A stretch of 64,000 nt of DNA from Maribacter thermophilus (GTDB lineage Bacteria > Bacteroidota > Bacteroidia > Flavobacteriales > Flavobacteriaceae): assembly GCF_001020565.1 (NCBI RefSeq), contig NZ_LDAS01000001.1:906402-970401 (forward strand), given 5' to 3'. The position numbers were made by a program, and so were the translations under genes. Below the pieces are notes generated by a model, which saw only the letters and a list, made by a program, of their open reading frames with translations, was not told the origin of the DNA and searched no databases. Positions 1 to 64,000 of the stretch are shown one piece after another. Every line of letters begins with the position of its first letter. Position 1 is the first letter of the stretch.

Positions 1-530
1 TGAACTTCAAAGCTAGTTTGCTTACGATTACTAATAAGCTCAACATCACTTCCCGCAATCTTTCCTACTTCTCCTTTTTCTATTTGTTTTTCAGTAATTA
101 TATGGTTAACAAGGGAAAAATCATGGTTCAGGCCAATAACTAAAGGAAGTTTATCGGTCTTAATAACCTCTGCAATGTTAACTTCTCTTATATAGTCGAG
201 AGCACGGTCGTCTATCGTCACCTCCAATCCACCAATGAAATTATGCCATGTAGTATTATAGCGTGTTTCAATGCCATGCCTTTTATACGCTCCCTTAATC
301 AAATAAACCTTATTATCTATTCGCTTATGTGTTTTTTTAAATTCTTTTTCTTTTTGTAACTCATCTAAAAGGCTGCGTTCTTCCTCTGTCAATTCCCTAT
401 GGAAAACCATAGTTTCAAGAGCTTCTTTAGTACTTTTTTTATCTTCCAACCTTCGTTTATCGTATATAATGGCATTGTACAAAGAGTATAATAACACTCC
501 AAAAACAAGTAGGATATAAAGTGTGTTCAT
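1..530 (-). CDS. Hypothetical membrane-anchored protein, 3' part cut by window edge
   Basis: The reverse strand is open from an ATG at 528-530 to the window edge, about 176 codons with no stop. Residues 2-20 form one hydrophobic segment (NTLYILLVFGVLLYSL), consistent with a signal anchor. They are followed by a strongly charged stretch, residues about 22-75, rich in Lys and Glu, then a soluble domain with mixed beta-type sequence. I do not recognise a family. Codon use resembles the neighbours. The C-terminus is missing because the window starts inside the gene, so length and function are unknown. Confidence 0.7.
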   Translation of the reverse strand, partial: MNTLYILLVFGVLLYSLYNAIIYDKRRLEDKKSTKEALETMVFHRELTEEERSLLDELQKEKEFKKTHKRIDNKVYLIKGAYKRHGIETRYNTTWHNFIGGLEVTIDDRALDYIREVNIAEVIKTDKLPLVIGLNHDFSLVNHIITEKQIEKGEVGKIAGSDVELISNRKQTSFEV

Positions 531-638
531 AGATAGGGGTTTTAATTGGATATGCGTTTTGACACGTTGCCAAATATCATGACTTTAGCCAAGGACAAAA
601 TACCTGAAAACAGGGATTTTACTTTTTACGGGCCCACC

Positions 639-646
639 TACTTTTG
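639..646 (+). promoter_or_regulatory. TAnnTTTG-type -7 element upstream of small ORF
   Basis: TACTTTTG fits the Bacteroidetes -7 consensus TAnnTTTG and lies 15 bp before the ATG at 661. No clear TTG -33 element is visible at the expected distance, so the call rests on the -7 box alone. Confidence 0.35.
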
Positions 647-660
647 TAAAAAACGATCGT

Positions 661-849
661 ATGAAAACAAAGTTTAAATTGGGGTTTACCCTGTATAGGG
701 CCATGGGCGATGATTATTTACAGGCGTCTATCGATTTATCATTTTCGTTCCTATACGACCCTAAGAAAATAAACGCTTTTTCCGAGACCTTGCGTTTTGA
801 CAAAGCCGAACAATGGGTGCTCTCGACACACATACACAAAGTCGATTGA
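661..849 (+). CDS. Small hypothetical protein, 62 aa
   Basis: An ATG-started frame of 62 codons lies just downstream of a TAnnTTTG box. The product has no signal peptide or membrane segment. It has an aromatic and charged composition (LYRAMGDDYLQASIDL, then FDKAEQWVLSTHIHKVD) typical of a small soluble domain. No family is recognised. The reverse frame over the same bases (714-947) is also open, but it has no promoter and a less protein-like composition. Conservation in relatives would decide whether this gene is real. Confidence 0.45.
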   Translation: MKTKFKLGFTLYRAMGDDYLQASIDLSFSFLYDPKKINAFSETLRFDKAEQWVLSTHIHKVD

Positions 850-967
850 CCCCTTTTTATGAAAGCAATCAATACAGATCCTTTTGTTCTGTATAACGGT
901 TGTTCTTCTATCCGTAGCCAAAAAGGGAAATTAGTATCCCAAAGCATTTTTAAATAGTAAAATACAT

Positions 968-1525
968 TTGAAAGTACTTCATCTACATATCACGGCTCTC
1001 TGCTTCACCTTATTTTCTTCCTGTGAACGATTTTCTTTTCTACAAGGTCAAACTAAAGTAAATACATCCCATAGGCAAGAAGGTCTTTCTCCCGAACAAC
1101 ATGAAAGTTACACAAATGAAAATGATCTGATAAGTCAAATTCAAGCGGCGGAAAAACAGATTACGTACACAACATATAATTATATGAAAGGGGCGATAAC
1201 GCAAGTGATATTACATCTCAACAAAAATGGTACGGGACATATAGAAAATAAATCCACCACGCAGTCTTTTAAGATCCGTTGGGCGGAAAAAGATTCCGTA
1301 ATACGCCTTGTCCCCTTCTCGACCAGCGATACGCTACCTTTTACCGAATTAAGGCGAATAGACCGCAAAACCCTGCTATATCGACCTGAAAGCAAAAAAG
1401 ACGAAATGCGGTTCTACGGAAAACTCAATCATGAAAACAATTTGGAGATTCTAAATTTAATAGAACATATGGAATCGGATGCCTCCTCCGATAATCGTAA
1501 AAATCGCGGTAAAGGTCCTACCTAA
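968..1525 (+). CDS. Hypothetical lipoprotein
   Basis: The start is a TTG codon. No ATG is available upstream in frame, and the TTG gives a proper SPII signal: a hydrophobic N-terminus ending in LFSSC, so Cys19 would be lipidated and the protein anchored on the periplasmic or outer-membrane side. Residues about 60-160 form a beta-rich domain (ITYTTYNYMKGAITQVILHL, then FKIRWAEKDSVIRLVPF). The last 20 residues are charged and look disordered. I do not recognise the family. It precedes a two-component system by about 140 bp on the same strand, but no functional link is shown. Confidence 0.6.
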   Translation: MKVLHLHITALCFTLFSSCERFSFLQGQTKVNTSHRQEGLSPEQHESYTNENDLISQIQAAEKQITYTTYNYMKGAITQVILHLNKNGTGHIENKSTTQSFKIRWAEKDSVIRLVPFSTSDTLPFTELRRIDRKTLLYRPESKKDEMRFYGKLNHENNLEILNLIEHMESDASSDNRKNRGKGPT

Positions 1526-1664
1526 GAAAATAACAGGCTATAACGAAAGTTTGGTTCCACCATACCTTTAAAGCGGAAAGAACCTATACCTCAAATGAAT
1601 AATAACATTTTTTATATTTTGGTGTTTTATTATATAAACGATGTTATAAAAAACCTCCCATTTC

Positions 1665-3770
1665 TTGTTACAACCATTTAAAAATATACGCTTAACACTA
1701 CTAACGCTTTTATTGGTACAACTTTGTTGGGCACAAGAACCTACAGAGGCTTTAACTTGGTTTAAAAAAGGACTTACCCTAATCGACAAGGAACAAAACT
1801 ACGACGATGGTATAAAGGCCCTTGATTCCGCTGCTGCCCTACATCCCGAAAAAAAACTGCTCATACAGATCAAATATGCCAAAGGTGTAGCCTTAAACAG
1901 TCAGGGCAACCTGTCTAAAGCAGTCGCCGTTTTAGAAGAAAATATTCCCTTGATCGAAACCTGCGACGACATAACCAAAATTAAATTTCACGCCAATAAT
2001 TATCGTGTTTTGGGAGATGTCTATAAAGGCAAGGGAAAATCTTTGCTTGCCATGAAAAACTATCAAAAGGCACTAAGTTTTTCCGAAAAATACTCGGCAA
2101 GAAGTAAAGCGACCGTACTCCACCAAATAGGTGTGTTACTAATGGAAAAGAGAAATTATCTTGAAGCGGAAAAATACTTCCACCAAACCACCGATCAATA
2201 TTTGAACGAGCATTTACAGTTGGGCAAGTACATTAATCTTGGGGAGGTATATTTAGAGACCGATAGAAACACCCAAGCGAAACAACAATATGATAAAGCC
2301 GAAAAACTAGCTTTAAAAAATAAGAACAATATGGCTTTATGTCATATCTATATCGGTTATGCCAATATTTTTTTTGAAGCGAACAACTATAAAAAGGCCA
2401 TTGAATATTATGAAAAAACAATAGAGCTTTCTGAAGAAATAGGCGCCCAATTTCTCACTACCTCGTCTTTATTGTATTTGGCCATTGCCTATAATAAAAC
2501 AAAACAAGCCTTTAAGGCTTTACCTTATTTAGATCAAGCGGCCGTTTTTTTAAATAAGGAGCCTTCGATCAACTACCAATTAAACTTATACGACACCTAT
2601 GCCTCGGTTTATGAAAACATGGGCGATTATGAAAAAAGCATTATCTATCTAAAGAAAGTTAACGCCGTTAAGGACAGTATTTTCAATATCGAAAAAAACA
2701 AGCAGTTCGAAGAATTAAAAATAGCCTATGAGACCAAAGAGAAACAACAGGAAATCGAATTTTTAAAACTTCAAAAGAAAAAGAACGAATTAGAAATTTC
2801 TCAAAAAGAAAAGGCCTTAAAGGCCTTGAACCTTGAAAAAGAGCTTGAAGCTTCACAACATCAAAACACCATTCTTCAATTACAAAAAGATAGAAGTGAA
2901 AACGAAAACAAAATCATCTTATTAAAGAAAAGCAGGGAACTTGCCGAAGCGGAAGCAAGTAAATCGCAACAACTAAAAAATGCCTACCTCATAGGATTTA
3001 TCGTTTTCAGTATTCCCCTGGGCATTTTACTCATAGTATATTATCAAAAACTAAAAACCCAAAGGGCCCTAGCCAAAAAACAAGAAGAATTAAACGCCAA
3101 ACAAATCTTGACCCTTAAAAAGGAACAAGAATTAAAAAGTATTCGAGCTTCCATAGAAGGCCAGGAAAAGGAAAGAAAGCGTATCGCCCAAGAATTGCAC
3201 GATGCCGTAGGCGGAAGTTTGGCCGGGATCAAACTGCAGTTAGACCATCTTTCATCAAAAGAACCAAAACTTTTAAGCATCGTTCATCATCTGGACGAGA
3301 CATACAACCAGGTCCGCCATATTTCCCATGATTTACTTTTAGAAAAAATTGAGAACGACGAGTTTGTTCAGGTGATTAAAAACTACCTTAAAAAGATAGC
3401 CACTTCTACCCATATAAATATTGATATTTCCTTTTTCAATGAAACATTAATTAATCAGGTAAGCAATGCTATACAAACAAATCTTTATAAAATAGTACAA
3501 GAACTGATCAACAACACCATAAAACACGCTGAGGCCTCGTCTATTGAAATTCAACTGAACGGGCACAGCGACATGGTCAACCTGTTATATGAAGATGATG
3601 GAAAAGGCTTTCTTTATGAAGAAAGTACAGAGGGCATCGGTTTGCGTAACATAAACGAACGCATCGACAGCCTAGGTGGATCGCTAACTATAGATTCTAA
3701 GCAAAACCACGGCACCTTGGTGAATATTATCATACCCATTAAAAAAACAGCTATATGCCACATAAGATAA
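1665..3770 (+). CDS. TPR-repeat sensor histidine kinase (HisKA_3 type)
   Basis: Membrane histidine kinase of the NarX/DesK class. A signal peptide (about residues 1-23, ending CWAQ) leads into TPR repeats at about 30-350, so the sensor domain is periplasmic. A Lys/Glu-rich coiled coil at about 350-435 precedes one transmembrane helix at about 442-461. The cytoplasmic HisKA_3 motif ERKRIAQELHDAVGG carries the phospho-acceptor His512. The ATPase domain follows, with the N box NNTIKHAEAS near 617, DDGKGF near 645 and GIGLRNINERI near 659. The start is TTG; the in-frame ATG at 1641 runs into TAA after two codons. The response regulator overlaps the 3' end by 16 bp, so the two are co-expressed as a cognate pair. 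The signal sensed is unknown. Confidence 0.93.
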   Translation: MLQPFKNIRLTLLTLLLVQLCWAQEPTEALTWFKKGLTLIDKEQNYDDGIKALDSAAALHPEKKLLIQIKYAKGVALNSQGNLSKAVAVLEENIPLIETCDDITKIKFHANNYRVLGDVYKGKGKSLLAMKNYQKALSFSEKYSARSKATVLHQIGVLLMEKRNYLEAEKYFHQTTDQYLNEHLQLGKYINLGEVYLETDRNTQAKQQYDKAEKLALKNKNNMALCHIYIGYANIFFEANNYKKAIEYYEKTIELSEEIGAQFLTTSSLLYLAIAYNKTKQAFKALPYLDQAAVFLNKEPSINYQLNLYDTYASVYENMGDYEKSIIYLKKVNAVKDSIFNIEKNKQFEELKIAYETKEKQQEIEFLKLQKKKNELEISQKEKALKALNLEKELEASQHQNTILQLQKDRSENENKIILLKKSRELAEAEASKSQQLKNAYLIGFIVFSIPLGILLIVYYQKLKTQRALAKKQEELNAKQILTLKKEQELKSIRASIEGQEKERKRIAQELHDAVGGSLAGIKLQLDHLSSKEPKLLSIVHHLDETYNQVRHISHDLLLEKIENDEFVQVIKNYLKKIATSTHINIDISFFNETLINQVSNAIQTNLYKIVQELINNTIKHAEASSIEIQLNGHSDMVNLLYEDDGKGFLYEESTEGIGLRNINERIDSLGGSLTIDSKQNHGTLVNIIIPIKKTAICHIR

Positions 3771-4408
3771 TTATCGTCGACGACCACAAGATGTTCATTG
3801 ATGGTTTGGTGAGTATTTTTGAAGATGTCCCTGCCATAGACATTGTCTTAAAAACCAACAACCCCAAAATGGTATTACAATTTCTAAGATATACAAACAA
3901 CGTCGATTTAATTATTTCGGACATATCGATGCCAGAAATGGATGGTGTGGCCTTGAGTACTAGTATAAAAAAAGAGTTCCCATTAGTAAAAATACTTATG
4001 GTGAGTATGCACAACAACCCCAATATGTTTCATCAATTAAAACAAAACGAGGTAAATGGCTATGTGCCAAAGAACGCTTCTAAAGCCGAGCTATTAGAAG
4101 CTGTAAACACTATACTATCGGGAAAAAACTATTTCTCCGATACGTTACTTAAAGACTATAAAGAAAGTTTTTTTACGGTACAAGAATCTAAACAGACGCC
4201 TTTAAGACCAAGAGAATTACAGGTTTTAGAACTGATTGCGAGGGAATACACGACCAAAGAGATTGCCGATAAATTATCTATAAGTAAGCACACGGTAGAG
4301 ACATACCGCAAAAATTTATTATTGAAACTAGATGCCAAAAACCTTGCAGGCCTTACAAAACATGCCATTTATTTGGGCTTGATCGATATTGACCCAATAT
4401 CGGAATAA
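3755..4408 (+). CDS. NarL/FixJ-family response regulator
   Basis: The receiver domain occupies residues about 4-120, with acidic pocket Asp9/Asp10, phospho-acceptor Asp56 in ISDISMPEMDG, and the conserved Lys in VPKNASK. The C-terminal LuxR-type helix-turn-helix lies at about 148-205 (LRPRELQVLELIAREYTTKE, then ISKHTVETYRKNLL). The length of 217 residues is normal for the family. It overlaps the preceding kinase gene by 16 bp and is its expected partner. The target genes cannot be read from the sequence; no divergent or downstream gene clearly belongs to it. Confidence 0.95.
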   Translation: MPHKIIIVDDHKMFIDGLVSIFEDVPAIDIVLKTNNPKMVLQFLRYTNNVDLIISDISMPEMDGVALSTSIKKEFPLVKILMVSMHNNPNMFHQLKQNEVNGYVPKNASKAELLEAVNTILSGKNYFSDTLLKDYKESFFTVQESKQTPLRPRELQVLELIAREYTTKEIADKLSISKHTVETYRKNLLLKLDAKNLAGLTKHAIYLGLIDIDPISE

Positions 4409-4503
4409 TGTTTAAAAATAGGTGCTTAATCTTGAACTTATCATTTATTTTAATCGTGAGTAATATACCGTCTATAATTTCGTGTCGGCGTAAAAGTTTA
4501 TAA

Positions 4504-5031
4504 ATGACTGAAATCAAACTGTACAAATCCAAAAAAAAGGCCATAAAACTACTCTTGTTATGTACCCCTTTTGTGTTGGGGGGTATTTGGTTGTTAAGGG
4601 AAAATCCGATAGTTGGTTGGTGCAGTATCGCTTTTTTTGGAATGGGTTATGTTGTCGGGATTTATAACCTGATGGATAAAAAACCCATGATCATCATCAA
4701 TGAAATCGGCATTTTTGACTGTAGTACCCATAATGGTTTTATTAATTGGGAATTGATACACAATGCCTACCCCATGAGTATAAGCGGGCAAAAATTTATT
4801 TGTCTTGTCATCGACGAAAAATTTAAACCCTCAAAAAAGAAAGGCAAATGGTTTAAAGGCCTTGCCAAGATGAACGAAGCCATTGGGGCACAAGAATTGA
4901 ATATCCAGCTAGGCCATATTCAGAAAATCGATGAAATTAAACTGATCCATTTTATTCTCTTGATGTCGCGGGCCAACCCAAGCGAAAAGGCCGGATTGGT
5001 AAAGGCCTTGGAAAGCAAAGGATTAAGCTAA
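4504..5031 (+). CDS. STM3941-like membrane protein
   Basis: A 175-residue protein with two predicted membrane helices (about 13-33 and 38-56) followed by a cytoplasmic domain. The domain contains the pattern INEIGIFDCSTHNGFINWELI, which resembles the STM3941 family of uncharacterised proteins. In that family a Gly-Ile-x-Asp stretch precedes an Ile-x-Trp-x-x-Ile strand, similar to PH-like domains. The gene stands alone, about 95 bp after the response regulator, so it could be read through from that operon. Function is unknown. Confidence 0.75.
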   Translation: MTEIKLYKSKKKAIKLLLLCTPFVLGGIWLLRENPIVGWCSIAFFGMGYVVGIYNLMDKKPMIIINEIGIFDCSTHNGFINWELIHNAYPMSISGQKFICLVIDEKFKPSKKKGKWFKGLAKMNEAIGAQELNIQLGHIQKIDEIKLIHFILLMSRANPSEKAGLVKALESKGLS

Positions 5032-5069
5032 AAACAGTGCCGTCTTTTCGTTCTACCCTTTGTAAATAG

Positions 5070-5393
5070 TTATACCCCTAGACAAGAGCCGAAACTTGGA
5101 CAAATACGCGGTAGTATAACCCAAACGTGAATAAAGAACAGGATAATAAAAAGCAGGCCTATCCAAAGGGCGTGCGTAATATAAATGGCATCGCCCGTAG
5201 GTTTGATCTTGGGCCATAACAAGCCGAAAACACCTGTGGTAAACAACAAGAAAGGTATGCCCGATAAAAAAACGAGGGTTTGTACATTAAATTGCTCCTT
5301 TAATACAATAAAGAGAAGATATCCTATAAGGATCGATAAGATCAATACGATCCAATAGATTTTTTGGGGTGTATTACTTTTAATTTTGTCCAT
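5070..5393 (-). CDS. Small multi-spanning membrane protein, unknown
   Basis: The chosen ATG gives 107 residues starting MDKIKSNTP; an upstream in-frame ATG at 5441 would add 16 polar residues. Three hydrophobic helices are visible: about 13-33 (IYWIVLILSILIGYLLFIV), 40-59 and 74-95. The tail contains two cysteines (RICPSFGSCLG). I do not recognise the family. It is convergent with the STM3941-like gene, with 38 bp between the stops, and shares the upstream AT-rich region with the divergent oxidoreductase gene. Confidence 0.7.
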   Translation of the reverse strand: MDKIKSNTPQKIYWIVLILSILIGYLLFIVLKEQFNVQTLVFLSGIPFLLFTTGVFGLLWPKIKPTGDAIYITHALWIGLLFIILFFIHVWVILPRICPSFGSCLGV

Positions 5394-5632
5394 TTTATAC
5401 GTTTTTCTAATTAACTGTTGTTTAAAAGTATTGTAAATCAATATTTTATGATATGATATATATCATTCCAATAAAAAGCAGAAATAATCTTCTACCGTTG
5501 AAAGAGGCAGTTTCTTGTATTCTATAAGTAGATCGTACTTTGTACCGTTACCGACCATAACGTTGGTGGTTTCCCCCTATTTTTAAAATACTATTATGTC
5601 CCATTCGTATATAATTTCATACACTAATATTA

Positions 5633-5659
5633 ATATTGTAACTTACAGTAATACAATAT
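5633..5659. promoter_or_regulatory. Inverted repeat, candidate operator upstream of oxidoreductase
   Basis: ATATTGTA (5633-5640) and its exact reverse complement TACAATAT (5652-5659) flank an 11-base spacer, itself containing TTACAGTAA. The site is about 65 bp before the FMN-reductase-like gene, in a divergent intergenic region. It could be a repressor site; no regulator gene is adjacent. Confidence 0.35.
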
Positions 5660-5722
5660 ATTATAGGCTTTTGTAGGTTTCAATACCTTAAAACGGCGGT
5701 CTATAATCAAAAAAGAGATATT

Positions 5723-6433
5723 ATGGACACTATTGATTTTTCAGGACTTAAGGCGATGTACGTGAATTGTACATTAAAACGCACACCCGAAATTAGCCAC
5801 ACCCAAGGGCTTATGGATGTCTCTATAAAAATTATGGAGAAAGAAGGGGTGCAGGTAAGTCAACTAAGGCTTGTAGACTATGATGTTGCTTCGGGGGTGT
5901 ACCCTGATATGACCGAATATAGCTGGAAAAAAGACGATTGGCCACGATTGTTCAAAGATATTTTTGATGCGGATATTTTAGTAATAGGAACGCCTATATG
6001 GCTTGGTGAAAAATCTTCGGTCGCCCAAATGCTCATAGAAAGACTTTATAGTATGAGCGGTGAAAAAAATAAAAAGGGTCAGTATTTGTATTATGGAAAA
6101 GTTGGAGGTTGTATAATTACAGGAAACGAAGACGGGGTAAAACATTGTGCAATGGGGCTATTATATTCTTTACAGCACATTGGCTATTCGGTTCCCCCGC
6201 AAGCGGATTGTGGTTGGCTGGGAGAAGTGGGGCCGGGCCCTAGTTATTTGGACAAGGAATCAAATGCGGCAGAAAATGATTTTACAAACAGAAATACTAC
6301 ATTTATGACCTATAATTTGATGCACTTGGCAAAATTATTAAAGGAAAACAACGGATACCCCGCCTACGGGAATTCTAGAAAAGATTGGGACAACGGTGTT
6401 CGCTGGAAATTTGAAAACCCTGAGTATCGATAG
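5723..6433 (+). CDS. NAD(P)H-dependent FMN reductase / flavodoxin-like oxidoreductase
   Basis: Flavodoxin-fold oxidoreductase of the NADPH-dependent FMN reductase family. The first strand and loop are AMYVNCTLKRTPEISHTQG, where the family binds the FMN phosphate. The second landmark is DADILVIGTPIWLGEKSS, the conserved strand and Pro-Ile-Trp loop beside the flavin. A third flavin-facing region is YGKVGGCIITGNEDG. Length 236 is somewhat above the usual 180-200, with extra residues at the C-terminus. It is probably cytoplasmic, since no signal peptide is seen. An inverted repeat lies about 65 bp upstream. The physiological substrate is not known; quinone, nitro or flavin reduction are all possible. 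Confidence 0.88.
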   Translation: MDTIDFSGLKAMYVNCTLKRTPEISHTQGLMDVSIKIMEKEGVQVSQLRLVDYDVASGVYPDMTEYSWKKDDWPRLFKDIFDADILVIGTPIWLGEKSSVAQMLIERLYSMSGEKNKKGQYLYYGKVGGCIITGNEDGVKHCAMGLLYSLQHIGYSVPPQADCGWLGEVGPGPSYLDKESNAAENDFTNRNTTFMTYNLMHLAKLLKENNGYPAYGNSRKDWDNGVRWKFENPEYR

Positions 6434-6496
6434 TGTAGGGTACGGTCATCATCTAAATAAAGAGGTACCTTATTCTTAAATGTAGGACAAGCAAAA

Positions 6497-6961
6497 ATGA
6501 AACAAATAAAAAAAGGGAACTTTAAACTAGTTGGGTTAAAACTAGAAAACAAGACCACAAACGAAAATGGCCGCTCTAGCATAGATTGTGGCAATCTTTG
6601 GCAAAAATTTGAAACCGAAAAGATAGTGGAGCGTATTCCCCATAAACTAAGCGAGGAGATCTACGCAGTATATTATGATTATGAAACCGATGAAACAGGT
6701 ATGTTTTCTTATTTCATAGGTTGTAGAACCGAGGAGCATTCAAAAACGCCTATAGAACTGAACGAGCTTCTAATACCATCACAAACTTATAAAAAAGTGG
6801 TCGCCAAAGGTGCCATGCCAAGTTGTATTGCCGAAGCATGGAAAAAAATATGGACTTCTGATATGAACCGAAAATTTGGGTTCGACTTTGAGGTCTATGA
6901 TGAAAGAAGTAGGGATTGGAACAATGCCGAAATTGATATTTTTATTTCGGTAAACGAATAA
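6497..6961 (+). CDS. GyrI-like / AraC effector-binding domain protein
   Basis: A stand-alone GyrI-like domain of 154 residues, without any DNA-binding domain. Family features are the first strand FKLVGLKLENKT, the central YAVYYDYETDETGMFSYFIG strand with acidic residues in the ligand pocket, and the IPSQTYKKVVAKGAMPSCIA segment, which corresponds to the usual x-P-x-x-Y-x-x-F pattern. Such proteins bind small hydrophobic cations or act on partner proteins. It lies 63 bp after the oxidoreductase gene on the same strand, so both may answer the same xenobiotic signal; that is an inference from position only. Confidence 0.85.
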   Translation: MKQIKKGNFKLVGLKLENKTTNENGRSSIDCGNLWQKFETEKIVERIPHKLSEEIYAVYYDYETDETGMFSYFIGCRTEEHSKTPIELNELLIPSQTYKKVVAKGAMPSCIAEAWKKIWTSDMNRKFGFDFEVYDERSRDWNNAEIDIFISVNE

Positions 6962-6992
6962 TACCCTTTGGTTTAGTTAAAACATTCTTTCA

Positions 6993-7670
6993 TTAGTACT
7001 CCTTCAACAACGCTTTTACATCTGTTATCAATTGTGCGATGGAGGCTCGGTTGAGTCCGTTGTAAATACCTCTAATATGCTTGTTCTTATCTATTAGCAA
7101 GAAGTTTTCGGTATGTAGAAAATCGTTTAGATCCTTGGGGATACCTAGGTCGTTCTCCACAAAATAATTGTTTCTGCCCAGATTGTATATTTCAGTCTTA
7201 TCACCGGTTACCAAGTGCCATTTACCATCCATGACCCCATATTTTTCAGCGTATTTTTTTAACACCGATACCGAATCTATGGATGGGGTTACGGAGTGAG
7301 ACAGTAGTAATACATCATCATACTCTTTTAAGGCCTCTTGTACCTTGGTCATATTGTTGGTCATTTTAAGGCAAATGCCCGGACATGTGGTAAAGAAAAA
7401 GTCGGTAATGTATATCTTATTGTCAAAGGTCTGCTGGGTAATGGTATCGCCATTTTGGTCTACCAGCGTAAAATCGGGTATTTTATGAAACTGTTTTTCT
7501 TCTTCGCTGTTCGGGGTCAGCCAATGTGGTGTAAAAGATTCATCCTTGTAATATGGCAAATAGTCTACTCTACTGGTTTCGGTAACGTTGGTATTTGGCT
7601 TTTTAGGAGTTTCTTTACATCCTACGAAACATATGGCTGCCAATACCAGTATTAAAATGCTCTTATTCAT
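6993..7670 (-). CDS. SCO1/SenC family copper-chaperone lipoprotein
   Basis: Thioredoxin-fold SCO protein, known to deliver copper to cytochrome oxidase or to act as a thiol reductase. The start MNKSILIL gives a lipoprotein signal with lipobox FVGC (Cys18). Copper-binding candidates are Cys96 and Cys100 in TTCPGIC, with the distal His186 in FLHTENFLLID. The usual family order is complete: FTLVDQNGDTITQQTF, TDFFFTTCPGIC, LLSHSVTPSIDS. An upstream ATG at 7688 would add six residues. The gene overlaps the YwqK-like gene by 8 bp and is the last gene of the YHYH - YwqK - SCO operon. Confidence 0.93.
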   Translation of the reverse strand: MNKSILILVLAAICFVGCKETPKKPNTNVTETSRVDYLPYYKDESFTPHWLTPNSEEEKQFHKIPDFTLVDQNGDTITQQTFDNKIYITDFFFTTCPGICLKMTNNMTKVQEALKEYDDVLLLSHSVTPSIDSVSVLKKYAEKYGVMDGKWHLVTGDKTEIYNLGRNNYFVENDLGIPKDLNDFLHTENFLLIDKNKHIRGIYNGLNRASIAQLITDVKALLKEY

Positions 7671-8274
7671 CCCTAACAACAATTTCATTTTCTAATTGAT
7701 AACAGGAATTTGCTCTTCTTAAGCCAAAAATACGTCCATTCTTGGCCTCGTAGTTCACATAGAGTTTTCCATTTTGTAACCAAGCCTTTTGTAGGCCCTC
7801 TTCCCTCCCATTCTTTAGATTACGTTCTTTCGCCAACTGCCCATTAGGGTACCATCTTTTCTCAACACCTTCTATATTTCCATTTACATAATTGGCTTCC
7901 TGTGCCAATTGGCCATTTTCCCACCAAGATTTATAACTACCCTCTAAGCGGTTATTTTTGTAGTGATAAGTAGCACGTAACACCCCATTTTCTGACCATT
8001 TTTTAGCAATTCCTTCTCGTTTGCCGTTGTAGAACCCGATCTTTTCGACCAATGTGCCATTGGCATGTATACTTATGGAATAGCCATTATATGGTTCGTT
8101 TTTATAATACCAAGTGCCTTCCAATTGGTTCAGTGTAAGTTCTTCTTTAAACCTTGTAACGTTTTCTATTACAGGCTCCTCCTCATTTTTGTCAACAAGC
8201 GGCGAAGTACGTTTGCATGACGTCATTAGTATGAGTATTGAACCAATATAGATATAAAAGGAAGTTGCTTTCAT
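7663..8274 (-). CDS. YwqK/MORN-like repeat lipoprotein
   Basis: A 203-residue lipoprotein. The ATG at 8274 gives signal sequence FYIYIGSILILMTSC with Cys20 as the lipid site; longer in-frame starts run back into the upstream gene and were rejected. The body consists of about six repeats of the MORN-like type (YNGKREGIAKKWSENGVL, NNRLEGSYKSWWENGQLA, NGNIEGVEKRWYPNGQLA, NGREEGLQKAWLQNGKL). The fold is an open beta-meander. Databases often call these proteins YwqK family antitoxins, but I see no toxin gene, and a lipoprotein is unlikely to be an antitoxin. It sits 4 bp after the YHYH gene and overlaps SCO by 8 bp. Confidence 0.88.
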   Translation of the reverse strand: MKATSFYIYIGSILILMTSCKRTSPLVDKNEEEPVIENVTRFKEELTLNQLEGTWYYKNEPYNGYSISIHANGTLVEKIGFYNGKREGIAKKWSENGVLRATYHYKNNRLEGSYKSWWENGQLAQEANYVNGNIEGVEKRWYPNGQLAKERNLKNGREEGLQKAWLQNGKLYVNYEAKNGRIFGLRRANSCYQLENEIVVRDE

Positions 8275-8278
8275 AAGT

Positions 8279-9064
8279 CTAGTATCCTTGATATGGTCCG
8301 GCGAATGCCAAATACGATCCAGTGGTAGAATATACCTCGTTGATAATGTGGTAATGGTATTCTTCCTCTCCATCTGTATACTGCGTCGTAGATACATGTC
8401 CGCCAGATTCGTCCAAATCGGTAGGATAATCACCTGTAGAACTACATTTTCTACCGTACAGGAATACACCATCTAATAAAATGCCCACTAAATTGTCATC
8501 GTCGTTGCTAAAAGCTTTAGGTTCAAGGTGGTAATGGTACACTCCCGGACCAATATGGGCGCCGGTCCAGTCTAAACTAGCTGCAGCGGCATTTAAGGGG
8601 CCACCACCTTCCTGATCGTTGAATATAGATGCACCACTAACGGCAATACCTATAGTATCAAAATCTGTGGCTACTGAATTACCAGATAGATTTGGGGTGG
8701 CATCTACCCTAATGGTAGCCGCATTGTTGTTACTGGACATTATGCTTGGGGTCAGCTGTACATCGGGTTCTTCTTTGTATAATGAATGCCCTTCTCCCCA
8801 ATACACGGTTTCGTGATTTGGTAGACCCGTGGTTTCTATAACCACCTCTGAGCCATCTAAATATATGGTCACGGCATCTGTATTAAATGCCGAATATGCT
8901 GCATGGAGTTCGGTAACAATGGACTCTTCTTCCTCCTCATTGGCAATTTCCTCTTCAATGTCGGTATCGTCCATACTATCATTGCTACAAGCAATAAAGG
9001 CGGTTAAGGGCAATCCCAACAGAAGTGTGTATAAGGTAAAATTGTTTATTACGTTCTTTTTCAT
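8279..9064 (-). CDS. YHYH-domain lipoprotein
   Basis: Secreted lipoprotein of 261 residues with lipobox FIAC (Cys26) and a Glu/Asp-rich linker (about 30-48). The YHYH domain follows, with its name-giving motif present twice: Tyr176-His179 in PGVYHYHLEP and Tyr236-His239 in EEYHYHIIN. Between them is LVGILLDGVFLYGRK, the conserved core of the family. Histidine clusters in an exported domain suggest metal binding, but no biochemical role is established to my knowledge. It is the first gene of an operon with a YwqK-like lipoprotein and a SCO copper protein. A direct-repeat site lies 74-105 bp upstream and is shared with the EF-hand/CotH promoter. Confidence 0.92.
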   Translation of the reverse strand: MKKNVINNFTLYTLLLGLPLTAFIACSNDSMDDTDIEEEIANEEEEESIVTELHAAYSAFNTDAVTIYLDGSEVVIETTGLPNHETVYWGEGHSLYKEEPDVQLTPSIMSSNNNAATIRVDATPNLSGNSVATDFDTIGIAVSGASIFNDQEGGGPLNAAAASLDWTGAHIGPGVYHYHLEPKAFSNDDDNLVGILLDGVFLYGRKCSSTGDYPTDLDESGGHVSTTQYTDGEEEYHYHIINEVYSTTGSYLAFAGPYQGY

Positions 9065-9137
9065 AATAGACTATTTAGTTGATTTTATTATTTAATCGGT
9101 ACAAGGATAGCAACAAAATGAAAGCGCAGAAGTAAGA

Positions 9138-9169
9138 TTAAGTGAATGGTGGATAGTTTTAAGTAGATG
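9138..9169 (-). promoter_or_regulatory. Direct-repeat pair (21-bp spacing), candidate LytTR-type site before YHYH operon
   Basis: TTAAGTGAATG at 9138-9148 and TTAAGTAGATG at 9159-9169 are direct repeats exactly 21 bp apart, that is two helical turns. The same pair, with the first 11 bases identical, occurs at 23752-23783 upstream of the EF-hand/CotH operon next to a LytTR regulator gene. LytTR proteins are known to bind two direct repeats on one DNA face. The assignment is an inference. Confidence 0.5.
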
Positions 9170-9319
9170 GGCCACTATCTGCTATAAGGTGATTTTGATC
9201 AATACGCGATTATGACAGCATCTTTGTATAAATACAAAACCATCTAAATACTCATAAAAATAAAGGTTAAACGAAAAGTTAAGGTCAAGGCAGGTAACAG
9301 AGTTTGTTGCTTTTTTTGA

Positions 9320-9327
9320 TATATTTG
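9320..9327 (+). promoter_or_regulatory. TATATTTG -7 element of ECF sigma gene
   Basis: TATATTTG fits TAnnTTTG and ends 25 bp before the TTG start of the sigma factor gene. No convincing -33 TTG is seen at 19 bp upstream, so the strength of the promoter is uncertain. Confidence 0.4.
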
Positions 9328-9352
9328 GCCCTTCATTTTATTCAGAACCCAC

Positions 9353-9913
9353 TTGTCCCAAACAAAAAACGTATATACCTTATCCTTAAGGTCTTATAAG
9401 GATTTTTATGACACATTATATGTTTCATTGTGTTTGTTTGCCAAAAATTATGTTCAAAATTTAGATTTGGCCAAAGATTTGGTACAAGAAGTTTTTATAA
9501 AGGTCTGGGAGGATAAAATTGAGTTTAAGAATGAGGTGGCCGTAAAGTCATATATGTACATGGCGGTCAAGAATAAATGCTTGGACCTATTGAAAAGCAA
9601 GCAGTTTAGGTCAACGGAAAATATGTCTGTTGAGGATATGGAAGAATTAAATAGCGAATCCTTTTATTTAAAAGAAGTTGTTATTGAAGAGGTTTCTTCC
9701 CGAATAGAGAGTGCAATTAACACCTTGCCAAATAAGTGCGCCCAAGTAATAAGATTAAGTATAAACGGGCTGACAAACCCTGAAATAGCCCAACATCTGA
9801 ACATTTCGGTCAATACCGTTAAGGCACAAAAAAAAATTGCGTATAAAAAACTAAAGCCTCTATTAAAAAATTACTTCGCTTTAATGGCTTTCGTATTCGA
9901 CTACACCACCTGA
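9353..9913 (+). CDS. ECF RNA polymerase sigma factor (FecI-like)
   Basis: Sigma-70 of the extracytoplasmic-function group. Region 2 is at about 30-75 (NLDLAKDLVQEVFIKVWED, then KSYMYMAVKNKCLDLL). Region 4 with its helix-turn-helix is at about 125-170 (LPNKCAQVIRLSINGLTNPE, then ISVNTVKAQKKIAYKKL). The start is TTG, with no ATG in frame upstream. It is followed by fecR, a TonB-dependent receptor and secreted proteins, the classical order in which ligand binding at the receptor is relayed through FecR to free this sigma factor. An AAC-N18-CGTC promoter before fecR could be its own target. Confidence 0.93.
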   Translation: MSQTKNVYTLSLRSYKDFYDTLYVSLCLFAKNYVQNLDLAKDLVQEVFIKVWEDKIEFKNEVAVKSYMYMAVKNKCLDLLKSKQFRSTENMSVEDMEELNSESFYLKEVVIEEVSSRIESAINTLPNKCAQVIRLSINGLTNPEIAQHLNISVNTVKAQKKIAYKKLKPLLKNYFALMAFVFDYTT

Positions 9914-9992
9914 AAACATTCGTGTTTCTGTCTTTTTTTCTGTGGTCATATCTTTTTTTTTGAGCCAAGATGAAAAAAATCAATTTTTTTTT

Positions 9993-10017
9993 AACCCCAT
10001 CACATGATTTTGTCGTC
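9993..10017 (+). promoter_or_regulatory. Candidate ECF-type promoter driving fecR and receptor operon
   Basis: AAC at 9993-9995 and CGTC at 10014-10017 lie 21 bp apart start to start, the same geometry as the AAC/CGTC motifs of ECF sigma promoters in other bacteria. A T-run precedes the AAC. The fecR start is 27 bp downstream of the CGTC. This would give positive autoregulation of everything after the sigma gene. The call is by pattern only. Confidence 0.45.
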
Positions 10018-10043
10018 ATAGGTGTAAATAGTGGTAATAATAT

Positions 10044-11216
10044 ATGCTAAACCTTACTAAAATTTTATTGTTGTCTAAGCAGATTGCTTCTTCTTTATTA
10101 AAGGATGAAAAACCAAATGCATTGGATTCATCGGAGCTTTTTTCTGATAAAGACAAAAAAGAAATCATCAATAGACTTACGGATGAATCGGAAATAGCGT
10201 CACGGTTACAACTGAAAACAAAGGTAGATAGTAAGGCGGACTGGAAAAAAATACAATCTAGAGTAGTTGTTCCTAAAAGAACGCATTACTGGCAATATGC
10301 GGCAGCGGCCGCTGTGGTAATAGGGATATGTACGACCGTATATGTGGTAAAAGATAATTTTAATGGCAGCAGTGTTACCGAGCCAATTATTGTAAACAAC
10401 CAAATTGTACCAGGCGGTCATAAGGCAATTTTGACATTGGAAACGGGAGAAGAGGTAAATCTTGTAAAGGATGTAAAATACACAGCTAAAAATTTACAAA
10501 CAAATGGCGAAGAACTTGTGTACAACGAAGGTTCTGATCCGGAATTAAACTCTGAAGAGGTTGCCTATAACTTTTTAACCATTCCACGTGGTGGGCAATA
10601 TCAAATAACATTGTCCGATGGAACCCATGTATGGCTGAATTCAGAATCAAAACTAAAATATCCGGTACGTTTTGTGCAAGGTGAAACACGTATTGTAGAG
10701 CTTTTATACGGGGAAGCCTATTTTGATGTTTCTCCAAGCACGATGCACGAAGGCGCAAAATTTGAAGTGATCAACAAAGCGCAATCGGTAGAGGTTCTAG
10801 GAACAGAGTTTAATATTAAAGCCTATAAAGACGAGGTTACCGTGTATACCACTCTTGTAGAGGGGCAGGTGAAGGTGCGTTCACAAGGGCTTGTTGAAGA
10901 TCTTGTTCCGAACCAACAATCTAAATTGAATACTGAGACCCATACGATAGATGTAAGTCAGATAGATGTTTATAATGAAATAGCATGGAAAGATGGTGTT
11001 TTCAGTTTTGAGGATAAATCGCTGAAAGATATTATGACAGTTCTCTCTAGGTGGTACGACATAGATGTTGTTTTCGAGACAAAAAGTTTAGAATCAGAAA
11101 GGTTTGTCGGGGTATTAAAAAAGAATTACAGTATAGAAACCATACTGTCCATTTTTCAAAAAGCGAACATTATCAATGGCTTTGAAATAAATAACAAGTC
11201 TGTAATTATAAAATAA
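10044..11216 (+). CDS. FecR-family anti-sigma / sigma regulator
   Basis: Inner-membrane regulator that holds the ECF sigma factor until the outer-membrane receptor signals. The N-terminal cytoplasmic part (1-85) is helical and charged. One transmembrane helix at about 87-105 contains an alanine-rich run (YAAAAAVVIGICTTVYVV). The periplasmic FecR domain spans about 180-290 (PRGGQYQITLSDGTHVWLNS, then VELLYGEAYFDV). The C-terminal DUF4974 domain spans about 315-390 (FEDKSLKDIMTVLSRWYDID), which contacts the receptor's N-terminal domain. It is 130 bp after the sigma gene and 120 bp before the receptor, a gap that holds two hairpins. Confidence 0.95.
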   Translation: MLNLTKILLLSKQIASSLLKDEKPNALDSSELFSDKDKKEIINRLTDESEIASRLQLKTKVDSKADWKKIQSRVVVPKRTHYWQYAAAAAVVIGICTTVYVVKDNFNGSSVTEPIIVNNQIVPGGHKAILTLETGEEVNLVKDVKYTAKNLQTNGEELVYNEGSDPELNSEEVAYNFLTIPRGGQYQITLSDGTHVWLNSESKLKYPVRFVQGETRIVELLYGEAYFDVSPSTMHEGAKFEVINKAQSVEVLGTEFNIKAYKDEVTVYTTLVEGQVKVRSQGLVEDLVPNQQSKLNTETHTIDVSQIDVYNEIAWKDGVFSFEDKSLKDIMTVLSRWYDIDVVFETKSLESERFVGVLKKNYSIETILSIFQKANIINGFEINNKSVIIK

Positions 11217-11220
11217 TAAA

Positions 11221-11292
11221 TAGGATTGCGATCCTATATGGATAAAAAAAAGGAGAAATAGTTCAAACGGTCAAATTCAACACTATTTCTCC
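11221..11292 (+). other. Two intercistronic hairpins between fecR and the TonB receptor gene
   Basis: Hairpin 1: TAGGAT - tgcg - ATCCTA at 11221-11236. Hairpin 2: an 11-bp perfect stem, GGAGAAATAGT at 11252-11262 and its complement at 11282-11292, with a 19-base loop. No T-run follows, so these are unlikely to be full terminators. They may stabilise one part of the transcript or tune receptor expression relative to fecR. Confidence 0.55.
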
Positions 11293-11336
11293 AAAAAGAT
11301 ATTAATCAAGTTTAATCAATTAATAGTTACAAATTA

Positions 11337-14330
11337 ATGAAATTTAAATTAATTGGTGTCACCTGGCTATGGATGAAAGGTGTGCTAAACTGTATTATGC
11401 GAATATTTATATTCTTGTTTTGTGCAACCTTGTTCAGTTTTGGTCCTGTACGCTCTCAAAATGCCGAAATAAAAATTGCCGAGGATAAAATCGTTACCGT
11501 TGATAAGGTCTTTAAGATCATTAAAAAGCAAACGAGCGATTTTATGTTCATTTACCCCAAAAATCTGTTCGATTCTTATCCTAAGGTACAATTACGTAAA
11601 GGAACCATAAACATAGGCGAACTATTGAATTTGGCTCTTTCGGGAGGTAATGTTGATATCACGTTGACCGACGACAATATCATTATCATAAAAGAAAAAG
11701 ATGCGCAAGATGTTACCAATGTAGCGCGCATAAGAAAAAATAAGACGGTAGAGATCAAAGGCCGGGTCGTGGATGGTGATAAGAATGCCCTGTCATATGT
11801 CAATGTTATTGTCAGGGATCTAAATATTGGAACTTTTACCAATATGGATGGGGAGTTCTCTTTAGAGTTGCCCCATACCAACTTTGAGATAGAGTTGAGT
11901 CTTATAGGTTTTAAAACAGAGAAAATAGATGTTTCTACCCTTCCGGATTTGTCCAATGTTGTAATAACGTTAAAGGAAGACCTGTTAAATTTAGATGAGA
12001 TTGTCGTTACCGCTAAAAAGACCGTTAGTAGAGAAGGTACCTCTACCTATAAAATAGGAAGCCAGGCCATAAAGCAGGTACAGGCAATGAACTTATCTGA
12101 TGTTCTTAGTTTGTTACCGGGCAATAAAATTGAAGCAACAGACCTGACATCGACAAAACAAGCTAACCTGCGTAGTGCAACTGCCTCCAAGGTAAATGCC
12201 TTTGGTACGGCCATTATTTTAGACGGTGCGGCAATTAGTACCGATGCGAATATGCAAGCACAGAATTCTGGGTCTTTATATGGTGGAAAATCGGTCGTTG
12301 CCGGGGGTGTCGATTTAAGAAGTGTCTCCTTGGCCAATGTCGAATCGGTCGAGGTTATTTCGGGTGTAGCGTCCCCTAAATATGGGAATATATCTTCCGG
12401 GGGCATTTTAGTAAAAAGTAAGGTAGGTAAATCTCCCTACCTCGTTTCTGCAAACGTTTCCTCTACAAACTATCAAGCATCCGTAGCAAAAGGATATGAA
12501 CTGAACAAGTTCGGTATTTTGAATTCCGATCTTTCATATGCCTATTCTTCGGGTTCACCTACCGAACGTAAATTATTTTATCAAAGCGTTAACCTAGGTT
12601 TGCGCTGGAAGTTGCCCGCTTTCAAAAATTTGGACTGGGATCATTTTACATCCATCAGAGTCAATCATTCTGATGACGGCAATCGTCATGAGCCAGAAGA
12701 GGTTTATAAAAATGATGCCGATGTAAAAAGTACCTCTTATCAGGCAACCCTTTCTGGGAACTTTAGTTCATCTTTATTAGGAAAAGTCAATTATAACTTT
12801 AACGGTAGTATTACCAACCAGCATTCTTATTACGATACTTATGTGACCAATGGCCCCTACCCTATTATAGAATCTTTAGAGAGTGGTACATATACCACTA
12901 CCTTTTCTCCGACAACTTTTAATCAAACCAGGGACATTAAAGGAAGGCCGGTAAATTTAAACGGTAGACTAGACGCTACCCAAAATCTAAGTTTTAAAAA
13001 TTTGGATTTTAATTTTGAGACCGGTCTGCAATATACCTTTGATGATAATACGGGCAGTGGTAGGGTTGCAACGGGTAATATAGCACATACGCAAGATGTA
13101 GTGGGTAGTAGGTCTGCTTCTTTTGAGAAAATACCTGCATCTAAAACCTTTTCGGCTTACCACCAAACCATTATTAAAAGAAAAGCCGAGAATTCTAGAC
13201 AGCAATTAAATTTAGGATTGAGGTACGACAATATGCTGGAGCGTTACAATTTGGTATCGCCACGAATGTCTTTTTCATCAAAACATAACAATATTACGGG
13301 TAGGGTTGCCTGGGGTGTTTCATACAAGGCACCGGCAATGATACAATTATATCCGGGTAGATCGTACATTGATTATATCAACTACCAATATTATGCGGAA
13401 AATCCGGACGAACGTTTGGCAGTGGTTACCACTTATATTTACCAACCTACGAACGAGCATTTAAAACCTAATTATTCGGATGTAAAAGAAATTGGTTTCG
13501 ACTGGTCCCCATCTTTTATGAATTTGAACGTCACCTATTTCAAAAAAGACCTACGTAGAGGTATAAACATAACAGATGAGCTGTTATTGTTGCCAAAGGC
13601 CGTTTATGAAGTGGTAGATGCACCCGCAGGACAGCAGCCAACGGTAGAACCCACGGGTGAAGTTTATAACATTCCTAGAACGATCAGTGTTATGAAAAAC
13701 AACTACTACGAATCTACCGATGGTATTGAGGTTACCCTAAATCCAGAACGGATAAAAGCAACTAATACAGAGTTCAATTTCAGGTATAGTTATTTAAAAA
13801 GCTTGGTAACCGATAAAGGGTTCAATATAGATAAATCTGCCTATGTTGTTGGTGATAATTCGGTGCGTTATGGTGTTTACGAAAATGCAATGGTCGAAGC
13901 CGTTAGAAGTTTTGGAACCTTGACATTGATACAACATATACCTTCATTGCGATTTATTCTTACGCTATCGGCCGAATTGAATTTTAGGGAAAGTAGCAAG
14001 TATATCGGTACAAGCCTATACCCATTTGCGTATTATGATACAGATGGAAATTATATTGATATTCCCGAAGAAAACAGGGCCGACCCCGAGTTTGCTGACC
14101 TAAAGAAAGATGAGAATACATATACCGCCACAAGTACACCGTTCTATAGCAATTTTAACCTACAAATAAGGAAAGAGACCAAACAAGGACATTCGTTCAG
14201 CTTTTTTGCGATCAATGCACCTTGGTATAACCCAACATATGATTATCTGGGCAATAGAAGAACATTGAACAGTAAATTATCGGTGGGGTTCAATGTGACA
14301 ATATTAATTAGTAATAAAACCAACAAATAA
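11337..14330 (+). CDS. TonB-dependent receptor with STN and carboxypeptidase-regulatory domains
   Basis: Outer-membrane active transporter of 997 residues. After a long signal region (cleavage expected near residue 40, PVRSQ) comes an STN signalling domain at about 45-120 (FKIIKKQTSDFMFIYPKN), which talks to FecR. A carboxypeptidase-regulatory beta-sandwich follows at about 145-220 (IKGRVVDGDKNALSYVNVIV, then NMDGEFSLELP). The plug is at about 225-365, including SGVASPKYGNISSGGILVKS. The beta-barrel runs to the C-terminus, with repeated aromatic strands. The ligand is not evident from sequence. No SusD gene follows, so it is not a standard glycan-uptake pair. The next gene starts after one base, and the M16 and ChaN-like genes downstream suggest protein- or metal-linked import. 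Confidence 0.95.
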   Translation: MKFKLIGVTWLWMKGVLNCIMRIFIFLFCATLFSFGPVRSQNAEIKIAEDKIVTVDKVFKIIKKQTSDFMFIYPKNLFDSYPKVQLRKGTINIGELLNLALSGGNVDITLTDDNIIIIKEKDAQDVTNVARIRKNKTVEIKGRVVDGDKNALSYVNVIVRDLNIGTFTNMDGEFSLELPHTNFEIELSLIGFKTEKIDVSTLPDLSNVVITLKEDLLNLDEIVVTAKKTVSREGTSTYKIGSQAIKQVQAMNLSDVLSLLPGNKIEATDLTSTKQANLRSATASKVNAFGTAIILDGAAISTDANMQAQNSGSLYGGKSVVAGGVDLRSVSLANVESVEVISGVASPKYGNISSGGILVKSKVGKSPYLVSANVSSTNYQASVAKGYELNKFGILNSDLSYAYSSGSPTERKLFYQSVNLGLRWKLPAFKNLDWDHFTSIRVNHSDDGNRHEPEEVYKNDADVKSTSYQATLSGNFSSSLLGKVNYNFNGSITNQHSYYDTYVTNGPYPIIESLESGTYTTTFSPTTFNQTRDIKGRPVNLNGRLDATQNLSFKNLDFNFETGLQYTFDDNTGSGRVATGNIAHTQDVVGSRSASFEKIPASKTFSAYHQTIIKRKAENSRQQLNLGLRYDNMLERYNLVSPRMSFSSKHNNITGRVAWGVSYKAPAMIQLYPGRSYIDYINYQYYAENPDERLAVVTTYIYQPTNEHLKPNYSDVKEIGFDWSPSFMNLNVTYFKKDLRRGINITDELLLLPKAVYEVVDAPAGQQPTVEPTGEVYNIPRTISVMKNNYYESTDGIEVTLNPERIKATNTEFNFRYSYLKSLVTDKGFNIDKSAYVVGDNSVRYGVYENAMVEAVRSFGTLTLIQHIPSLRFILTLSAELNFRESSKYIGTSLYPFAYYDTDGNYIDIPEENRADPEFADLKKDENTYTATSTPFYSNFNLQIRKETKQGHSFSFFAINAPWYNPTYDYLGNRRTLNSKLSVGFNVTILISNKTNK

Positions 14331-14331
14331 C

Positions 14332-15579
14332 ATGAAATCAAACATTTTAAAAAGAGTAAGTGTGACAAAGTCAATAATAGCAATCGTATTGTTTGCAACA
14401 ACCTTGATAAGTTGTAGTAGCGACGATGATAGTGTAGCCAATCTAGGTAATCTACAGGTACAATTGGAATTGGCCGCCGGCCTTAGTGATATCTCCCTAG
14501 AAGGGGTCGATGTCAGTATCACTAATACGGTAGATAATGCAACCTTGAACCTAGCTACCGATGCAAATGGTGCTGTGACATTTTCAAATATTTCTGTCGG
14601 AACCTATAATATCGTAGCAACAAGTGCAACGGACGATTATCAATTAAGTGGTTCGTCGAATAATGTAGCCGTCACTATCCAAGAGACAACCGAGACTACT
14701 TTAGAAGTCGATGCAACAAACTTTAACGCTGGTTTGGTAATTAAAGAAATTTACACTGCGGGATCGGGTTATATCACCTTGTTTAAAGATTCGTTCATAG
14801 AAATTTTCAATAACTCTTCAGAAACAATATATGCCGATGGAATGTACATCGCAAATGTATTTGGAGATTCGGGTGCGTCTGGTGATACACCGGTAAATAC
14901 CATCTTAACAGATACCGATTATGTATATACCGATGTAATGAGCCAAATACCAGGTTCAGGTACCGATTACCCAGTAGCCTCGGGTCAAAGCATTGTTATA
15001 GCTTTAAACGCAATAAACTTTAAGGAAGGAAGTGCAAATCCAGATGGTGAATTGGACAATACGGATGCCACTTTAGAGCACTATTCAATAGATTGGTTGG
15101 AAGCTCAGGGCCGTGCCGGAAATTCATTTTTCGAATTGGACAACCCATCGGTACCGAACATGACCAATACTTATATGTTCGAAGAAACCAATTTCTTCAG
15201 ATTACCCACACCGGCAAGTGTAGTGTTGGTTAGTAGCGAGGCCACATTTAGTGATTCTGACATTGTAGACTATACACCGATAGGATCCACATCAACCTAT
15301 AAATTAATGCAAATCTCTGTTGATTTGGTTATAGATGGTGTAGATATTTTAGACAACTCCGCTTCCGCCGATTTTAAGCGCATTCCTAGTACTATAGATG
15401 CAGGGTTTACCTTTTTAACAGAAGACGGTGCTGTTTCTTATACCGGCTTAAGTAACAGAAGAAAAATTGATGAGACCGCCACGGCTCGTTTTGGTAGAAC
15501 TATTTTATTGGATACCAACAATTCTACAATAGATTTTGAAGCTATAAATTTTCCAGATAAATATGGTTACAACGACTAA
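14332..15579 (+). CDS. DUF4876 lipoprotein partner of the TonB receptor
   Basis: A surface-type lipoprotein of 415 residues with lipobox LISC (Cys28) followed by SSDDD. Residues about 38-130 form a carboxypeptidase-regulatory or SpaA-like beta-sandwich (LEGVDVSITNTVDNATL, then NGAVTFSNISVGTYNI). From about 140 the sequence fits DUF4876, beginning NAGLVIKEIYTAGSG and containing FIEIFNNSSETIY, which recalls the start of a lamin-tail-like domain. It begins one base after the receptor stop, so it is translationally coupled. In this position SusD would be expected for glycan systems, so it may play the ligand-capturing role here. That role is an inference. Confidence 0.85.
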   Translation: MKSNILKRVSVTKSIIAIVLFATTLISCSSDDDSVANLGNLQVQLELAAGLSDISLEGVDVSITNTVDNATLNLATDANGAVTFSNISVGTYNIVATSATDDYQLSGSSNNVAVTIQETTETTLEVDATNFNAGLVIKEIYTAGSGYITLFKDSFIEIFNNSSETIYADGMYIANVFGDSGASGDTPVNTILTDTDYVYTDVMSQIPGSGTDYPVASGQSIVIALNAINFKEGSANPDGELDNTDATLEHYSIDWLEAQGRAGNSFFELDNPSVPNMTNTYMFEETNFFRLPTPASVVLVSSEATFSDSDIVDYTPIGSTSTYKLMQISVDLVIDGVDILDNSASADFKRIPSTIDAGFTFLTEDGAVSYTGLSNRRKIDETATARFGRTILLDTNNSTIDFEAINFPDKYGYND

Positions 15580-15597
15580 TATTAGTTATTTAAAGGT

Positions 15598-15624
15598 AAA
15601 GAGAATGTTTATGACATTCTCTTT
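15598..15624 (+). other. Perfect 11-bp hairpin enclosing the start codon of the DUF6850 gene
   Basis: AAAGAGAATGT at 15598-15608 pairs with ACATTCTCTTT at 15614-15624 around a TTATG loop. A T-rich stretch (ACTTTTTTT) follows. The stem contains the ATG at 15605 and the loop the ATG at 15611, so folding would hide the start. It could be a translation switch or a partial terminator after the DUF4876 gene. Confidence 0.6.
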
Positions 15625-17143
15625 ACTTTTTTTAATCTCAAGTACATATTCCCAATCAAAAAAAAACACCGATAGTCTATCGGTCTTGGAAAGAGATGTT
15701 CAATTACAATTATTTGAAGATAGGTACTTCGGTATTCCTTCATTGATCAACCATGAAAATATATATAAATTCACCTATGGAGAGGGCAAATATTTATATT
15801 CCGAAGGTTCATTGAGACATCCGCAAGAATATAAAAAACAAAACGGTCTGTATTTAGAAACGGCGTCACTTGCGTCTTTAGAAAATACAAATTGGACCCT
15901 ATACGGTAGTTTGGAATACTTGAATACCAGAAAAGAGGATGTAGAGAATAATTTAACGTATGGTGTTTTAGATTACGGTTCGCCGTACTATTTTTTTCAA
16001 CAAACAAGTGGTTTGTGGAACCATCAAAATTATAATTTTAAAGTAGCCGGAGCCAATAAGGTGAACTCTAAACTTACATTAGGTGCCTACCTAAACTACG
16101 ATACCAATTTCTATTTTAGAAAAAGCGATACCAGAAATGAGTTAACAGCTTTAAAAATTGTAGGAAAACTATCTGCTAGCTATCAATTTAATGACATACA
16201 CTTGTTAAGTGTGTCCATAGGCAACGAATTATATAAGGCAAACTCTGAATTATCTAACAAGTTTCCGGAAAACAACACAGAACTTACCGCCGATTATTAT
16301 CTGAACACCGGTTTAGGCTCTTACATAAAAAATCTAGATTCAGGTTTTGATACCAAAAGAAGTATACCCGAAGTGCAATTGCAATGGTTCTTAAAACAAG
16401 GTAATTGGGACCTATCAATAGAAAGTGATACAAAATTTGGTACAGAACGTTGGATAGATAAGAATATTCTTAATGTAGAAGAGAACGACGAGAGAACAAG
16501 ATATAGTTTTGTAGATCAAGAATTTACAGTCTTTTATAATAGGTATAAGGCCAATAGTCTTTTCTCCCTTAATTTAAATGCAGGGTATTTAAAGGGAGAC
16601 GGCAAGGTATGGCAAGAAACAGGTGCGTACTATGCCAAAAATTTTACCACCACTGGTTACAGGCTTGCAACGGGTGCTACCCTATTGTTCTATAATAATT
16701 TTCTGAACAAAGTTAATTTGGGCATTGCTTATCACAATAAGGAACAATACGATTTAAATTACGCCTATACATTTGATTACCAGTATATAGAGCCACAGGT
16801 ATCTTTAGGTTTCAATACAAGCATTTCTAAAAAAACGGCATTTTTCGCAGATATCTCCGCTTTATATCACCATGTGCTGGATGTTGAACACGATCCATTT
16901 GCGGCTAACAACATTTTTGTGGATTGGATAGGAAACAAAATTGCCGATTACACAGGGATAAGTACCATCAATTATAGCATAAAACTAGGCACCGATTTTA
17001 AACTTAAAAACCAGAACAGGTTAGAGCTGTCAGTATCTTCCGATTATTTAAAAGTTACAAAACTATCGGAAAACAGCTCAAACTACTATTCTAAAAATGA
17101 TGATTACCTAAATCTGACCACCGGTTTAAAATTACATTTCTAG
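15605..17143 (+). CDS. DUF6850-type outer-membrane beta-barrel protein
   Basis: Secreted beta-rich protein of about 512 residues. The ATG at 15605 gives signal peptide MFMTFSLLFLISSTYSQ; an in-frame GTT/ATG frame reaching back to 15563 would overlap the previous gene and adds a poor leader. The mature part has alternating aromatic strands throughout (LETASLASLENTNWTLYGSL, then LGIAYHNKEQYDLNYAYTF) and ends in LNLTTGLKLHF, whose terminal aromatic residue is typical of outer-membrane barrels. It matches what I know of the DUF6850 family, which is found beside DUF4876 proteins. It is probably an outer-membrane partner of the receptor. Function is unknown. Confidence 0.82.
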   Translation: MFMTFSLLFLISSTYSQSKKNTDSLSVLERDVQLQLFEDRYFGIPSLINHENIYKFTYGEGKYLYSEGSLRHPQEYKKQNGLYLETASLASLENTNWTLYGSLEYLNTRKEDVENNLTYGVLDYGSPYYFFQQTSGLWNHQNYNFKVAGANKVNSKLTLGAYLNYDTNFYFRKSDTRNELTALKIVGKLSASYQFNDIHLLSVSIGNELYKANSELSNKFPENNTELTADYYLNTGLGSYIKNLDSGFDTKRSIPEVQLQWFLKQGNWDLSIESDTKFGTERWIDKNILNVEENDERTRYSFVDQEFTVFYNRYKANSLFSLNLNAGYLKGDGKVWQETGAYYAKNFTTTGYRLATGATLLFYNNFLNKVNLGIAYHNKEQYDLNYAYTFDYQYIEPQVSLGFNTSISKKTAFFADISALYHHVLDVEHDPFAANNIFVDWIGNKIADYTGISTINYSIKLGTDFKLKNQNRLELSVSSDYLKVTKLSENSSNYYSKNDDYLNLTTGLKLHF

Positions 17144-17185
17144 TCTTTTTTTATTCCATTTTAAATCGTTTGTAAATCCTATTTA

Positions 17186-18502
17186 ATGAAGAGATTATTT
17201 TTTTCAATAGTCTTTTTGGTTCCTTTTTGTATCTGGAGTCAAAAGATAGATAAAGTGCATATAGAAGAATACGATTTGCCCAACGGCTTGCATGTGATTC
17301 TTCATAAGGATGTCAATGAGCCCAACGTAATCGTGGGTACAAAGTACCATGTGGGTTCTAAAAACGAAGATGTCGACAAAACCGGGTTTGCCCATTTTTT
17401 TGAGCACCTTTTGTTTCATGGGACCAAAAATATACCACAGGGCGAGTTGGAAAATATCATCTTTAATGCAGGCGGATATTGTAATGCCTATACCAATTAC
17501 GATGTCACATACTATTACCAGTTACTTCCCGCCCATGAATATAAACTAGGGCTATGGGTAGAATCTGAACGTATGCTTCATCCTATCATCACCCAAAAAG
17601 GGATAGATCGTGAACGGGAAATTGTCAAGGAGGAAAAACGTATGCGGTACGACAACAAACCATTGGGCAATTCTTATTTTGAGGTAATGTCCGAGCTGTT
17701 TACCTACGATACTTACGGGCATAATATTATTGGATCTATGGAAGATTTGGATAGGGCTTCCCTAGAAGATTTTGACGCTTTTTTCAAAAAATATTATGTG
17801 CCAAATAATGCTTGCCTAGTCGTATCGGGTAATATAGATATTGAAGACACTAAAAAATGGGTCGGGCTGTATTTTAATGATATTCCAAGGGGTGAAAAGA
17901 TAAAAAGACCTAAAACCTTCAAAAAAAGACCAAGGGAAGGCCACCATACAAATATTGATGTTAAGGGGTTAAAGAACGAATCTATAGAGATCGGTTACCC
18001 GATAATGTCACAAAGCAGCGATGATGCCCCGGCCATGCAAATAATAACCTCTATTTTATCGGGTAACAGTGATTTTTCCTATTTCGACAAAAACCTTAAA
18101 ACAGAAAAAGATTCCATAATCAAACGATTAAGTGCTTCTTCAAGTTTTTGGGAAAAAGTAGGAACTTTAAATGTTAAGGCCGAAGTAACAACTAAAGAAA
18201 GTGAAGCCTATGTTCTGCAAAGGATAAACGAACAATTTGAGCTGTTAAAGACAAGACCTGTAGATCCTATGGTGTTGGAGCGGGCCAAAAAACAATTCAT
18301 TGCTACCTATATCGATATTTTTTACGATGCACAGACCTTTGCAGACAAGGTGACCAACTATTATCATTTACATAAAAACACTTCAGATATAAGAGCCCTT
18401 ATAAGTGATATTGAAAAAGTGACAAGTAGTGATATACAACGTGTGGCAAAAAAATATCTTGATACCGATAAGCGCATTGTCATTAGTTATCATCCCGAAT
18501 AA
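17186..18502 (+). CDS. M16 zinc metalloprotease, catalytic subunit
   Basis: Insulinase/pitrilysin-family peptidase of 438 residues with a signal peptide (1-18, ending CIWSQ), so it acts in the periplasm. The inverted zinc motif HxxEH is intact: His70-Phe-Phe-Glu73-His74 in GFAHFFEHLLFHG. The third ligand is at Glu149/Glu150 (EIVKEEKRMR), at the canonical distance of about 76 residues. The C-terminal half is a second M16-fold domain. It lacks the Arg/Tyr substrate-gripping pair, which the next gene carries, so the two probably form a heterodimer. M16 enzymes take unfolded or small proteins in a closed chamber. In this operon the likely substrate is imported by the TonB receptor. Confidence 0.94.
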   Translation: MKRLFFSIVFLVPFCIWSQKIDKVHIEEYDLPNGLHVILHKDVNEPNVIVGTKYHVGSKNEDVDKTGFAHFFEHLLFHGTKNIPQGELENIIFNAGGYCNAYTNYDVTYYYQLLPAHEYKLGLWVESERMLHPIITQKGIDREREIVKEEKRMRYDNKPLGNSYFEVMSELFTYDTYGHNIIGSMEDLDRASLEDFDAFFKKYYVPNNACLVVSGNIDIEDTKKWVGLYFNDIPRGEKIKRPKTFKKRPREGHHTNIDVKGLKNESIEIGYPIMSQSSDDAPAMQIITSILSGNSDFSYFDKNLKTEKDSIIKRLSASSSFWEKVGTLNVKAEVTTKESEAYVLQRINEQFELLKTRPVDPMVLERAKKQFIATYIDIFYDAQTFADKVTNYYHLHKNTSDIRALISDIEKVTSSDIQRVAKKYLDTDKRIVISYHPE

Positions 18503-18511
18503 TTCCATAAA

Positions 18512-19954
18512 ATGAAAAAATTACATCTATTTATATTATTTGTTTGTTGCGGTTTTTTGGGCCATGCCCAAGTAAACCGAACCGTACCCCCAGAAGCGGA
18601 TACACCCCAACAATTGAATATAGGAAAATTAATTCCTATAGTATTGGATAACGGACTTCGCGTGTATTTGGCCCCTGTAAAAGACTATCCGAAATTTACG
18701 ATGTCCGTCAATATAGAATCACCGAGCTTGGATGAAGAAACACGATTGGCCGAGAAACGGGTTTTGGGATCGGCCTATTCGAACAAGCTATCTAAAAAAT
18801 ATCCAAACCATGAGATAGATTCCATGGAGAACACCTACCCTGCCATGATCAATGTAAATACGTATGGTGGCACGGTCAAAGGGATGAAGAAAGATATAGA
18901 CGATTTACTGGATGCGTATAGAGACCTTATGTTGCACCCTATTATCGCGAAAGAAACTATCAGTGAAAAACATAAGGAATTTTTAGACCGTAAAAAAAAG
19001 ACCAAAAAGCCATTGTCACGGCCATTGCGTAAATTCTCTTTGGATGCCCTTGTCGATTCATTGCTTTTTGGGGCCAAAAAAGAGGAAGGGAAAACCAAAA
19101 CTAGGTTAGACCCCAATTTTAAAGGACTGACCGTACAGGATGTTTATGATTATAAGAACGACCGGATTTTGTCAAACAATTCATTAGTGGTGATCGTAGG
19201 CGATTTTTCAGAAACGGAATGCCGTTCGCTGATGACACGTTATTTTGGGGATTGGAAAGCGGGTGCCGAGTATGTGAAAAAAAATACCGTGGAACAGAAA
19301 GTGTCAATTATTAAAAACAGAAAAATAGTGGTGAAGGATGTGCCCGATGCCGTACAGTCCAAAATTTCGTTCAAATGGCACTTGGGAGACGCTTATACCT
19401 ATTTCAAAGACGATATAAAGCTGCAAGTTCTAAATAAAATTTTTGGGGAAAGCCAATTGTCCTATTTATACAAAAACCTGAGAGAAGATAAGGGGCTTTG
19501 CTATTACATAAGATCTTCGGTGGGCAGTTCGGCAGCCGGGGGTACGGGATCGGTAGCTACCGATGTACGCAATGAGCAAACGGCCTATGCCGTAGAAAAT
19601 ATTATTTTGGAAATGCTGCGGCTAAGAAACGAAGATGTCAGCGCATCGGACCTGAAAATTGCCAAAAACAGTTTAATTGGTGAATATACGAGGTCTTTAA
19701 ACCCCATTGCCCCAATATCGTATATAACCTTTGCCATGCAGAAAGACGTTTATGGCCTACCTGATGATTATTTGCAAAATAAGGTAAAGCAATATTACGA
19801 TGTAACTATCGAAGATGTGAAAACCATGGCACAAAAATATATAGATCCCTTTAAGTGCGTAATAACCATATCGGGCAAGGTTTCTGAACTAAAGGGAAAG
19901 CTCGAAAAATTTGGAGAGGTATTGTACTACGACCAAAACGGAAATAGAATATAA
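18512..19954 (+). CDS. M16 peptidase-like protein, non-catalytic subunit
   Basis: Secreted M16-fold protein of 480 residues with signal peptide ending GHAQ. The zinc motif is lost: where HxxEH should be, the sequence reads AEKRVLGSAYSNKLSKKYPN. The Arg/Tyr pair of the family is present at Arg324 and Tyr331-332 (REDKGLCYYIRSSVG). This is the usual division of labour in heterodimeric M16B enzymes, where one chain supplies zinc and the other supplies the substrate clamp. It starts 9 bp after the catalytic gene. The beginning of the mature protein carries a short extension (RTVPPEADTPQQLNIGKLIP) seen in such partner subunits. Confidence 0.92.
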   Translation: MKKLHLFILFVCCGFLGHAQVNRTVPPEADTPQQLNIGKLIPIVLDNGLRVYLAPVKDYPKFTMSVNIESPSLDEETRLAEKRVLGSAYSNKLSKKYPNHEIDSMENTYPAMINVNTYGGTVKGMKKDIDDLLDAYRDLMLHPIIAKETISEKHKEFLDRKKKTKKPLSRPLRKFSLDALVDSLLFGAKKEEGKTKTRLDPNFKGLTVQDVYDYKNDRILSNNSLVVIVGDFSETECRSLMTRYFGDWKAGAEYVKKNTVEQKVSIIKNRKIVVKDVPDAVQSKISFKWHLGDAYTYFKDDIKLQVLNKIFGESQLSYLYKNLREDKGLCYYIRSSVGSSAAGGTGSVATDVRNEQTAYAVENIILEMLRLRNEDVSASDLKIAKNSLIGEYTRSLNPIAPISYITFAMQKDVYGLPDDYLQNKVKQYYDVTIEDVKTMAQKYIDPFKCVITISGKVSELKGKLEKFGEVLYYDQNGNRI

Positions 19955-19972
19955 ATTAAATACATAACAACT

Positions 19973-20860
19973 ATGAGATATATAATAACGTTAGCGCTCT
20001 TATTGGCCCTATCTTTTGTGGAAAAAGCATTAGCACAAGAAAAGCCGGCCTACCAACTGTTTAAAAATAATGGAGAGATTGTATATTACGACCAAATGAT
20101 CTCGGATTTGGCCGAGAGTGATATGGTCTTTTTTGGGGAGTATCATTTTAACCCTATTTCGCATTGGTTGGAACTGGAGGTCGGTAAAAGTTTGTTCAAC
20201 ATCAAAGGAACAAAATTGTTTTTAGGGGCCGAAATGTTCGAGAGCGGAAACCAATTGGTCCTCGATGAATACCTACAGGGCTTCTACGCAGAATCTAAAA
20301 TGATTCCGGAAATAACCCAATTGTGGAGTAATTATAATACCGATTACAGACCTTTGGTGGAATTTGCCAAGGAGAATGCTTTGCGGTTTATCGCCACGAA
20401 CATACCCAGGCGCTATGCATCCATGATAAGTAAGAAGGGATTTGATGTCCTAGAAATACTAAGTCCCGAAGCAAAGGCACTCATCGGACCGGATCTAAAA
20501 AAACACTTCGACCCAACCGTCAAGGCCTATGCGGAAATGGCCAATAATATGGGGGGGCATGTGCCGCCCAATATGTTAAACATGCAAATGGCCCAAGCGG
20601 CCAAAGATGCCACGATGGCCCATTTTTCACTTAAGAATTTTAACAAGGGCGATCTCTTATTGCATTTTCAAGGATCCTACCATTCCAATTATGATCAAGG
20701 CATTATATGGTGGATCAATAAAATTGAGCCAGGTTTGGAGATTAAGTCCATTACCACCGTTTTACAGTCTGAATGGGAAAAACTTTCTGTTGAGGATAGA
20801 GCGGGTATTGCAGATTATATAATTGTAGTGGCAAACACCATGACAAGCACCCAAGGTTAA
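19973..20860 (+). CDS. ChaN-like (haem/iron-associated) exported protein
   Basis: A 295-residue protein with a signal peptide (about 1-22, ending KALAQ) and a ChaN-type domain (PF04187-like). Landmarks are FFGEYHFNPISHWLELEV, the conserved Gly-Glu-x-His strand, FLGAEMFESGNQLVLDEYL, and the C-terminal LHFQGSYHSNYDQGI. In Campylobacter, ChaN binds haem pairs and is linked to iron uptake; erythromycin-esterase-like relatives also exist. There is no lipobox, so it is probably soluble in the periplasm. It is the last gene of the sigma/FecR/receptor/M16 locus, 18 bp after the second M16 gene, and is followed by a terminator. Confidence 0.88.
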   Translation: MRYIITLALLLALSFVEKALAQEKPAYQLFKNNGEIVYYDQMISDLAESDMVFFGEYHFNPISHWLELEVGKSLFNIKGTKLFLGAEMFESGNQLVLDEYLQGFYAESKMIPEITQLWSNYNTDYRPLVEFAKENALRFIATNIPRRYASMISKKGFDVLEILSPEAKALIGPDLKKHFDPTVKAYAEMANNMGGHVPPNMLNMQMAQAAKDATMAHFSLKNFNKGDLLLHFQGSYHSNYDQGIIWWINKIEPGLEIKSITTVLQSEWEKLSVEDRAGIADYIIVVANTMTSTQG

Positions 20861-20881
20861 CCTTATAACAACAAGCTCTTT

Positions 20882-20935
20882 AAGCCTTACTCTTTTTTTA
20901 TGCTTAGGCAAAAATGAAAAAGGTAAGGCTTTTTT
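20882..20935 (+). terminator. Rho-independent terminator after ChaN-like gene
   Basis: AAGCCTTAC near 20882-20890 pairs with GTAAGGCTT, flanked by A/T arms that extend the stem, and is followed by TTTTT. It lies 22 bp after the stop and closes the long forward locus. Confidence 0.75.
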
Positions 20936-21071
20936 GTCAATGCCGGGCTCTTTATTATTGCTACAACCGATAAAACCCCTTGTAACAAAGAAGTACAGTG
21001 AATATTTTAAAATGGAAAGTTTAAGTGTCAAAATATTTTATTTCATTCTAAAATCATAGATTTCATGAGTA

Positions 21072-21824
21072 TTAGGTTCTATGTAGTTCTTCATTGAGTT
21101 TTGTTGCAATGGTCATGGTTTTTTTTCTTAAACTTTGCGCGATTGCCAATTGGCCCTTGGTTTGTAACAACCTATCGATAACACTGTTTTGGTACTCTCT
21201 GCTTACCAATAATTCGCTGTAGTTAGATTTGTTGCCATACGTTTTAAGTCTTTTATAGTTGTAGGTGTTTTTTGGTATGATCTCTATGAGCGAAATGTGT
21301 TTTTCTATAATTGGCTTTAAGCGGTCAGATATAATACTTTCTATCTTTGTCTGTTGGTTATCAAAACTGTCCAGTTCGTTCGGGTAATCGGCTATTAATG
21401 TCTTGAGCGAGTCGCTCTCTATAAATTCAAACTTGTTGGTAGCGTTAATAGAGTTGATGGCCTCGTTACGCAGAATGGTTCTTTTATAGTTTAAATTAAC
21501 AATAAGCCCCTTGGCGTCCTCGGTTAATTTATTAGGTTGGTAACCAAAATAATTTATAGTATTCTGTAGGTTCTGAATACTCTTTGTATAGTCTACGATA
21601 GCGCTATCCAGAACGTTTAAATTGGTCTGAAGCTCTTGACTTAAACTTTCGTAAATTTTTAATTCTACGATCCTATTTTTTCTATTCTCGTTAATGTTAT
21701 TGATTTTTAGGGCAATTAGTAATCCTATTACTATTAACAGGATTTCGCCAAGAGCGTATACAAAATAGCTTTTGAACTTTTCCATGTACAATAATTTTTT
21801 TCTAACTTTTCTAAACAACACCAT
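21072..21824 (-). CDS. DUF6090 family membrane-anchored protein
   Basis: A 250-residue protein matching the flavobacterial DUF6090 pattern: a basic N-terminus (MVLFRKVRKKLL), then one strongly hydrophobic helix with the family signature YALGEILLIVIGLLIALKIN at about 20-40, followed by Asn-Ile-Asn-Glu. The remainder is predicted helical, with coiled-coil character (residues 50-250), and presumably extracytoplasmic. The family is common in Flavobacteriaceae, often in several copies, and has no known function. It lies downstream of the CotH gene on the same strand, but a hairpin terminator separates them. Confidence 0.9.
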   Translation of the reverse strand: MVLFRKVRKKLLYMEKFKSYFVYALGEILLIVIGLLIALKINNINENRKNRIVELKIYESLSQELQTNLNVLDSAIVDYTKSIQNLQNTINYFGYQPNKLTEDAKGLIVNLNYKRTILRNEAINSINATNKFEFIESDSLKTLIADYPNELDSFDNQQTKIESIISDRLKPIIEKHISLIEIIPKNTYNYKRLKTYGNKSNYSELLVSREYQNSVIDRLLQTKGQLAIAQSLRKKTMTIATKLNEELHRT

Positions 21825-21859
21825 TATTGGTTTTTTTAAGATTCGGAACTTAAAAATTA

Positions 21860-21891
21860 AGGCTTCACGATCAATCGTAATCGTGAAGCCT
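21860..21891 (-). terminator. Hairpin terminator after CotH gene
   Basis: A 12-bp perfect stem, AGGCTTCACGAT (21860-21871) with ATCGTGAAGCCT (21880-21891), and an 8-base loop. Reading on the reverse strand it follows the CotH stop by about 40 bp and is followed by TTAATTTTT, so it probably ends the EF-hand/CotH transcript. Confidence 0.7.
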
Positions 21892-21928
21892 CGAAACTAA
21901 CTCTAACAAAAACTAACAAAAACAAAAA

Positions 21929-23368
21929 CTATTTACTCAAATAATTGTTTACCGCCGTAGCTCTACTTGCGGCATGTATGTTTAATTCGTTCACTGCATT
22001 CTGAAAATCCGCATTGGAATTCAAGAATGTATATCCTTCGTTTTCCGTGGTCGCATATGGTTCTATCATAGAAGAATAAGTAGCATACATAGCTTGTACC
22101 GTAGCAGTGTCAAAAGCACCGTTTATTACTTCTTCTAAGTAATAATCATATGTTGCCCTGTACACATCATCTTCGTACAAATAAGATATCAATGGCCATT
22201 GATTTTCCGATACATCGGAGAAATCCAACTCTGGAGCTCCTTGTTGTTTTCCTTCTTGTAGGGCTTCATTGTTATCCCAAGGAATCCAGGTAAGTTTACC
22301 GCTATCGGGGTCATTGTACAGAAAGTAATTGTGAGACATTCTGCCATACGTATCCCAATTTTGAATAATCGTGTTGGTGGCCAAATATTTTAAGAACACA
22401 TCGGTATCAAAAACGGCATCTAAGTTAGAGCGCCATACGGCGGCATCAGTGGTTCTAGACTCATCATGTAAAATGCTCAATAAGCTTTCCACATCAGAAA
22501 AATCGGCTTCGTCCTCATTTGTTTTCTTTACGTACTCATCTTCATCATAAGTACCTAGCGCAAATGTCGCGGCACCCCCATCGGGTTTGTACAGATTTCC
22601 GTCATTATCATCAAATTGCTCGTCAATTACCGTGTCGTCCACCTCTTCCACCATAGTGTAAAGTCCAAAATATACCGGGCCATCACCATAATCCACGTAA
22701 ACAGTGTAAAATGCAGTATTTGATACCGCTAAACCGGCATTTCTAAAGATATCTGCCGCCACTTTTTCCCTCAACATGGATTTATCGTCAAAATTGTTCT
22801 TAAGACTTAGCTTTTTAAATCCGTAAAAACGCTGATTGTCTATTTGAGGATAATCATCTTCAAATTCATCAAAGTCCAGTTTAAAGGAAAGTTTAAGATT
22901 ACCGGCCTGCCATGTGGACTGTAAACTGGAATTTCCCTTAAACCGAACCCCTACCCTATACCATTCCTTATCGTTATAAAAGACTTCTGCCGGAACAAAG
23001 ATGGGATCCTCATCGGTAGAGGTTGCCGTACCACGACCTCTTGATCCAAACGGACCGTAAAGACTGGTCATGTCGTCCAGCATACTTTGCCAACGTTCTT
23101 CAGTAATTACGATATCCAATCGCTTTACCTCATCATTGGCAAACACCTCGTCAAAATCGGGGTCAGCATCTTTGCTATGTGTTTCAACCGTCCAATCGGT
23201 GGCTTCAAAATCGGTATCGTCTACTGTAGTATCAACTTCTTCCTCTGTAACTTCTTCCTCTGAATTTTCTACCGTGTTACCCTCGTTACAGGAAATGAAA
23301 ACAGAAAACAGCAATAGAAAGACCGATTTTTTTATAGGCATTAGGGGTATTGAATTACGAAAAATCAT
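21929..23368 (-). CDS. CotH-kinase-family lipoprotein
   Basis: A 479-residue exported lipoprotein (lipobox FISC, Cys27) with a Glu/Thr/Asp-rich linker (about 28-60). The CotH domain starts at RLDIVITEERWQSML. Visible landmarks are VGVRFKGNSSLQSTW, FKKLSLKNNFDDKSMLREKV (the Asp-x-Ser-x-x-Arg-Glu block), YVDYGDGPVYFGLYTMVEEV and WIPWDNNEALQ, the counterpart of the metal-binding Asp-x-Asp/Asn loop. CotH of spore coats is a protein kinase; whether this relative phosphorylates a surface protein is unknown. The first ATG is preceded by GAGG, so the longer start was kept. It is 32 bp after the EF-hand gene, in one operon. Confidence 0.92.
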   Translation of the reverse strand: MIFRNSIPLMPIKKSVFLLLFSVFISCNEGNTVENSEEEVTEEEVDTTVDDTDFEATDWTVETHSKDADPDFDEVFANDEVKRLDIVITEERWQSMLDDMTSLYGPFGSRGRGTATSTDEDPIFVPAEVFYNDKEWYRVGVRFKGNSSLQSTWQAGNLKLSFKLDFDEFEDDYPQIDNQRFYGFKKLSLKNNFDDKSMLREKVAADIFRNAGLAVSNTAFYTVYVDYGDGPVYFGLYTMVEEVDDTVIDEQFDDNDGNLYKPDGGAATFALGTYDEDEYVKKTNEDEADFSDVESLLSILHDESRTTDAAVWRSNLDAVFDTDVFLKYLATNTIIQNWDTYGRMSHNYFLYNDPDSGKLTWIPWDNNEALQEGKQQGAPELDFSDVSENQWPLISYLYEDDVYRATYDYYLEEVINGAFDTATVQAMYATYSSMIEPYATTENEGYTFLNSNADFQNAVNELNIHAASRATAVNNYLSK

Positions 23369-23400
23369 ATCCTCATTTTTAATAAATGATTTATGCTTCC

Positions 23401-23685
23401 TTAATTTCTTGGTCTTCCTTTGGGTTTAGGTGCATTTTTGAATTCTTCTTCAGAGATATATCCGTCTTCATCGGTATCTATTTCAGAGAAACTTTCTTTT
23501 AAAGGTCCCTTAACTTCATCTTTGGCCAATTTTCCATCTTCGTTGGCATCCATTTCCTCTAAAAGCTTAGCGTATGTAGGAGGTTCTTTTCTTTCTCCTC
23601 TAGATTGTGCATTCATGGTAGCGGTTCCAAAGGTTACCAACATACCCAATAATAATCCGGCCTTTAATGTGTTTGTAGATTTCAT
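23401..23685 (-). CDS. Exported EF-hand calcium-binding protein
   Basis: A 94-residue secreted protein with signal peptide (about 1-26, ending TMNAQS). Two canonical EF-hand loops follow: DANEDGKLAKDE at about 49-60 and DTDEDGYISEEE at about 73-84. Each has acidic residues at positions 1, 3, 5 and 12 and Gly at 6, so both should bind calcium. The tail is basic (PKPKGRPRN). It is co-transcribed with the CotH gene 32 bp downstream, and the promoter region is shared with the divergent LytS/LytTR genes. A calcium-dependent partner or sensor for CotH is a reasonable guess; there is no direct evidence. Confidence 0.93.
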   Translation of the reverse strand: MKSTNTLKAGLLLGMLVTFGTATMNAQSRGERKEPPTYAKLLEEMDANEDGKLAKDEVKGPLKESFSEIDTDEDGYISEEEFKNAPKPKGRPRN

Positions 23686-23751
23686 AATTTTCTTTTTTAA
23701 TTAAAATTTCGATTACAAAGTTGTTGCAAACTATAATACGAAAGGGCTACT

Positions 23752-23783
23752 TTAAGTGAATGTCCGTTGCTTTTAAGTAAAAT
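23752..23783 (-). promoter_or_regulatory. Direct-repeat pair (21-bp spacing), candidate LytTR site
   Basis: TTAAGTGAATG (23752-23762) and TTAAGTAAAAT (23773-23783) are 21 bp apart, 67-98 bp upstream of the EF-hand start and about 90 bp before the divergent LytS gene. It matches the pair at 9138-9169. It lies in the 188-bp divergent region beside a LytTR regulator gene, which is the obvious candidate to bind here. Confidence 0.55.
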
Positions 23784-23873
23784 GCCGGAGATAAACGGTG
23801 AACGCCTAATAAGTGCCTGTTTATTGAAGGGTTTTCGACAAATTATTGAAATATTATTCCTTTAATTTGTAGT

Positions 23874-24953
23874 ATGAACAGACATAGACATTTTATATTT
23901 CATGTGATCTTATGGCTCCTTATTTGGGCAACGGCATGGATTTTTAGTGGGGATGAGGTAGGTTTTGTTTCTGACAATGGGTTGTCATTGGTTTTTCAGA
24001 TTTTGGCCATCTCTGTTCTAATTTACTATACGGCCCCAAAATTATTATTAAAGAAAAAATACATATTGTTTACATTGGTGTCTATCTTGACCATTATAGT
24101 GGTGACCTTCGTCTTAACCAATATAACTCCTAGCCCAATGATTGTAGGAGGCCCCCTTAACGGTCCTCCGGGGCCTGTTCCGGGCCCAATGAAGGGCGAA
24201 GGTTCGGGTATGGTGCCGCCAATGGAAATGAACAGGAGACCACCTTTAAAATTTTTCATCAATCTATTGTTGATATCCATAGCGTACGTAATTGCTACGT
24301 TGATAGAAACCTTTTTGTTCATACAGCGTAAGGACGAGGAAATAATCATCAACAAAAATGAAGCGCTACAGACCGAATTAAAACTGTTGAAATCGCAGAT
24401 TAATCCTCATTTCTTGTTTAATGCACTAAATAATATTTATGCCTTATCGGCCATTGATTCCTCAAGAACACAACAGAGTATCAGTTATTTGTCAGATATG
24501 CTGCGCTATGTTTTGTATGAGTGCGACCATGAAATAGTACCCTTGCAGAAAGAAGTGGATTATATAGAAAACTATGTAAAACTATTTAGTTTAAAAAGTA
24601 GTAAGTCTTACCCCATTACGACCAAATTTCACATAGAGGCGCCAAGTATTAATATAGCCCCCATGATATTGATCCCTTTTGTAGAAAATGCCCTTAAGCA
24701 TAGTAATATTGAAAAAATCACGGGTACGTTCGTGCATATAAAATTGCATGCAGATTCTAAAATGATAGATTTTGAAATAGAGAATAGTAAACCATCCAGT
24801 ATCATCGTAAAAGACGGCGTGGGTGGTATTGGAATAGAGAACGTAAAGAAAAGACTGGCAATTTTGTACCCCGACAGTCATCAATTAACGATCAACGAAA
24901 CATCGGAGCTTTTTAAAGTGAACTTAAAATTAGAATTACATGGCCAATATTAA
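23874..24953 (+). CDS. LytS-type sensor histidine kinase with Pro/Gly-rich loop
   Basis: Membrane histidine kinase of the His_kinase (PF06580) group. Four helices are visible: about 7-23, 38-55, 63-82 and 127-150. Between helices 3 and 4, residues 83-126 form an unusual loop very rich in Pro, Gly and Met (ITPSPMIVGGPLNGPPGPVP, then GSGMVPPMEMN), placed outside by topology. The phospho-acceptor is His179 in INPHFLFNALNNIY. The ATPase region includes LIPFVENALKHS and GGIGIENVKKRL. The response regulator overlaps by 14 bp. It is divergent from the EF-hand/CotH operon. Confidence 0.93.
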   Translation: MNRHRHFIFHVILWLLIWATAWIFSGDEVGFVSDNGLSLVFQILAISVLIYYTAPKLLLKKKYILFTLVSILTIIVVTFVLTNITPSPMIVGGPLNGPPGPVPGPMKGEGSGMVPPMEMNRRPPLKFFINLLLISIAYVIATLIETFLFIQRKDEEIIINKNEALQTELKLLKSQINPHFLFNALNNIYALSAIDSSRTQQSISYLSDMLRYVLYECDHEIVPLQKEVDYIENYVKLFSLKSSKSYPITTKFHIEAPSINIAPMILIPFVENALKHSNIEKITGTFVHIKLHADSKMIDFEIENSKPSSIIVKDGVGGIGIENVKKRLAILYPDSHQLTINETSELFKVNLKLELHGQY

Positions 24954-25614
24954 CTGTGTGGTAGTGGATGATGAAGAATTGGCACGTACCCTACTTGCCA
25001 ATTACATAGAAAGAATAGATTTTATTACACTCTTAGGACAAGCGGAAAATCCGTTGGAGGCATTGCAATTAATGAAAGACCATACCGTAGATCTTCTATT
25101 TTTAGATATACAGATGCCAGAAATAAAAGGAACGGAATTTGCCAAAATGGTCAGCTCCGATACTCAAATTATCTTTACGACCGCCTATTCGGAGTATGCT
25201 TTGGAGGGATATGAACTAAATGCTGTAGATTACCTTTTAAAACCGATTACTTTTGAAAGATTTCTTAAGGCCGTGAATAAGGTTAAAACGGCGAAATTAT
25301 CAGAAGAATCGGATGCCATTACCATAAAATCGGGTTACGATCTATATAAAGTAAATTATAATGAAATTATTTATGTGGTAAGCGATAGTGAGTATGTAAC
25401 CTACCATACCGGAGATAAAAAGATTATAAGTAATCAACGATTAAAGACCGTGGAACAAGAATTGCCAGATTCTATGTTTATACGGGTACACCGTTCATAT
25501 ATAGTAAATAGAAAGTGTGTAACAGGCCTAAAGGGAAGAGATTTAATGCTTTCTGACTTGTGCATACCAGTGAGCGACTCTTATTATGAACGTGTTAAAC
25601 AAGAATTGTTTTAG
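24940..25614 (+). CDS. LytTR-family response regulator
   Basis: Receiver domain at 4-118, with Asp10/Asp11 and phospho-acceptor Asp56 in LFLDIQMPEIKG. The LytTR DNA-binding domain spans about 128-224 (IIYVVSDSEYVTYHTGDKK, then MFIRVHRSYIVNRKCVTG). LytTR proteins are known to bind pairs of direct repeats. The pair at 23752-23783 in the adjacent divergent promoter, repeated at 9138-9169, is the best candidate target. It overlaps the kinase gene by 14 bp. Control of the EF-hand/CotH and YHYH/SCO operons is inferred from those sites, not shown. Confidence 0.94.
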   Translation: MANINCVVVDDEELARTLLANYIERIDFITLLGQAENPLEALQLMKDHTVDLLFLDIQMPEIKGTEFAKMVSSDTQIIFTTAYSEYALEGYELNAVDYLLKPITFERFLKAVNKVKTAKLSEESDAITIKSGYDLYKVNYNEIIYVVSDSEYVTYHTGDKKIISNQRLKTVEQELPDSMFIRVHRSYIVNRKCVTGLKGRDLMLSDLCIPVSDSYYERVKQELF

Positions 25615-25772
25615 TATTTAAAAATCGTTTCTGCCCCCTTTTAAATAGCATTTTCAAAATAATCACTTTTTGTGTTATTGTTAAGTGTCTCATAGTAAAC
25701 AAGCTATAAAATTAAAGATTGTATTGTGAATATCTAATCTCTTTTTTATCCAATACGACTATGGCTAAAACT

Positions 25773-25780
25773 TATATTTG
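25773..25780 (+). promoter_or_regulatory. TATATTTG -7 element of DUF4494 gene
   Basis: A perfect TAnnTTTG match ending 22 bp before the ATG at 25803. No TTG is seen at the -33 position. The distance to the start codon fits a short leader. Confidence 0.45.
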
Positions 25781-25802
25781 CCACCCCTAAAACAATATAA
25801 TT

Positions 25803-26363
25803 ATGAGTGCAACTTGGTACGAGTGTAAAGTAAAATATAGAAAACTGGATGAAGCCAGTGGTATGCAAAAGGTAAAGACCGAGCCTTTTTTAGTGGACGC
25901 CATATCCTATACCGAAGCAGAAAGTAGAATTACAGAAGAAATGTCTGCCTATTTGAGTGATAGCGATGAGATAAAGATTACCAATATCAAAGTCGCAAAT
26001 TTTGCCGAAATACACCCGTTCGAGAATTCTGACCGATGGTTTAAGTCTAAAGTATCATTGATCGTTTTCGATGAAGAAAGCGGTAAAGAACGTAAGACCA
26101 ACCAATACTTGCTTGTTCAGGCCAACGACGTAAAAGAGGCCTATGACAATACGGTAAGTGTTATGAAAGACACCATGGGCGATTATACCATTCCCGCGAT
26201 AACCGAATCGCCTATCATGGATGTTTTTCCATATTTTTCAGGAGAAGAGGATGATGTAGAAAGGGTGGAAAAATTTAAAGAATTAAAAGATTCTGTACCT
26301 GAAGGCAATGAAATGGACGAAGCCTTGGAGATGGCCGATATATTGGGGTCCGAGGAAGAGTAA
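25803..26363 (+). CDS. DUF4494 family cytoplasmic protein
   Basis: A 186-residue soluble protein matching DUF4494, a family widespread in Bacteroidetes. It opens with ATWYECKVKYRKLDEASGMQ and contains EPFLVDAISYTEAESRITEE and SDRWFKSKVSLIVFDEESG, two related halves that suggest an internal repeat of one alpha/beta module. The C-terminal 40 residues are acidic. There is no signal peptide. Function is unknown. It is monocistronic: its own promoter box lies upstream and a strong terminator 50 bp downstream. Confidence 0.9.
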   Translation: MSATWYECKVKYRKLDEASGMQKVKTEPFLVDAISYTEAESRITEEMSAYLSDSDEIKITNIKVANFAEIHPFENSDRWFKSKVSLIVFDEESGKERKTNQYLLVQANDVKEAYDNTVSVMKDTMGDYTIPAITESPIMDVFPYFSGEEDDVERVEKFKELKDSVPEGNEMDEALEMADILGSEEE

Positions 26364-26413
26364 AATATTTATTTACAGGGATTTTCCCTAATTTTGTAGT
26401 AGTGTACAAAAGT

Positions 26414-26443
26414 AAAAAAGGACCTAAATTAGGTCCTTTTTTT
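26414..26443 (+). terminator. Rho-independent terminator after DUF4494 gene
   Basis: A perfect stem, AAAAGGACCTAA pairing with TTAGGTCCTTTT, with a very short loop and a seven-T run. It lies about 50 bp after the stop. Confidence 0.88.
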
Positions 26444-26497
26444 ATATAGAACGGGCTCGTTTTCTCATCGGTTATTTATGGCAAACAAAGATTAATT

Positions 26498-26517
26498 ATA
26501 TTTAAGTACTTAAATAT
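26498..26517. promoter_or_regulatory. 20-bp perfect palindrome, candidate operator before Gfo/Idh gene
   Basis: The 20 bases from 26498 to 26517 equal their own reverse complement, with centre AAGTACTT. The site ends 19 bp before the ATG of the Gfo/Idh gene, a position where a bound repressor would block transcription. No regulator gene is next to it. Confidence 0.5.
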
Positions 26518-26536
26518 CTGTAAATAAGACATTATT

Positions 26537-27643
26537 ATGGGCTCAAGAAGAGATTTTCTACAAAAACTATCTGTATCGGCAGTAAGCCTCCCCTTTATAT
26601 ATTCCCCCACAAATTTATTTGCCGCCAGTGGGGATCCCTACGACGGACCAATTCTCAAAGTGGCCATAATGGGTCTGGGCAGTTATGGTACCCGAGTAGC
26701 CGAAGCCATGCAAAGCTGTAAGCGAGCCAAACTAGTAGGTCTTATAAGTGGCACCCCATCAAAAATAGAAAAATGGAAGGCCCAATATAGTATTCCCGAC
26801 AAGAATTGTTATAACTACGATAATTTTGATGCTATAAAGAATAATCCAGATATTGATGCCGTGTATATTATAACACCCAATGGCTTACATAAAGACCAGA
26901 CCCTACGGGTGGCTAAGGCCGGAAAGCACGTTATCTGTGAAAAACCTATGGGAATCAATGCCAAAGAGGGGCAAGAAATGGTAGATGCATGTAAAGCTGC
27001 GAATGTAAAATTATTGATTGGCTATAGAATGCACTTTGAACCTAAGACCGTGGCGGTCATAAAAATGAGGAAAGAAGGCAAGTTCGGAACACCTAAATTT
27101 TTTCAAGGACAATCTGGATTTACCATTGGCGATCCAACACAATGGCGATTGAACAAAGCCTTGTCCGGTGGTGGGGCTATGATGGATATTGGTATTTATT
27201 CCGTAAACGGCGCACGTTATATGTTGGGTGAGGAACCCATATGGGTAACCGCACAGGAAACAAAGACCGATCCCATAAAATTTAAGGAAGGTATAGATGA
27301 GACCATACAGTTTCAAATGGGGTTTCCCAGTGGTGCCGTAGCCAACTGTCTTTCTACTTATAACATGAATAATCTAGATCGTTTTTTTATGACAGGATCT
27401 AAGGGATTTGTAGAAATGCAGCCTTCAACAGGATATGGCCCTATAGAAGGGCGTACACATGAAGGTCCGTTGACACAACCACATGTAACGCACCAAACAC
27501 TTCAAATGGATGGTATGGCAGCTCTTATTTTTGATGGTTTACAGCCTATAGTTCCTATAGACGGTGAAGAAGGTGTAAAGGATATGAAAATTATAGATGC
27601 CATTTTTTTAGCAGCTAAAACGGGAAATAAAATAAAACTTTGA
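26537..27643 (+). CDS. Tat-exported Gfo/Idh/MocA family oxidoreductase
   Basis: NAD(P)-dependent oxidoreductase of the glucose-fructose oxidoreductase type, 368 residues. A twin-arginine signal (SRRDFLQKLSVSAVSLPF) marks export with the cofactor already bound. The Rossmann fold starts at VAIMGLGSYGTRVAEAM; the catalytic-loop motif CEKPMG comes at about residue 135; the C-terminal alpha/beta domain follows. Members act on sugars or sugar derivatives, and the exported ones often keep a tightly bound NADP. The substrate is unknown. It is monocistronic, between a terminator upstream and a convergent M13 peptidase gene, with a 20-bp palindrome just before the start. Confidence 0.93.
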   Translation: MGSRRDFLQKLSVSAVSLPFIYSPTNLFAASGDPYDGPILKVAIMGLGSYGTRVAEAMQSCKRAKLVGLISGTPSKIEKWKAQYSIPDKNCYNYDNFDAIKNNPDIDAVYIITPNGLHKDQTLRVAKAGKHVICEKPMGINAKEGQEMVDACKAANVKLLIGYRMHFEPKTVAVIKMRKEGKFGTPKFFQGQSGFTIGDPTQWRLNKALSGGGAMMDIGIYSVNGARYMLGEEPIWVTAQETKTDPIKFKEGIDETIQFQMGFPSGAVANCLSTYNMNNLDRFFMTGSKGFVEMQPSTGYGPIEGRTHEGPLTQPHVTHQTLQMDGMAALIFDGLQPIVPIDGEEGVKDMKIIDAIFLAAKTGNKIKL

Positions 27644-27734
27644 CCTATACCCTAATAATAAGATCATTATATCGTCATTTTATTTCCCGTAATATTTTTT
27701 TAAAAATTTGATGCTGGAGGTTACAGATGGCCCA

Positions 27735-29744
27735 TTACCAAATTTTAATTCTTTCTTCTTCAGGTTTGTAATTTTTTTCACCAGGTTTTACATCGAACGC
27801 TTCGTAAAATGGGGTAAAATTCATCAAAGGTCCGTTCACACGCCAAATGGCCGGGGAATGTGGATTGGTGTTCACATAATTGCGTAAAAATGCATCTCTG
27901 GTCTTAACTCTCCAAATACGGGCAATAGACAAGAAGAAACGTTGGTCGGGGGTATATCCGTTAATCTTAACGGTATCTTGCCCCTGTTGCGTCATTTTAA
28001 AGGCATCATAAGCAATGGAGATACCTCCGTTATCTGCTGTGTTTTCTCCAATGGTAAGCGCACCTTTTACATGAACACTGTCCAATACGGTAAATGTGCT
28101 ATAACGATCGATCAGTTGCTGTGTTTTAGATTTGAATTTTTTTAGGTCGTCTTGTGTCCACCAATTTTTTAAATTACCGTCTTTGTCGTATTGTGCGCCA
28201 TTATCATCAAAAGCATGTGTAAGCTCATGGCCAATGACCATGCCTATACCGCCATAATTTACGGCATCGTCCGCTTCAACATCAAAATAAGGGAATTGTA
28301 AGATTCCAGCAGGAAAAACAATCTCGTTCAAAGATGGATTATAATAAGCTGTTACCGTAGAAGGTGTTGTACCCCACCGGTCTTTATTGGGGGGTTGGTT
28401 CAAATCTTTCATCCTATACTCATATTCATTTTTGTGAAGGGCCACCACGTTTTCATAAAACTTGTTCTTATCAATGGTCACGTCATACTCTCGCCATACA
28501 TCTGGATATCCAATTTTTTTGGTAATGGCATAAAGCTTTTCCTTGGCTTTTAGTTTGGTACTGTCACTCATCCAGTCCAGTTCTGAAATTCTATTTTCAA
28601 AAGCTTTTTGAAGATTGTTTACCAAATCCAAAACTCTTTTTTTTGCTGCTTCATCAAAATACCTTTTTACGTATAATTGACCTAGGGCAAAACCAAGCTT
28701 ACGATCCACCTGTTGTACCATTAATTGCGCTCTTGGCTTTTGTTTAGATTGTCCGTACAGTACTTTATTATACTCAAAAACGGCCATTTCAAAAGGAGCA
28801 CTCAAGTAATCCGCGGCATTGTTCAACGTATGGGCCTTTAAATAGGTTTTCCAATCCTGTACAGAAACTGAACCTAGCATTTCGTTTAGTTTTTTATAAT
28901 ACGCTGGTTGTTTAACATCTACGGAGTCCACTTCCAATGCTAATTCTGAAAACATCTTGCTCCATGCGATATTTGGTTCGTTGCCTGTCATGTCCGATAC
29001 AGAGAACTTATTGTAATTGGCCTGAATGTTTCTGCGTTCAATACGTGTTTTATGGGCTTCGGCAAACTTTTTTTCTATATCATACACAGTTTCTGCCATG
29101 GCTTCCGCATTTTCGTTGTCCGTCAGTTCAAACAAAGTAGCTACATATTTTTTATAGGCCTGTTGAATGCCAATGGAAGCTGAATCGGTTTTAAAATAAT
29201 AATCACGGTCCGGTAGCCCCAAACCTGCTTGACTCGCATGTAAAATATTGATACTACTATTTTTGGTATCGGCACTGACTCTTAAATTTATAATGGAGTT
29301 ATTACCGTTCTGTATTTCTTTGGTTACAAAATTCATAATACCGGCCACGTCTTTTATTTCATCTATTTGTTGCAGAACCGGCTTTACAGGCGTATAACCA
29401 CGTTTGTTTATTTGCGCCGTGTCCATACCAGAGGCATAGAAATCACCTACTTTTTGTTCGATACTTCCTTTAGGATGCTCTTGGGCAGATACATCTTCCA
29501 AAATATTTTGAAGTAATTGTTTTTGGGGAATGTTCAAAAAACTATAGGACCCTACTCCTACTTGATCATCGGCAATTTGGATGGTATCGTACCAAATCTT
29601 ATTTACGTGCATAAAAAAATTGTCTCCCGGTTTAATGTCGTCGGAAATACCGGTAAAATCTATTTTTGATGGTTTTTGGGGTTTCTCTTGTTCACACGAG
29701 ATAAATAAGAGCGCTGTAAATACTGCTAAACAATAATATTTCAT
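27735..29744 (-). CDS. M13 family (neprilysin-like) zinc metallopeptidase
   Basis: A 669-residue secreted endopeptidase with lipobox FISC near residue 17. Both M13 parts are present: the N-terminal helical domain and the catalytic C-terminal domain. The zinc motif HExxH is His506-Glu507-x-x-His510 in IGHELTHAFDDNGAQYD, and the third ligand lies in the ENTADNGG motif about 60 residues on. The substrate-binding Asn-Pro-His-Ser region is NTNPHSPAIWRVNGPLMN. The family cleaves short peptides. It is convergent with the Gfo/Idh gene and lies 65 bp after the class V aminotransferase on the same strand, possibly co-transcribed. Confidence 0.95.
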   Translation of the reverse strand: MKYYCLAVFTALLFISCEQEKPQKPSKIDFTGISDDIKPGDNFFMHVNKIWYDTIQIADDQVGVGSYSFLNIPQKQLLQNILEDVSAQEHPKGSIEQKVGDFYASGMDTAQINKRGYTPVKPVLQQIDEIKDVAGIMNFVTKEIQNGNNSIINLRVSADTKNSSINILHASQAGLGLPDRDYYFKTDSASIGIQQAYKKYVATLFELTDNENAEAMAETVYDIEKKFAEAHKTRIERRNIQANYNKFSVSDMTGNEPNIAWSKMFSELALEVDSVDVKQPAYYKKLNEMLGSVSVQDWKTYLKAHTLNNAADYLSAPFEMAVFEYNKVLYGQSKQKPRAQLMVQQVDRKLGFALGQLYVKRYFDEAAKKRVLDLVNNLQKAFENRISELDWMSDSTKLKAKEKLYAITKKIGYPDVWREYDVTIDKNKFYENVVALHKNEYEYRMKDLNQPPNKDRWGTTPSTVTAYYNPSLNEIVFPAGILQFPYFDVEADDAVNYGGIGMVIGHELTHAFDDNGAQYDKDGNLKNWWTQDDLKKFKSKTQQLIDRYSTFTVLDSVHVKGALTIGENTADNGGISIAYDAFKMTQQGQDTVKINGYTPDQRFFLSIARIWRVKTRDAFLRNYVNTNPHSPAIWRVNGPLMNFTPFYEAFDVKPGEKNYKPEEERIKIW

Positions 29745-29809
29745 AGGGTTAATTTTAAGTAAAAAAGAATTATAAGATGTTTGTTTATTTTAGGATGGGT
29801 TATATACGA

Positions 29810-31084
29810 TCAAGCTAAACTTTGAACAATATCCAAGGCTTTGTCTATTTCTTCTTTTGAATTATAAATATGAACCGAATGTCGGATCATTTTACTCCCC
29901 ACAGACCGGGGCTGTAGTTTTTCGCGCTCCCACATAATTCTCTGTAGATCGGGCCCCGAATATCCTGCTACACCATAACTGGTAATGCCGGCGGCCATGT
30001 CTTCGTTCGTAGAAGAGTAAATGGTTACATGTGGCATTTTTTTTAGTCCTTCCCTTAAATACATCCCCAACTCCTTAATACGGCCCAACCAATTTTCTGC
30101 CCCGATAGTATTAAAAAAGTCTACAGCGGCATTGTAACCTTCCATAAGCCCTGCGTTGCCCGTCCCATTTTGCATTAATCTAAACCCATGGTCCTCTTGG
30201 TTGTCCCAATTGTAGCTAGCTATGGTAGACCAAATAGAAGGGGCTACATTTTTATTCACGTATAAAAGGCCACTACCTGCAGGAGCCAACAGCCATTTGT
30301 GTAAACTAGAATAATAGGCATCGCAGCCTATATCCTTAACATCTACAGGAATATGGCCTACACATTGTGCACCATCCAATACTGTAAAGATTCCCCTTTT
30401 TTGCGCCTCGGCACATATTGCCTTTACGGGCATAACGGTTCCAAGGCCCGATACAATATGCGGAATGGCAATGACCTTGGTCTTTATGGTAACTTGTTTA
30501 AAAATGGCATCGAAAACGGCCTCTGGGTCATTGGCAGGTGTTGGTAATGTGGCCTGTTTGTATACACAACCTTTTCGTTTGGCCAATAACTGCCATGCAC
30601 CAAATCCTCCACCGTGTTCTTGATCGGTATTCAAAAGTTCATCACCCGACTTAAGGTCAAGTCCCATGCCTACATAATTCATCCCAAAAGTGGCATTTTG
30701 GGTTAGAGAGATCTCCTTATAGTCGCTGTTAATAATGTTTGCTAGTTTGGTCCGTAATTCTTTGTACGGAAAATATCCTGTTAAAAGCTCTGGTCCCGTA
30801 CCATTTTTATAGTCAATGGTAGCCGCTTCAATATTGTAGTGCATCATATGGTGTATCATTCGGTCCAGGGCGTAACCGGAAGTAGGTCCCATAGTGCCAT
30901 TATTAAAGTAGGTAGCTCCTTCCTTTAGGGGAAATTGCTTGCGCACCGTTTTCCAATAGGCTTCATCTATTTTTGTATTCTTCAGTGGATCTAAAGACCA
31001 TTTTTTGTCGGTTTCAAAAGAGAGTAAAGGAGCTGATAATAAAGCCATAGCTCCTTGTTTTAGGAATTTTCTACGCTGAAACAT
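29810..31084 (-). CDS. Exported class V aminotransferase-fold PLP enzyme
   Basis: PLP-dependent enzyme of the class V (cysteine desulfurase / isopenicillin-N epimerase-like) fold, about 424 residues. The ATG at 31084 gives a Tat-like leader (FQRRKFLKQGAMALLSAPLL). The PLP-binding region contains TQNATFGMNYVGMGL, a phosphate-contacting segment, and TVLDGAQCVGHIPVDV, whose Asp contacts the pyridine nitrogen. The Schiff-base lysine is in YSSLHKWLLAPAGSG. It is close to the isopenicillin-N epimerase-like branch rather than NifS, because the conserved Cys loop is absent. Substrate unknown. An alternative start at 31123 adds 13 residues before the twin arginines. Confidence 0.9.
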   Translation of the reverse strand: MFQRRKFLKQGAMALLSAPLLSFETDKKWSLDPLKNTKIDEAYWKTVRKQFPLKEGATYFNNGTMGPTSGYALDRMIHHMMHYNIEAATIDYKNGTGPELLTGYFPYKELRTKLANIINSDYKEISLTQNATFGMNYVGMGLDLKSGDELLNTDQEHGGGFGAWQLLAKRKGCVYKQATLPTPANDPEAVFDAIFKQVTIKTKVIAIPHIVSGLGTVMPVKAICAEAQKRGIFTVLDGAQCVGHIPVDVKDIGCDAYYSSLHKWLLAPAGSGLLYVNKNVAPSIWSTIASYNWDNQEDHGFRLMQNGTGNAGLMEGYNAAVDFFNTIGAENWLGRIKELGMYLREGLKKMPHVTIYSSTNEDMAAGITSYGVAGYSGPDLQRIMWEREKLQPRSVGSKMIRHSVHIYNSKEEIDKALDIVQSLA

Positions 31085-31189
31085 AAGGTTATTGGTTGGT
31101 AGACCCAATGTAGTGAAAACCATAAAATTATTCCCTACTATTTTTATAAAAATTAAGGGGCTATTTTATGGATTCGCAAACCGAAAACC

Positions 31190-31927
31190 TTAAAGGTTCA
31201 GAGAGTTTCTATTTATGAATTCTAAAAACTTGGGTTTATATTGTTCCGATACGGTGATGCGTTGGTTGTTGATTATGATCTGGCTACGTTCAATGATCTC
31301 AACATATTTTAAGGATACTATAAAAGACCTATGCACCCGCATAAATTGTGTTTCGGGAAGCTCTTCCTCCAAACTTTTTAAACTCATTAATGTTAAAACG
31401 GGCTTAGGATTGTCTTTTACCCATATTTTAATATAATCCTTTAAACCTTCAAAATACAGAACATCGGATAACTTTATGCGCAATTGTTTGTATTCCGATT
31501 TAACAAAAAGAAATTCTTTTTCGTGGGTAATACCCGAAGTGGTATTATTGCCCTTAATCAATGTAAACCATTCCAGCGCCTTGTTGGCCGCAGTTAAAAA
31601 TTCAGCATAGTCAAACGGTTTCAACAAATAATCCAATGCTTCTACCTTAAATCCTTCTATGGCATACTGGTCAAAAGCCGTTGTGAAAATTACCCTTGTA
31701 TTCTTCGGGAGCATTTTAGAAAATTCGAGTCCGGTGAGGTCTGGCATTTGAATATCCAAAAAAAGCACATCCACAGGTTCTGAATTTATGAATTGCATTG
31801 CTTCTATAGCACTGCCACATTTCTTCTTTAGAACCAAAAAAGGTGTTTTGTTTACATAGCTCTCCACCAAATTTAAGGCCATTGGTTCGTCGTCTACGAT
31901 CATACATGTAAGCTGAACACTATCCAT
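31190..31927 (-). CDS. LytTR-family response regulator of the efflux operon
   Basis: The receiver domain has Asp12/Asp13 and phospho-acceptor Asp58 in LFLDIQMPDLTG. The LytTR domain at about 140-240 includes FVKSEYKQLRIKLSDVLYFE and FMRVHRSFIVSLKYVE. It directly abuts its kinase gene and is the last gene of a six-gene reverse operon that begins with TolC. The position suggests it regulates the efflux operon in which it lies. The 21-bp repeat pair seen at the other LytTR locus was not found in front of this operon. Confidence 0.94.
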   Translation of the reverse strand: MDSVQLTCMIVDDEPMALNLVESYVNKTPFLVLKKKCGSAIEAMQFINSEPVDVLFLDIQMPDLTGLEFSKMLPKNTRVIFTTAFDQYAIEGFKVEALDYLLKPFDYAEFLTAANKALEWFTLIKGNNTTSGITHEKEFLFVKSEYKQLRIKLSDVLYFEGLKDYIKIWVKDNPKPVLTLMSLKSLEEELPETQFMRVHRSFIVSLKYVEIIERSQIIINNQRITVSEQYKPKFLEFINRNSLNL

Positions 31928-32977
31928 TTATGTCTCTATTTTTAAATTAACGGTATAAACCCCTTCTTTGAGTTCCCTTTTAAAATAATATTTATTTGGA
32001 TACAATAATTCTAAGCGTTTTTCTAAATTCTGTAATCCGATACCCGATCCACTTTTATCGTTCTCCTCTTTTGGAAAATTATGGTTTTCCAGCATAAAGT
32101 TTACCACGTTCTCCTCAGTTATCATTTCAATTGATATAGTACTATTCTTATTTGCGGAAACACCGTGTTTAAAGGCATTTTCTATTAATGATATAAACAA
32201 TAACGGAGCTATTTTAATGTTGCTCTCCCCTATGGGGAAGGCAGACTCTACCAGCGTTTTGTCTGTAAGGCGCAGTTTCATTAGCTCTATATATTTTCGC
32301 ATGAACTCTATTTCTTTTGAAAGTGGTACCAGCTCTGTATTCGTTTCATACAATAGGTAACGCATAAGCTTGCCCAAACTATGGATGGTAGACTTTGCCT
32401 TTTCTGGTGAAATATCTACAAGAGAATAGATATTGTTCAAAGAATTAAAAAAGAAGTGGGGCTGCAACTGATATCTGAGATGTTGTAGCTCTGTATGTAG
32501 TTTAAAATTTTCAGCTTCTTTACGTTGCGCTTCTGTTTTTACCCATCTTTTGGTTGTTTTAATGGCAATGGACAAAAGAAGTGGTGCTGCATAGGATAAC
32601 ATTTGCACATAAATGAACAATTTAAACGGAGGTCCCTCCCTATTGTCGTTCGGTGGACGATTATTGATTAATTCAGAAAAAAATGTACTCTCTATCCCTT
32701 CTTTCAACAAGATAAAAAAAACGATCATGGCTATGTTGATAATAACAAACACCAAGGTTTTTTTTGAGAAAAGGTATTTATCTATGAGAACAAAAAAATT
32801 CAGATAAAAAATAATCGCATAAAATAATATTGGAATAAAGAAATGGGCAATTAGCCTATTTATATCCTGTTCTTCCCTATATGATAAAATAAAGGGCATA
32901 CTAAACAGCACCAACCAGATAAGAAGGTGCTGTATAAATATTATTTTTTTGTTTTTGTGCATAAATAACCTATTCAT
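31928..32977 (-). CDS. LytS-type sensor histidine kinase of the efflux operon
   Basis: Membrane kinase of the PF06580 group with four predicted helices (about 11-31, 43-66, 73-91 and 119-141). Between helices 3 and 4 is a short Pro/Asn-rich loop (NNRPPNDNREGPP), analogous to the longer Pro/Gly loop of the kinase at 23874. The phospho-acceptor is His174 in LQPHFFFNSLNNIYS. The ATPase domain includes LISLIENAFKHGVSANKN and SGIGLQNLEKRL. Its start overlaps the permease stop by 8 bp, so efflux pump and sensor are made together. It may sense the pumped compound or envelope state. Confidence 0.94.
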   Translation of the reverse strand: MNRLFMHKNKKIIFIQHLLIWLVLFSMPFILSYREEQDINRLIAHFFIPILFYAIIFYLNFFVLIDKYLFSKKTLVFVIINIAMIVFFILLKEGIESTFFSELINNRPPNDNREGPPFKLFIYVQMLSYAAPLLLSIAIKTTKRWVKTEAQRKEAENFKLHTELQHLRYQLQPHFFFNSLNNIYSLVDISPEKAKSTIHSLGKLMRYLLYETNTELVPLSKEIEFMRKYIELMKLRLTDKTLVESAFPIGESNIKIAPLLFISLIENAFKHGVSANKNSTISIEMITEENVVNFMLENHNFPKEENDKSGSGIGLQNLEKRLELLYPNKYYFKRELKEGVYTVNLKIET

Positions 32978-34190
32978 AGCGCAATGCGGTAATTGGGTCT
33001 AATGCCGCTGCTTTTCTTGCAGGGTACCACCCAAAGAATATTCCTGTGATGGCACACACGGCAAATGATATTACAATGGAATACATTGCGACACTGGTAG
33101 GCCAATGTAAGAACTTTTCTATAAAAACCGTTGCACTTAAGCCTAAGATTACGCCCAAGACCCCTCCAGTGATACTGATTAAAATAGCTTCAATCAAAAA
33201 TTGCATCAGTATATCGGATCCCTTGCCACCTACGGCCATTCTAAGACCTATTTCCTTGGTACGTTCTTTTACCGATACGTACATGATGTTCATGATACCG
33301 ATACCACCGATCAATAAAGAAATACCGGCTACGGCCACCAAAAGAACGGTCAACATTTCACTGGTAGAACTGAATGTTGATATCAATTCTTCCATAGAAC
33401 GTACTGTAAAATCATCATCTTCATAATCCAGAAGTTTGTGTTGCGCACGCAGAATTTCGGTAACCTGTGTTACAGCTTCGGGTGCATCGTCTTCACTTGC
33501 GGCCGACGCCATGATCTGGTTTAAATAATCGATGGCCAAAATACGTTTTTGAACTGTGGAAAAAGGAGCTATGACTATGTCATCTTGATCTTGGCCAAAG
33601 GTGTTTTCCCCTTTTTCTTCCAATACCCCGATAACTGTGAACGGTATACTGTTAAAACGGATCAACTTACCAATGGGATCTTCACCATCCGGGAATATGT
33701 TATCTACAACCGTCTGACCTAATAAAACAACCTTAGAAGCAGATTGTACCTCGGCATCGGTAAACATACTTCCACTTTGAAGTCCGACCACTTTAATGTC
33801 CAAGTATTCTGGATATACACCATAAATGGTAGATGGCCAGTTATTTGATCCGTTTATGACTTGTCCACCACCATTTACAACAGGCGTAATATAATTTAAT
33901 AATGTGGATTTTTCTTTTATTTCTTTATAGTCATTGAGCGTCAATGTTTGCACATCGCCACCACTTCCTCTTGCGGGTCCTCTGTCATCTTCCCCAGGTC
34001 TAACGGTTATCATGTTAGAACCCATGCTAGAAATGGTTGTACGAATACTTTCTTTAGACCCTTCGCCTATGGCAAGCATCGCAATCACCGAAGCAACACC
34101 TATAATGATGCCCAACATGGTCAATAATGTCCTTAGTTTGTTAAGGACAATAGCTTTATAGGCTATTTTTAATAGATTTAATACTCTCAT
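32970..34190 (-). CDS. MacB-type ABC transporter permease
   Basis: A 406-residue inner-membrane protein with the MacB/FtsX layout. Helix 1 at about 20-42 (LTMLGIIIGVASVIAML) leads into a large periplasmic domain (about 45-275) and three C-terminal helices (about 283-305, 328-352 and 365-392). The FtsX core motif ERTKEIGLRMAVGGKGSDIL lies in the cytoplasmic loop. The chosen ATG lies two bases after the ATPase stop; a TTG six bases earlier is possible. MacB-type permeases work with an ATPase, a periplasmic adaptor and TolC, driving mechanotransmission to expel drugs, toxins or lipoproteins. All partners are in this operon. Confidence 0.95.
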   Translation of the reverse strand: MRVLNLLKIAYKAIVLNKLRTLLTMLGIIIGVASVIAMLAIGEGSKESIRTTISSMGSNMITVRPGEDDRGPARGSGGDVQTLTLNDYKEIKEKSTLLNYITPVVNGGGQVINGSNNWPSTIYGVYPEYLDIKVVGLQSGSMFTDAEVQSASKVVLLGQTVVDNIFPDGEDPIGKLIRFNSIPFTVIGVLEEKGENTFGQDQDDIVIAPFSTVQKRILAIDYLNQIMASAASEDDAPEAVTQVTEILRAQHKLLDYEDDDFTVRSMEELISTFSSTSEMLTVLLVAVAGISLLIGGIGIMNIMYVSVKERTKEIGLRMAVGGKGSDILMQFLIEAILISITGGVLGVILGLSATVFIEKFLHWPTSVAMYSIVISFAVCAITGIFFGWYPARKAAALDPITALRYE

Positions 34191-34192
34191 GA

Positions 34193-34936
34193 TCAATGGT
34201 CTTCTTTAGGTAATTTTGCTAATTCTTCTGCCGCCGATTGTATATTATCATTCAAATAATCTTGAATAATATTACCATCTTTTAACACGATGGTTCTACT
34301 GCTAAAGGTGGCAATATCGGGTTCGTGGGTCACAAAAGTAATGGTGATGCCCTGTTTATTGAGTTCTTGGAACAAAGACATGATCTCGTATGATGTTCTT
34401 GTATCAAGGTTACCTGTTGCCTCATCGGCCAAAATCAGGACCGGATTGTTTACCAGCGATCTTGCAATGGCCACACGCTGCTGCTGCCCACCAGATAGTT
34501 GTGCCGGGGTGTGGTGCAATCTGTCTGCCAACCCAACCATTTCCAAAGCCTTTATGGCCCGTTCGCGCCTTTCTTCGGTAGAAACCTTACTATTGTATAA
34601 AAGGGGTAATTCTACATTTTCTATGGCAGACGTTCTTGCCAATAGGTTGTAAGACTGAAATATGAAGCCTATTTTTTCATTTCTGATAGTGGCCAATTCA
34701 TTTCTGCTAAGGTCTTTCATACTAACACCATCAATTTCATAGGTCCCCGATGTTGGTTGGTCCAAACAGCCCAATATATTCAGCATGGTACTTTTTCCCG
34801 ATCCACTAGACCCCATGATGGTTACGAATTCCCCTTCATGTATAGTATATGAGATTCCCTTTAACGCATGCACAGTTTCGGTGCCCATGGTAAAATCGCG
34901 TTTTAGGTTTTCTATTTTTATTATTTCCTTGCTCAT
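34193..34936 (-). CDS. MacB/LolD-type ABC transporter ATP-binding protein
   Basis: ATPase of 247 residues. Walker A is GSSGSGKST, the signature motif LSGGQQQRVAIARSL, Walker B LILADEATGNLD, and the switch histidine lies in TFVTHEPDIA. The ATG at 34936 (MSKEIIKIENL) starts 7 bp after the adaptor stop; a longer frame to 35002 reads inside the adaptor gene and was rejected. The sequence has the MacB/LolD-subfamily form (KGISYTIHEGEFVTIMGSSG). Unlike Escherichia coli MacB, ATPase and permease are separate genes. Confidence 0.96.
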   Translation of the reverse strand: MSKEIIKIENLKRDFTMGTETVHALKGISYTIHEGEFVTIMGSSGSGKSTMLNILGCLDQPTSGTYEIDGVSMKDLSRNELATIRNEKIGFIFQSYNLLARTSAIENVELPLLYNSKVSTEERRERAIKALEMVGLADRLHHTPAQLSGGQQQRVAIARSLVNNPVLILADEATGNLDTRTSYEIMSLFQELNKQGITITFVTHEPDIATFSSRTIVLKDGNIIQDYLNDNIQSAAEELAKLPKEDH

Positions 34937-34943
34937 GATGTTG

Positions 34944-36158
34944 TTATCTTTTCCCTCCCGGTCTTTGTGGCATAAATGGACTTTCATCAGGGCCACTGGC
35001 ACCAGTTCCTTTTATCTCGGCTCCTTTTAAACTATATACCAACTCGTCCCCTTCATTGATTCCGCTCAAAATTTGAACATTTACCCCATCACTGGCGCCC
35101 AAAGTAACTTCTTTTGGGGAAATGGCCCCATTGGATTCCAAGACCCATACCGTAGTAGTCTCGTCTTCACCGGATTTTGGACCACCTTTGGGTGGGGTCA
35201 TTTCTATGTTGTGCTGTTGGTTATAGGCCATCAACTCTGGTGGTGTAGGCTTAAAATTGATGGCTTTTGCCTCTGTGGTCAATACATCCTTTAGTTCCAA
35301 TGTATAGATTGAAATGGTAGCGGTTAGCCCAGGTTTCAGTTTTAAATCAGGATTGTCCGCTTTTATTACCACGGTGTATGTAATTACATTGGATGTTTCG
35401 GTATAATCCAATCGGACCTGTGTTACCGTACCTTCAAAAATTTCACCTTGAAAGGCATCTACGGTAAAACTAACACGTTGCCCTTCTTTTACATTTCCTA
35501 TGTCGGCCTCATCCACATCGGCTTCTACCTGCATTTGCTTTAAATCTTGGGCGATGGTAAAAAGTGTTGGGGTACTATAACTTGCGGCAACGGTTTGGCC
35601 TTCATCTATATCTCTAGAAAGAACAACACCGTTAATGGGGGAATAAATGTTGGCATAACCCAAATTGGTCTTTGCTTCTTGTAGATCCGACAAACGTTGT
35701 GTTACCGTACCCTTTGCCGTTTCGTAGTTATACACCGCATCATCATAATCAGATTTACTGATTACTTGGTTTTCGTACAACGTTTTTTGTCTTTCGTAAA
35801 CAGCCTTCATATAATCTCGCTGGCTTACTGCGTTATCATAGGCCGCTTGTGCCTGTACGGTAGCAGCTTTAAGGTTTGTTTTGTCCAACTCGGCTATTAA
35901 TTGTCCTTCGGTAACCACACTGTTGTAGTCCACATATATTTTTTCTATTACACCGGACACCTGTGTACCAACGTCTACCTGTGTTATGGGCTCTATAGTA
36001 CCGGTTGCGGTGACCGTGGTAGTTACATCTCCTTTTTTGGCTGCTATTGTTTTTGCTTCAATGACTACGTCATCGCCACCTTTTAAAAAGCTATATGCCG
36101 CAAACGCTATTACAACCAAGCCAATGCCGCCTATTATGATTTTAGTTTTATTTTTCAT
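34944..36158 (-). CDS. MacA/HlyD-type periplasmic adaptor subunit
   Basis: A 404-residue adaptor with an N-terminal membrane anchor (about 6-26), a split biotinyl/lipoyl-like domain (VTATGTIEPITQVDVGTQVS, then IYSPINGVVLSRDIDEGQTV) and an intervening coiled-coil hairpin (about 88-165, Ala/Gln-rich). A beta-barrel domain follows at about 210-300. The C-terminal part carries a low-complexity Pro/Gly tail (PDESPFMPQRPGGKR). It bridges the permease and TolC across the periplasm. It lies 5 bp after the TolC gene. The coiled-coil hairpin is of ordinary MacA length. Confidence 0.95.
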   Translation of the reverse strand: MKNKTKIIIGGIGLVVIAFAAYSFLKGGDDVVIEAKTIAAKKGDVTTTVTATGTIEPITQVDVGTQVSGVIEKIYVDYNSVVTEGQLIAELDKTNLKAATVQAQAAYDNAVSQRDYMKAVYERQKTLYENQVISKSDYDDAVYNYETAKGTVTQRLSDLQEAKTNLGYANIYSPINGVVLSRDIDEGQTVAASYSTPTLFTIAQDLKQMQVEADVDEADIGNVKEGQRVSFTVDAFQGEIFEGTVTQVRLDYTETSNVITYTVVIKADNPDLKLKPGLTATISIYTLELKDVLTTEAKAINFKPTPPELMAYNQQHNIEMTPPKGGPKSGEDETTTVWVLESNGAISPKEVTLGASDGVNVQILSGINEGDELVYSLKGAEIKGTGASGPDESPFMPQRPGGKR

Positions 36159-36163
36159 TTTGA

Positions 36164-37495
36164 TTAAAGTTTAATTTCGTTTCCTTGATAGAATTGTAGT
36201 AATTGATGGTATAAAATATTTAGATACTTCGCCTGTAAATAATTTAATTGTGCACTGGTATAAGTGTTTTGGCTTATTACCAAGTCTGTAGTACTAAGGT
36301 CTCCTAATTCATATTTTTTCTGAGCCAACTTATAGGACTGTTCTGCCGCTTCCAAAGATGCTTCGGCCGCAACCAATTGCTCTTGTGACGATAATGTATT
36401 TTGATAAGCCGTTTCTACTTTTTGAATGACTTCTTTTTCTACGCTCCTCTTTTGTATTTCCGCTTTTTCAATATTTATAGATGCCGTTTGTACTGCGGCC
36501 TTTGTCTGGTTTCTATTGAAAATTGGAATGTTTAGGCTCACTCCTAATCGTTGATTGAAGTTCAGGTCTAGCTGGTCTGAAAAAGAGCTGTCGCTTGTAC
36601 TTGTATACCCAGAACCAACACTGCCGGTAAGGGTTAACGAGGGCAGATACCCACCTTTGGCAATATCCAATTCCTTCTCGCTTATAGCTATGTTTATATT
36701 GCTTGCCTCTACCTCTGGTAGATATGATAACGCCTTGCTATAAATACTCTCTTTGTTAAGTTCTAGATTTAACAGGTCCTTGTTCTCGTCAACGGTCTCA
36801 ATCTCTATGTTTTCCAACGGCGATAACTCCAGTAACTGCTTTAAGGTGATCAAATTTTGTTCGTATTGATTTTTGGCGGCTATCAAATTGTACTTATTGG
36901 TAGCGGCTTGGCTCTGGGCCTCGGTGTAGTCAGATAGCGCAATGGTACCGGCATCTAAACGTGTTTTAGCCCTAATAACTTCTTGTTCTGAGGCTTCTAG
37001 ATTGTTCTCGGCAATTGAAATGCCTTCTTTACTGTAAAGTGTTTGTAAATAACTTTCTAGAATACTGATAACGATATTGTTCTTGGCTTCTTCCGCCAAT
37101 AGACTATTTTGTTCTATCAGCAATTTATTTTGGGCCACTTGATTATTTAGTTGATTCCCTTGAAAGAGTGTTAATGAGGTATTAACCCCTAGGTTTGTGT
37201 TATGAATCTGATCGGAAACATAATCACTGGTAATGGGATCAATAGAGGTACCGTTTGTAAAACTTTGGGTAGCGCTACCATATAAATCGGGAAGCTTTGC
37301 CGATTTGGACGTCTTGTAATCCACTTCGGATATACGCTCGTTCAGGGTAGCCTCTTTAATGGTAATATTATTTTCTATGGCGTAGTTAATACAGTCTTGT
37401 AAAGACCATATTTTGGAACCCGTAGGAGTAACGGTTTCTTGGGCAAAAGCAAATTGGGCAAATAAGATGCCCGCCATGACAATATATCGTTTCAT
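36164..37495 (-). CDS. TolC-family outer-membrane efflux protein
   Basis: A 443-residue outer-membrane protein with signal peptide (about 1-18, ending FAFAQ). It shows the two-fold internal repeat of the TolC family: alternating long helices and beta hairpins (SLQDCINYAIENNITIKEAT; LTLFQGNQLNNQVAQNKLLI; LNIPIFNRNQTKAAVQTASI). It is the first gene of the operon TolC - adaptor - ATPase - permease - LytS - LytTR, so it is the exit duct of this pump. It is one of the few such operons where the regulator pair is carried at the distal end. Confidence 0.95.
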   Translation of the reverse strand: MKRYIVMAGILFAQFAFAQETVTPTGSKIWSLQDCINYAIENNITIKEATLNERISEVDYKTSKSAKLPDLYGSATQSFTNGTSIDPITSDYVSDQIHNTNLGVNTSLTLFQGNQLNNQVAQNKLLIEQNSLLAEEAKNNIVISILESYLQTLYSKEGISIAENNLEASEQEVIRAKTRLDAGTIALSDYTEAQSQAATNKYNLIAAKNQYEQNLITLKQLLELSPLENIEIETVDENKDLLNLELNKESIYSKALSYLPEVEASNINIAISEKELDIAKGGYLPSLTLTGSVGSGYTSTSDSSFSDQLDLNFNQRLGVSLNIPIFNRNQTKAAVQTASINIEKAEIQKRSVEKEVIQKVETAYQNTLSSQEQLVAAEASLEAAEQSYKLAQKKYELGDLSTTDLVISQNTYTSAQLNYLQAKYLNILYHQLLQFYQGNEIKL

Positions 37496-37616
37496 CTAAT
37501 GCGTGTTTTAATTAACACTCCAAAAGTGAAACATTGTCCTTATTTAATAAAAGTAAATAGAAGTCTTAGTGGTTTGCCTATACCAAAACCATTATTCTAT
37601 CGATGGAATTTTTTAA

Positions 37617-37651
37617 GGCTGGTTATCTATTGAACAAATTGATAACCAGCC
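37617..37651. repeat. 11-bp inverted repeat between BNR gene and TolC gene
   Basis: GGCTGGTTATC (37617-37627) and GATAACCAGCC (37641-37651) form a perfect stem with a 13-base loop, 7 bp after the stop of the BNR-repeat gene on the reverse strand. No good T-run follows on that strand, so it may be a weak terminator or an RNA end-stabilising hairpin. Confidence 0.5.
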
Positions 37652-37657
37652 CTTATT

Positions 37658-40600
37658 CTATAGAAGGCTAATTTTTTTCTTAATGTCCTCCAATTGATCT
37701 TGAAGTTCTTTATAGCGCTCCAATTCCTCGTTTCCGGGGGCTTTATCGGCCCTACCAACAATATTGGAGAGATATGAAATTTGAGCAACCAACATTTGTT
37801 GCGGATAGGCACCATCTTCGTTCTTAAGTAATTTTAAAATATTCTCAAGTTTCGTTTTCTTTTCTGAACCAGTGGTCTTTTTGATTTTCTTCTCCAGATC
37901 CGCTTGTGTTCTTCTTGCATCCGACAATAGGTCTATTACCTTGTTTTGAAAAGACAATTGTTCTATTATGGTCGCTGTTGTAACGCCTTCTTCCTTAAGT
38001 CTGGGGTCTATGAGTATATCAAAAGATTGCTTCATTGATTTGTCACCAACCGTTAACTTGGCAATGTAAGAACCTGGAGCTACCATGGGGCCATTTTTAA
38101 GACTTCTTCTTTTATTACTGCTCCACGCTCCTTTTTGTCTAAGATCCCATTCAAAACGATTGATTCCTTTCTTTGTTTCCAGTTTGTTGTCTGCATATCT
38201 AAAGACCATGCTTAACCCCATATCCTCTACTTCTTCAGAAGTTGATTTCAACAATGTAGAATCACTGACGATGGTAACTATAGGAGTGTTATTTTCATCT
38301 AAAATTTCTAATGTAACCCCTTGTTTAAAATCTTTGGGCAAGTAATAATCGATGCTGACACTGGTGGTTGGGTAATTTGGAAAGGCATTTGAACGCCATG
38401 GAGATCTATACCTAATGGTGTTGTCAGGTTTAAAAAGTACTGGTTCGGTACTTAAGTCGGTGATTTTTGTATCTCTTAAAGATGTAATGTTGTCCAAAAT
38501 CCAAAATCCACGTCCCATGGTACTTAAGACAAGGTCTCCCCTGTTTATTACAATATCGGTAATTGGTGTAACGGGCAAGTTTTGCTGAAAACTTTTCCAA
38601 GTTTTACCATCATCAAAAGAGATGAACATTCCAAATTCGGTACCTGCATATAACAACCCTTCTTTTTTAGGGTCTTCCCTTAAAACCCGCGCGGTATGGT
38701 CAGAAGGGATTCCGTTGGAATCCGTACTGATCAGTTCCCAACTTTTTCCGTAATCCTCGGTTTTGTAAATATAAGGGGTCATATCTCCCAATAAATGTCT
38801 ATCTACCGCAATGTACGCCTTGCCCGGGTCGAATTGAGATGGCTCTATAGATTCTACCCTTCCTCCTTTTGGAAGTTTTTTAGGGGTTACGTCGGTCCAA
38901 GTTTGGCCTCCATCTTTGGTTACGGATATGATGCCGTCGTTAGAGCCTGTCCAAATTAACCCTTCTACCAATTTTGATTCCCTGATAGCGTATAGTGTAC
39001 TGTAATATTCTTCACCGGTGATGTCCCTTGTAATAGGGCTCCCCGATATTACCTGTTTATCGGCTTCAAAAGCTGTAAGGTCAGGAGAAATGGTTTCCCA
39101 TATTTGACCACCATTTCTGGTTTTATGAAGATATTGCGACCCCATATACACGACATCGGGGTCATGTGGAGACACATGTATGGGGGCAACACGTTGAAAA
39201 CGATATTTTAAATCCTTTGGATTGTGACCATAGATATTGGATGCCCCGATCGAATACTCCCTGTCCGTTCCCGTTCGTTTATCAAAAACACTAAATCGTC
39301 CTTTACAGTTGTTATAAACAATATTATGATTGCCAGGCTTTGGAATAGTGGGGCCCGTTTCACATCCTCCAGTGGCTATCATTACCTGAGTTCCCTGTGG
39401 AGAATTGGCACTTGGGGAAGAACTTGGTATAGCAATGGTAGTATTGTCTTGCTGTGCTCCATAAACCCAATAGGGATATTGATCATCTACTGCGACCTGA
39501 TATATTTCAGCGGTTGGCTGGTTGAATTGTGTAGACCAGGTTTTACCACCGTTATGAGATACATTGGCTCCACCGTCATTACATTGGATCAATAGATCGG
39601 GATTGTCGGGATTTAGCCATATATCGTGGTTGTCACCATGCGGAACACTCATTCGTTTCCATGTTTTTCCTCCATCCACAGATTTTAATAGAGGGTTTGC
39701 ATTAGAGTAAACAATATCGGGATTGGTAGGGTCCAACTCAATATTCGTATAATAAAAAGGTCTGTTTACAAGACCAATGTTACTAGATGTTTGCTTAAAC
39801 GTTTTTCCTTGGTCCACCGACTTATAGACACCGCCTTCTTTTCCGGGTGCTTCTATGACAGCATATAAAATACTGGAATCGGTCGGTGATACGGCTAGGT
39901 CTATTTTACCTATCAATCCCTCGGGAAGTCCGTTCTTTAGTTTTTCCCAATCTTTACCTCCATTAACGGACTTGTAGATGCCCCCTTCATGGTTTTCACC
40001 ACCAGAAATTATGGTCCATGGTGTACGCTGTGCCTTCCAAGCGGCCGCATATACTATATTCGGATTACTAGGTAACAACTCTAAATCGGCAAAACCTGTT
40101 TTGTCTGAAATATGTAATACTTTTTTCCAAGACACTCCACCGTCCGTAGTTTTATAAATACCACGTTCCTCATTGGGTTTAAAAGCATTTCCTATAGCGG
40201 CTACCCATACTATGTTATGATCGGTGGGGTCAATCTCAACAGCTCCTATCTGGCCTGCATTTTCTAATCCTATATGCTGCCATGTTTTACCTCCGTCGAT
40301 AGATTTGTAAACTCCCTTACCGCTAATGATATTACTTCGCAAACCGTCAGAACCCGTACCTACATATACGATATTGGGATCGTTATGGGCAATTTCGATG
40401 GCCCCGATAGAGGGCGTATCAAAAAAACCATCGGAAACATTGTTCCAAGTGGTCCCATAATCATCGGTCTTCCATACACCACCGCCCGATGCTCCCAAAT
40501 AAAAAGTTCCCGGTAACAATGGTGTACCTGTTACCGTGGTTACCCGGCCACCTCTGGACGGACCTATAGTGCGGTATTGAAATGCAGAAAAATCTTGGGC

Positions 40601-40663
40601 CGACGTTGAATAATTAACAAGTGTAAAAACAAGAATTGTGGTAAAAAGAAATAACTTCTTCAT
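37658..40663 (-). CDS. Secreted WD40/YVTN/BNR-repeat (sortilin-like) protein
   Basis: A 1001-residue exported protein with a signal peptide ending YSTSAQ. The body has two beta-propeller-like regions rich in BNR (Asp-box) motifs of the type S-x-D-x-G-x-T-W: KSIDGGKTWQHIG, KSVNGGKDWEKL, KSVDGGKTWKRM, VTKDGGQTWTDV and FDDGKTWKSF. The first propeller spans about 25-430 and the second about 430-740, followed by a beta domain (about 760-900) and a helical C-terminal segment with coiled-coil features. It is often annotated as a glycosyl hydrolase, but no catalytic site of a sialidase is visible. The function is unknown. It is not in an evident operon; an inverted repeat follows it. Confidence 0.88.
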   Translation of the reverse strand: MKKLFLFTTILVFTLVNYSTSAQDFSAFQYRTIGPSRGGRVTTVTGTPLLPGTFYLGASGGGVWKTDDYGTTWNNVSDGFFDTPSIGAIEIAHNDPNIVYVGTGSDGLRSNIISGKGVYKSIDGGKTWQHIGLENAGQIGAVEIDPTDHNIVWVAAIGNAFKPNEERGIYKTTDGGVSWKKVLHISDKTGFADLELLPSNPNIVYAAAWKAQRTPWTIISGGENHEGGIYKSVNGGKDWEKLKNGLPEGLIGKIDLAVSPTDSSILYAVIEAPGKEGGVYKSVDQGKTFKQTSSNIGLVNRPFYYTNIELDPTNPDIVYSNANPLLKSVDGGKTWKRMSVPHGDNHDIWLNPDNPDLLIQCNDGGANVSHNGGKTWSTQFNQPTAEIYQVAVDDQYPYWVYGAQQDNTTIAIPSSSPSANSPQGTQVMIATGGCETGPTIPKPGNHNIVYNNCKGRFSVFDKRTGTDREYSIGASNIYGHNPKDLKYRFQRVAPIHVSPHDPDVVYMGSQYLHKTRNGGQIWETISPDLTAFEADKQVISGSPITRDITGEEYYSTLYAIRESKLVEGLIWTGSNDGIISVTKDGGQTWTDVTPKKLPKGGRVESIEPSQFDPGKAYIAVDRHLLGDMTPYIYKTEDYGKSWELISTDSNGIPSDHTARVLREDPKKEGLLYAGTEFGMFISFDDGKTWKSFQQNLPVTPITDIVINRGDLVLSTMGRGFWILDNITSLRDTKITDLSTEPVLFKPDNTIRYRSPWRSNAFPNYPTTSVSIDYYLPKDFKQGVTLEILDENNTPIVTIVSDSTLLKSTSEEVEDMGLSMVFRYADNKLETKKGINRFEWDLRQKGAWSSNKRRSLKNGPMVAPGSYIAKLTVGDKSMKQSFDILIDPRLKEEGVTTATIIEQLSFQNKVIDLLSDARRTQADLEKKIKKTTGSEKKTKLENILKLLKNEDGAYPQQMLVAQISYLSNIVGRADKAPGNEELERYKELQDQLEDIKKKISLL

Positions 40664-40817
40664 AATGAACTTATAGAATTGGTTGGTTTTGCTTTAAAGT
40701 TAAGAAATGAATGTCGCAAATAGGTAGCATGAAACCATTTTTTAGAATTCCCTATCAAAAGGGGCTTTCTTATGGTAAATTAAAAAATTATGACTCTATT
40801 TTTATAAGAAACTAGGC

Positions 40818-41669
40818 CTATTTCCTGTGTTTAAGATTTAGAAAAGCCCTTTGGAGCCTTTTAGTGATAGGGCCGGTATTTTTTCCGGAATAGTACACAT
40901 GGTCATCTATTTGCCGAATGGACGCGATCTGTGTACTGGTACCGGTTAAAAATGCCTCTTGGGTACCATGAATATCTTCTATTGAAATAGGGGTTTCTTT
41001 TACCTCTATACCCAGTTCCTCGCATAATTGTAATACTACGATCCTTGTAATTCCATTTAAAATAAATTCATTGGCAGGATGTGTATATACGACACCGTCT
41101 TTCACAAAAAAAACGTTACAGTGCGAGGCTTCTGTAACAACACCGTTTCGTATTAAAATAGTTTCGAAGCAATTGTGCCGCATGGCCTTTTCGTTCAGCA
41201 TTACGTTACCTAAAAGTGAGGTCATCTTTATATCGCACCTAGACCATCTAAAATCATTGGCGGTCATTACCTTGGCGTGCATTTCATTGATATCCGGATA
41301 TATTTTTGGTAGGGCGTACATCATTACCGTAGGGGCAATATCTTTCGGGTAAGAATGTTGACGGGGAGCAACCCCTCTGGTAATATGTATATAAAGAAAA
41401 CAGTCTTTTTGAACCAAATCGGTGGCCTCTAACAATCTATCAATTTCTTTTGGCAACTGATCAACATTGTAAGCAATACTTATTTTTTGTAGTCCGTCTG
41501 CCAATCTATCCAAATGTTCCTTTTTATAAAAAAAAGACCCTCCAATTTGGGCCATCGCTTCATAGATACCGTCTCCGAATATAAAACCACGGTCAAACAC
41601 CGAAACCTTGGCATTTTCAACTTCTTCGATAGTTCCGTTCAAGTATATTTTTTTAGGATACCCTTTCAT
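40818..41669 (-). CDS. Class IV aminotransferase (D-amino-acid / branched-chain type)
   Basis: Fold-type IV PLP enzyme of 283 residues. Landmarks are the N-terminal IYLNGTIEEVENAKVSVFDR followed by GFIFGDGIYEAM, the region LLGNVMLNEKAMRHNCFET containing the Schiff-base lysine (Lys in NEKAM), ITEASHCNVFFVKDGV-like substrate-side residues and FLTGTSTQIASIRQID. It fits D-alanine transaminase or the general aminodeoxychorismate lyase/BCAT group; the exact substrate cannot be read. No signal peptide, so it is cytoplasmic. Its start codon overlaps the stop of the upstream epimerase gene (TAATG), which couples their translation. Confidence 0.9.
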   Translation of the reverse strand: MKGYPKKIYLNGTIEEVENAKVSVFDRGFIFGDGIYEAMAQIGGSFFYKKEHLDRLADGLQKISIAYNVDQLPKEIDRLLEATDLVQKDCFLYIHITRGVAPRQHSYPKDIAPTVMMYALPKIYPDINEMHAKVMTANDFRWSRCDIKMTSLLGNVMLNEKAMRHNCFETILIRNGVVTEASHCNVFFVKDGVVYTHPANEFILNGITRIVVLQLCEELGIEVKETPISIEDIHGTQEAFLTGTSTQIASIRQIDDHVYYSGKNTGPITKRLQRAFLNLKHRK

Positions 41670-42574
41670 TATATAAGATGTTGTAAATGCTTTTTAAAAT
41701 ACACTGCACTATCGGTAATGCTCTGCATAGAATTTTGAGCAAAATTGCCGCCTTGTTCTATGTAATAATAATCTAGACTTTCTTTGTTCAGTTTTGGCAG
41801 CATTTTTTTGTAATCGATACTGCCATTACCCAATTCCGAATAGTCGCGCGTTACCTTGTCCATATCCTTTATATGCCACATGACATATCTATTTGGATCC
41901 TGCGAGATCCATTCTTGAGGACTTTTATCGGACGAATGCTTTACCCAATATAGATCTATCTGCAATTTCACCAATTCGGGGTCGGTTTCACTTAAAATGA
42001 TGTCATAGCCGATCTGCCCATTTTCTTCCTCAAATTCAAAACCATGATTGTGGTAAGCAAAATGAAGCCCGGCGTTATTTACCCGCTCCCCTATTTTGTT
42101 GAGTTTGTCGGACAATAGCTTAAAATTGTCCATGTTTCTATATTCCGGGGCCAACCAAGGCCATGTAATATATTTTGCGCCAATGGTATGCGATCCTTCT
42201 ATACACTTGTCTACATAAGAAAGAAGCTCGTCTTCCGACTTTTTAAAAAAATCGGAGAAGTTGTAATGGCCACTGGATATGCTAAAATTTAGGTCGTTCA
42301 ATATTTTTTTAAACTCCTTGGCCTTTATTCCGTAGTATGTTCCTTCCTTTTCATTAAAGCCATATAGTTCACCATCCTCATAACCAAGTTTGGTTACCTG
42401 CTTTAGTGTCGCAACGGGATCTATTGCCATGGCGTCCCTTATGGTGAACAACTGTAATCCCATTTTATAGTTTGCCTTTTTTATAATATTGGGAATGGGC
42501 ATTAACAAGGCGACCGAAGCCAGGCCAGATTGCTTTAAGAACGATCTACGGCTATTTTTTGAAGAAGTTTTCAT
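41669..42574 (-). CDS. Tat-exported sugar phosphate isomerase/epimerase (TIM barrel)
   Basis: Xylose-isomerase-like TIM barrel of 301 residues with twin-arginine leader NSRRSFLKQSGLASVALL. The barrel strands are recognisable from LQLFTIRDAMAIDPVATLKQ to the C-terminus. Metal ligands typical of the family are in FAYHNHGFEFEEENG (His and Glu), VKLQIDLYWVKHSS (Asp) and VMWHIKDMDK (His). It shares one base with the class IV aminotransferase start and lies 14 bp after the PQQ-type dehydrogenase gene. The three form a small operon of sugar-related secreted enzymes and a transaminase. Substrate unknown. Confidence 0.9.
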   Translation of the reverse strand: MKTSSKNSRRSFLKQSGLASVALLMPIPNIIKKANYKMGLQLFTIRDAMAIDPVATLKQVTKLGYEDGELYGFNEKEGTYYGIKAKEFKKILNDLNFSISSGHYNFSDFFKKSEDELLSYVDKCIEGSHTIGAKYITWPWLAPEYRNMDNFKLLSDKLNKIGERVNNAGLHFAYHNHGFEFEEENGQIGYDIILSETDPELVKLQIDLYWVKHSSDKSPQEWISQDPNRYVMWHIKDMDKVTRDYSELGNGSIDYKKMLPKLNKESLDYYYIEQGGNFAQNSMQSITDSAVYFKKHLQHLI

Positions 42575-42588
42575 ATTCAGGGCAATTT

Positions 42589-43785
42589 TTAATTGATACC
42601 TGCTACTTGGGTATCTGTATATGTTACCCTATAAATGGCATCACCATAGTCATCTGAAATTAATAAGGAACCATCTTGTAGCCATAACAAGTCTACCGGT
42701 CTTCCTGTTACCTTTTGTGTATCATCATTTAGCCAGCCATCTATAAACGGTTGCATGCTTTCTACTTCACCATCTTTAATATCGGCTAACATAATACGAT
42801 AACCCACTTTTTTACTTCTGTTCCATGAACCGTGCTCAGCGATAAAGGCTTTTCCATCATATGAGGACGGAAACATGTTACCCGACTTGAACTTTATCGC
42901 CAAAGGTGCAACATGTGCTCCCAATTGTTGTGCCGGCGCTACAAAATCTGAACAGGGGCGCTCATTGCCAAATTCTGGGTCTTGTACGATTCCGCCGTGG
43001 CAAAAAGGGTATCCAAAATGTTGTCCCATTTCTACGACACGGTTTAATTCGCATGGTGGAGTGTCATCACCGAGCATATCCCTACCATTATCGGTAAACC
43101 ACATTTCTCCGGTCTCTGGATGCCATGTAAACCCGACCGAATTACGCACACCCTTTACATAAATTTCTCTGTTGCTTCCATCGGCATCCATTCTGGTGAT
43201 TGTAGAAAAACGTTCGTCTTCATCGGTACGATTACATATATTACATGGGGCACCTACTGGAACGTATAATTTATCATCCGGACCAAAAGCAATGTATTTC
43301 CATCCATGGTGAAACTCCGTTGGGTAATCATCATAGATCAATTCTTTCTTTAGTTCTCCACCCAACTGACTTTCAATGGCAGGGTATTTCCAAAGGCTTC
43401 CTACCTGGGCCACATATAGGTCCCCATTTCTTATGGTAACCCCATTTGGCATTTCCATGGTATCCAGTACCACTACCGTTTCTGCATTATAGTCTCCGTC
43501 TATGTCTTTTATGGCATAAACCTTATTTTCGTTTCGTGTACCAACAAATAGGGTACCTTTATCTCCCATGGCCATAGAACGGGCACCGTCTATGCCACGA
43601 GCATATACTTTTATTTCAAATCCATCGGGTAAATTCAGGTCCAAGAGAGCTAGGTCGGTACTATCCAATGGAATAGATTTCTCCGTATTTGTAGTTTCTT
43701 TATTCTCGGGTTTCGTCTCCTTGCATGCTAATATCAGTAAGGGAACCATTACTAAATAGGAGATTCTGTAAAGTTGTTTTTTCAT
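42589..43785 (-). CDS. PQQ-type sugar/sorbosone dehydrogenase lipoprotein
   Basis: A 398-residue exported lipoprotein (lipobox ILAC near residue 21) with a six-bladed propeller of the soluble quinoprotein glucose/sorbosone dehydrogenase family. Landmarks are LPDGFEIKVYARGIDGARSM, GTLFVGTRNENKVYAI, EFHHGWKYIAFGPDDKLYVP and FTWHPETGEMWFTDNGRDML, then GHVAPLAIKF-like and HGSWNRSKKVGYRI, which carry the histidine and arginine of the cofactor site. A C-x-x-C pair occurs (PCNICNRTDED). It is the first gene of the operon with the epimerase and aminotransferase. The sugar substrate cannot be read from sequence. Confidence 0.9.
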   Translation of the reverse strand: MKKQLYRISYLVMVPLLILACKETKPENKETTNTEKSIPLDSTDLALLDLNLPDGFEIKVYARGIDGARSMAMGDKGTLFVGTRNENKVYAIKDIDGDYNAETVVVLDTMEMPNGVTIRNGDLYVAQVGSLWKYPAIESQLGGELKKELIYDDYPTEFHHGWKYIAFGPDDKLYVPVGAPCNICNRTDEDERFSTITRMDADGSNREIYVKGVRNSVGFTWHPETGEMWFTDNGRDMLGDDTPPCELNRVVEMGQHFGYPFCHGGIVQDPEFGNERPCSDFVAPAQQLGAHVAPLAIKFKSGNMFPSSYDGKAFIAEHGSWNRSKKVGYRIMLADIKDGEVESMQPFIDGWLNDDTQKVTGRPVDLLWLQDGSLLISDDYGDAIYRVTYTDTQVAGIN

Positions 43786-44061
43786 TTTGTTGGTTGTTTA
43801 ATATTGCTAAGATACACAAGCTAAGCTATTATGCCCAAGATAAAACGTACCGGTATAATTGCCCATTTTTATTAATAATCAATGCTATATGTCTTGAAAG
43901 ATTTCGCCATCCGTTTTTAGTGGTTTCTATCTATTTGTACCTAAGGGAATAAATTTAAGGTACATATTTATTAGATACGTGAATTTTAGTGCTATTTTTT
44001 GTCATTTTAATAAATATTATAACCTATTTTAATTAAGTTGTGTGTACCAACCGTACAACCA

Positions 44062-46239
44062 ATGAAATATAGAATATACACCTGGTGTGTTTTTTTGGTA
44101 TTTACCATTACAACATATGCACAAAAAAAGAATAATGCATATAAACTACATATTAAGAAAACCACTATACCTGTTAAGATAGATGGTATTGGGGACGATG
44201 CCGCGTGGCAAGGGGCAGATGAGGCTAAGGATTTTTTTAGGGTATTGCCCATGGACGATGGGCTGGCCGATGAACAAACCGTTATAAAAATGACCTATGA
44301 CGAAAAGAATCTTTATTTGTTGGCAACGTTTTACAATGCCACCAAGGCCAATTATTTCGTAGAATCGTTACGACGTGATTTTAGCTTTGGAAAAAATGAC
44401 AATTTTCTACTTTTTTTGGACCCTTTTAATAACCAGACCACAGGTTTTTCATTTGGATCCAATGCTTATGGAGCGCAATGGGACGGCACCATGTTCAATG
44501 GCTCCTCCATAGATCTTAATTGGGACAGTAAATGGATATCGGAGGTTACCCGAGACGATGATAAATGGGTATTTGAAATGGCGGTTCCCTTTAAATCTAT
44601 TCGGTATGGAGAGGGGGTTACAGAGTGGGGCATTAATTTTAGTAGGCTCGATTTAAAATCTAGTGAAAAATCTAGTTGGACGCCTATACCTAGGCAGTTT
44701 CCAACGGCGGCCTTGGCATATACAGGTACTTTGGTCTGGGATGCACCGCCACCACCACCTGGTACCAATTTCTCTATTATACCATATGTTTTAGGGGAGG
44801 TTAATAGGGATTTGGAAGCGGATGGAGACGCCAAGACAAATGGAAAAATCGGAGGAGATGTTAAGTTTAGCCTTACCTCTTCCTTAAATTTGGACCTTAC
44901 CGTTAATCCAGACTTTTCACAAGTAGAAGTAGATCGTCAAATAACCAATCTTGATCGCTTTGAGCTATTTTTTCCCGAGCGAAGACAATTTTTTCTTGAG
45001 AACGGTGATCTTTTTGCCAACTTTGGCTATGATAACATTCGGCCTTTCTTCTCTAGAAGAATTGGTCTTGGTGTACCTATACAAGCTGGAGCGCGCATCA
45101 GCGGAAATTTAAACGGTAAATGGCGTTTGGGTATTATGGATATGCAGACCGCCAGTGTTTCAGAAAGTGGCCTGCCAAGTCAGAATTTTGGCGTACTGTC
45201 TTTGCAACGTAAGGTATTTGGGCGGAGTAGCATAGGTTTTATGTTCGTAAACAAACAGTCTATTAACTATCCGCAAGAAAATGATTCCATTAATAATCTG
45301 TATGCTAGGTATAACAGAAATTTTGGAATGGAATATAATTTAGCTTCGACCAATAACCTATGGAGCGGAAAGGCATTTTTTTTAAAATCGTTTGCTCCGG
45401 ATGACATCGGAAATGGTGTAACGCAGGGGGCACATATAACATATAATAGCAGAAAATGGAATTGGAGCGTAAAAGAAGAATGGGTAGGCGAAAAATACAC
45501 GGCCGAAGTGGGGTATGTGCCTCGAAGAGGATATGTAAACTTAAGCTCTAAACTCGGACATGTATTTTTTCCGAAGTCCGGATCTATAGTGAGTCATGGT
45601 CCCGAGTTTAATATATCATATTTTTTTAATGAGGCCTTTAGGCAAACAGATCATCTAGCCTATATGGTCTATCAATTTGATTTTAGAACAAGAAGCAGTT
45701 TAATGTTTTTTCTGTCAGATGATTACGTGGAGTTGTTGTCCCCTTTTGACCCTACAAGATTAGGACTAGAGAGTTTGGCCGTGGGTACCAAGCACCAATG
45801 GAACGCTTTTGGGTGGGAATATGAATCTAAACCCCAAAGTTTGTTCACCTATGCATTTGCCGGTCGTCTTGGAGGTTATTATGAGAATGGTAACCGAACA
45901 AGCCTTACCGCCGACTTGGGCTATCGTTTTCAGCCGTATGTGAGTTTAAACGCTAGTTTTAACTATAACCATATTGATCTTCCCTCGCCTTGGAACCAAA
46001 ACGAATTTTGGCTGATCGGGGCCGAGGCAGATATTACTTTTACCAATAAGTTGTTTTTTGCGAACCTGTTCCAGTATAACGAACAAACCAAAAACCTTAA
46101 TGTAAACTCTCGTCTGCAATGGCGTTATAGTCCAGCTTCAGATTTGTTTTTGGTCTATACCAACAATTATTTTATTGAACCTTTTGAAGGAAGAAATTGG
46201 GGGCTTACCTTAAAATTTACTTACTGGTTGAATAATTGA
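44062..46239 (+). CDS. DUF5916 outer-membrane protein with CBM9-like N-terminus
   Basis: A 725-residue exported protein; the ATG at 44062 gives signal peptide MKYRIYTWCVFLVFTITTYAQ. An earlier in-frame TTG would add eight polar residues. Residues about 35-210 form a CBM9-like beta-sandwich (IPVKIDGIGDDAAWQGADEA, then FWVFEMAVPFKSI-type strands). The rest is a beta-barrel-like DUF5916 region (FFPERRQFFLENGDLFANFG, LGVPIQAGARISGNLNGKW) that ends with an aromatic strand, GLTLKFTYWLNN. It is likely in the outer membrane. The ligand is unknown; a proline cluster (APPPPPGT) lies between the two parts. It is monocistronic and divergent from the PQQ-type dehydrogenase. Confidence 0.9.
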   Translation: MKYRIYTWCVFLVFTITTYAQKKNNAYKLHIKKTTIPVKIDGIGDDAAWQGADEAKDFFRVLPMDDGLADEQTVIKMTYDEKNLYLLATFYNATKANYFVESLRRDFSFGKNDNFLLFLDPFNNQTTGFSFGSNAYGAQWDGTMFNGSSIDLNWDSKWISEVTRDDDKWVFEMAVPFKSIRYGEGVTEWGINFSRLDLKSSEKSSWTPIPRQFPTAALAYTGTLVWDAPPPPPGTNFSIIPYVLGEVNRDLEADGDAKTNGKIGGDVKFSLTSSLNLDLTVNPDFSQVEVDRQITNLDRFELFFPERRQFFLENGDLFANFGYDNIRPFFSRRIGLGVPIQAGARISGNLNGKWRLGIMDMQTASVSESGLPSQNFGVLSLQRKVFGRSSIGFMFVNKQSINYPQENDSINNLYARYNRNFGMEYNLASTNNLWSGKAFFLKSFAPDDIGNGVTQGAHITYNSRKWNWSVKEEWVGEKYTAEVGYVPRRGYVNLSSKLGHVFFPKSGSIVSHGPEFNISYFFNEAFRQTDHLAYMVYQFDFRTRSSLMFFLSDDYVELLSPFDPTRLGLESLAVGTKHQWNAFGWEYESKPQSLFTYAFAGRLGGYYENGNRTSLTADLGYRFQPYVSLNASFNYNHIDLPSPWNQNEFWLIGAEADITFTNKLFFANLFQYNEQTKNLNVNSRLQWRYSPASDLFLVYTNNYFIEPFEGRNWGLTLKFTYWLNN

Positions 46240-46240
46240 T

Positions 46241-47488
46241 TCAGCCCATTGAAATTACTTCCATAACCCCCTTTGCCGCTGTTTCACCAGAAATCATGGC
46301 CGCATTCAAAGAACCGTTTAAAAGGTAGTCCCCGGCAAGAAAAATACGGTCGGTGAGTCGCGTTTCAGTAGGTGTCATGGCATATCGAAGGTCCTTAGTG
46401 ATGGGTATTGCCTTTTTAATTCTGTAATTTTTTAAATAACGATCTACCTCAATGCCCGCAAACTGTTTAAGCTCCTCTTTTACTTTTTGTATTAATTGGT
46501 ATTCCGTGAGGTCATGTTTTTTTACGACAGTGACAGAAAGTAGCTCATTATCTCCTTTTTGAAGGCATTGTAGCGAAGTATGATAAAATAAGTGGTTAAT
46601 TAAAGCTTGGTCATTTGCTATCAACCCGATCATGGGGTTTTTGATTGCTTTTTTTGGGGATGTAAAATAGAGCGTATCGCAAGAATGCCAAGCTATTTGT
46701 TGCGTTTTTAAATTCGGCATTATTAGCGGGGCTTCGGAAGCAATAATGGTGTAGTCTGGAAATACTTTGGTATCATCGGAAAAAAGTAGTTCCCCATTTC
46801 TACAACTCTTGACTGTTGTGTTGAATTTAAACGTGGTACTTTGTAGTCTGTTCTTTAGTTGTATGGGAATAGTTTCAATACCTGCTTTGGGTATGGCTGC
46901 TTGGCCCATACCCAACATTTTATATACAAATTGAAACATACGGCTCGATGTTTCTAAATTCGGCTCTAAAAAAATTCCGCTAAAAAAAGGCTTTAAGAAG
47001 CTGTTTATTATGTCTTTTGAAAAACCAATACCATTAAGGTATTCTATGGTAGAAGTTTCGGGTTGCCCAAAAATTTCTTCTATAGACTTATTCTTTAGGC
47101 TTTTGTTGAGCTTAAGAATCTTCCACTTATCCCTACTGTTTCCAATGCCCGAAAACAGAGTGGAAAACAAAAGATTCGGTTCTCGTAGAGGGTCGCCAAT
47201 GACAACCGATGTACCGTCTTTAAATACCTGTGCGCCCGGTAGAAATTTTTGCAGCTCTAAAGAGTCGTAATCTAAATATTTTGTGGCCATTGGGTAGGCA
47301 TCCAACAAAACTTGAAAACCATGATCTAACTGGTAGCCATCAAAAATAGTTGTTTTGATCCTACCTCCTACACGATCCGTCTTTTCATAGATTACGGGAG
47401 AATATCCATGTTCTTCAAGATTTAGGGCAGCAATTAAACCACTTACACCTGCACCTATGATAGCTATTTTAGGTGATTCTGTTTTCAC
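46241..47488 (-). CDS. FAD/NAD(P)-dependent amine-oxidase-like oxidoreductase
   Basis: A 415-residue flavoprotein beginning with the dinucleotide motif IAIIGAGVSGLIAALNLEEH, then YEKTDRVGGRIKT, the second nucleotide-contacting Gly-Gly-Arg loop. The C-terminal FAD motif is RIFLAGDYLLNGSLNAAMIS, the usual Gly-Asp after a hydrophobic strand. It belongs to the protoporphyrinogen/phytoene-desaturase/monoamine oxidase superfamily, but I cannot assign the reaction. No signal peptide. It is convergent with DUF5916, with one base between the stops, and 67 bp from the helicase gene on the same strand. Confidence 0.9.
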   Translation of the reverse strand: MKTESPKIAIIGAGVSGLIAALNLEEHGYSPVIYEKTDRVGGRIKTTIFDGYQLDHGFQVLLDAYPMATKYLDYDSLELQKFLPGAQVFKDGTSVVIGDPLREPNLLFSTLFSGIGNSRDKWKILKLNKSLKNKSIEEIFGQPETSTIEYLNGIGFSKDIINSFLKPFFSGIFLEPNLETSSRMFQFVYKMLGMGQAAIPKAGIETIPIQLKNRLQSTTFKFNTTVKSCRNGELLFSDDTKVFPDYTIIASEAPLIMPNLKTQQIAWHSCDTLYFTSPKKAIKNPMIGLIANDQALINHLFYHTSLQCLQKGDNELLSVTVVKKHDLTEYQLIQKVKEELKQFAGIEVDRYLKNYRIKKAIPITKDLRYAMTPTETRLTDRIFLAGDYLLNGSLNAAMISGETAAKGVMEVISMG

Positions 47489-47555
47489 GGATTAAAAATA
47501 TGAAAAGAAACGACCTTATAGGTATTCTATAACAGAAATGAAATACTTATTGTTC

Positions 47556-49109
47556 TTAATCTTCTGGTGGGTGCCCATGGATATCTTCAAAAACGGAATC
47601 AAAGTTTTCACGCAAATAGGCGTTCAATTTCTTTTGGTAATCCTCTTTAAGCCAGCTCAAAAAATTGTGGGTGCTTTTGCTGATACATTTTCCGTATACG
47701 TGAATTCTATTATCAATATCTTCTTTTAATAGCTTGGCAAGGGCTAGGGCATCATATACATCTTCACTATTTTCTATGCAGATATAGGCATGTTGTGCAA
47801 TAGACCTTTCTAATACAACCTTTGAAGATTCGCCTGCATAGGTCGCCTCTTCATAGGTCTTCTTAATATCAAAATATGTTTCTTCAGAGTTTTTGAACTC
47901 TTCTTTTATTTCGTCTGAAAGCTCATGTCTAAAAGCACTTTCTATTTCCTCGTCGTCCTGTATACGATCCATGTAATAATTGGGAGATTTAAAAATCGAT
48001 ACCCAATCCAAATCGGCTCCCCAAGGGCCAAAACGATACATGTTGTTACCTAGGTCTATTACGGTAAACTTGGACTTGTTGTTCAATACACGAGATCCCC
48101 TACCGATCATTTGGTAATACAGAGTCAAAGATTTGGTTGCCCTGTTCAATATAATGGTCTCTATGGTCGGTTCATCAAAACCGGTGGTCAAAATACTTAC
48201 CGATGTTAATATGGCATCGGGTGTTTCTTTAAACCACTTTAAAATCTGCTTTCGTTGCTTTTTGGTAGCCGTATTGTCTAGATGCATTATTGGCAAACCA
48301 GCATTTTTAAAGGTATAATAGACTTGAATGGATGTTTCTATACCATTGTTGAAAATAAGGGTCTTCTTTCCTTTTGAATGTTTTGTGTAAGCTTCTAAAA
48401 GCTTGTTCAGCATAGACGGACTCGTATACAGGTCTGCGGATGATTTTACGGTATAATCTCCGTTAGACCCTACCTCCAATGAAGTTAGCCCCATGTCGTA
48501 TTGAAACACTTCTGCCCTGGCCAGAAAATCGTTTTCAATAAGATTTTGAATGGATTCGCCCGGTATCAGCTCATCATAATTGCTGTTCATGGGTAAATCT
48601 TTATTTGAACTTAAAGGAGTGGCGGTAACCCCAAGAATAAAAGATTTCTCAAAAAACTTGAACAATTTGGTAAAAGAGTTGTAATGGGCCTCATCAACTA
48701 TGACCAGACCAACATCGGAAATATCCAGTTTGTCGTCGTTGAGCCTATTGTTCAGTGTCTCCACCATGGCTACGTAACAGCTATATTTCTCTTGATCGTC
48801 AAGATTTGCTTTACTGTTGACCACTTTATTGACCACACCAAAACTGGTCAACATTTCTGAAGTTTGGTTACATAGCTCTACCCTATGGGTCATTACTAAA
48901 ACCTTTTTTGAGTGGTTTTTAAGGTATTGCCGTACTATTTCTGAAAAAATAACGGTTTTACCACCGCCTGTAGGTAATTGATAAAGTAAGTGATAATCTT
49001 CCCGTTCGTTCTCGAACTTTTCAAAAATTTGTTGAATTGCACCTTGCTGATAGCTGTAAAGCTCTTTGTCCGTCTTTTTTTCCTGTAATTCAAAAACTGT
49101 CTCTTGCAT
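47556..49109 (-). CDS. DEAD/DEAH-box (SSL2-like) helicase
   Basis: Superfamily-2 helicase of 517 residues. The ATG at 49109 begins MQETVFELQEKKTDKELYSY; the open frame to 49238 overlaps the start of the divergent pseudouridine synthase and was rejected. Motifs: Q-like YQQGAIQQI, Walker A LPTGGGKTVIF, Ia VMTHRVELCNQ, Walker B DEAH in VIVDEAHYNSF, III VTATPL, IV TLIFNNGIETS, V SILTTGFDEPTIETIIL, VI QMIGRGSRVLN. The C-terminal 170 residues have no recognised domain. It resembles the helicase subunit of type III restriction systems (ResIII-like), but no methyltransferase or nuclease gene is adjacent, so it is probably a housekeeping repair or RNA helicase. Confidence 0.9.
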   Translation of the reverse strand: MQETVFELQEKKTDKELYSYQQGAIQQIFEKFENEREDYHLLYQLPTGGGKTVIFSEIVRQYLKNHSKKVLVMTHRVELCNQTSEMLTSFGVVNKVVNSKANLDDQEKYSCYVAMVETLNNRLNDDKLDISDVGLVIVDEAHYNSFTKLFKFFEKSFILGVTATPLSSNKDLPMNSNYDELIPGESIQNLIENDFLARAEVFQYDMGLTSLEVGSNGDYTVKSSADLYTSPSMLNKLLEAYTKHSKGKKTLIFNNGIETSIQVYYTFKNAGLPIMHLDNTATKKQRKQILKWFKETPDAILTSVSILTTGFDEPTIETIILNRATKSLTLYYQMIGRGSRVLNNKSKFTVIDLGNNMYRFGPWGADLDWVSIFKSPNYYMDRIQDDEEIESAFRHELSDEIKEEFKNSEETYFDIKKTYEEATYAGESSKVVLERSIAQHAYICIENSEDVYDALALAKLLKEDIDNRIHVYGKCISKSTHNFLSWLKEDYQKKLNAYLRENFDSVFEDIHGHPPED

Positions 49110-49220
49110 TATATCTTTTTCTGAGGGGTGCAAAGGTAAGGCGTTCCACCTGGGAATGCTAATGAAATGGGATAAAAAGGGTATCTTTCCGACCAATGAA
49201 ACAGTTCGTAGGATAAAAAA

Positions 49221-49802
49221 ATGATAGGTCACCAACATTTTAAAATCTATAAACCATTTGGAATGTTAAGTCAATTAACTTCTGGAGAGGAACGTCAATT
49301 ACGTAAAAAGAAATTTCTTAGTGAGCTATATCAATTTCCAGAGGGAGTAATGCCCATAGGCCGGCTTGATGAAAAGTCGGAAGGATTATTATTGATGACA
49401 ACCAACGGAAAATTAACCGATTATATAAATAACGCAGGGGTAGAAAAGGAGTATTTGGCCCAGTTGGACGGGGTAATAAACGATGCCGCCATACAGAGGT
49501 TACAAAAAGGGGTGTCCATTGGGCTGTTCGGAAAAAAATATAAGACCAAGCCATGTAAGGTAAGGATACAGAAGCCCCCTATAGGCTTACCTGCCCCACA
49601 TTCTAAATTAAGAATTGGGGTGCACCGGGCCAACTCATGGGTCAGTATCATATTAACGGAAGGTAAGTTCAGGCAGGTACGTAAAATGACCGCAGCAGTC
49701 GGTTTTCCCACGATTAGATTAGTACGTATAAGAATTGGTGATCAAAGTATAGATACTATGAAAGAAGGAGAAGTGATACAACTTAACCGGCTAGTTATTT
49801 AG
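49221..49802 (+). CDS. rRNA/RNA pseudouridine synthase (RluE-like)
   Basis: A 193-residue enzyme of the RsuA/RluB/RluE group without an S4 domain, which is the RluE-type form. The catalytic motif is GRLDEKSEGLLLMTTNG with Asp50 as nucleophile. Other landmarks are KIYKPFGMLSQ at the start, KEYLAQLDG and LTEGKFRQVRKMTAAVGFP-like near the C-terminus. It would convert a uridine of 23S rRNA to pseudouridine. The gene is divergent from the helicase; its stop overlaps the end of the EamA gene by 12 bp. Confidence 0.93.
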   Translation: MIGHQHFKIYKPFGMLSQLTSGEERQLRKKKFLSELYQFPEGVMPIGRLDEKSEGLLLMTTNGKLTDYINNAGVEKEYLAQLDGVINDAAIQRLQKGVSIGLFGKKYKTKPCKVRIQKPPIGLPAPHSKLRIGVHRANSWVSIILTEGKFRQVRKMTAAVGFPTIRLVRIRIGDQSIDTMKEGEVIQLNRLVI

Positions 49803-50726
49803 TTTTTTTGAAGTAAACCTGGAAAACAGGGTCAATCTTTTCTTGGTGTTTATAAAATAAACTCCCGTTAAAAGTATAATGGCGGCCACTGCGGATTGTA
49901 CGGTGATTTCTTCTTTTAGAAAATACCAGCCCAACAACATGGCAATAATAGGGTTTACATAAGACGAGGTAGCAACTTTTTCTGGTGATACCACTTTTAA
50001 AAGGTAGTTAAATGCGGTAAAAGCCACGATACTTCCCAATAGCACCAATAGCAACATAGCCCATTGTACTTTAGTGCTCCAATGCAAAGGGGAAACCCAT
50101 TGCTCACCAAGGATGAGACTGATAATAAACAACAATATACCCGCGGTAACCATTTGATAACCCGTATTTACAAAGTAGTTGGAAGGTAAGTTGGCACTAC
50201 CTACAAACAGGCTTCCGTATGCCCAACTAAGCATACAGGCAAATATTAAGACCATTCCGAGAAGCGCTCCTTCTTTAGAAATAATCTGTTGTTGGCTTAC
50301 AAGAAGGTAAATACCGATCATGCCCAAGGCTACACCTACCAACGACATTGCCTTGATTTTTTTTCCTTGTAAAACCCGCATTAATAGTATGACCACCAAG
50401 GGTTGTGCAGAAATTTCCAAGGCGGCGAATCCACTATCCACATATTTTAACGCCCAAACCACTACTCCATTGCCAAAGGTTAAAAATAGAAAACCGGCGA
50501 TGATGGTATTGACGAATTGCTTTCTATTGATTTTTAATGGAATACCTAAAAATTTGGCTATTATAAAAATAAGACAGCCTGCCGTTACAAAACGCGCCCC
50601 TGCCAACATAAAGGCAGGAAGTTCGGTAACCGCGATTTTATTAAGTAAGTAGGTAGAGCCCCAAATAACATAGATGGCAAAAAAAGCCAATATGATTAGA
50701 CCTGTATTGCGTTTGGGGCCAGTCAT
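49791..50726 (-). CDS. EamA/DMT-family transporter
   Basis: A 311-residue inner-membrane protein of the drug/metabolite transporter superfamily with ten predicted helices in two EamA halves (about 8-145 and 150-295). Typical motifs are YVIWGSTYLLNKIAVTELPA in helix 1 and AFTAFNYLLKVVSPEKVATS with NPIIAMLLGWYFLKEEIT in the second half, the characteristic region before the last helices. It exports or imports small metabolites; the substrate is unknown. The start codon is the ATG at 50726, 17 bp after the cold-shock gene, so the two may be in one transcript. Confidence 0.94.
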   Translation of the reverse strand: MTGPKRNTGLIILAFFAIYVIWGSTYLLNKIAVTELPAFMLAGARFVTAGCLIFIIAKFLGIPLKINRKQFVNTIIAGFLFLTFGNGVVVWALKYVDSGFAALEISAQPLVVILLMRVLQGKKIKAMSLVGVALGMIGIYLLVSQQQIISKEGALLGMVLIFACMLSWAYGSLFVGSANLPSNYFVNTGYQMVTAGILLFIISLILGEQWVSPLHWSTKVQWAMLLLVLLGSIVAFTAFNYLLKVVSPEKVATSSYVNPIIAMLLGWYFLKEEITVQSAVAAIILLTGVYFINTKKRLTLFSRFTSKKLNN

Positions 50727-50743
50727 TAAAAAAAGTAACTAGG

Positions 50744-51202
50744 TTATATTTTTTTTACCCTTACGGCATTCATGCCTTTCATGCCCTTTTCCAACTCATA
50801 GGAAACTTTATCGTTTTCCATGATTTCATCGATTAGGCCACTAACGTGCACAAAATATTTTTCGTTGTTTTCAGAGTCGATAATAAACCCGAATCCTTTT
50901 GAGGAATCGAAAAAGGATACTTTTCCGTTTCTCACCGGATCAAATTCCTCTACATCACCTTCTTCTTTTTTAGGTATTCCCAAAACGATGTCCTCTGCGT
51001 CTATTTCGACTTTCATCGTTGGGTCTGGCGGAGTGTCCACTAAATTTCCATTGTAATCCACATAGGCAAGAGGTATACCAGAAGTTCCGCTTTCTTTGGC
51101 GGCTTGTTTTCTAGCTTCCTTTTTCTTTTGTTTCTCTTCCCTTTTCTTTAAGCGTTTTTTTTCTTTCTCGGTCTTGTTAAATGTTTGTTGCGATTTTGCC
51201 AT
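50744..51202 (-). CDS. Cold-shock-domain protein with Lys-rich N-terminal extension
   Basis: A 152-residue protein. Residues about 8-36 are an extremely Lys/Glu/Arg-rich helical extension (KTEKEKKRLKKREEKQKKKE). The C-terminal cold-shock domain spans about 90-152 with RNP motifs KGFGFII and KYFVHVS, and ends EKGMKGMNAVRVKKI. Such proteins bind single-stranded RNA. The same N-terminal extension pattern is seen in flavobacterial cold-shock proteins. The gene is preceded by an intergenic region of 480 bp that may contain a long 5' leader. Confidence 0.93.
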   Translation of the reverse strand: MAKSQQTFNKTEKEKKRLKKREEKQKKKEARKQAAKESGTSGIPLAYVDYNGNLVDTPPDPTMKVEIDAEDIVLGIPKKEEGDVEEFDPVRNGKVSFFDSSKGFGFIIDSENNEKYFVHVSGLIDEIMENDKVSYELEKGMKGMNAVRVKKI

Positions 51203-51682
51203 TCGTAATTTTAAAGTAGTATCAAATTAATGTTAAAGAAGAAATAGAAATTCATGTTGACTATCATGAAATGATAATTGTAATCAGAACTACAAAACCG
51301 TTCACTTTGAGGTCGGAGCAAGATTCCCCAGTTTCCTTTAAACTGCTTCAAAGATAAGTTATGTTTTTGGATTTATGATGTCATTAACGTTAAGTATTGT
51401 TACCATTGTTGTAATTGTAAGAATTTTACTGGTACCCTATTACAAAATAATAGCATAAATATTAGTATAGAGAGCGAGTGTAAAAGTATTTTGTTTGCGT
51501 TCTCCCTATTATGAATTGTTGTAACACATTTATAATCAGCTGTTTGTTGGTGTTGTTGGATTTTAGGTATGTTAAATATTGCTTAAAACGGTACCTTTTA
51601 TAACATAGTACTGTAACAAAATAATCACTTCTTCGTCTTCTAGATATAACAAAGTAATAATCATCAATTAAAAATCATCGTC
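51203..51682. other. 480-bp intergenic region, no gene seen
   Basis: No plausible ORF on either strand. The sequence is AT-rich. A short palindrome TTAACGTTAA lies at 51384-51393. The reverse strand upstream of the cold-shock gene could hold a long leader, as is known for cspA-type mRNAs, and the forward strand must hold the promoter of the tandem 37-aa genes. No clear TAnnTTTG box was found near them. Confidence 0.5.
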
Positions 51683-51947
51683 ATGAGAACATTTGTAAAT
51701 CAATCACCAACGGAATCAAGAAGATATTCTTTCTTTTCCACTTTTAAAAACAGTAAAAGGGTACAATGGGCAGAAGTAAGAAACCACACCCATTGATCTA
51801 AAATTCATCAATCAATAATCATCAATTAAAAATCATCGTCATGAAAACATTTGTAAATCAATCACCAACAGAATCAAGAAGACATTCTTTCTTTTCTACC
51901 TTTAAAAACAGCAAGAGGGTACAATGGGCAGAAGTAAGAAACCACAC
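51656..51947 (+). repeat. 158-bp-period tandem duplication carrying the two 37-aa genes
   Basis: Copy 1 spans 51656-51789 and copy 2 spans 51814-51947. Each includes a 27-base common leader (AATAATCATCAATTAAAAAT...GTC) before its ATG. The coding parts differ at about a dozen bases, most of them silent. The unit is too long and too gene-like for a CRISPR or a simple-sequence repeat. Confidence 0.9.
51683..51796 (+). CDS. Tandem small protein, copy 1 (37 aa)
   Basis: ATG at 51683, TGA at 51794-51796. The product begins MRTFVNQSPTESRRYSFF and ends VQWAEVRNHTH, a basic peptide with Phe-rich and Arg/Lys-rich parts, no signal peptide and no membrane helix. It is followed after 44 bp by a second copy. 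Between residues 3 and 36 the copies differ at six silent codons and one replacement, so selection on the peptide is likely. I do not recognise the family. It shares a terminator with copy 2. Confidence 0.72.
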   Translation: MRTFVNQSPTESRRYSFFSTFKNSKRVQWAEVRNHTH

Positions 51948-51954
51948 TAGATAA
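51841..51954 (+). CDS. Tandem small protein, copy 2 (37 aa)
   Basis: ATG at 51841, TAA at 51952-51954. The product begins MKTFVNQSPTESRRHSFF and ends VQWAEVRNHTR. Its leader repeats the 27 bases before copy 1. Differences from copy 1 are Lys2 for Arg, His15 for Tyr and the last residue Arg for His; other changes are silent. A rho-independent terminator lies about 60 bp downstream. It is probably translated from one mRNA together with copy 1. No function can be assigned. Confidence 0.72.
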   Translation: MKTFVNQSPTESRRHSFFSTFKNSKRVQWAEVRNHTR

Positions 51955-52011
51955 ACCATATGGGCATTTGTAAACAAAACCCGTTGGAAATTTCGATTCT
52001 GTACGAAAAAT

Positions 52012-52049
52012 AAAAAAGGATAAGACCTCATCGATCTTATCCTTTTTTT
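52012..52049. terminator. Bidirectional terminator
   Basis: AAAAAAGGATAAGA pairs with TCTTATCCTTTTTTT around a 9-base loop. On the forward strand it closes the tandem small genes; on the reverse strand it follows the lipoprotein gene that ends at 52100. Confidence 0.87.
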
Positions 52050-52099
52050 GTGTTATTTCTAATAAGGTTATTTCTTCATAACAAAGAAATGAAACTAAA

Positions 52100-52894
52100 T
52101 TAATCTCTAAGGCTAATTTCTTCTTCAGCCCCGTTCGGATAGGTTATGGTAGCCACATCGTCGCAAGTACCGTCCCCAAAATCAACGATTAAAGAAAGAC
52201 CATTTTTGGCAACGGTCATAGTACCACTGTTTAAATAACTACAGGCATAGTTACCTTCTAAAGTAGAACCGACGGTAACATTGTATGTAGTGCCGTCGTC
52301 TACAACGGTCCAATTACCATCTATGCCGAAAGTAGTGGTTTCTAAACTGTCACCAAAACTTAAAGTAAAGGTCTTTGTGCCGTTCTCTGCTATTACGGTT
52401 CCGTCCTCCATAACTATACTCATGTCACTCGTGGTAGTAAATGAGACCGCATTGTTCTCAGAATTGGTTCCTATATCATAGGTTCTGGTACCATTGATTT
52501 TAATTTCGCCAACATAAAAATCAACATAAGTGGCGGTAAATGAACTGGATTCACTCTCAAAATTATAGGTTACCGTTAAGGTTCCGTTTACATTGTCGGT
52601 ACCGTTCAAAACACAATTATTGAAAGTAGCCGTATACCCTGTTTCTGTGTAGGTAGCATAATAGCACTCTTCACTACTAATGGTTTTTGCCATTGAGCTA
52701 TTGTTCATGTATAAATCGTATAAAGCAGTATCTACGACCCCTGAGACATCATCTGCCTCTAATATTGTCTTTAGTTCGGTATTGGTGAGCGTTACTTCTT
52801 CATTTGTATCGCCATCATCGCTACAACTATAGCAAACGGCGAAAATAGCGGCCAAAAAGCTAAATTTTTTTAAAGAACGTGTTACATTTTTCAT
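52100..52894 (-). CDS. Hypothetical lipoprotein
   Basis: A 264-residue lipoprotein from the ATG at 52894, whose leader (KKFSFLAAIFAVCYSC) gives the SPII cysteine at about residue 24, followed by SDDGDTNEE. The rest is beta-rich, with many Thr, Asn and Gly and repeated strand patterns (TYNFESESSSFTATYVDFYV, WTVVDDGTTYNVTVGSTLEG). No family is recognised. A longer in-frame TTG start at 52930 adds 12 polar residues. It is divergent from the GntR gene, whose operator region lies upstream of both. Confidence 0.8.
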   Translation of the reverse strand: MKNVTRSLKKFSFLAAIFAVCYSCSDDGDTNEEVTLTNTELKTILEADDVSGVVDTALYDLYMNNSSMAKTISSEECYYATYTETGYTATFNNCVLNGTDNVNGTLTVTYNFESESSSFTATYVDFYVGEIKINGTRTYDIGTNSENNAVSFTTTSDMSIVMEDGTVIAENGTKTFTLSFGDSLETTTFGIDGNWTVVDDGTTYNVTVGSTLEGNYACSYLNSGTMTVAKNGLSLIVDFGDGTCDDVATITYPNGAEEEISLRD

Positions 52895-53026
52895 TTGGAT
52901 TTTTTTGTAGGTTTTAGCATATGAACGCAAAATGGTGGTTTATAGTATTCTTTAATAGATGCTTTTACTTAATTTTAGATAAACGGTAACCTTTGAGCCA
53001 CAATAAATTAGTCTACAATAAGTTAA

Positions 53027-53038
53027 ATCGTATACGAT
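53027..53038. promoter_or_regulatory. GntR-type palindromic operator
   Basis: ATCGTATACGAT is a perfect 12-bp palindrome containing the GT-x-x-AC core (here GTATAC) typical of FadR-subfamily sites. It lies 17 bp before the start of the GntR gene, next to a TATATTTG element at 53043-53050, so it would give autorepression. It could also control the divergent lipoprotein gene. Confidence 0.55.
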
Positions 53039-53042
53039 ATAT

Positions 53043-53050
53043 TATATTTG
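53043..53050 (+). promoter_or_regulatory. TATATTTG -7 element of GntR gene
   Basis: TAnnTTTG match ending 4 bp before the ATG, which would make the transcript almost leaderless. Alternatively the match is accidental. Confidence 0.3.
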
Positions 53051-53054
53051 AGGA

Positions 53055-53684
53055 ATGTATCATAAAATTAACTTACGGGACCGTGTACGGGATTACCTAT
53101 TGGCACAAATGCAAAGTGGCCATTTAAAAATAGGTAAGACCATAAATTTGGCGGCCCTTTCAAGAGAACTGAACATTAGTGTAACCCCTATTAGGGAGGC
53201 ATTGACCCAGTTACAACAGTCCCATATTATAAAGGCCGTGCCCAACAGAGGTTTCATAGTATCCGATTTGGATGTAAAAGAGGCCAAAGAGCTTTATGGT
53301 TTGGTGGCAAACCTTGAGGTTATGGCTATTGAAAACTCTGAATTTGATGAAATAAGAATAACTGAATTAAAAAAGCAACAAGAGGTTTTTGAAAATGCCC
53401 AAGATGCATTATCACGAATTCAGGCAGATTTAGAGTTTCACCATCTTTTAACCAAAGGATACGACAATAGTCTGGCCCTTGAAATTCTTAAGAATTTAAA
53501 AACAAGAATATTCTTTTATGAGCGTGCATTTACCTCAGATGACTCTTTTTACAATAAATCGGATAATCAGCATGAGGCCATTATTTCTGCCATAGAGGAT
53601 AACAATGTACCTACGGCTTCCCTCCTACTTAAAATGAATTGGATGCTTATCTTAAATTATATCCAGAAAAAATTGACGGAATAA
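53055..53684 (+). CDS. GntR-family (FadR subfamily) transcriptional regulator
   Basis: The N-terminal winged helix-turn-helix spans about 5-70 (LRDRVRDYLLAQMQSGHLKI, then SVTPIREALTQLQQSHII). The C-terminal FCD helical ligand-binding domain spans about 85-205. Its metal-binding residues are recognisable as Asp in ADLEFHHLL, the His there, and His in NQHEAIISAIEDNN. FCD regulators sense carboxylate-type metabolites. Length 209 is normal. A palindromic operator lies just upstream. The effector and regulon are unknown. Confidence 0.93.
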   Translation: MYHKINLRDRVRDYLLAQMQSGHLKIGKTINLAALSRELNISVTPIREALTQLQQSHIIKAVPNRGFIVSDLDVKEAKELYGLVANLEVMAIENSEFDEIRITELKKQQEVFENAQDALSRIQADLEFHHLLTKGYDNSLALEILKNLKTRIFFYERAFTSDDSFYNKSDNQHEAIISAIEDNNVPTASLLLKMNWMLILNYIQKKLTE

Positions 53685-53685
53685 A

Positions 53686-54288
53686 TTATGCTTCCAAATC
53701 TTTTAGTACTTCAGCGGCATTGTCCGTAATTTTCTTATAGCTCCTATACCCCCACCGTGTAATTACTGTTACGAACAAAAGTGCAACTACTACCGCAAAC
53801 CATTGTATCGGTTCTGGTTGTGTATGAAAGATATTCTTGTTCGATATGATCTTTGAGGTAACGGGAACTACTATGAACATTAGCAAAAAGCTAAAGGCAA
53901 TACCTATTTGTTGTAATTTAAGAAGGTGGTTTTTTTCTTTTGTATACGTGATCAATGTTTCGCGATAGGTACCTTTTATAATATCCAGATTTTTAATCTT
54001 TTTAAGAGATCGCAATACAAGTGTGGGCATTATTGTGAGAAACCCTAAGGTAATTACACCGCATAATTGAAGATACCAGGTGTCTAGCTTATAAAAATTT
54101 ATGATGACAAATAGTGAGATTATATAGCACACTACGGCCCCCACTGTTTCATAGGTATTCAATGTTTTAAACTTATTTCGGTATTTATCCTGTGTCATTT
54201 TAAGAATTATTTCGTTAGTTAATTTTTCTTGTTTATTAAGCTGTTGGCTTAATTGGCTCCACGCCGTTTGTAATTCCTTTAGTTCCAT
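53686..54288 (-). CDS. Four-helix membrane protein, possible sigma partner
   Basis: A 200-residue protein with helices at about 49-66, 72-92, 126-146 and 160-180 and an N-terminal cytoplasmic helical part (MELKELQTAWSQLSQQLNKQ). It starts 6 bp after an ECF sigma factor gene, where anti-sigma factors are usually found, and could hold that sigma factor at the membrane through its N-terminal segment. No zinc-binding His-x-x-x-Cys-x-x-Cys motif is present, so it is not a classical ZAS protein. No family name recognised. Confidence 0.75.
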   Translation of the reverse strand: MELKELQTAWSQLSQQLNKQEKLTNEIILKMTQDKYRNKFKTLNTYETVGAVVCYIISLFVIINFYKLDTWYLQLCGVITLGFLTIMPTLVLRSLKKIKNLDIIKGTYRETLITYTKEKNHLLKLQQIGIAFSFLLMFIVVPVTSKIISNKNIFHTQPEPIQWFAVVVALLFVTVITRWGYRSYKKITDNAAEVLKDLEA

Positions 54289-54294
54289 GATATG

Positions 54295-54780
54295 TTATTT
54301 AGCCATGTTTTTCTTTAGTTTCGCTTTTATACGAGAAATTCTAGTACCTACGTTAGATTCGGAAAGCCCTGTGATTTGGGCCATTTCTTTGTAACTTTTG
54401 TCTTCTAAAAGCAATAACATTAACCCTTTTTCCAGTGGGTTTAGGTCTTGTATCTGTTGGTACAACAATTTTAAGCGTTCTTCTAAAACATCGTTTTTGG
54501 TTTCCGACCTATTTAATATTACCTCGGTAATGGGCACGGAATTGGAGTTCCTTTTTGATTTTTTTAATTGCGTAATAGCCGTATTCATTGCCACACGATA
54601 CATCCAAGTACTGATTTTTGATTCGTTTCTGAACGTATCAAAGTATTTCCATAGTTGATAGACCACCTCTTGAAATAGATCTTCTTGATCTTCTTTGTTG
54701 TTCGTATAAATAGAGGTTACCTTGAACAGCAATCCTTGGTGCTCCCTTATCAAATTAGCAAAAACCGTTTCTTTGCCCAT
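54295..54780 (-). CDS. ECF-type RNA polymerase sigma factor
   Basis: A 161-residue sigma-70. Region 2 is at about 15-75 (DQEDLFQEVVYQLWKYFDTF, then KISTWMYRVAMNTAITQLKK). Region 4 is at about 105-158 (LNPLEKGLMLLLLEDKSYKE, then GLSESNVGTRISRIKAKLKK). It has no extension beyond the two domains. It is followed after 6 bp by a four-helix membrane protein that could be its regulator. The regulon is unknown. Confidence 0.93.
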   Translation of the reverse strand: MGKETVFANLIREHQGLLFKVTSIYTNNKEDQEDLFQEVVYQLWKYFDTFRNESKISTWMYRVAMNTAITQLKKSKRNSNSVPITEVILNRSETKNDVLEERLKLLYQQIQDLNPLEKGLMLLLLEDKSYKEMAQITGLSESNVGTRISRIKAKLKKNMAK

Positions 54781-54918
54781 TTAGTAATGTTCTTTTATAG
54801 GTAAGTATGATCGATGGCCAAAAAATCACATTTGTATTGATTTTTATTCTCGTTGAGCATTAAAAGATAGTGTAAGGCAACAAAATAATTGTGCTGCCGT
54901 TATTCCTAAAAATAGAAC

Positions 54919-55056
54919 ATGCAGTTTTTAAATAAAGAGATAGAGCAACTTACCAAAAGAAAAAAGTCTCCTTCTTTGGTGAAAAAAGAAATTTCCTGTG
55001 GTATTTTTCAAGATGTAGAAAACCTTCCCAAAAAAGAAAAAACAGAAGAGAGATAA
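54919..55056 (+). CDS. Possible 45-aa small protein
   Basis: ATG at 54919, TAA at 55054-55056, in the space between the sigma factor (reverse) and the amidohydrolase (reverse). The product is MQFLNKEIEQLTKRKKSPSL followed by a Lys/Glu-rich tail, soluble, basic. Codon use is normal for the window. There is no recognised family, and no promoter was found. It could be a real small gene or a chance ORF. Confidence 0.35.
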   Translation: MQFLNKEIEQLTKRKKSPSLVKKEISCGIFQDVENLPKKEKTEER

Positions 55057-55060
55057 TCGT

Positions 55061-56161
55061 TTATTCGAATAAAGATCTATCTAGACCGGGAACTATATTC
55101 AATGCATTTTTATAATATACTTTTTTAAGAACCTCGTCTGGCAGGTTTAGACCATACATTGCCCAAAACGCATGGTACTTTTTATAATAGGGAAAGTACT
55201 CGTCATTGCTTTCCAAAACCCTAAAGTAGGTAGGAAACTCTTCGGGTTTCCAGCTATCTTTTCCAAAAAGGATCCTGTCTTGATATTTTATAAAAAATGC
55301 GTGAGCGTTTTGTGGTTGCCTACCTAATTCGGCAATCACGGCGGCTATGCCAACATACATATTAGGCATTTCGTCCAAAAGTGTTCCCAATTTGGTTAAA
55401 TTATTGGCGTACCACCCCATGTGGGCATTTATGAACTTTGTCTTTGGGTGTTTCTTAAAAACGTTATGTTGTTCTTGTATAATTTGCTCCCATGGTGCGG
55501 GATCTGTATCGGAACGTTTTCTTCTTGGATGCGTTTTTAACTCTAACCATCTTTCATTATCGCTATTCATTTCTTCCCAGAATGGTTTTGGATCTGCCGC
55601 ATGTATGATTACGGGGATTCCCAATTCACCACACTTGGCCCAAATAGGGTCTAAACGTGGGTCATCTATGGCCAATCTATTGCCATTGATATCTTTGTTC
55701 CGTAAACCTAAACTTTTAAAAACCTTAAGCCCTTTTGCTCCATTTTTAACATCTTTTTCTAGCTGATCGGCCGCTTTTTTGCCCCAATCTGATCCCCCTG
55801 CCCCTTCAAAATCCACATTGGCAAAAACTGCAAATCGGTTTGGGTAGCTCTTATTTATATTCTCTACCTTTTCTTTTAAACTACTTCCAGAACCTCCGCT
55901 AAGATTAATCATAATACCTTCGTTAAGGTTGTCCATGTCCTGCAACAAACTTGATAGCTTTTTTATGGACATATCCCTTTGATGACTGTGTACATCTATA
56001 AAAGGAAATTTAGCCCGTTTTATCTCTTTTCCCGGTACTACAAGGGTAGATTTTGGGTTGTATTCCTCAAAACTCATTTCTTGGGCATTTATAGCTAACG
56101 ATTGAAATAGGGCAATTACAATAAAGAAATAAAATTCTTTGGTGAAGTCTGTTTTAATCAT
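55061..56161 (-). CDS. Exported amidohydrolase-family protein
   Basis: A 366-residue protein of the amidohydrolase superfamily (Amidohydro_2 type). The ATG at 56161 gives signal peptide FYFFIVIALFQSLAINAQ. Metal ligands: HSH in FIDVHSHQRD, His in VIIHAADPKPFW, His in FINAHMGW, and Asp in ILFGKDSWKPE. It acts on C-N or C-O bonds outside the cytoplasm; the substrate is unknown. Its start lies inside the stop region of the MocA-like gene (8-bp overlap), so it belongs to the XdhC operon. It is unusual that a secreted hydrolase joins a molybdenum cofactor operon. Confidence 0.88.
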   Translation of the reverse strand: MIKTDFTKEFYFFIVIALFQSLAINAQEMSFEEYNPKSTLVVPGKEIKRAKFPFIDVHSHQRDMSIKKLSSLLQDMDNLNEGIMINLSGGSGSSLKEKVENINKSYPNRFAVFANVDFEGAGGSDWGKKAADQLEKDVKNGAKGLKVFKSLGLRNKDINGNRLAIDDPRLDPIWAKCGELGIPVIIHAADPKPFWEEMNSDNERWLELKTHPRRKRSDTDPAPWEQIIQEQHNVFKKHPKTKFINAHMGWYANNLTKLGTLLDEMPNMYVGIAAVIAELGRQPQNAHAFFIKYQDRILFGKDSWKPEEFPTYFRVLESNDEYFPYYKKYHAFWAMYGLNLPDEVLKKVYYKNALNIVPGLDRSLFE

Positions 56162-56783
56162 GTAGTGGTTTGTTATGGTTTTGTTCATATATGCTTTTAT
56201 ATTCCTCAGGGGTGTCAATGTCGGTAACCATGTTACCGGCCTCCAACGTTAATACGTCTTTTTTATATTTGGCTAGTACATTTTTTGCTCCGAAATCTGA
56301 TTCTAATTTACATAATTCTTTAAGTAACGACCGGTCAAAAATTGCAGGTACTCCCGCTTTGTTTTTATAAGCACTTGCAACTATCGGATTATGGCCATGG
56401 TAAAATTCATCAATTAATTTGTTGTAATAATCAACAGTAAACAAGGGTTGGTCCGCCAAACAGATCAAAATACCGTCTATTTGCATATTCAAGTTTAATA
56501 TATAGCGCACCCCAAAAGAAATACTACAGCCCAATCCGTTCGCCCAAGCTGCATTCTCCACAACATCGCACCCAAGAGCATTGAAGTCGATTTTATCGTT
56601 AATAGAAGAAGCATTACCCCCCAACACCGTAACAGTAAAGCCAACGGTACTTTGTTTGACCATATTGATCGTGTGTTCCAATAAGGTTTTGCCTTTCCAG
56701 GGCAATAGTTGTTTTATCGCTTTCATTCTGTGCGATCCGCCAGCGGCCATTATTAAAACAGCTATGTTTTTGTCCTTGTTCAA
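56154..56783 (-). CDS. MocA/MobA-like nucleotidyltransferase
   Basis: A 209-residue nucleotidyltransferase of the molybdenum-cofactor cytidylyl/guanylyltransferase type. The N-terminal motif is IMAAGGSHRMKAIKQLLPW, with the usual Gly-x-x-x-Arg-Met region; the substrate loop is ILICLADQPLFTVDYY; the C-terminal motif is VTDIDTPEEYKS. It would attach CMP to the molybdopterin cofactor (MCD form) for hydroxylases. Its 5' end overlaps the XdhC stop by 4 bp (ATGA). It would load molybdenum hydroxylases such as xanthine or aldehyde dehydrogenases, none of which is in this window. Confidence 0.9.
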   Translation of the reverse strand: MNKDKNIAVLIMAAGGSHRMKAIKQLLPWKGKTLLEHTINMVKQSTVGFTVTVLGGNASSINDKIDFNALGCDVVENAAWANGLGCSISFGVRYILNLNMQIDGILICLADQPLFTVDYYNKLIDEFYHGHNPIVASAYKNKAGVPAIFDRSLLKELCKLESDFGAKNVLAKYKKDVLTLEAGNMVTDIDTPEEYKSIYEQNHNKPLHD

Positions 56784-57790
56784 TTATGAATACCTTCTTT
56801 TTTGTCTTTTAACATCATGGGTTGCTGTTTCCTGATTACGGCTAAAATTTCTGAAAGTATGGAAATGGCAATTTCTTCGGGAGCCTCTGCACCAATATTT
56901 AATCCGGCGGGACCATGAATCCTATCAAAAAAGTCGTATTCATCGTCCGGATACAGCTCAATATACTCCCCAAACAATTTTTCTCTTCTGTTTACGGGGC
57001 CCAAAAGCCCAAAATACATGGGGTTACAGTTTTTAAGTGCGTGCAGATATTTTAGGTCTTTTACGTAACTGTGCGTCATTAATATCAATGCTGTTTGGTC
57101 ATCGATTTTAGCAATAGGCAACTCATTTGGTTCTACGTTCCAAAACTCGTCAACTCCCTCAAAATCATTTATTGTCTTACCTTCTGCCGGTACTGTGCTC
57201 ACCATTACCTCCCACCCCATCTGCATAGCTAGTTTAGATAGTTTTACGGCATCGTGCTCCCCTCCTATAATCACCAATCTGTAGCTAGGTTGCAATACCT
57301 GTTCAAAAACTGGTACGGATTCTTTTTCAAGAACATTGTTGTTTAGGTAAATCCATTCTTTATCAAATAGAAAACGAGAGCCTATATTCTCATGTTCACC
57401 GTATTCTTTAATAAAACCCGACGCAATTTTAAAAGGCTTCCTTCGGGCTATAGATTTTTTAAAGCCATTAAGTATTTCATGGGTAGGGGAAAAAGGCTCT
57501 ATGAGAATATAAAGTATTCCCTCACAACCCAATCTAAAACGCCCATCGTAAGTCATTATCTTGGCCTTGCCCGCACTAAAAACACTGGAAGCCTGAAATA
57601 GGATTTCTTTTTCTACACAACCTCCACTAACGGCACCTATCATTTTTCCATGTTCAGAAATTAACATACGAACCCCCGGCCTTCTGTAAGAAGACCCGTC
57701 GAGGGCCACTACCGTAGCAAGTACAGTTTTAAGACCACTATTATTGAAAGAGACATATGCCTCGAAAATTTTTTTTAATTCATGTGTCAT
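56780..57790 (-). CDS. XdhC/CoxI family molybdenum-hydroxylase maturation protein
   Basis: A 336-residue protein with the XdhC/CoxI N-terminal domain (TVVALDGSSYRRPGVRMLI, then GAVSGGCVEKEIL, LGCEGILYILIEP) and the Rossmann-like C-terminal XdhC_C domain (LVIIGGEHDAVKLSKLAMQM; LLGPVNRREKLF; IHGPAGLNIGAEAPEEIAIS). XdhC binds molybdenum cofactor and inserts it into xanthine dehydrogenase after sulfuration. It is the first gene of the operon XdhC - MocA - amidohydrolase. Confidence 0.94.
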   Translation of the reverse strand: MTHELKKIFEAYVSFNNSGLKTVLATVVALDGSSYRRPGVRMLISEHGKMIGAVSGGCVEKEILFQASSVFSAGKAKIMTYDGRFRLGCEGILYILIEPFSPTHEILNGFKKSIARRKPFKIASGFIKEYGEHENIGSRFLFDKEWIYLNNNVLEKESVPVFEQVLQPSYRLVIIGGEHDAVKLSKLAMQMGWEVMVSTVPAEGKTINDFEGVDEFWNVEPNELPIAKIDDQTALILMTHSYVKDLKYLHALKNCNPMYFGLLGPVNRREKLFGEYIELYPDDEYDFFDRIHGPAGLNIGAEAPEEIAISILSEILAVIRKQQPMMLKDKKEGIHN

Positions 57791-57964
57791 TCTATGTGCG
57801 AATGATGTGTAATTTTGCTTTTCGAATATTGGAAATTACCTATTCTAAGCTAATTTAGAGATGTGATTTCCTGTTCTTTAACATTGTTTAACATATTTTT
57901 TTCGATAACTAATAATTTCTAGGCAGAATGTCCGTTTTGCTTGTTGAACTCAAAATGTATGATT

Positions 57965-59056
57965 ATGAAATTGTTCTTTAAAACCTTTGGTTTTGTTTTG
58001 TTTATCTCTTTGTTCATTTCCTGTGGAAATGCAGATGATGATGTTGATTTTGACCTTAATTTAGGAGATGGCCTTGGCAAAGGAACGGAGGTTGATGACT
58101 GTCTAGGACTGGAAGAAGGCGAATTGGTACTCTCAATACAGGAACAGTATACCACACTACCAGGAAAAGTATCTATATTCTTTAAAGTATCGGACACTAA
58201 CGGAAATCCCGTGCCTGGCTTAACGGCAGACCAGTTTACTATTTATGAGCAAGGTAGAAATGATGAATGTTTCAATACTATTTCTACTTCAGAATCATAC
58301 GCCCGGATCTCTCCAAATTCACAAATATTCAATAACAATACCCTTTTGGTGTTGGATTTAAGTAATAGTGTGCTGGAAAGCGGTTTAGAGGAATTAAAAC
58401 TGGCAAGTACAAGTTTTGTAGATAACGTGATGCCGGATATTTCAGAAGATTCTTTTAAAATGGCCATTTATTGGTTCGACGGGGAAGATGAACTTCACCT
58501 TTTAAACGAATTAACTTCTTCAAAAGAAGAATTAATCGCTTCTATTGACGGAATTACAGATGATATTAGTACCGATTTGTCTACCGATTTATATGGTGCG
58601 GTCATTAAGTCTACCGACATTGCTACCGATTTAATAAAAGAGACTACGTCGGGTGGTAATATCGGAGCCGCTTCGGTGGTAATTTTTACGGATGGTACCG
58701 ATCAGGCATCTAGATACAAGAAAGATACCGCACTGGAAAAGGTGAACGAAGCCAATGCCAACATATCGTTCTTTAGCATTGGCCTTGGTAGTGAAATTGA
58801 TACGGAAGTGTTGACTGAAATAGGAAAAACCTCGAGTGTATTTGCAACTAATACAGATGAATTGGAAGACACATTTAACGAAATATCGGAAAAAGTATCT
58901 GAGCGGGCCAACAGTTTTTACCTATTTGAATATTGTAGTCCCAAGCGTGACGGAAGTGGTGAGAACAATCTTGCCATAGAGGTGAATACAGGTACCAAAC
59001 AAGGGGCGGTGCAAACTAAATTTAATGCGGACGGATTTACTGGCGGTTGCGAGTAA
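57965..59056 (+). CDS. Von Willebrand factor type A domain lipoprotein
   Basis: A 363-residue lipoprotein. The ATG at 57965 gives leader FGFVLFISLFISC with Cys20 lipidated and an Asp-rich stretch after it. Residues about 60-100 form an Ig-like strand region (FKVSDTNGNPVPGLTADQFT). The VWA domain spans about 125-320 with MIDAS motif DLSNS in LLVLDLSNSVLES, a Thr in SDLSTDLYGAVI-type position, and VIFTDGTDQAS. The final region has two cysteines. It is likely a surface adhesion or protein-interaction module. It is preceded by 174 bp and followed by a terminator. Confidence 0.9.
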   Translation: MKLFFKTFGFVLFISLFISCGNADDDVDFDLNLGDGLGKGTEVDDCLGLEEGELVLSIQEQYTTLPGKVSIFFKVSDTNGNPVPGLTADQFTIYEQGRNDECFNTISTSESYARISPNSQIFNNNTLLVLDLSNSVLESGLEELKLASTSFVDNVMPDISEDSFKMAIYWFDGEDELHLLNELTSSKEELIASIDGITDDISTDLSTDLYGAVIKSTDIATDLIKETTSGGNIGAASVVIFTDGTDQASRYKKDTALEKVNEANANISFFSIGLGSEIDTEVLTEIGKTSSVFATNTDELEDTFNEISEKVSERANSFYLFEYCSPKRDGSGENNLAIEVNTGTKQGAVQTKFNADGFTGGCE

Positions 59057-59076
59057 TAAATCTAAAAATATGATGT

Positions 59077-59103
59077 AGGGCGGTGTTGACCGCCCTTTTT
59101 TTA
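59077..59103 (+). terminator. Rho-independent terminator after VWA gene
   Basis: AGGGCGGT pairs with ACCGCCCT around a GTTG loop and is followed by seven T. It lies about 20 bp after the stop. Confidence 0.85.
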
Positions 59104-59258
59104 TGTCTTTTTTTAAAATATTTAAAAATCTAAAAACCAAGTTCTTAAGAAGATACATTATACGTATCGGGTATGACCGACATTTGATAAACATCCATAT
59201 TATAATTTATTCCGTAAATGTTACTGTAACACTAATATAAATTTTAAAGAATATTCAA

Positions 59259-60086
59259 ATGAGAAAATTATCAGTAGTTGGTGTACTTTCTTTGGCACTT
59301 TTAACCTCTTGTGTTTCCAAAAAGAAATATGTCGCTTTAGAAGACAGCCTTTCCCAAACCCAAAGCAGGTTAACAAAAACCCAAGTGGAAAAAGAGGAGT
59401 TAGAAGCTAAATTTGCCAAAATTGAAGCTCGAGTGGAAGAATATAATTCCAAGATAAATTCGCTTAAAGAAATGAACGATAGCCAATTTACATCTGTAGA
59501 TGATGTGGCGGTTATGAGCAACAATACCAAGGCAAAGATGAGAAAGACCTTGCAGAATGTTGACCCAGCTAAATTGGCAGGAGCCAAAACGCTTCAAGAC
59601 TCTATGAACTTGGCCGTTTCCTATAAATTAAAACAATCTATATCAGATGATAGCGAAGATGTAGATGTGAGTATAGACAAAACGGTAGTAATGATCAATA
59701 TCTCCGACGAGCTATTGTTCAACACTGCTAGTTACAGGGTGAGCAGCAAAGCAGAGAACATTCTAAAAAAGCTTGCGGAAGTCATTAAATCTGAGCCTAG
59801 TATGGAAGTAATGGTAGAAGGTCACACAGATTCTAGAACCATTAACACCCCTGTAATAGCCGATAACTGGGATCTAAGTGTAAAAAGAGCTACTTCTATA
59901 GTTAGGGAATTGCAACATAAATACGGTGTAGACCCAAAGCAATTAATTGCGGCCGGAAGAAGCAGCTACCTACCATTGGTAGAAAACGATACCAAAGAGA
60001 ATATGGCCAAGAACAGAAGAACAAGAATTGTTATTCTTCCTAATTTGGATAAATTCTTTGCCTTGTTGGATACAGAGAGCCTATAA
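59259..60086 (+). CDS. OmpA-family peptidoglycan-binding lipoprotein
   Basis: A 275-residue lipoprotein with lipobox LLTSC (Cys18). A coiled coil at about 25-75 (ALEDSLSQTQSRLTKTQVEK) precedes a linker. The C-terminal OmpA-like domain spans about 145-270. Its peptidoglycan-binding motif is VMVEGHTDSRTINTP, and NRRTRIVILPN marks the conserved Arg at the end. The protein likely ties the outer membrane to the murein. It is 202 bp from the VWA gene, with its own leader region, and is followed by a terminator. Confidence 0.94.
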   Translation: MRKLSVVGVLSLALLTSCVSKKKYVALEDSLSQTQSRLTKTQVEKEELEAKFAKIEARVEEYNSKINSLKEMNDSQFTSVDDVAVMSNNTKAKMRKTLQNVDPAKLAGAKTLQDSMNLAVSYKLKQSISDDSEDVDVSIDKTVVMINISDELLFNTASYRVSSKAENILKKLAEVIKSEPSMEVMVEGHTDSRTINTPVIADNWDLSVKRATSIVRELQHKYGVDPKQLIAAGRSSYLPLVENDTKENMAKNRRTRIVILPNLDKFFALLDTESL

Positions 60087-60108
60087 AGGATAAATCCATT
60101 ATAAAATT

Positions 60109-60139
60109 AAAAAGGGAAGCCATAATGCTTCCCTTTTTT
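60109..60139 (+). terminator. Rho-independent terminator after OmpA gene
   Basis: AAAAAGGGAAGC pairs with GCTTCCCTTTTTT around a six-base loop (CATAAT), 23 bp after the OmpA stop. Confidence 0.87.
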
Positions 60140-60263
60140 GTTTTCCGTTATAAAAAGTAGGGTTTTTGCAACTATGGTTGTTCTATACATATAATACCCA
60201 ATTCTTACTTGACCAACCACATCCTAAAAGCTATGAAGATGTTTAATGTAGAAAGAAAAAATC

Positions 60264-60431
60264 ATGGATGTATACAAAGAAATTCTCCAAAAAAGTGCCC
60301 TTGGCCTATTGACCCCGCCGATTAAAAGTTTGGTGTTGCTTTTGTTCTTGGTTATCGTAAGCATACTTTTTACCATGCTTGTTTTATTGTTGAAATACGG
60401 TCTTTATGCCAATATTAGTTTCGGATATTAA
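60264..60431 (+). CDS. Small membrane peptide, 55 aa
   Basis: ATG at 60264, TAA at 60429-60431. The product MDVYKEILQKSALGLL continues into one strong hydrophobic helix at about 22-43 (SLVLLLFLVIVSILFTMLVL), then a short tail ending NISFGY. It lies between a terminator and the convergent M14 gene. The composition and position are typical of small inner-membrane peptides missed by gene finders. No family recognised. A TTTAATG start at 60234 would give a different, less protein-like frame. Confidence 0.5.
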   Translation: MDVYKEILQKSALGLLTPPIKSLVLLLFLVIVSILFTMLVLLLKYGLYANISFGY

Positions 60432-60440
60432 AAATCGGGA

Positions 60441-61907
60441 CTATCTATAGATCATCGCATTGGGTATATTTATTTTTTCCGAATTTACATCGATAAGAAA
60501 ACCATTGATAACGGTATACTTTACAACGCCTTTATCCTCCAGTATGAAAGTAGGGTTAATACCAGGTTGAAGCCTAAGCTCTGGAACCTCATATTTTTCG
60601 CTAATTATATGAAAAGGAAGCGAAGCGTTCAGCGCCTTTCTGGGTATAGATGACACCCTTACATAGCCATAACCTTGGCTAAGTAATTTTTTTGCATCCA
60701 GTTGTTTTGCTTCTTCTAGGGTTTTTACTACGGTAGGGTATACTTTTGCTGGTTTAATCGTATAATCTCTGGCATCCAATGTTTTGTAACCATAATAAGT
60801 GGATAGGTCCCCTTGGTCCCATATGCGGCTACTGTACCAAAAACTATTATGGTCTTCGTAATCAACCTCTACCTGGTTTATACCAAGATCAATCACATAT
60901 TTCTTTCCTAAAAGGTTATAGTTGGCTCCGGTAATCTTTAAATCGAAAAGCATCCGGTTGTTTTCTGGAATTTTCTCGTACTCAGAAATATCTATTTCTT
61001 TATAATTCTGTTTTGCAATGGTGTAGATCGCAGACAAAATGGATACGTAATTAAGTTTTCTGATTTCTTGTTTTTCTACGTCATCTGGATATCCGCCAGA
61101 TTCGATCAGTATGGCACTGGTGCCCCATTTTTGAATGTTATCGCCAAAGGCCCTGGGCTCAAAGTCGTCATTATACCTTCCTACTTGTCCGGGGGCATAC
61201 TTTTGAATAATATTATTCATGAATACAATTATCTTCATGGCATTGCCACGGACTTCATTAATGTCTTTTTCGTAATTATAGGCGGGCGCCAAATAGGAAA
61301 TCGTCGCGGGTTTTTCCGTACGTTCGGCATTGTAATACGTACTTTGGTCATGCAGGTTAAACCCAAAATCAGCCTCTAGACTGTCACGTACACGCTTTAA
61401 TGTTTGCCCTTCGGGAGATTGTAAACGTAAGGCATCCCTATTAATATCAATACCAAGAATATTGCGTCTTTGATATAGTTCTGCCCCATCAGGGTTCAAC
61501 ATAGGAAGAAAATGAATGGTCAAATTTTTAAGGATGGCCTCTTTTTCTTCCATAAAATCAGGGCTATCCAAGAAATTAAGTATATCAAAAATAGCCTGCG
61601 TTGCAGTAGGTTCGTCTCCGTGCATCTGTGACCAAAGAAACACATCGGTATGACCAGAACCAATACTTATAAGGTTTAAACTTCGACCTTCTATGGAGGT
61701 ACCTACCTTATTGACCTTGAATTTAGGATTGTTCCTTAAGGAGGCTATCAATGGTTGTATATCCTTATGTTTAATGCGTCTTTTGCTTAGTGTTGGCTCT
61801 TTGTACGATCCGTAGGTTTCATATAGTTGCGTGGTAATATTCGATTCTTGTCCGTTTACTATAAATAAAGAGCAACAAGCTATTAATGTTATGCAAATAT
61901 TTTTCAT
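60441..61907 (-). CDS. M14 family zinc carboxypeptidase
   Basis: A 488-residue exported peptidase (signal ending FIVNGQ). Zinc ligands are His96 and Glu99 in SQMHGDEPTATQA and a third His in FGFNLHDQSTYY. The loop MLNPDGAELYQRRN-type carries the Asn-Pro-Asp-Gly-Ala motif, followed by INRDALRLQSPEGQTLK. The catalytic Glu is in SAILIESGGYPDD. The C-terminal half adds beta-sandwich strands. Because it is coupled by a 4-bp overlap to a peptidoglycan amidase, its substrate may be the murein stem peptide, as in gamma-D-Glu-mDAP carboxypeptidases. This is an inference. Confidence 0.92.
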   Translation of the reverse strand: MKNICITLIACCSLFIVNGQESNITTQLYETYGSYKEPTLSKRRIKHKDIQPLIASLRNNPKFKVNKVGTSIEGRSLNLISIGSGHTDVFLWSQMHGDEPTATQAIFDILNFLDSPDFMEEKEAILKNLTIHFLPMLNPDGAELYQRRNILGIDINRDALRLQSPEGQTLKRVRDSLEADFGFNLHDQSTYYNAERTEKPATISYLAPAYNYEKDINEVRGNAMKIIVFMNNIIQKYAPGQVGRYNDDFEPRAFGDNIQKWGTSAILIESGGYPDDVEKQEIRKLNYVSILSAIYTIAKQNYKEIDISEYEKIPENNRMLFDLKITGANYNLLGKKYVIDLGINQVEVDYEDHNSFWYSSRIWDQGDLSTYYGYKTLDARDYTIKPAKVYPTVVKTLEEAKQLDAKKLLSQGYGYVRVSSIPRKALNASLPFHIISEKYEVPELRLQPGINPTFILEDKGVVKYTVINGFLIDVNSEKINIPNAMIYR

Positions 61908-62557
61908 TCTGGTAACGCTTTAAAATTTAGGTCTTTGACCTCTTTTCTAACTTTTCTCATAAAATCTTCGCCTGGGTCCGTTTTTTTTGTTCGGTAGCCT
62001 TTATCTTTTTCGAGCCATAACGGATGACCTTCGAACAGGGTATATTCGTAATGACCTATCAGATAATCGATATCATACTTTTCTGCAAGGTAGCGTACCA
62101 ACCATATATTCGATTTTAATTGGGCCTTAGTCAAAGGTTGGCCTGTATCACCACCCACGTTTTCAACCCCAATGGCACAATGGTTTAGGCCGATTACATG
62201 TCTTGCCATGGTAGTTTCGGGCATTAATCTATAAATGGTACCATCTCTATCTACCATAAATTGCGATGAAACATTTAAGCCGCTTACATTTTTGATATCG
62301 GGGCGCCAATTTGGTAAAGAGGGATTGTTGAAGGCTTCAAAAGACTTTTCAAGGGTTGGTATTACCGTCCAATGCAGCACAATCATTTTTGGTTCTATTT
62401 CTGGAGTGTCCTTCTCTAATCCATATCTTTTAGAGAGGTATTCCAACGTCAATATTTTCCTTTCTTCGTTGAAGACAATGGGTTTGTCCACAATGTTATT
62501 GGTAGTCTTGCAAGCCGTAAGTAATAATATCAGGGTAACGGAAATAGATATTCTCAT
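61904..62557 (-). CDS. N-acetylmuramoyl-L-alanine amidase (Ami_2 type) lipoprotein
   Basis: A 217-residue lipoprotein (lipobox LTAC near residue 15). The Amidase_2 fold has zinc ligands at His in IVLHWTVIPTL and at His/Asp in the C-terminal TKKTDPGEDF region. The catalytic segment is NHCAIGVENVGG, and LIGHYEYTLFEGH is the characteristic C-terminal motif. It would cut the bond between MurNAc and L-Ala of peptidoglycan. It overlaps the M14 gene by 4 bp and the upstream 3D-domain gene by 4 bp, so it is the middle gene of a three-gene operon. Confidence 0.92.
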   Translation of the reverse strand: MRISISVTLILLLTACKTTNNIVDKPIVFNEERKILTLEYLSKRYGLEKDTPEIEPKMIVLHWTVIPTLEKSFEAFNNPSLPNWRPDIKNVSGLNVSSQFMVDRDGTIYRLMPETTMARHVIGLNHCAIGVENVGGDTGQPLTKAQLKSNIWLVRYLAEKYDIDYLIGHYEYTLFEGHPLWLEKDKGYRTKKTDPGEDFMRKVRKEVKDLNFKALPE

Positions 62558-62988
62558 TGATCGTTCTTATTTATTGAATCCTTTTTTTTAACTGCATATT
62601 GGATCTGAATTTTTCTTCTGCCCCATTCTTTGGCTTTCTTTATATCCTCGCCCATGTATATATCAATACGGTTTCTCCATCTAGGGTGCATTTTGTCCTT
62701 CACTAAATATACCCCTTCAAAAGTATCAATTTTAACCATGGTATTGTGTTTAAGTCCTTTCCTAATTAAATCTCTGGAAACAGCGATCCACTTCATGCCC
62801 GGTTTAATGGAATCTCCCCAAGCGGTAATAGTAGGGTGTTCATGTGAAGTTTGGCCGGGAACGGAATTATATGCCGTGGCCGTAACCTGTATGGGAATCC
62901 AATCATAAGTGGGTTCCATTGGCTGGTTTTCTCGGCAACCGAAAAAAAATAACCCAAAAACCAACAAGTTTCTTAACATAGTGTACAA
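62554..62988 (-). CDS. 3D-domain lipoprotein
   Basis: A 144-residue lipoprotein (lipobox FFGC near residue 18). The 3D domain runs from about 35 to 125 with VTATAYNSVPGQTS, ITAWGDSIKPGMKWIAVSRD and the aspartates of the active region in VKDKMHPRWRNRIDIYMG. 3D domains occur in MltA-like lytic transglycosylases and in proteins acting on murein. It overlaps the amidase gene by 4 bp (ATGA) and starts the operon 3D - amidase - M14. Two adjacent starts (residue 1 or 4) are possible. Confidence 0.88.
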   Translation of the reverse strand: MYTMLRNLLVFGLFFFGCRENQPMEPTYDWIPIQVTATAYNSVPGQTSHEHPTITAWGDSIKPGMKWIAVSRDLIRKGLKHNTMVKIDTFEGVYLVKDKMHPRWRNRIDIYMGEDIKKAKEWGRRKIQIQYAVKKKDSINKNDQ

Positions 62989-63141
62989 TTAGAGTATTAA
63001 TATAAGTAATATCAAAATTATCTCTTCATTTGTTTTCTATACCAGGTTGCACAAGAAGTATAGTTCTTGGTTTTATAGGCAAAATAAATTAAGGAATCTT
63101 TCTTTTTTAATAAATTTACGTCAATACAAAAATCCTCTACA

Positions 63142-64000
63142 TTGAAAAAAATAAAATGGCTATTGGGATTCCTTCTAATAGGAATTCTTGTTTTCGCATA
63201 TCTAAACTACCCTAAACTTAATTTAATATCTGGTTACGCATCCAAAAATATGGCCTCTAGTGTGTACATAGCACATAGAGATGCCCATGAGGTTGAGAAA
63301 GTGGACCACGATATGCCTTTGATCAAACTGGCAGGATCCAAGGTGGAACCCAGCGACCAATCTGCTACCGCGAGTGTTTTTGGTTTAATGAAACGAAAAG
63401 CGGTATATAAGGAAGGTGTTGGAGCCGTTTTGACCAATAGCGAGTATAAGAAGCATAATTTTGATTTAGTACCCCACCGATCAAAAAGAATAGACACCTT
63501 GCCTTTTCCATATGGCAACAATGGAATTATGGATACTATTTTAACAGATGTTGATTATGATAAATTGGAGCATGTGCTCAACGAGGCTATGGCAGATTCG
63601 CTTCAAAGAACACGTAGTCTGTTGGTAGTTTACAAAGATCAAATTGTTGGTGAAAAATATATAGACGGGTTTTCTAAAGACACCCCTATTCTTGGTTGGT
63701 CCATGACTAAAAGTATTTTGGCAACCTGTTACGGCATTCTTGAACACCAAGGCAAAATAAATATGGATTACCTTCCTTTTAAAGGAGAAGTTTCGGATAA
63801 AGACCCAAAAATGAATATCACTTTAAACCATTTGTTGCGTATGCAGAGTGGTTTGGCTTGGGAAGAAGATTATTTTAAGATCTCGGATGTTACCCAAATG
63901 TTATTTTTAGACTCAGATATGACCAAGGCACAAGCTGATAATGAGGTCATAGCAGCCCCTACCGAAATTTGGAACTATTCATCGGGTACCAGTAATCTGC
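63142..64000 (+). CDS. Serine hydrolase / beta-lactamase-fold protein, 3' part cut by window edge
   Basis: The frame opens at a TTG (63142-63144) that gives a signal anchor (KKIKWLLGFLLIGILVFAYL) and runs to the window end, 286 codons so far. The beta-lactamase-fold active site is SxxK in LGWSMTKSIL (Ser187, Lys190). The second motif is Tyr-Ser-Ser in WNYSSGTSNL near the window edge, the Y-x-S/N element. It resembles 6-aminohexanoate-dimer-hydrolase-like or class C-related serine hydrolases. There is no ATG in frame upstream. The C-terminal motif (H/K-x-G) is beyond the window. Confidence 0.88.
   Translation, partial: MKKIKWLLGFLLIGILVFAYLNYPKLNLISGYASKNMASSVYIAHRDAHEVEKVDHDMPLIKLAGSKVEPSDQSATASVFGLMKRKAVYKEGVGAVLTNSEYKKHNFDLVPHRSKRIDTLPFPYGNNGIMDTILTDVDYDKLEHVLNEAMADSLQRTRSLLVVYKDQIVGEKYIDGFSKDTPILGWSMTKSILATCYGILEHQGKINMDYLPFKGEVSDKDPKMNITLNHLLRMQSGLAWEEDYFKISDVTQMLFLDSDMTKAQADNEVIAAPTEIWNYSSGTSNL

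Follow-up and report, generated by a model that had tools for sequence, protein, structure and literature searches.

Gene content of the locus

The window is a 64,000-nucleotide stretch of Maribacter thermophilus contig NZ_LDAS01000001.1. Its positions 9353–20860 hold eight open reading frames on the forward strand, and an ORF check confirmed their positions and order. The initial annotation had named a family for each, and all eight assignments stood up to profile searches, except that the STN domain ascribed to the TonB-dependent receptor found no match. It had also held that this is not a polysaccharide locus, and none of the eight proteins matched SusD or a glycan enzyme in the family profile search. 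An Rfam search across the locus and a PHROGs search with DUF4876 and DUF6850 matched nothing.

The first gene encodes an ECF sigma factor (9353–9913; TIGR02985, 140 bits, over the cut-off, with Sigma70_r2 and r4_2) and the second a FecR-type anti-sigma factor (10044–11216; FecR and FecR_C). Before the sigma gene lies TATATTTG (9320–9327, forward strand), a TAnnTTTG element that we take to be the Bacteroidota −7 type promoter motif and that occupies the same aligned place in all six copies of the unit described below. No shared Fur-like box could be seen by eye in the six aligned regions upstream of the sigma gene, and the window locus itself showed neither an iron nor a Fur signal.

The third gene encodes a TonB-dependent receptor with an N-terminal extension (11337–14330; CarbopepD_reg_2 and Plug). 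While the sigma and FecR members of a sigma/FecR/receptor signalling set were matched by profiles, the STN of the receptor was not: Pfam gave no match at E ≤ 10 in three of three orthologues, and hhalign gave no useful one. By eye, the N-terminal part of the receptor is STN-like. Compared with the PDB at E ≤ 0.001, the receptor had seven matches, namely six PfeA entries (best E 5e-6) and one SusC homologue; FusA and YddB were absent among them.

The next two genes encode the DUF4876 lipoprotein (14332–15579; 82 bits, cut-off 27.9), which has a prealbumin-like N-terminal part, and DUF6850 (15563–17143; 205 bits, cut-off 27). In DUF4876, Cys28 is followed by SSDDD, presumably a surface export signal, and C28, D32 and D33 are invariant in 7/7 sequences; on these residues the lipoprotein is probably surface-exposed. 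Its AlphaFold2 model, built from seven rows, had a mean pLDDT of 46.7 and was left unused. The DUF6850 model showed long strands at a mean pLDDT of 64.9, and the 50 Foldseek matches listed were outer-membrane barrels (PfeA, BtuB1, AlgE) with low TM-scores of 0.26–0.54. DUF6850 is therefore modeled as a probable outer-membrane β-barrel, the one assignment for which this weak model serves. An 18-bp RNA hairpin followed by a T-rich run lies in its signal-peptide codons (15592–15630, z −6.2), with 96.7% of cells paired in five orthologues, compared to 50–61% when it was slid.

Two M16 proteins follow, annotated initially as catalytic and inactive, which the motifs bear out. The first (17186–18502; Peptidase_M16 and M16_C) has HxxEH at 17393–17407, residues 70–74, kept in 5/5 aligned orthologues; its nearest solved structures are 4nnz, 5euf and the active subunit of 3amj (139–128 bits), with PqqL at 60 and FusC at 55 bits. 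The second (18512–19954) matches M16_C alone (104 bits) and has no HxxEH by eye. It carries R324 and Y331 (19481–19504), which are invariant in 3/3 sequences and align to the R..Y of 3d3y and 3gwb; such an R/Y pair has a role in the inactive subunit of M16 enzymes. With the zinc site on one chain and the R/Y pair on the other, the motifs suggest that the two would pair as an active heterodimer. M16_C domains as such are common, at 3–13 per genome in 37/37 genomes examined.

The last gene encodes a ChaN-like protein (19973–20860; PF04187, 175 bits, cut-off 27.7) with a GExH motif at 20135–20146. A family profile of eight relatives matches 2g5g with E 7e-14, and the protein has a Sec-type signal and no lipobox by eye. 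The terminator proposed to follow it was recovered as a forward-strand hairpin 3′ of the gene (20882–20931; −20.2 kcal/mol, z −2.6), a stem equalled by 3 of 200 shuffles.

Recurrence of the eight-gene unit

The same eight genes occur in the same order in five other Flavobacteriaceae genomes, at 64–98% protein identity per gene and with flanking genes that differ among the carriers. Because the order recurs among different neighbors, the unit is real and beyond chance. The six genomes, window included, comprise each genome found with a DUF6850 about 64% or more identical.

An outer-membrane core and its proposed exchangeable processing enzymes

The receptor, DUF4876 and DUF6850 form an outer-membrane core that is not special to the eight-gene unit. 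We collected 66 such cores, leaving out a fragment without DUF4876 (L105), three loci on contigs already represented (L159, L163 and L164, the same contigs as L141, L147 and L144) and three genomes whose DUF6850 matches were partial and barely passed the cut-off (G076, G193, G410). ChaN was found in six of the 66, all of them the eight-gene unit. The suggestion that DUF4876 and DUF6850 belong specifically with M16 and ChaN is not supported: judged by the refuting condition that the initial annotation had set, M16 was not seen in 50/66 runs and ChaN not in 60/66, some of these runs being cut by an edge.

In 23 cores the gene run also holds a peptidase and in 15 a di-haem peroxidase; no run has both, and 28 have neither. 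The run reached the edge of the DNA read in 25 of the 66 cores, including 12 of the 28 with neither enzyme. The exclusion of peptidase and peroxidase gave a Fisher p of 0.0006 for all 66 cores and 0.007 for the 41 uncut runs, with relatedness ignored. Since 28 of the cores have neither, cleavage is not required by the core.

Sixteen of the peptidase cores have M16 and seven only a caspase-like protein recognized by eye, so that without the latter label the peptidase count is 16/66. The label refers to a HEAT protein in which GHG and D-x-C motifs were seen by eye in alignments; its caspase-like peptidase part is unproven, because Pfam and PDB searches match the HEAT part only and NCBIfam matches nothing. 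One of the 23, the second core of L071, owes its place in the count entirely to the caspase-like gene that belongs to the preceding core. M28 occurs in three cores, each of which has an M16 as well. Pfam confirmed M28 in L073 only and CCP_MauG in L064, L138 and L149 only, and the remaining labels come from custom HMMs. In L134, a peroxidase gene adjoins a caspase-like gene on the opposite strand, the two being neighbors and not one run.

Mapped onto a tree of the receptors, the peptidase label must change 10 times over 66 rows, with eight changes forced by starred branches, but these 8–10 changes are inflated because contig or read edges cut some runs. With cut runs lacking a peptidase removed, there were six changes over 54 rows, and the M16 label alone changed four times over 51 rows. 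Three kinds of M16 stand beside the same core: the split pair of the window, a fused PqqL-like protein and a fused 4nnz/3ami-like protein, the last in L077. The runs of 8/66 cores include DUF4857 and ABC neighbors, as in BT3625–27.

Proposed mechanism

Published loci with DUF4876 link it to iron in other species. In the accessible part of one report (PMC10434189), low iron raised PG1019–22 of Porphyromonas gingivalis 20.8–214.5 fold and BT3625–33 of Bacteroides thetaiotaomicron 36.7–128 fold; in that of another (PMC10470040), a P. gingivalis DUF4876 gene changed with haemin in the direction of HmuY (log2 −5.42). Proteobacterial Fus clusters, as far as the available text of Grinter 2019 (PMC6793856) goes, contain FusC, other proteases or, where FusC is missing, cytochrome c peroxidases. 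The peptidase and peroxidase counts, these Fus alternatives and the low-iron induction together make the import-and-cleave logic and the iron link of the initial annotation better supported than was known when they were proposed.

Our main reading, to which we assign a probability of roughly 0.48, is that the unit is a substrate-inducible import-and-cleave system, and that the core, a module of the Bacteroidota, can be combined with different processing enzymes, the unit being the variant that has an M16 pair and ChaN. Judging from the protein families, the signal of a ligand bound at the receptor would reach the ECF sigma factor by way of FecR and raise expression of the operon. The receptor, DUF4876 and DUF6850 would carry a ligand that is a protein or bears a peptide across the outer membrane, and in the periplasm the M16 heterodimer, with the zinc site from one chain and the R/Y pair from the other, would cut it. 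The ChaN-like protein may then hold or process the released product, perhaps an iron-bearing cofactor; this is the weakest step. The system is probably linked to iron, and the import perhaps serves to acquire it. Several observations count against this reading: 28 cores have neither enzyme, seven of the 23 peptidase cores depend on the caspase-like label, related cores are not independent of one another, the window locus showed no sign of iron or Fur control, the iron-regulated loci in print are of other branches, the STN domain was not detected, and M16_C domains abound in these genomes.

A bolder version, which we offer as a tentative possibility, sees in the core the Bacteroidota counterpart of Fus, with an unrelated receptor: a machine for importing iron proteins. 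The surface lipoprotein and the second barrel would help to unfold or thread the ligand, and the processing slot would be filled by M16, a caspase-like peptidase or a di-haem peroxidase. The conserved hairpin at the start of DUF6850 would set the amount of barrel and peptidase, and the same machine would also include the orphan, strongly iron-regulated loci of P. gingivalis and B. thetaiotaomicron. Should this hold, the pirating of proteins for iron has evolved on two or more occasions, from unlike receptors but with one choice in common, to cut the ligand or to reduce it. For the nameless families DUF4876 and DUF6850 the reading offers a shared function that can be tested. It also connects the orphan loci that respond to iron starvation in oral and gut Bacteroidota with a module in which the neighboring genes reveal the processing enzyme.

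Alternative readings

It is unlikely, in our judgment, that the cargo of the core is a small ferric chelate, such as a siderophore of other organisms, perhaps peptidic, with the M16 pair and ChaN trimming or hydrolyzing the chelator and not a folded protein. Among solved receptors the closest is PfeA, which takes up ferric enterobactin, but the match is weak at 28 bits. No peptidase was seen in the run of 43/66 cores, as this reading would have it; however, different kinds of peptidase have joined the core in several lineages, and they would not be needed for a plain siderophore. PepSY membrane proteins are known from ferric-siderophore reduction. Such proteins are carried by the DUF4876 locus of B. 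thetaiotaomicron, to the extent of its available description, which favors a chelate. Quite improbable is an importer of peptide or small-protein nutrients without any role in iron, with ChaN a hydrolase of the Tiki/erythromycin-esterase fold. GExH, E87 and H237 are kept in 8/8 ChaN-like sequences, as in an enzyme, and the accessible part of PMC7979712 describes a fold shared by ChaN and the esterase EreC, but the strong low-iron induction of DUF4876 loci in two species and the haemin response shared with HmuY argue against it.

Haem-protein piracy, a possibility raised in the initial annotation, would have the M16 pair break down a haem carrier and ChaN take up the haem that is freed; we consider it rather unlikely. 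ChaN does adjoin HemS in three other genomes (G095, G277, G002), in G095 within a cluster that also has an ABC ATPase, a FecCD permease and a binding protein. Among nine other ChaN loci that were read, one has ChaN adjoining a fused M16 where the core is absent (L153), and another an M16 fragment about 7 kb from ChaN (L154). The haem genes searched for were HemS, haem oxygenase and, as a possible stand-in for HmuS, CobN. The first two were present in 3/3 genomes with ChaN beside HemS, but absent from 5/5 unit-carrying genomes searched, and for this reason haem was set aside as the settled substrate and is not our main reading. CobN was found in one of the five carriers, G713, about 3 kb from the unit. 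It was rejected as a haem link because the intervening genes, a histidine phosphatase (CobC-like), CobS and CobT, were read by eye as a cobalamin cluster. FecCD permease proved uninformative as a clue, because each of seven genomes has one whether or not it has the unit. The lack of a lipobox in the unit's ChaN-like protein also speaks against piracy, and the haem link of this protein, part of the initial annotation, is now doubtful.

Comparison with known systems

The import-and-cleave reading can be set beside four known systems. The ChaN-like protein shares its family and conserved motifs with ChaN of Campylobacter jejuni (2g5g), but has no lipobox, and its gene neighbors M16 genes and not haem enzymes. 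The M16 heterodimer 3amj, which we take to be SPH2681/SPH2682 of Sphingomonas, resembles the unit in that its active, zinc-binding subunit and its inactive one are separate chains; the inactive chains are weakly alike (21.5 bits), and to our knowledge 3amj has no link to a receptor. PG1019–1022 and BT3625–3633 combine DUF4876 with a TonB receptor, as does the unit, and the latter locus shares its DUF4857 and ABC neighbors with the eight cores noted above. Both belong to other branches than the unit, and the accessible part of the source names no M16 or ChaN for them and assigns them no function.

As in Fus of Pectobacterium and YddB/PqqL of E. coli, a TonB receptor is genetically tied to an M16 peptidase in the unit, and the Bacteroidota core resembles Fus in its scattered distribution and its peroxidase or other protease alternatives. 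This part of the Fus analogy drawn by the initial annotation held. The receptor, however, has no detectable FusA homology, and the split M16 pair is of another type than FusC/PqqL; an M16 of that type was found in the Sinomicrobium sister locus (fused; PqqL 259 bits, FusC 120) and not in the window. The unit also differs in its ECF sigma/FecR control and ChaN, and it adds the DUF4876 lipoprotein and DUF6850 barrel. Its eight genes include neither FusB (TonB-like) nor FusD, an ABC protein. Because the receptor and peptidase types differ, with PfeA nearest to the one and 4nnz, 5euf and 3amj to the other, membership in Fus was rejected, and the unit is better read as a Bacteroidota analogue of Fus.

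The eight-gene unit

The eight open reading frames listed in the initial annotation, from 9353 to 20860, were present in the order claimed, and profile searches matched them to ECF sigma, FecR, TonB receptor, DUF4876, DUF6850, M16, second M16 and ChaN families. The assignment of the TonB receptor held, but the STN domain also attributed to it was not detected by profile. In line with the catalytic and inactive M16 chains read from the sequence, the first has an HxxEH motif that is missing from the second, which instead carries an R/Y pair; a terminator hairpin, also noted initially, closes the operon at 20882–20931. Signal peptides and a lipobox could be recognized by eye in the unit proteins, and a weak structure model of DUF6850 was barrel-like. 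The window genome has a single match each for DUF4876, DUF6850 and ChaN, all inside the unit. On the reverse strand, at 21929–23685, lies a protein that by eye resembles CotH kinase, with a small EF-hand-like protein ahead of it.

DUF6850 was over the cut-off in 16 of the 397 Flavobacteriaceae genomes searched, two of which, besides that of the window (G404, the Pseudozobellia thermophila contig, and G713), carried all eight genes in identical order and at near-equal lengths. A contig scan with the DUF6850 alignment, made on one genome per species (84,980 species) with two short peptide patterns only, gave six loci. The full unit was present at four of these (the same Pseudozobellia contig, Maribacter sp. 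MMG018, Formosa algae and an uncultured Formosa). At the other two, in Sinomicrobium and the MAG NORP167, a fused M16 lies immediately upstream of receptor–DUF4876–DUF6850, and sigma, FecR and ChaN were not found. The carriers, including the window, number six genomes with per-gene identities to the window of 64–98%, and the genes flanking the unit vary in size and order between them. The unit is real and self-contained. Further carriers may exist, because the scan with these two patterns missed G713.

Sequence comparison suggests that the unit may move between genera, possibly by horizontal transfer. Between the window and Pseudozobellia, DNA identity is 88.2% across 11.6 kb of the unit and 78.6% for recA, and two same-genus genomes (recA 79–80% identical to the window) had no DUF6850 match. 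The protein identities, and the use of one marker gene (recA), speak against transfer: RecA is 97% identical and the unit proteins 81–98%, so that the excess similarity is visible in DNA only.

The core and its enzymes

Among 395 Bacteroidota genomes searched for both families, DUF6850 was over the cut-off in 37, DUF4876 in 37, and both in 35. The receptor–DUF4876–DUF6850 core was collected 66 times (this phylum sample supplied 45, the Flavobacteriaceae sample 17, the contig scan three and the window one); a receptor stands ahead of DUF4876 in every core by definition, and no full-length DUF4876 locus was lost thereby. Gene runs were taken as same-strand genes with gaps <350 bases, ended at the next receptor. 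Counted in related genomes, with greedy ORF gene calls for the core relatives and mostly analysis-specific HMMs for the family labels, the runs contained a peptidase in 23/66 cases (including a caspase-like family known by eye only), a CCP_MauG di-haem peroxidase in 15/66, both in none and neither in 28. An unnamed lipoprotein family occurs in 10 of the latter. M16 was found in 16/66 runs and ChaN in 6/66; all six ChaN cases are this eight-gene unit.

Of the 25 runs that reached the edge of the DNA read, 13 have a peptidase and none a peroxidase; the other 12 have neither enzyme. Fisher's test of peptidase versus peroxidase, which ignores relatedness, gave p = 0.0006 for all 66 rows and p = 0.007 for the 41 uncut rows. 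In a receptor tree of the 66 rows, made by a quick method, the six units form one clade with full support, sister to Sinomicrobium and NORP167; the M16 at the Sinomicrobium locus is of the PqqL kind. Together they adjoin a clade of 11 peroxidase and four empty rows, and the fork above has a support of 85. On this tree the peptidase label changes 10 times with all rows and six times once the cut empty rows are left out; for M16 by itself the count is four.

Other proteins were seen beside the core at loci whose surroundings were read (L numbers). A lipoprotein-like family of ~300 aa with a GYLYGYP-AVDFFVEAA motif adjoins it at L086:15481–16395, L069:6108–7040 and 10 other loci, and gave no match in Pfam (three members) or NCBIfam (one member). 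A ~740-aa protein with HEAT repeats occurs in several loci, including L074:10715–12925 and L134:5476–7665; its peptidase part is putative, with GHG and D-x-C motifs like those of a caspase-fold peptidase. A Ycf48/BNR propeller that ends in a type IX sorting tail lies by the core at L073:4496–6706, with relatives in 15 loci (Pfam: L073 member only).

Iron or haem

An iron role for the core is likely, because published DUF4876 loci are iron-responsive and DUF4857 homologues stand beside cores; it extends to the eight-gene unit by kinship only. According to PMC10434189, low iron raises PG1019-22 (DUF4876 and a TonB receptor) 20.8–214.5 fold and BT3625-33 (DUF4876 proteins, receptor, DUF4857, PepSY and ABC genes) 36.7–128 fold. 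Two other papers list PG_1019 and PG_1020 as up in an oxidative-stress study of the PG_0686 gene (PMC10101095), and a DUF4876 gene at log2 −5.42 in a haemin comparison, with HmuY of the same sign (PMC10470040). DUF4857 was Pfam-confirmed by the core in L077, and homologues lie within the runs of seven other cores.

Haem, the other substrate initially suggested, is less likely, because HemS and haem oxygenase were absent from 5/5 unit carriers searched (G000, G404, G713, G773 and G774). Both are present in the sampled genomes G095, G277 and G002, where ChaN adjoins HemS; the G095 cluster also has an ABC ATPase, FecCD and a binding protein. ChaN is elsewhere a haem-operon gene, and the unit carriers are without the two usual next enzymes. 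In 37 core-bearing genomes, PF04187 (the ChaN family) had a match in 14, over the cut-off in 11, and was core-adjacent in the window only. A haem cluster of ChaN, HemS, ABC ATPase, FecCD and binding protein was seen at L150:7511–12874. At L153:3185–8140, ChaN lies directly 3' of a fused M16 of 953 aa and a protein with DUF4929, a second ChaN–M16 pairing; the DUF4876 core was absent from the 16 kb read there.

RNA hairpin at the DUF6850 start

The window scan revealed a hairpin with an 18-bp stem at 15592–15630 on the forward strand, within the DUF6850 signal-peptide codons and just past the DUF4876 stop, with a T-rich run after the stem. Its fold (−20.5 kcal/mol, z = −6.2) was equalled by 0/200 shuffles. 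Across five orthologues, 96.7% of cells pair, versus 50–61% with the partner slid; covariation is modest, with three two-sided pair changes (matched by 59/500 shuffles) and a score matched by 5/500. Folds with z ≤ −2 (30 shuffles each) were found near the DUF6850 start in 27/60 measurable cores, compared to 10/60 for DUF4876, 5/57 for the receptor and 8/50 for the next gene (DUF6850 versus DUF4876, pairwise test, p = 8e-5), the DUF6850 starts being first-start guesses and some of the folds differing in place. In distant cores, too, folds are enriched near this start. The hairpin may act as an attenuator or timer for the operon's second half.

Comparison with Fus

Judging from the families involved, a ligand would control release of the sigma factor, uptake would be TonB-driven, cleavage would occur in the periplasm, and ChaN would capture the cleavage product. 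Grinter and colleagues (PMC6793856) report that Fus clusters of Proteobacteria carry FusC, other proteases or, in multiple cases that lack FusC, cytochrome c peroxidases. The chief argument for this most likely mechanism is the recruitment pattern, in which the enzyme options of Fus surround an unrelated core in another phylum. No paper on DUF6850, nor on M16 with a DUF4876 receptor, was found in a search that most subscription journals lay outside. The analogy drawn initially with Fus, the ferredoxin uptake system of Pectobacterium, is retained for the way of working, which the unit would share with Fus or with YddB/PqqL of E. coli. It does not extend to membership, however, since the receptor and peptidase of the unit differ from theirs.
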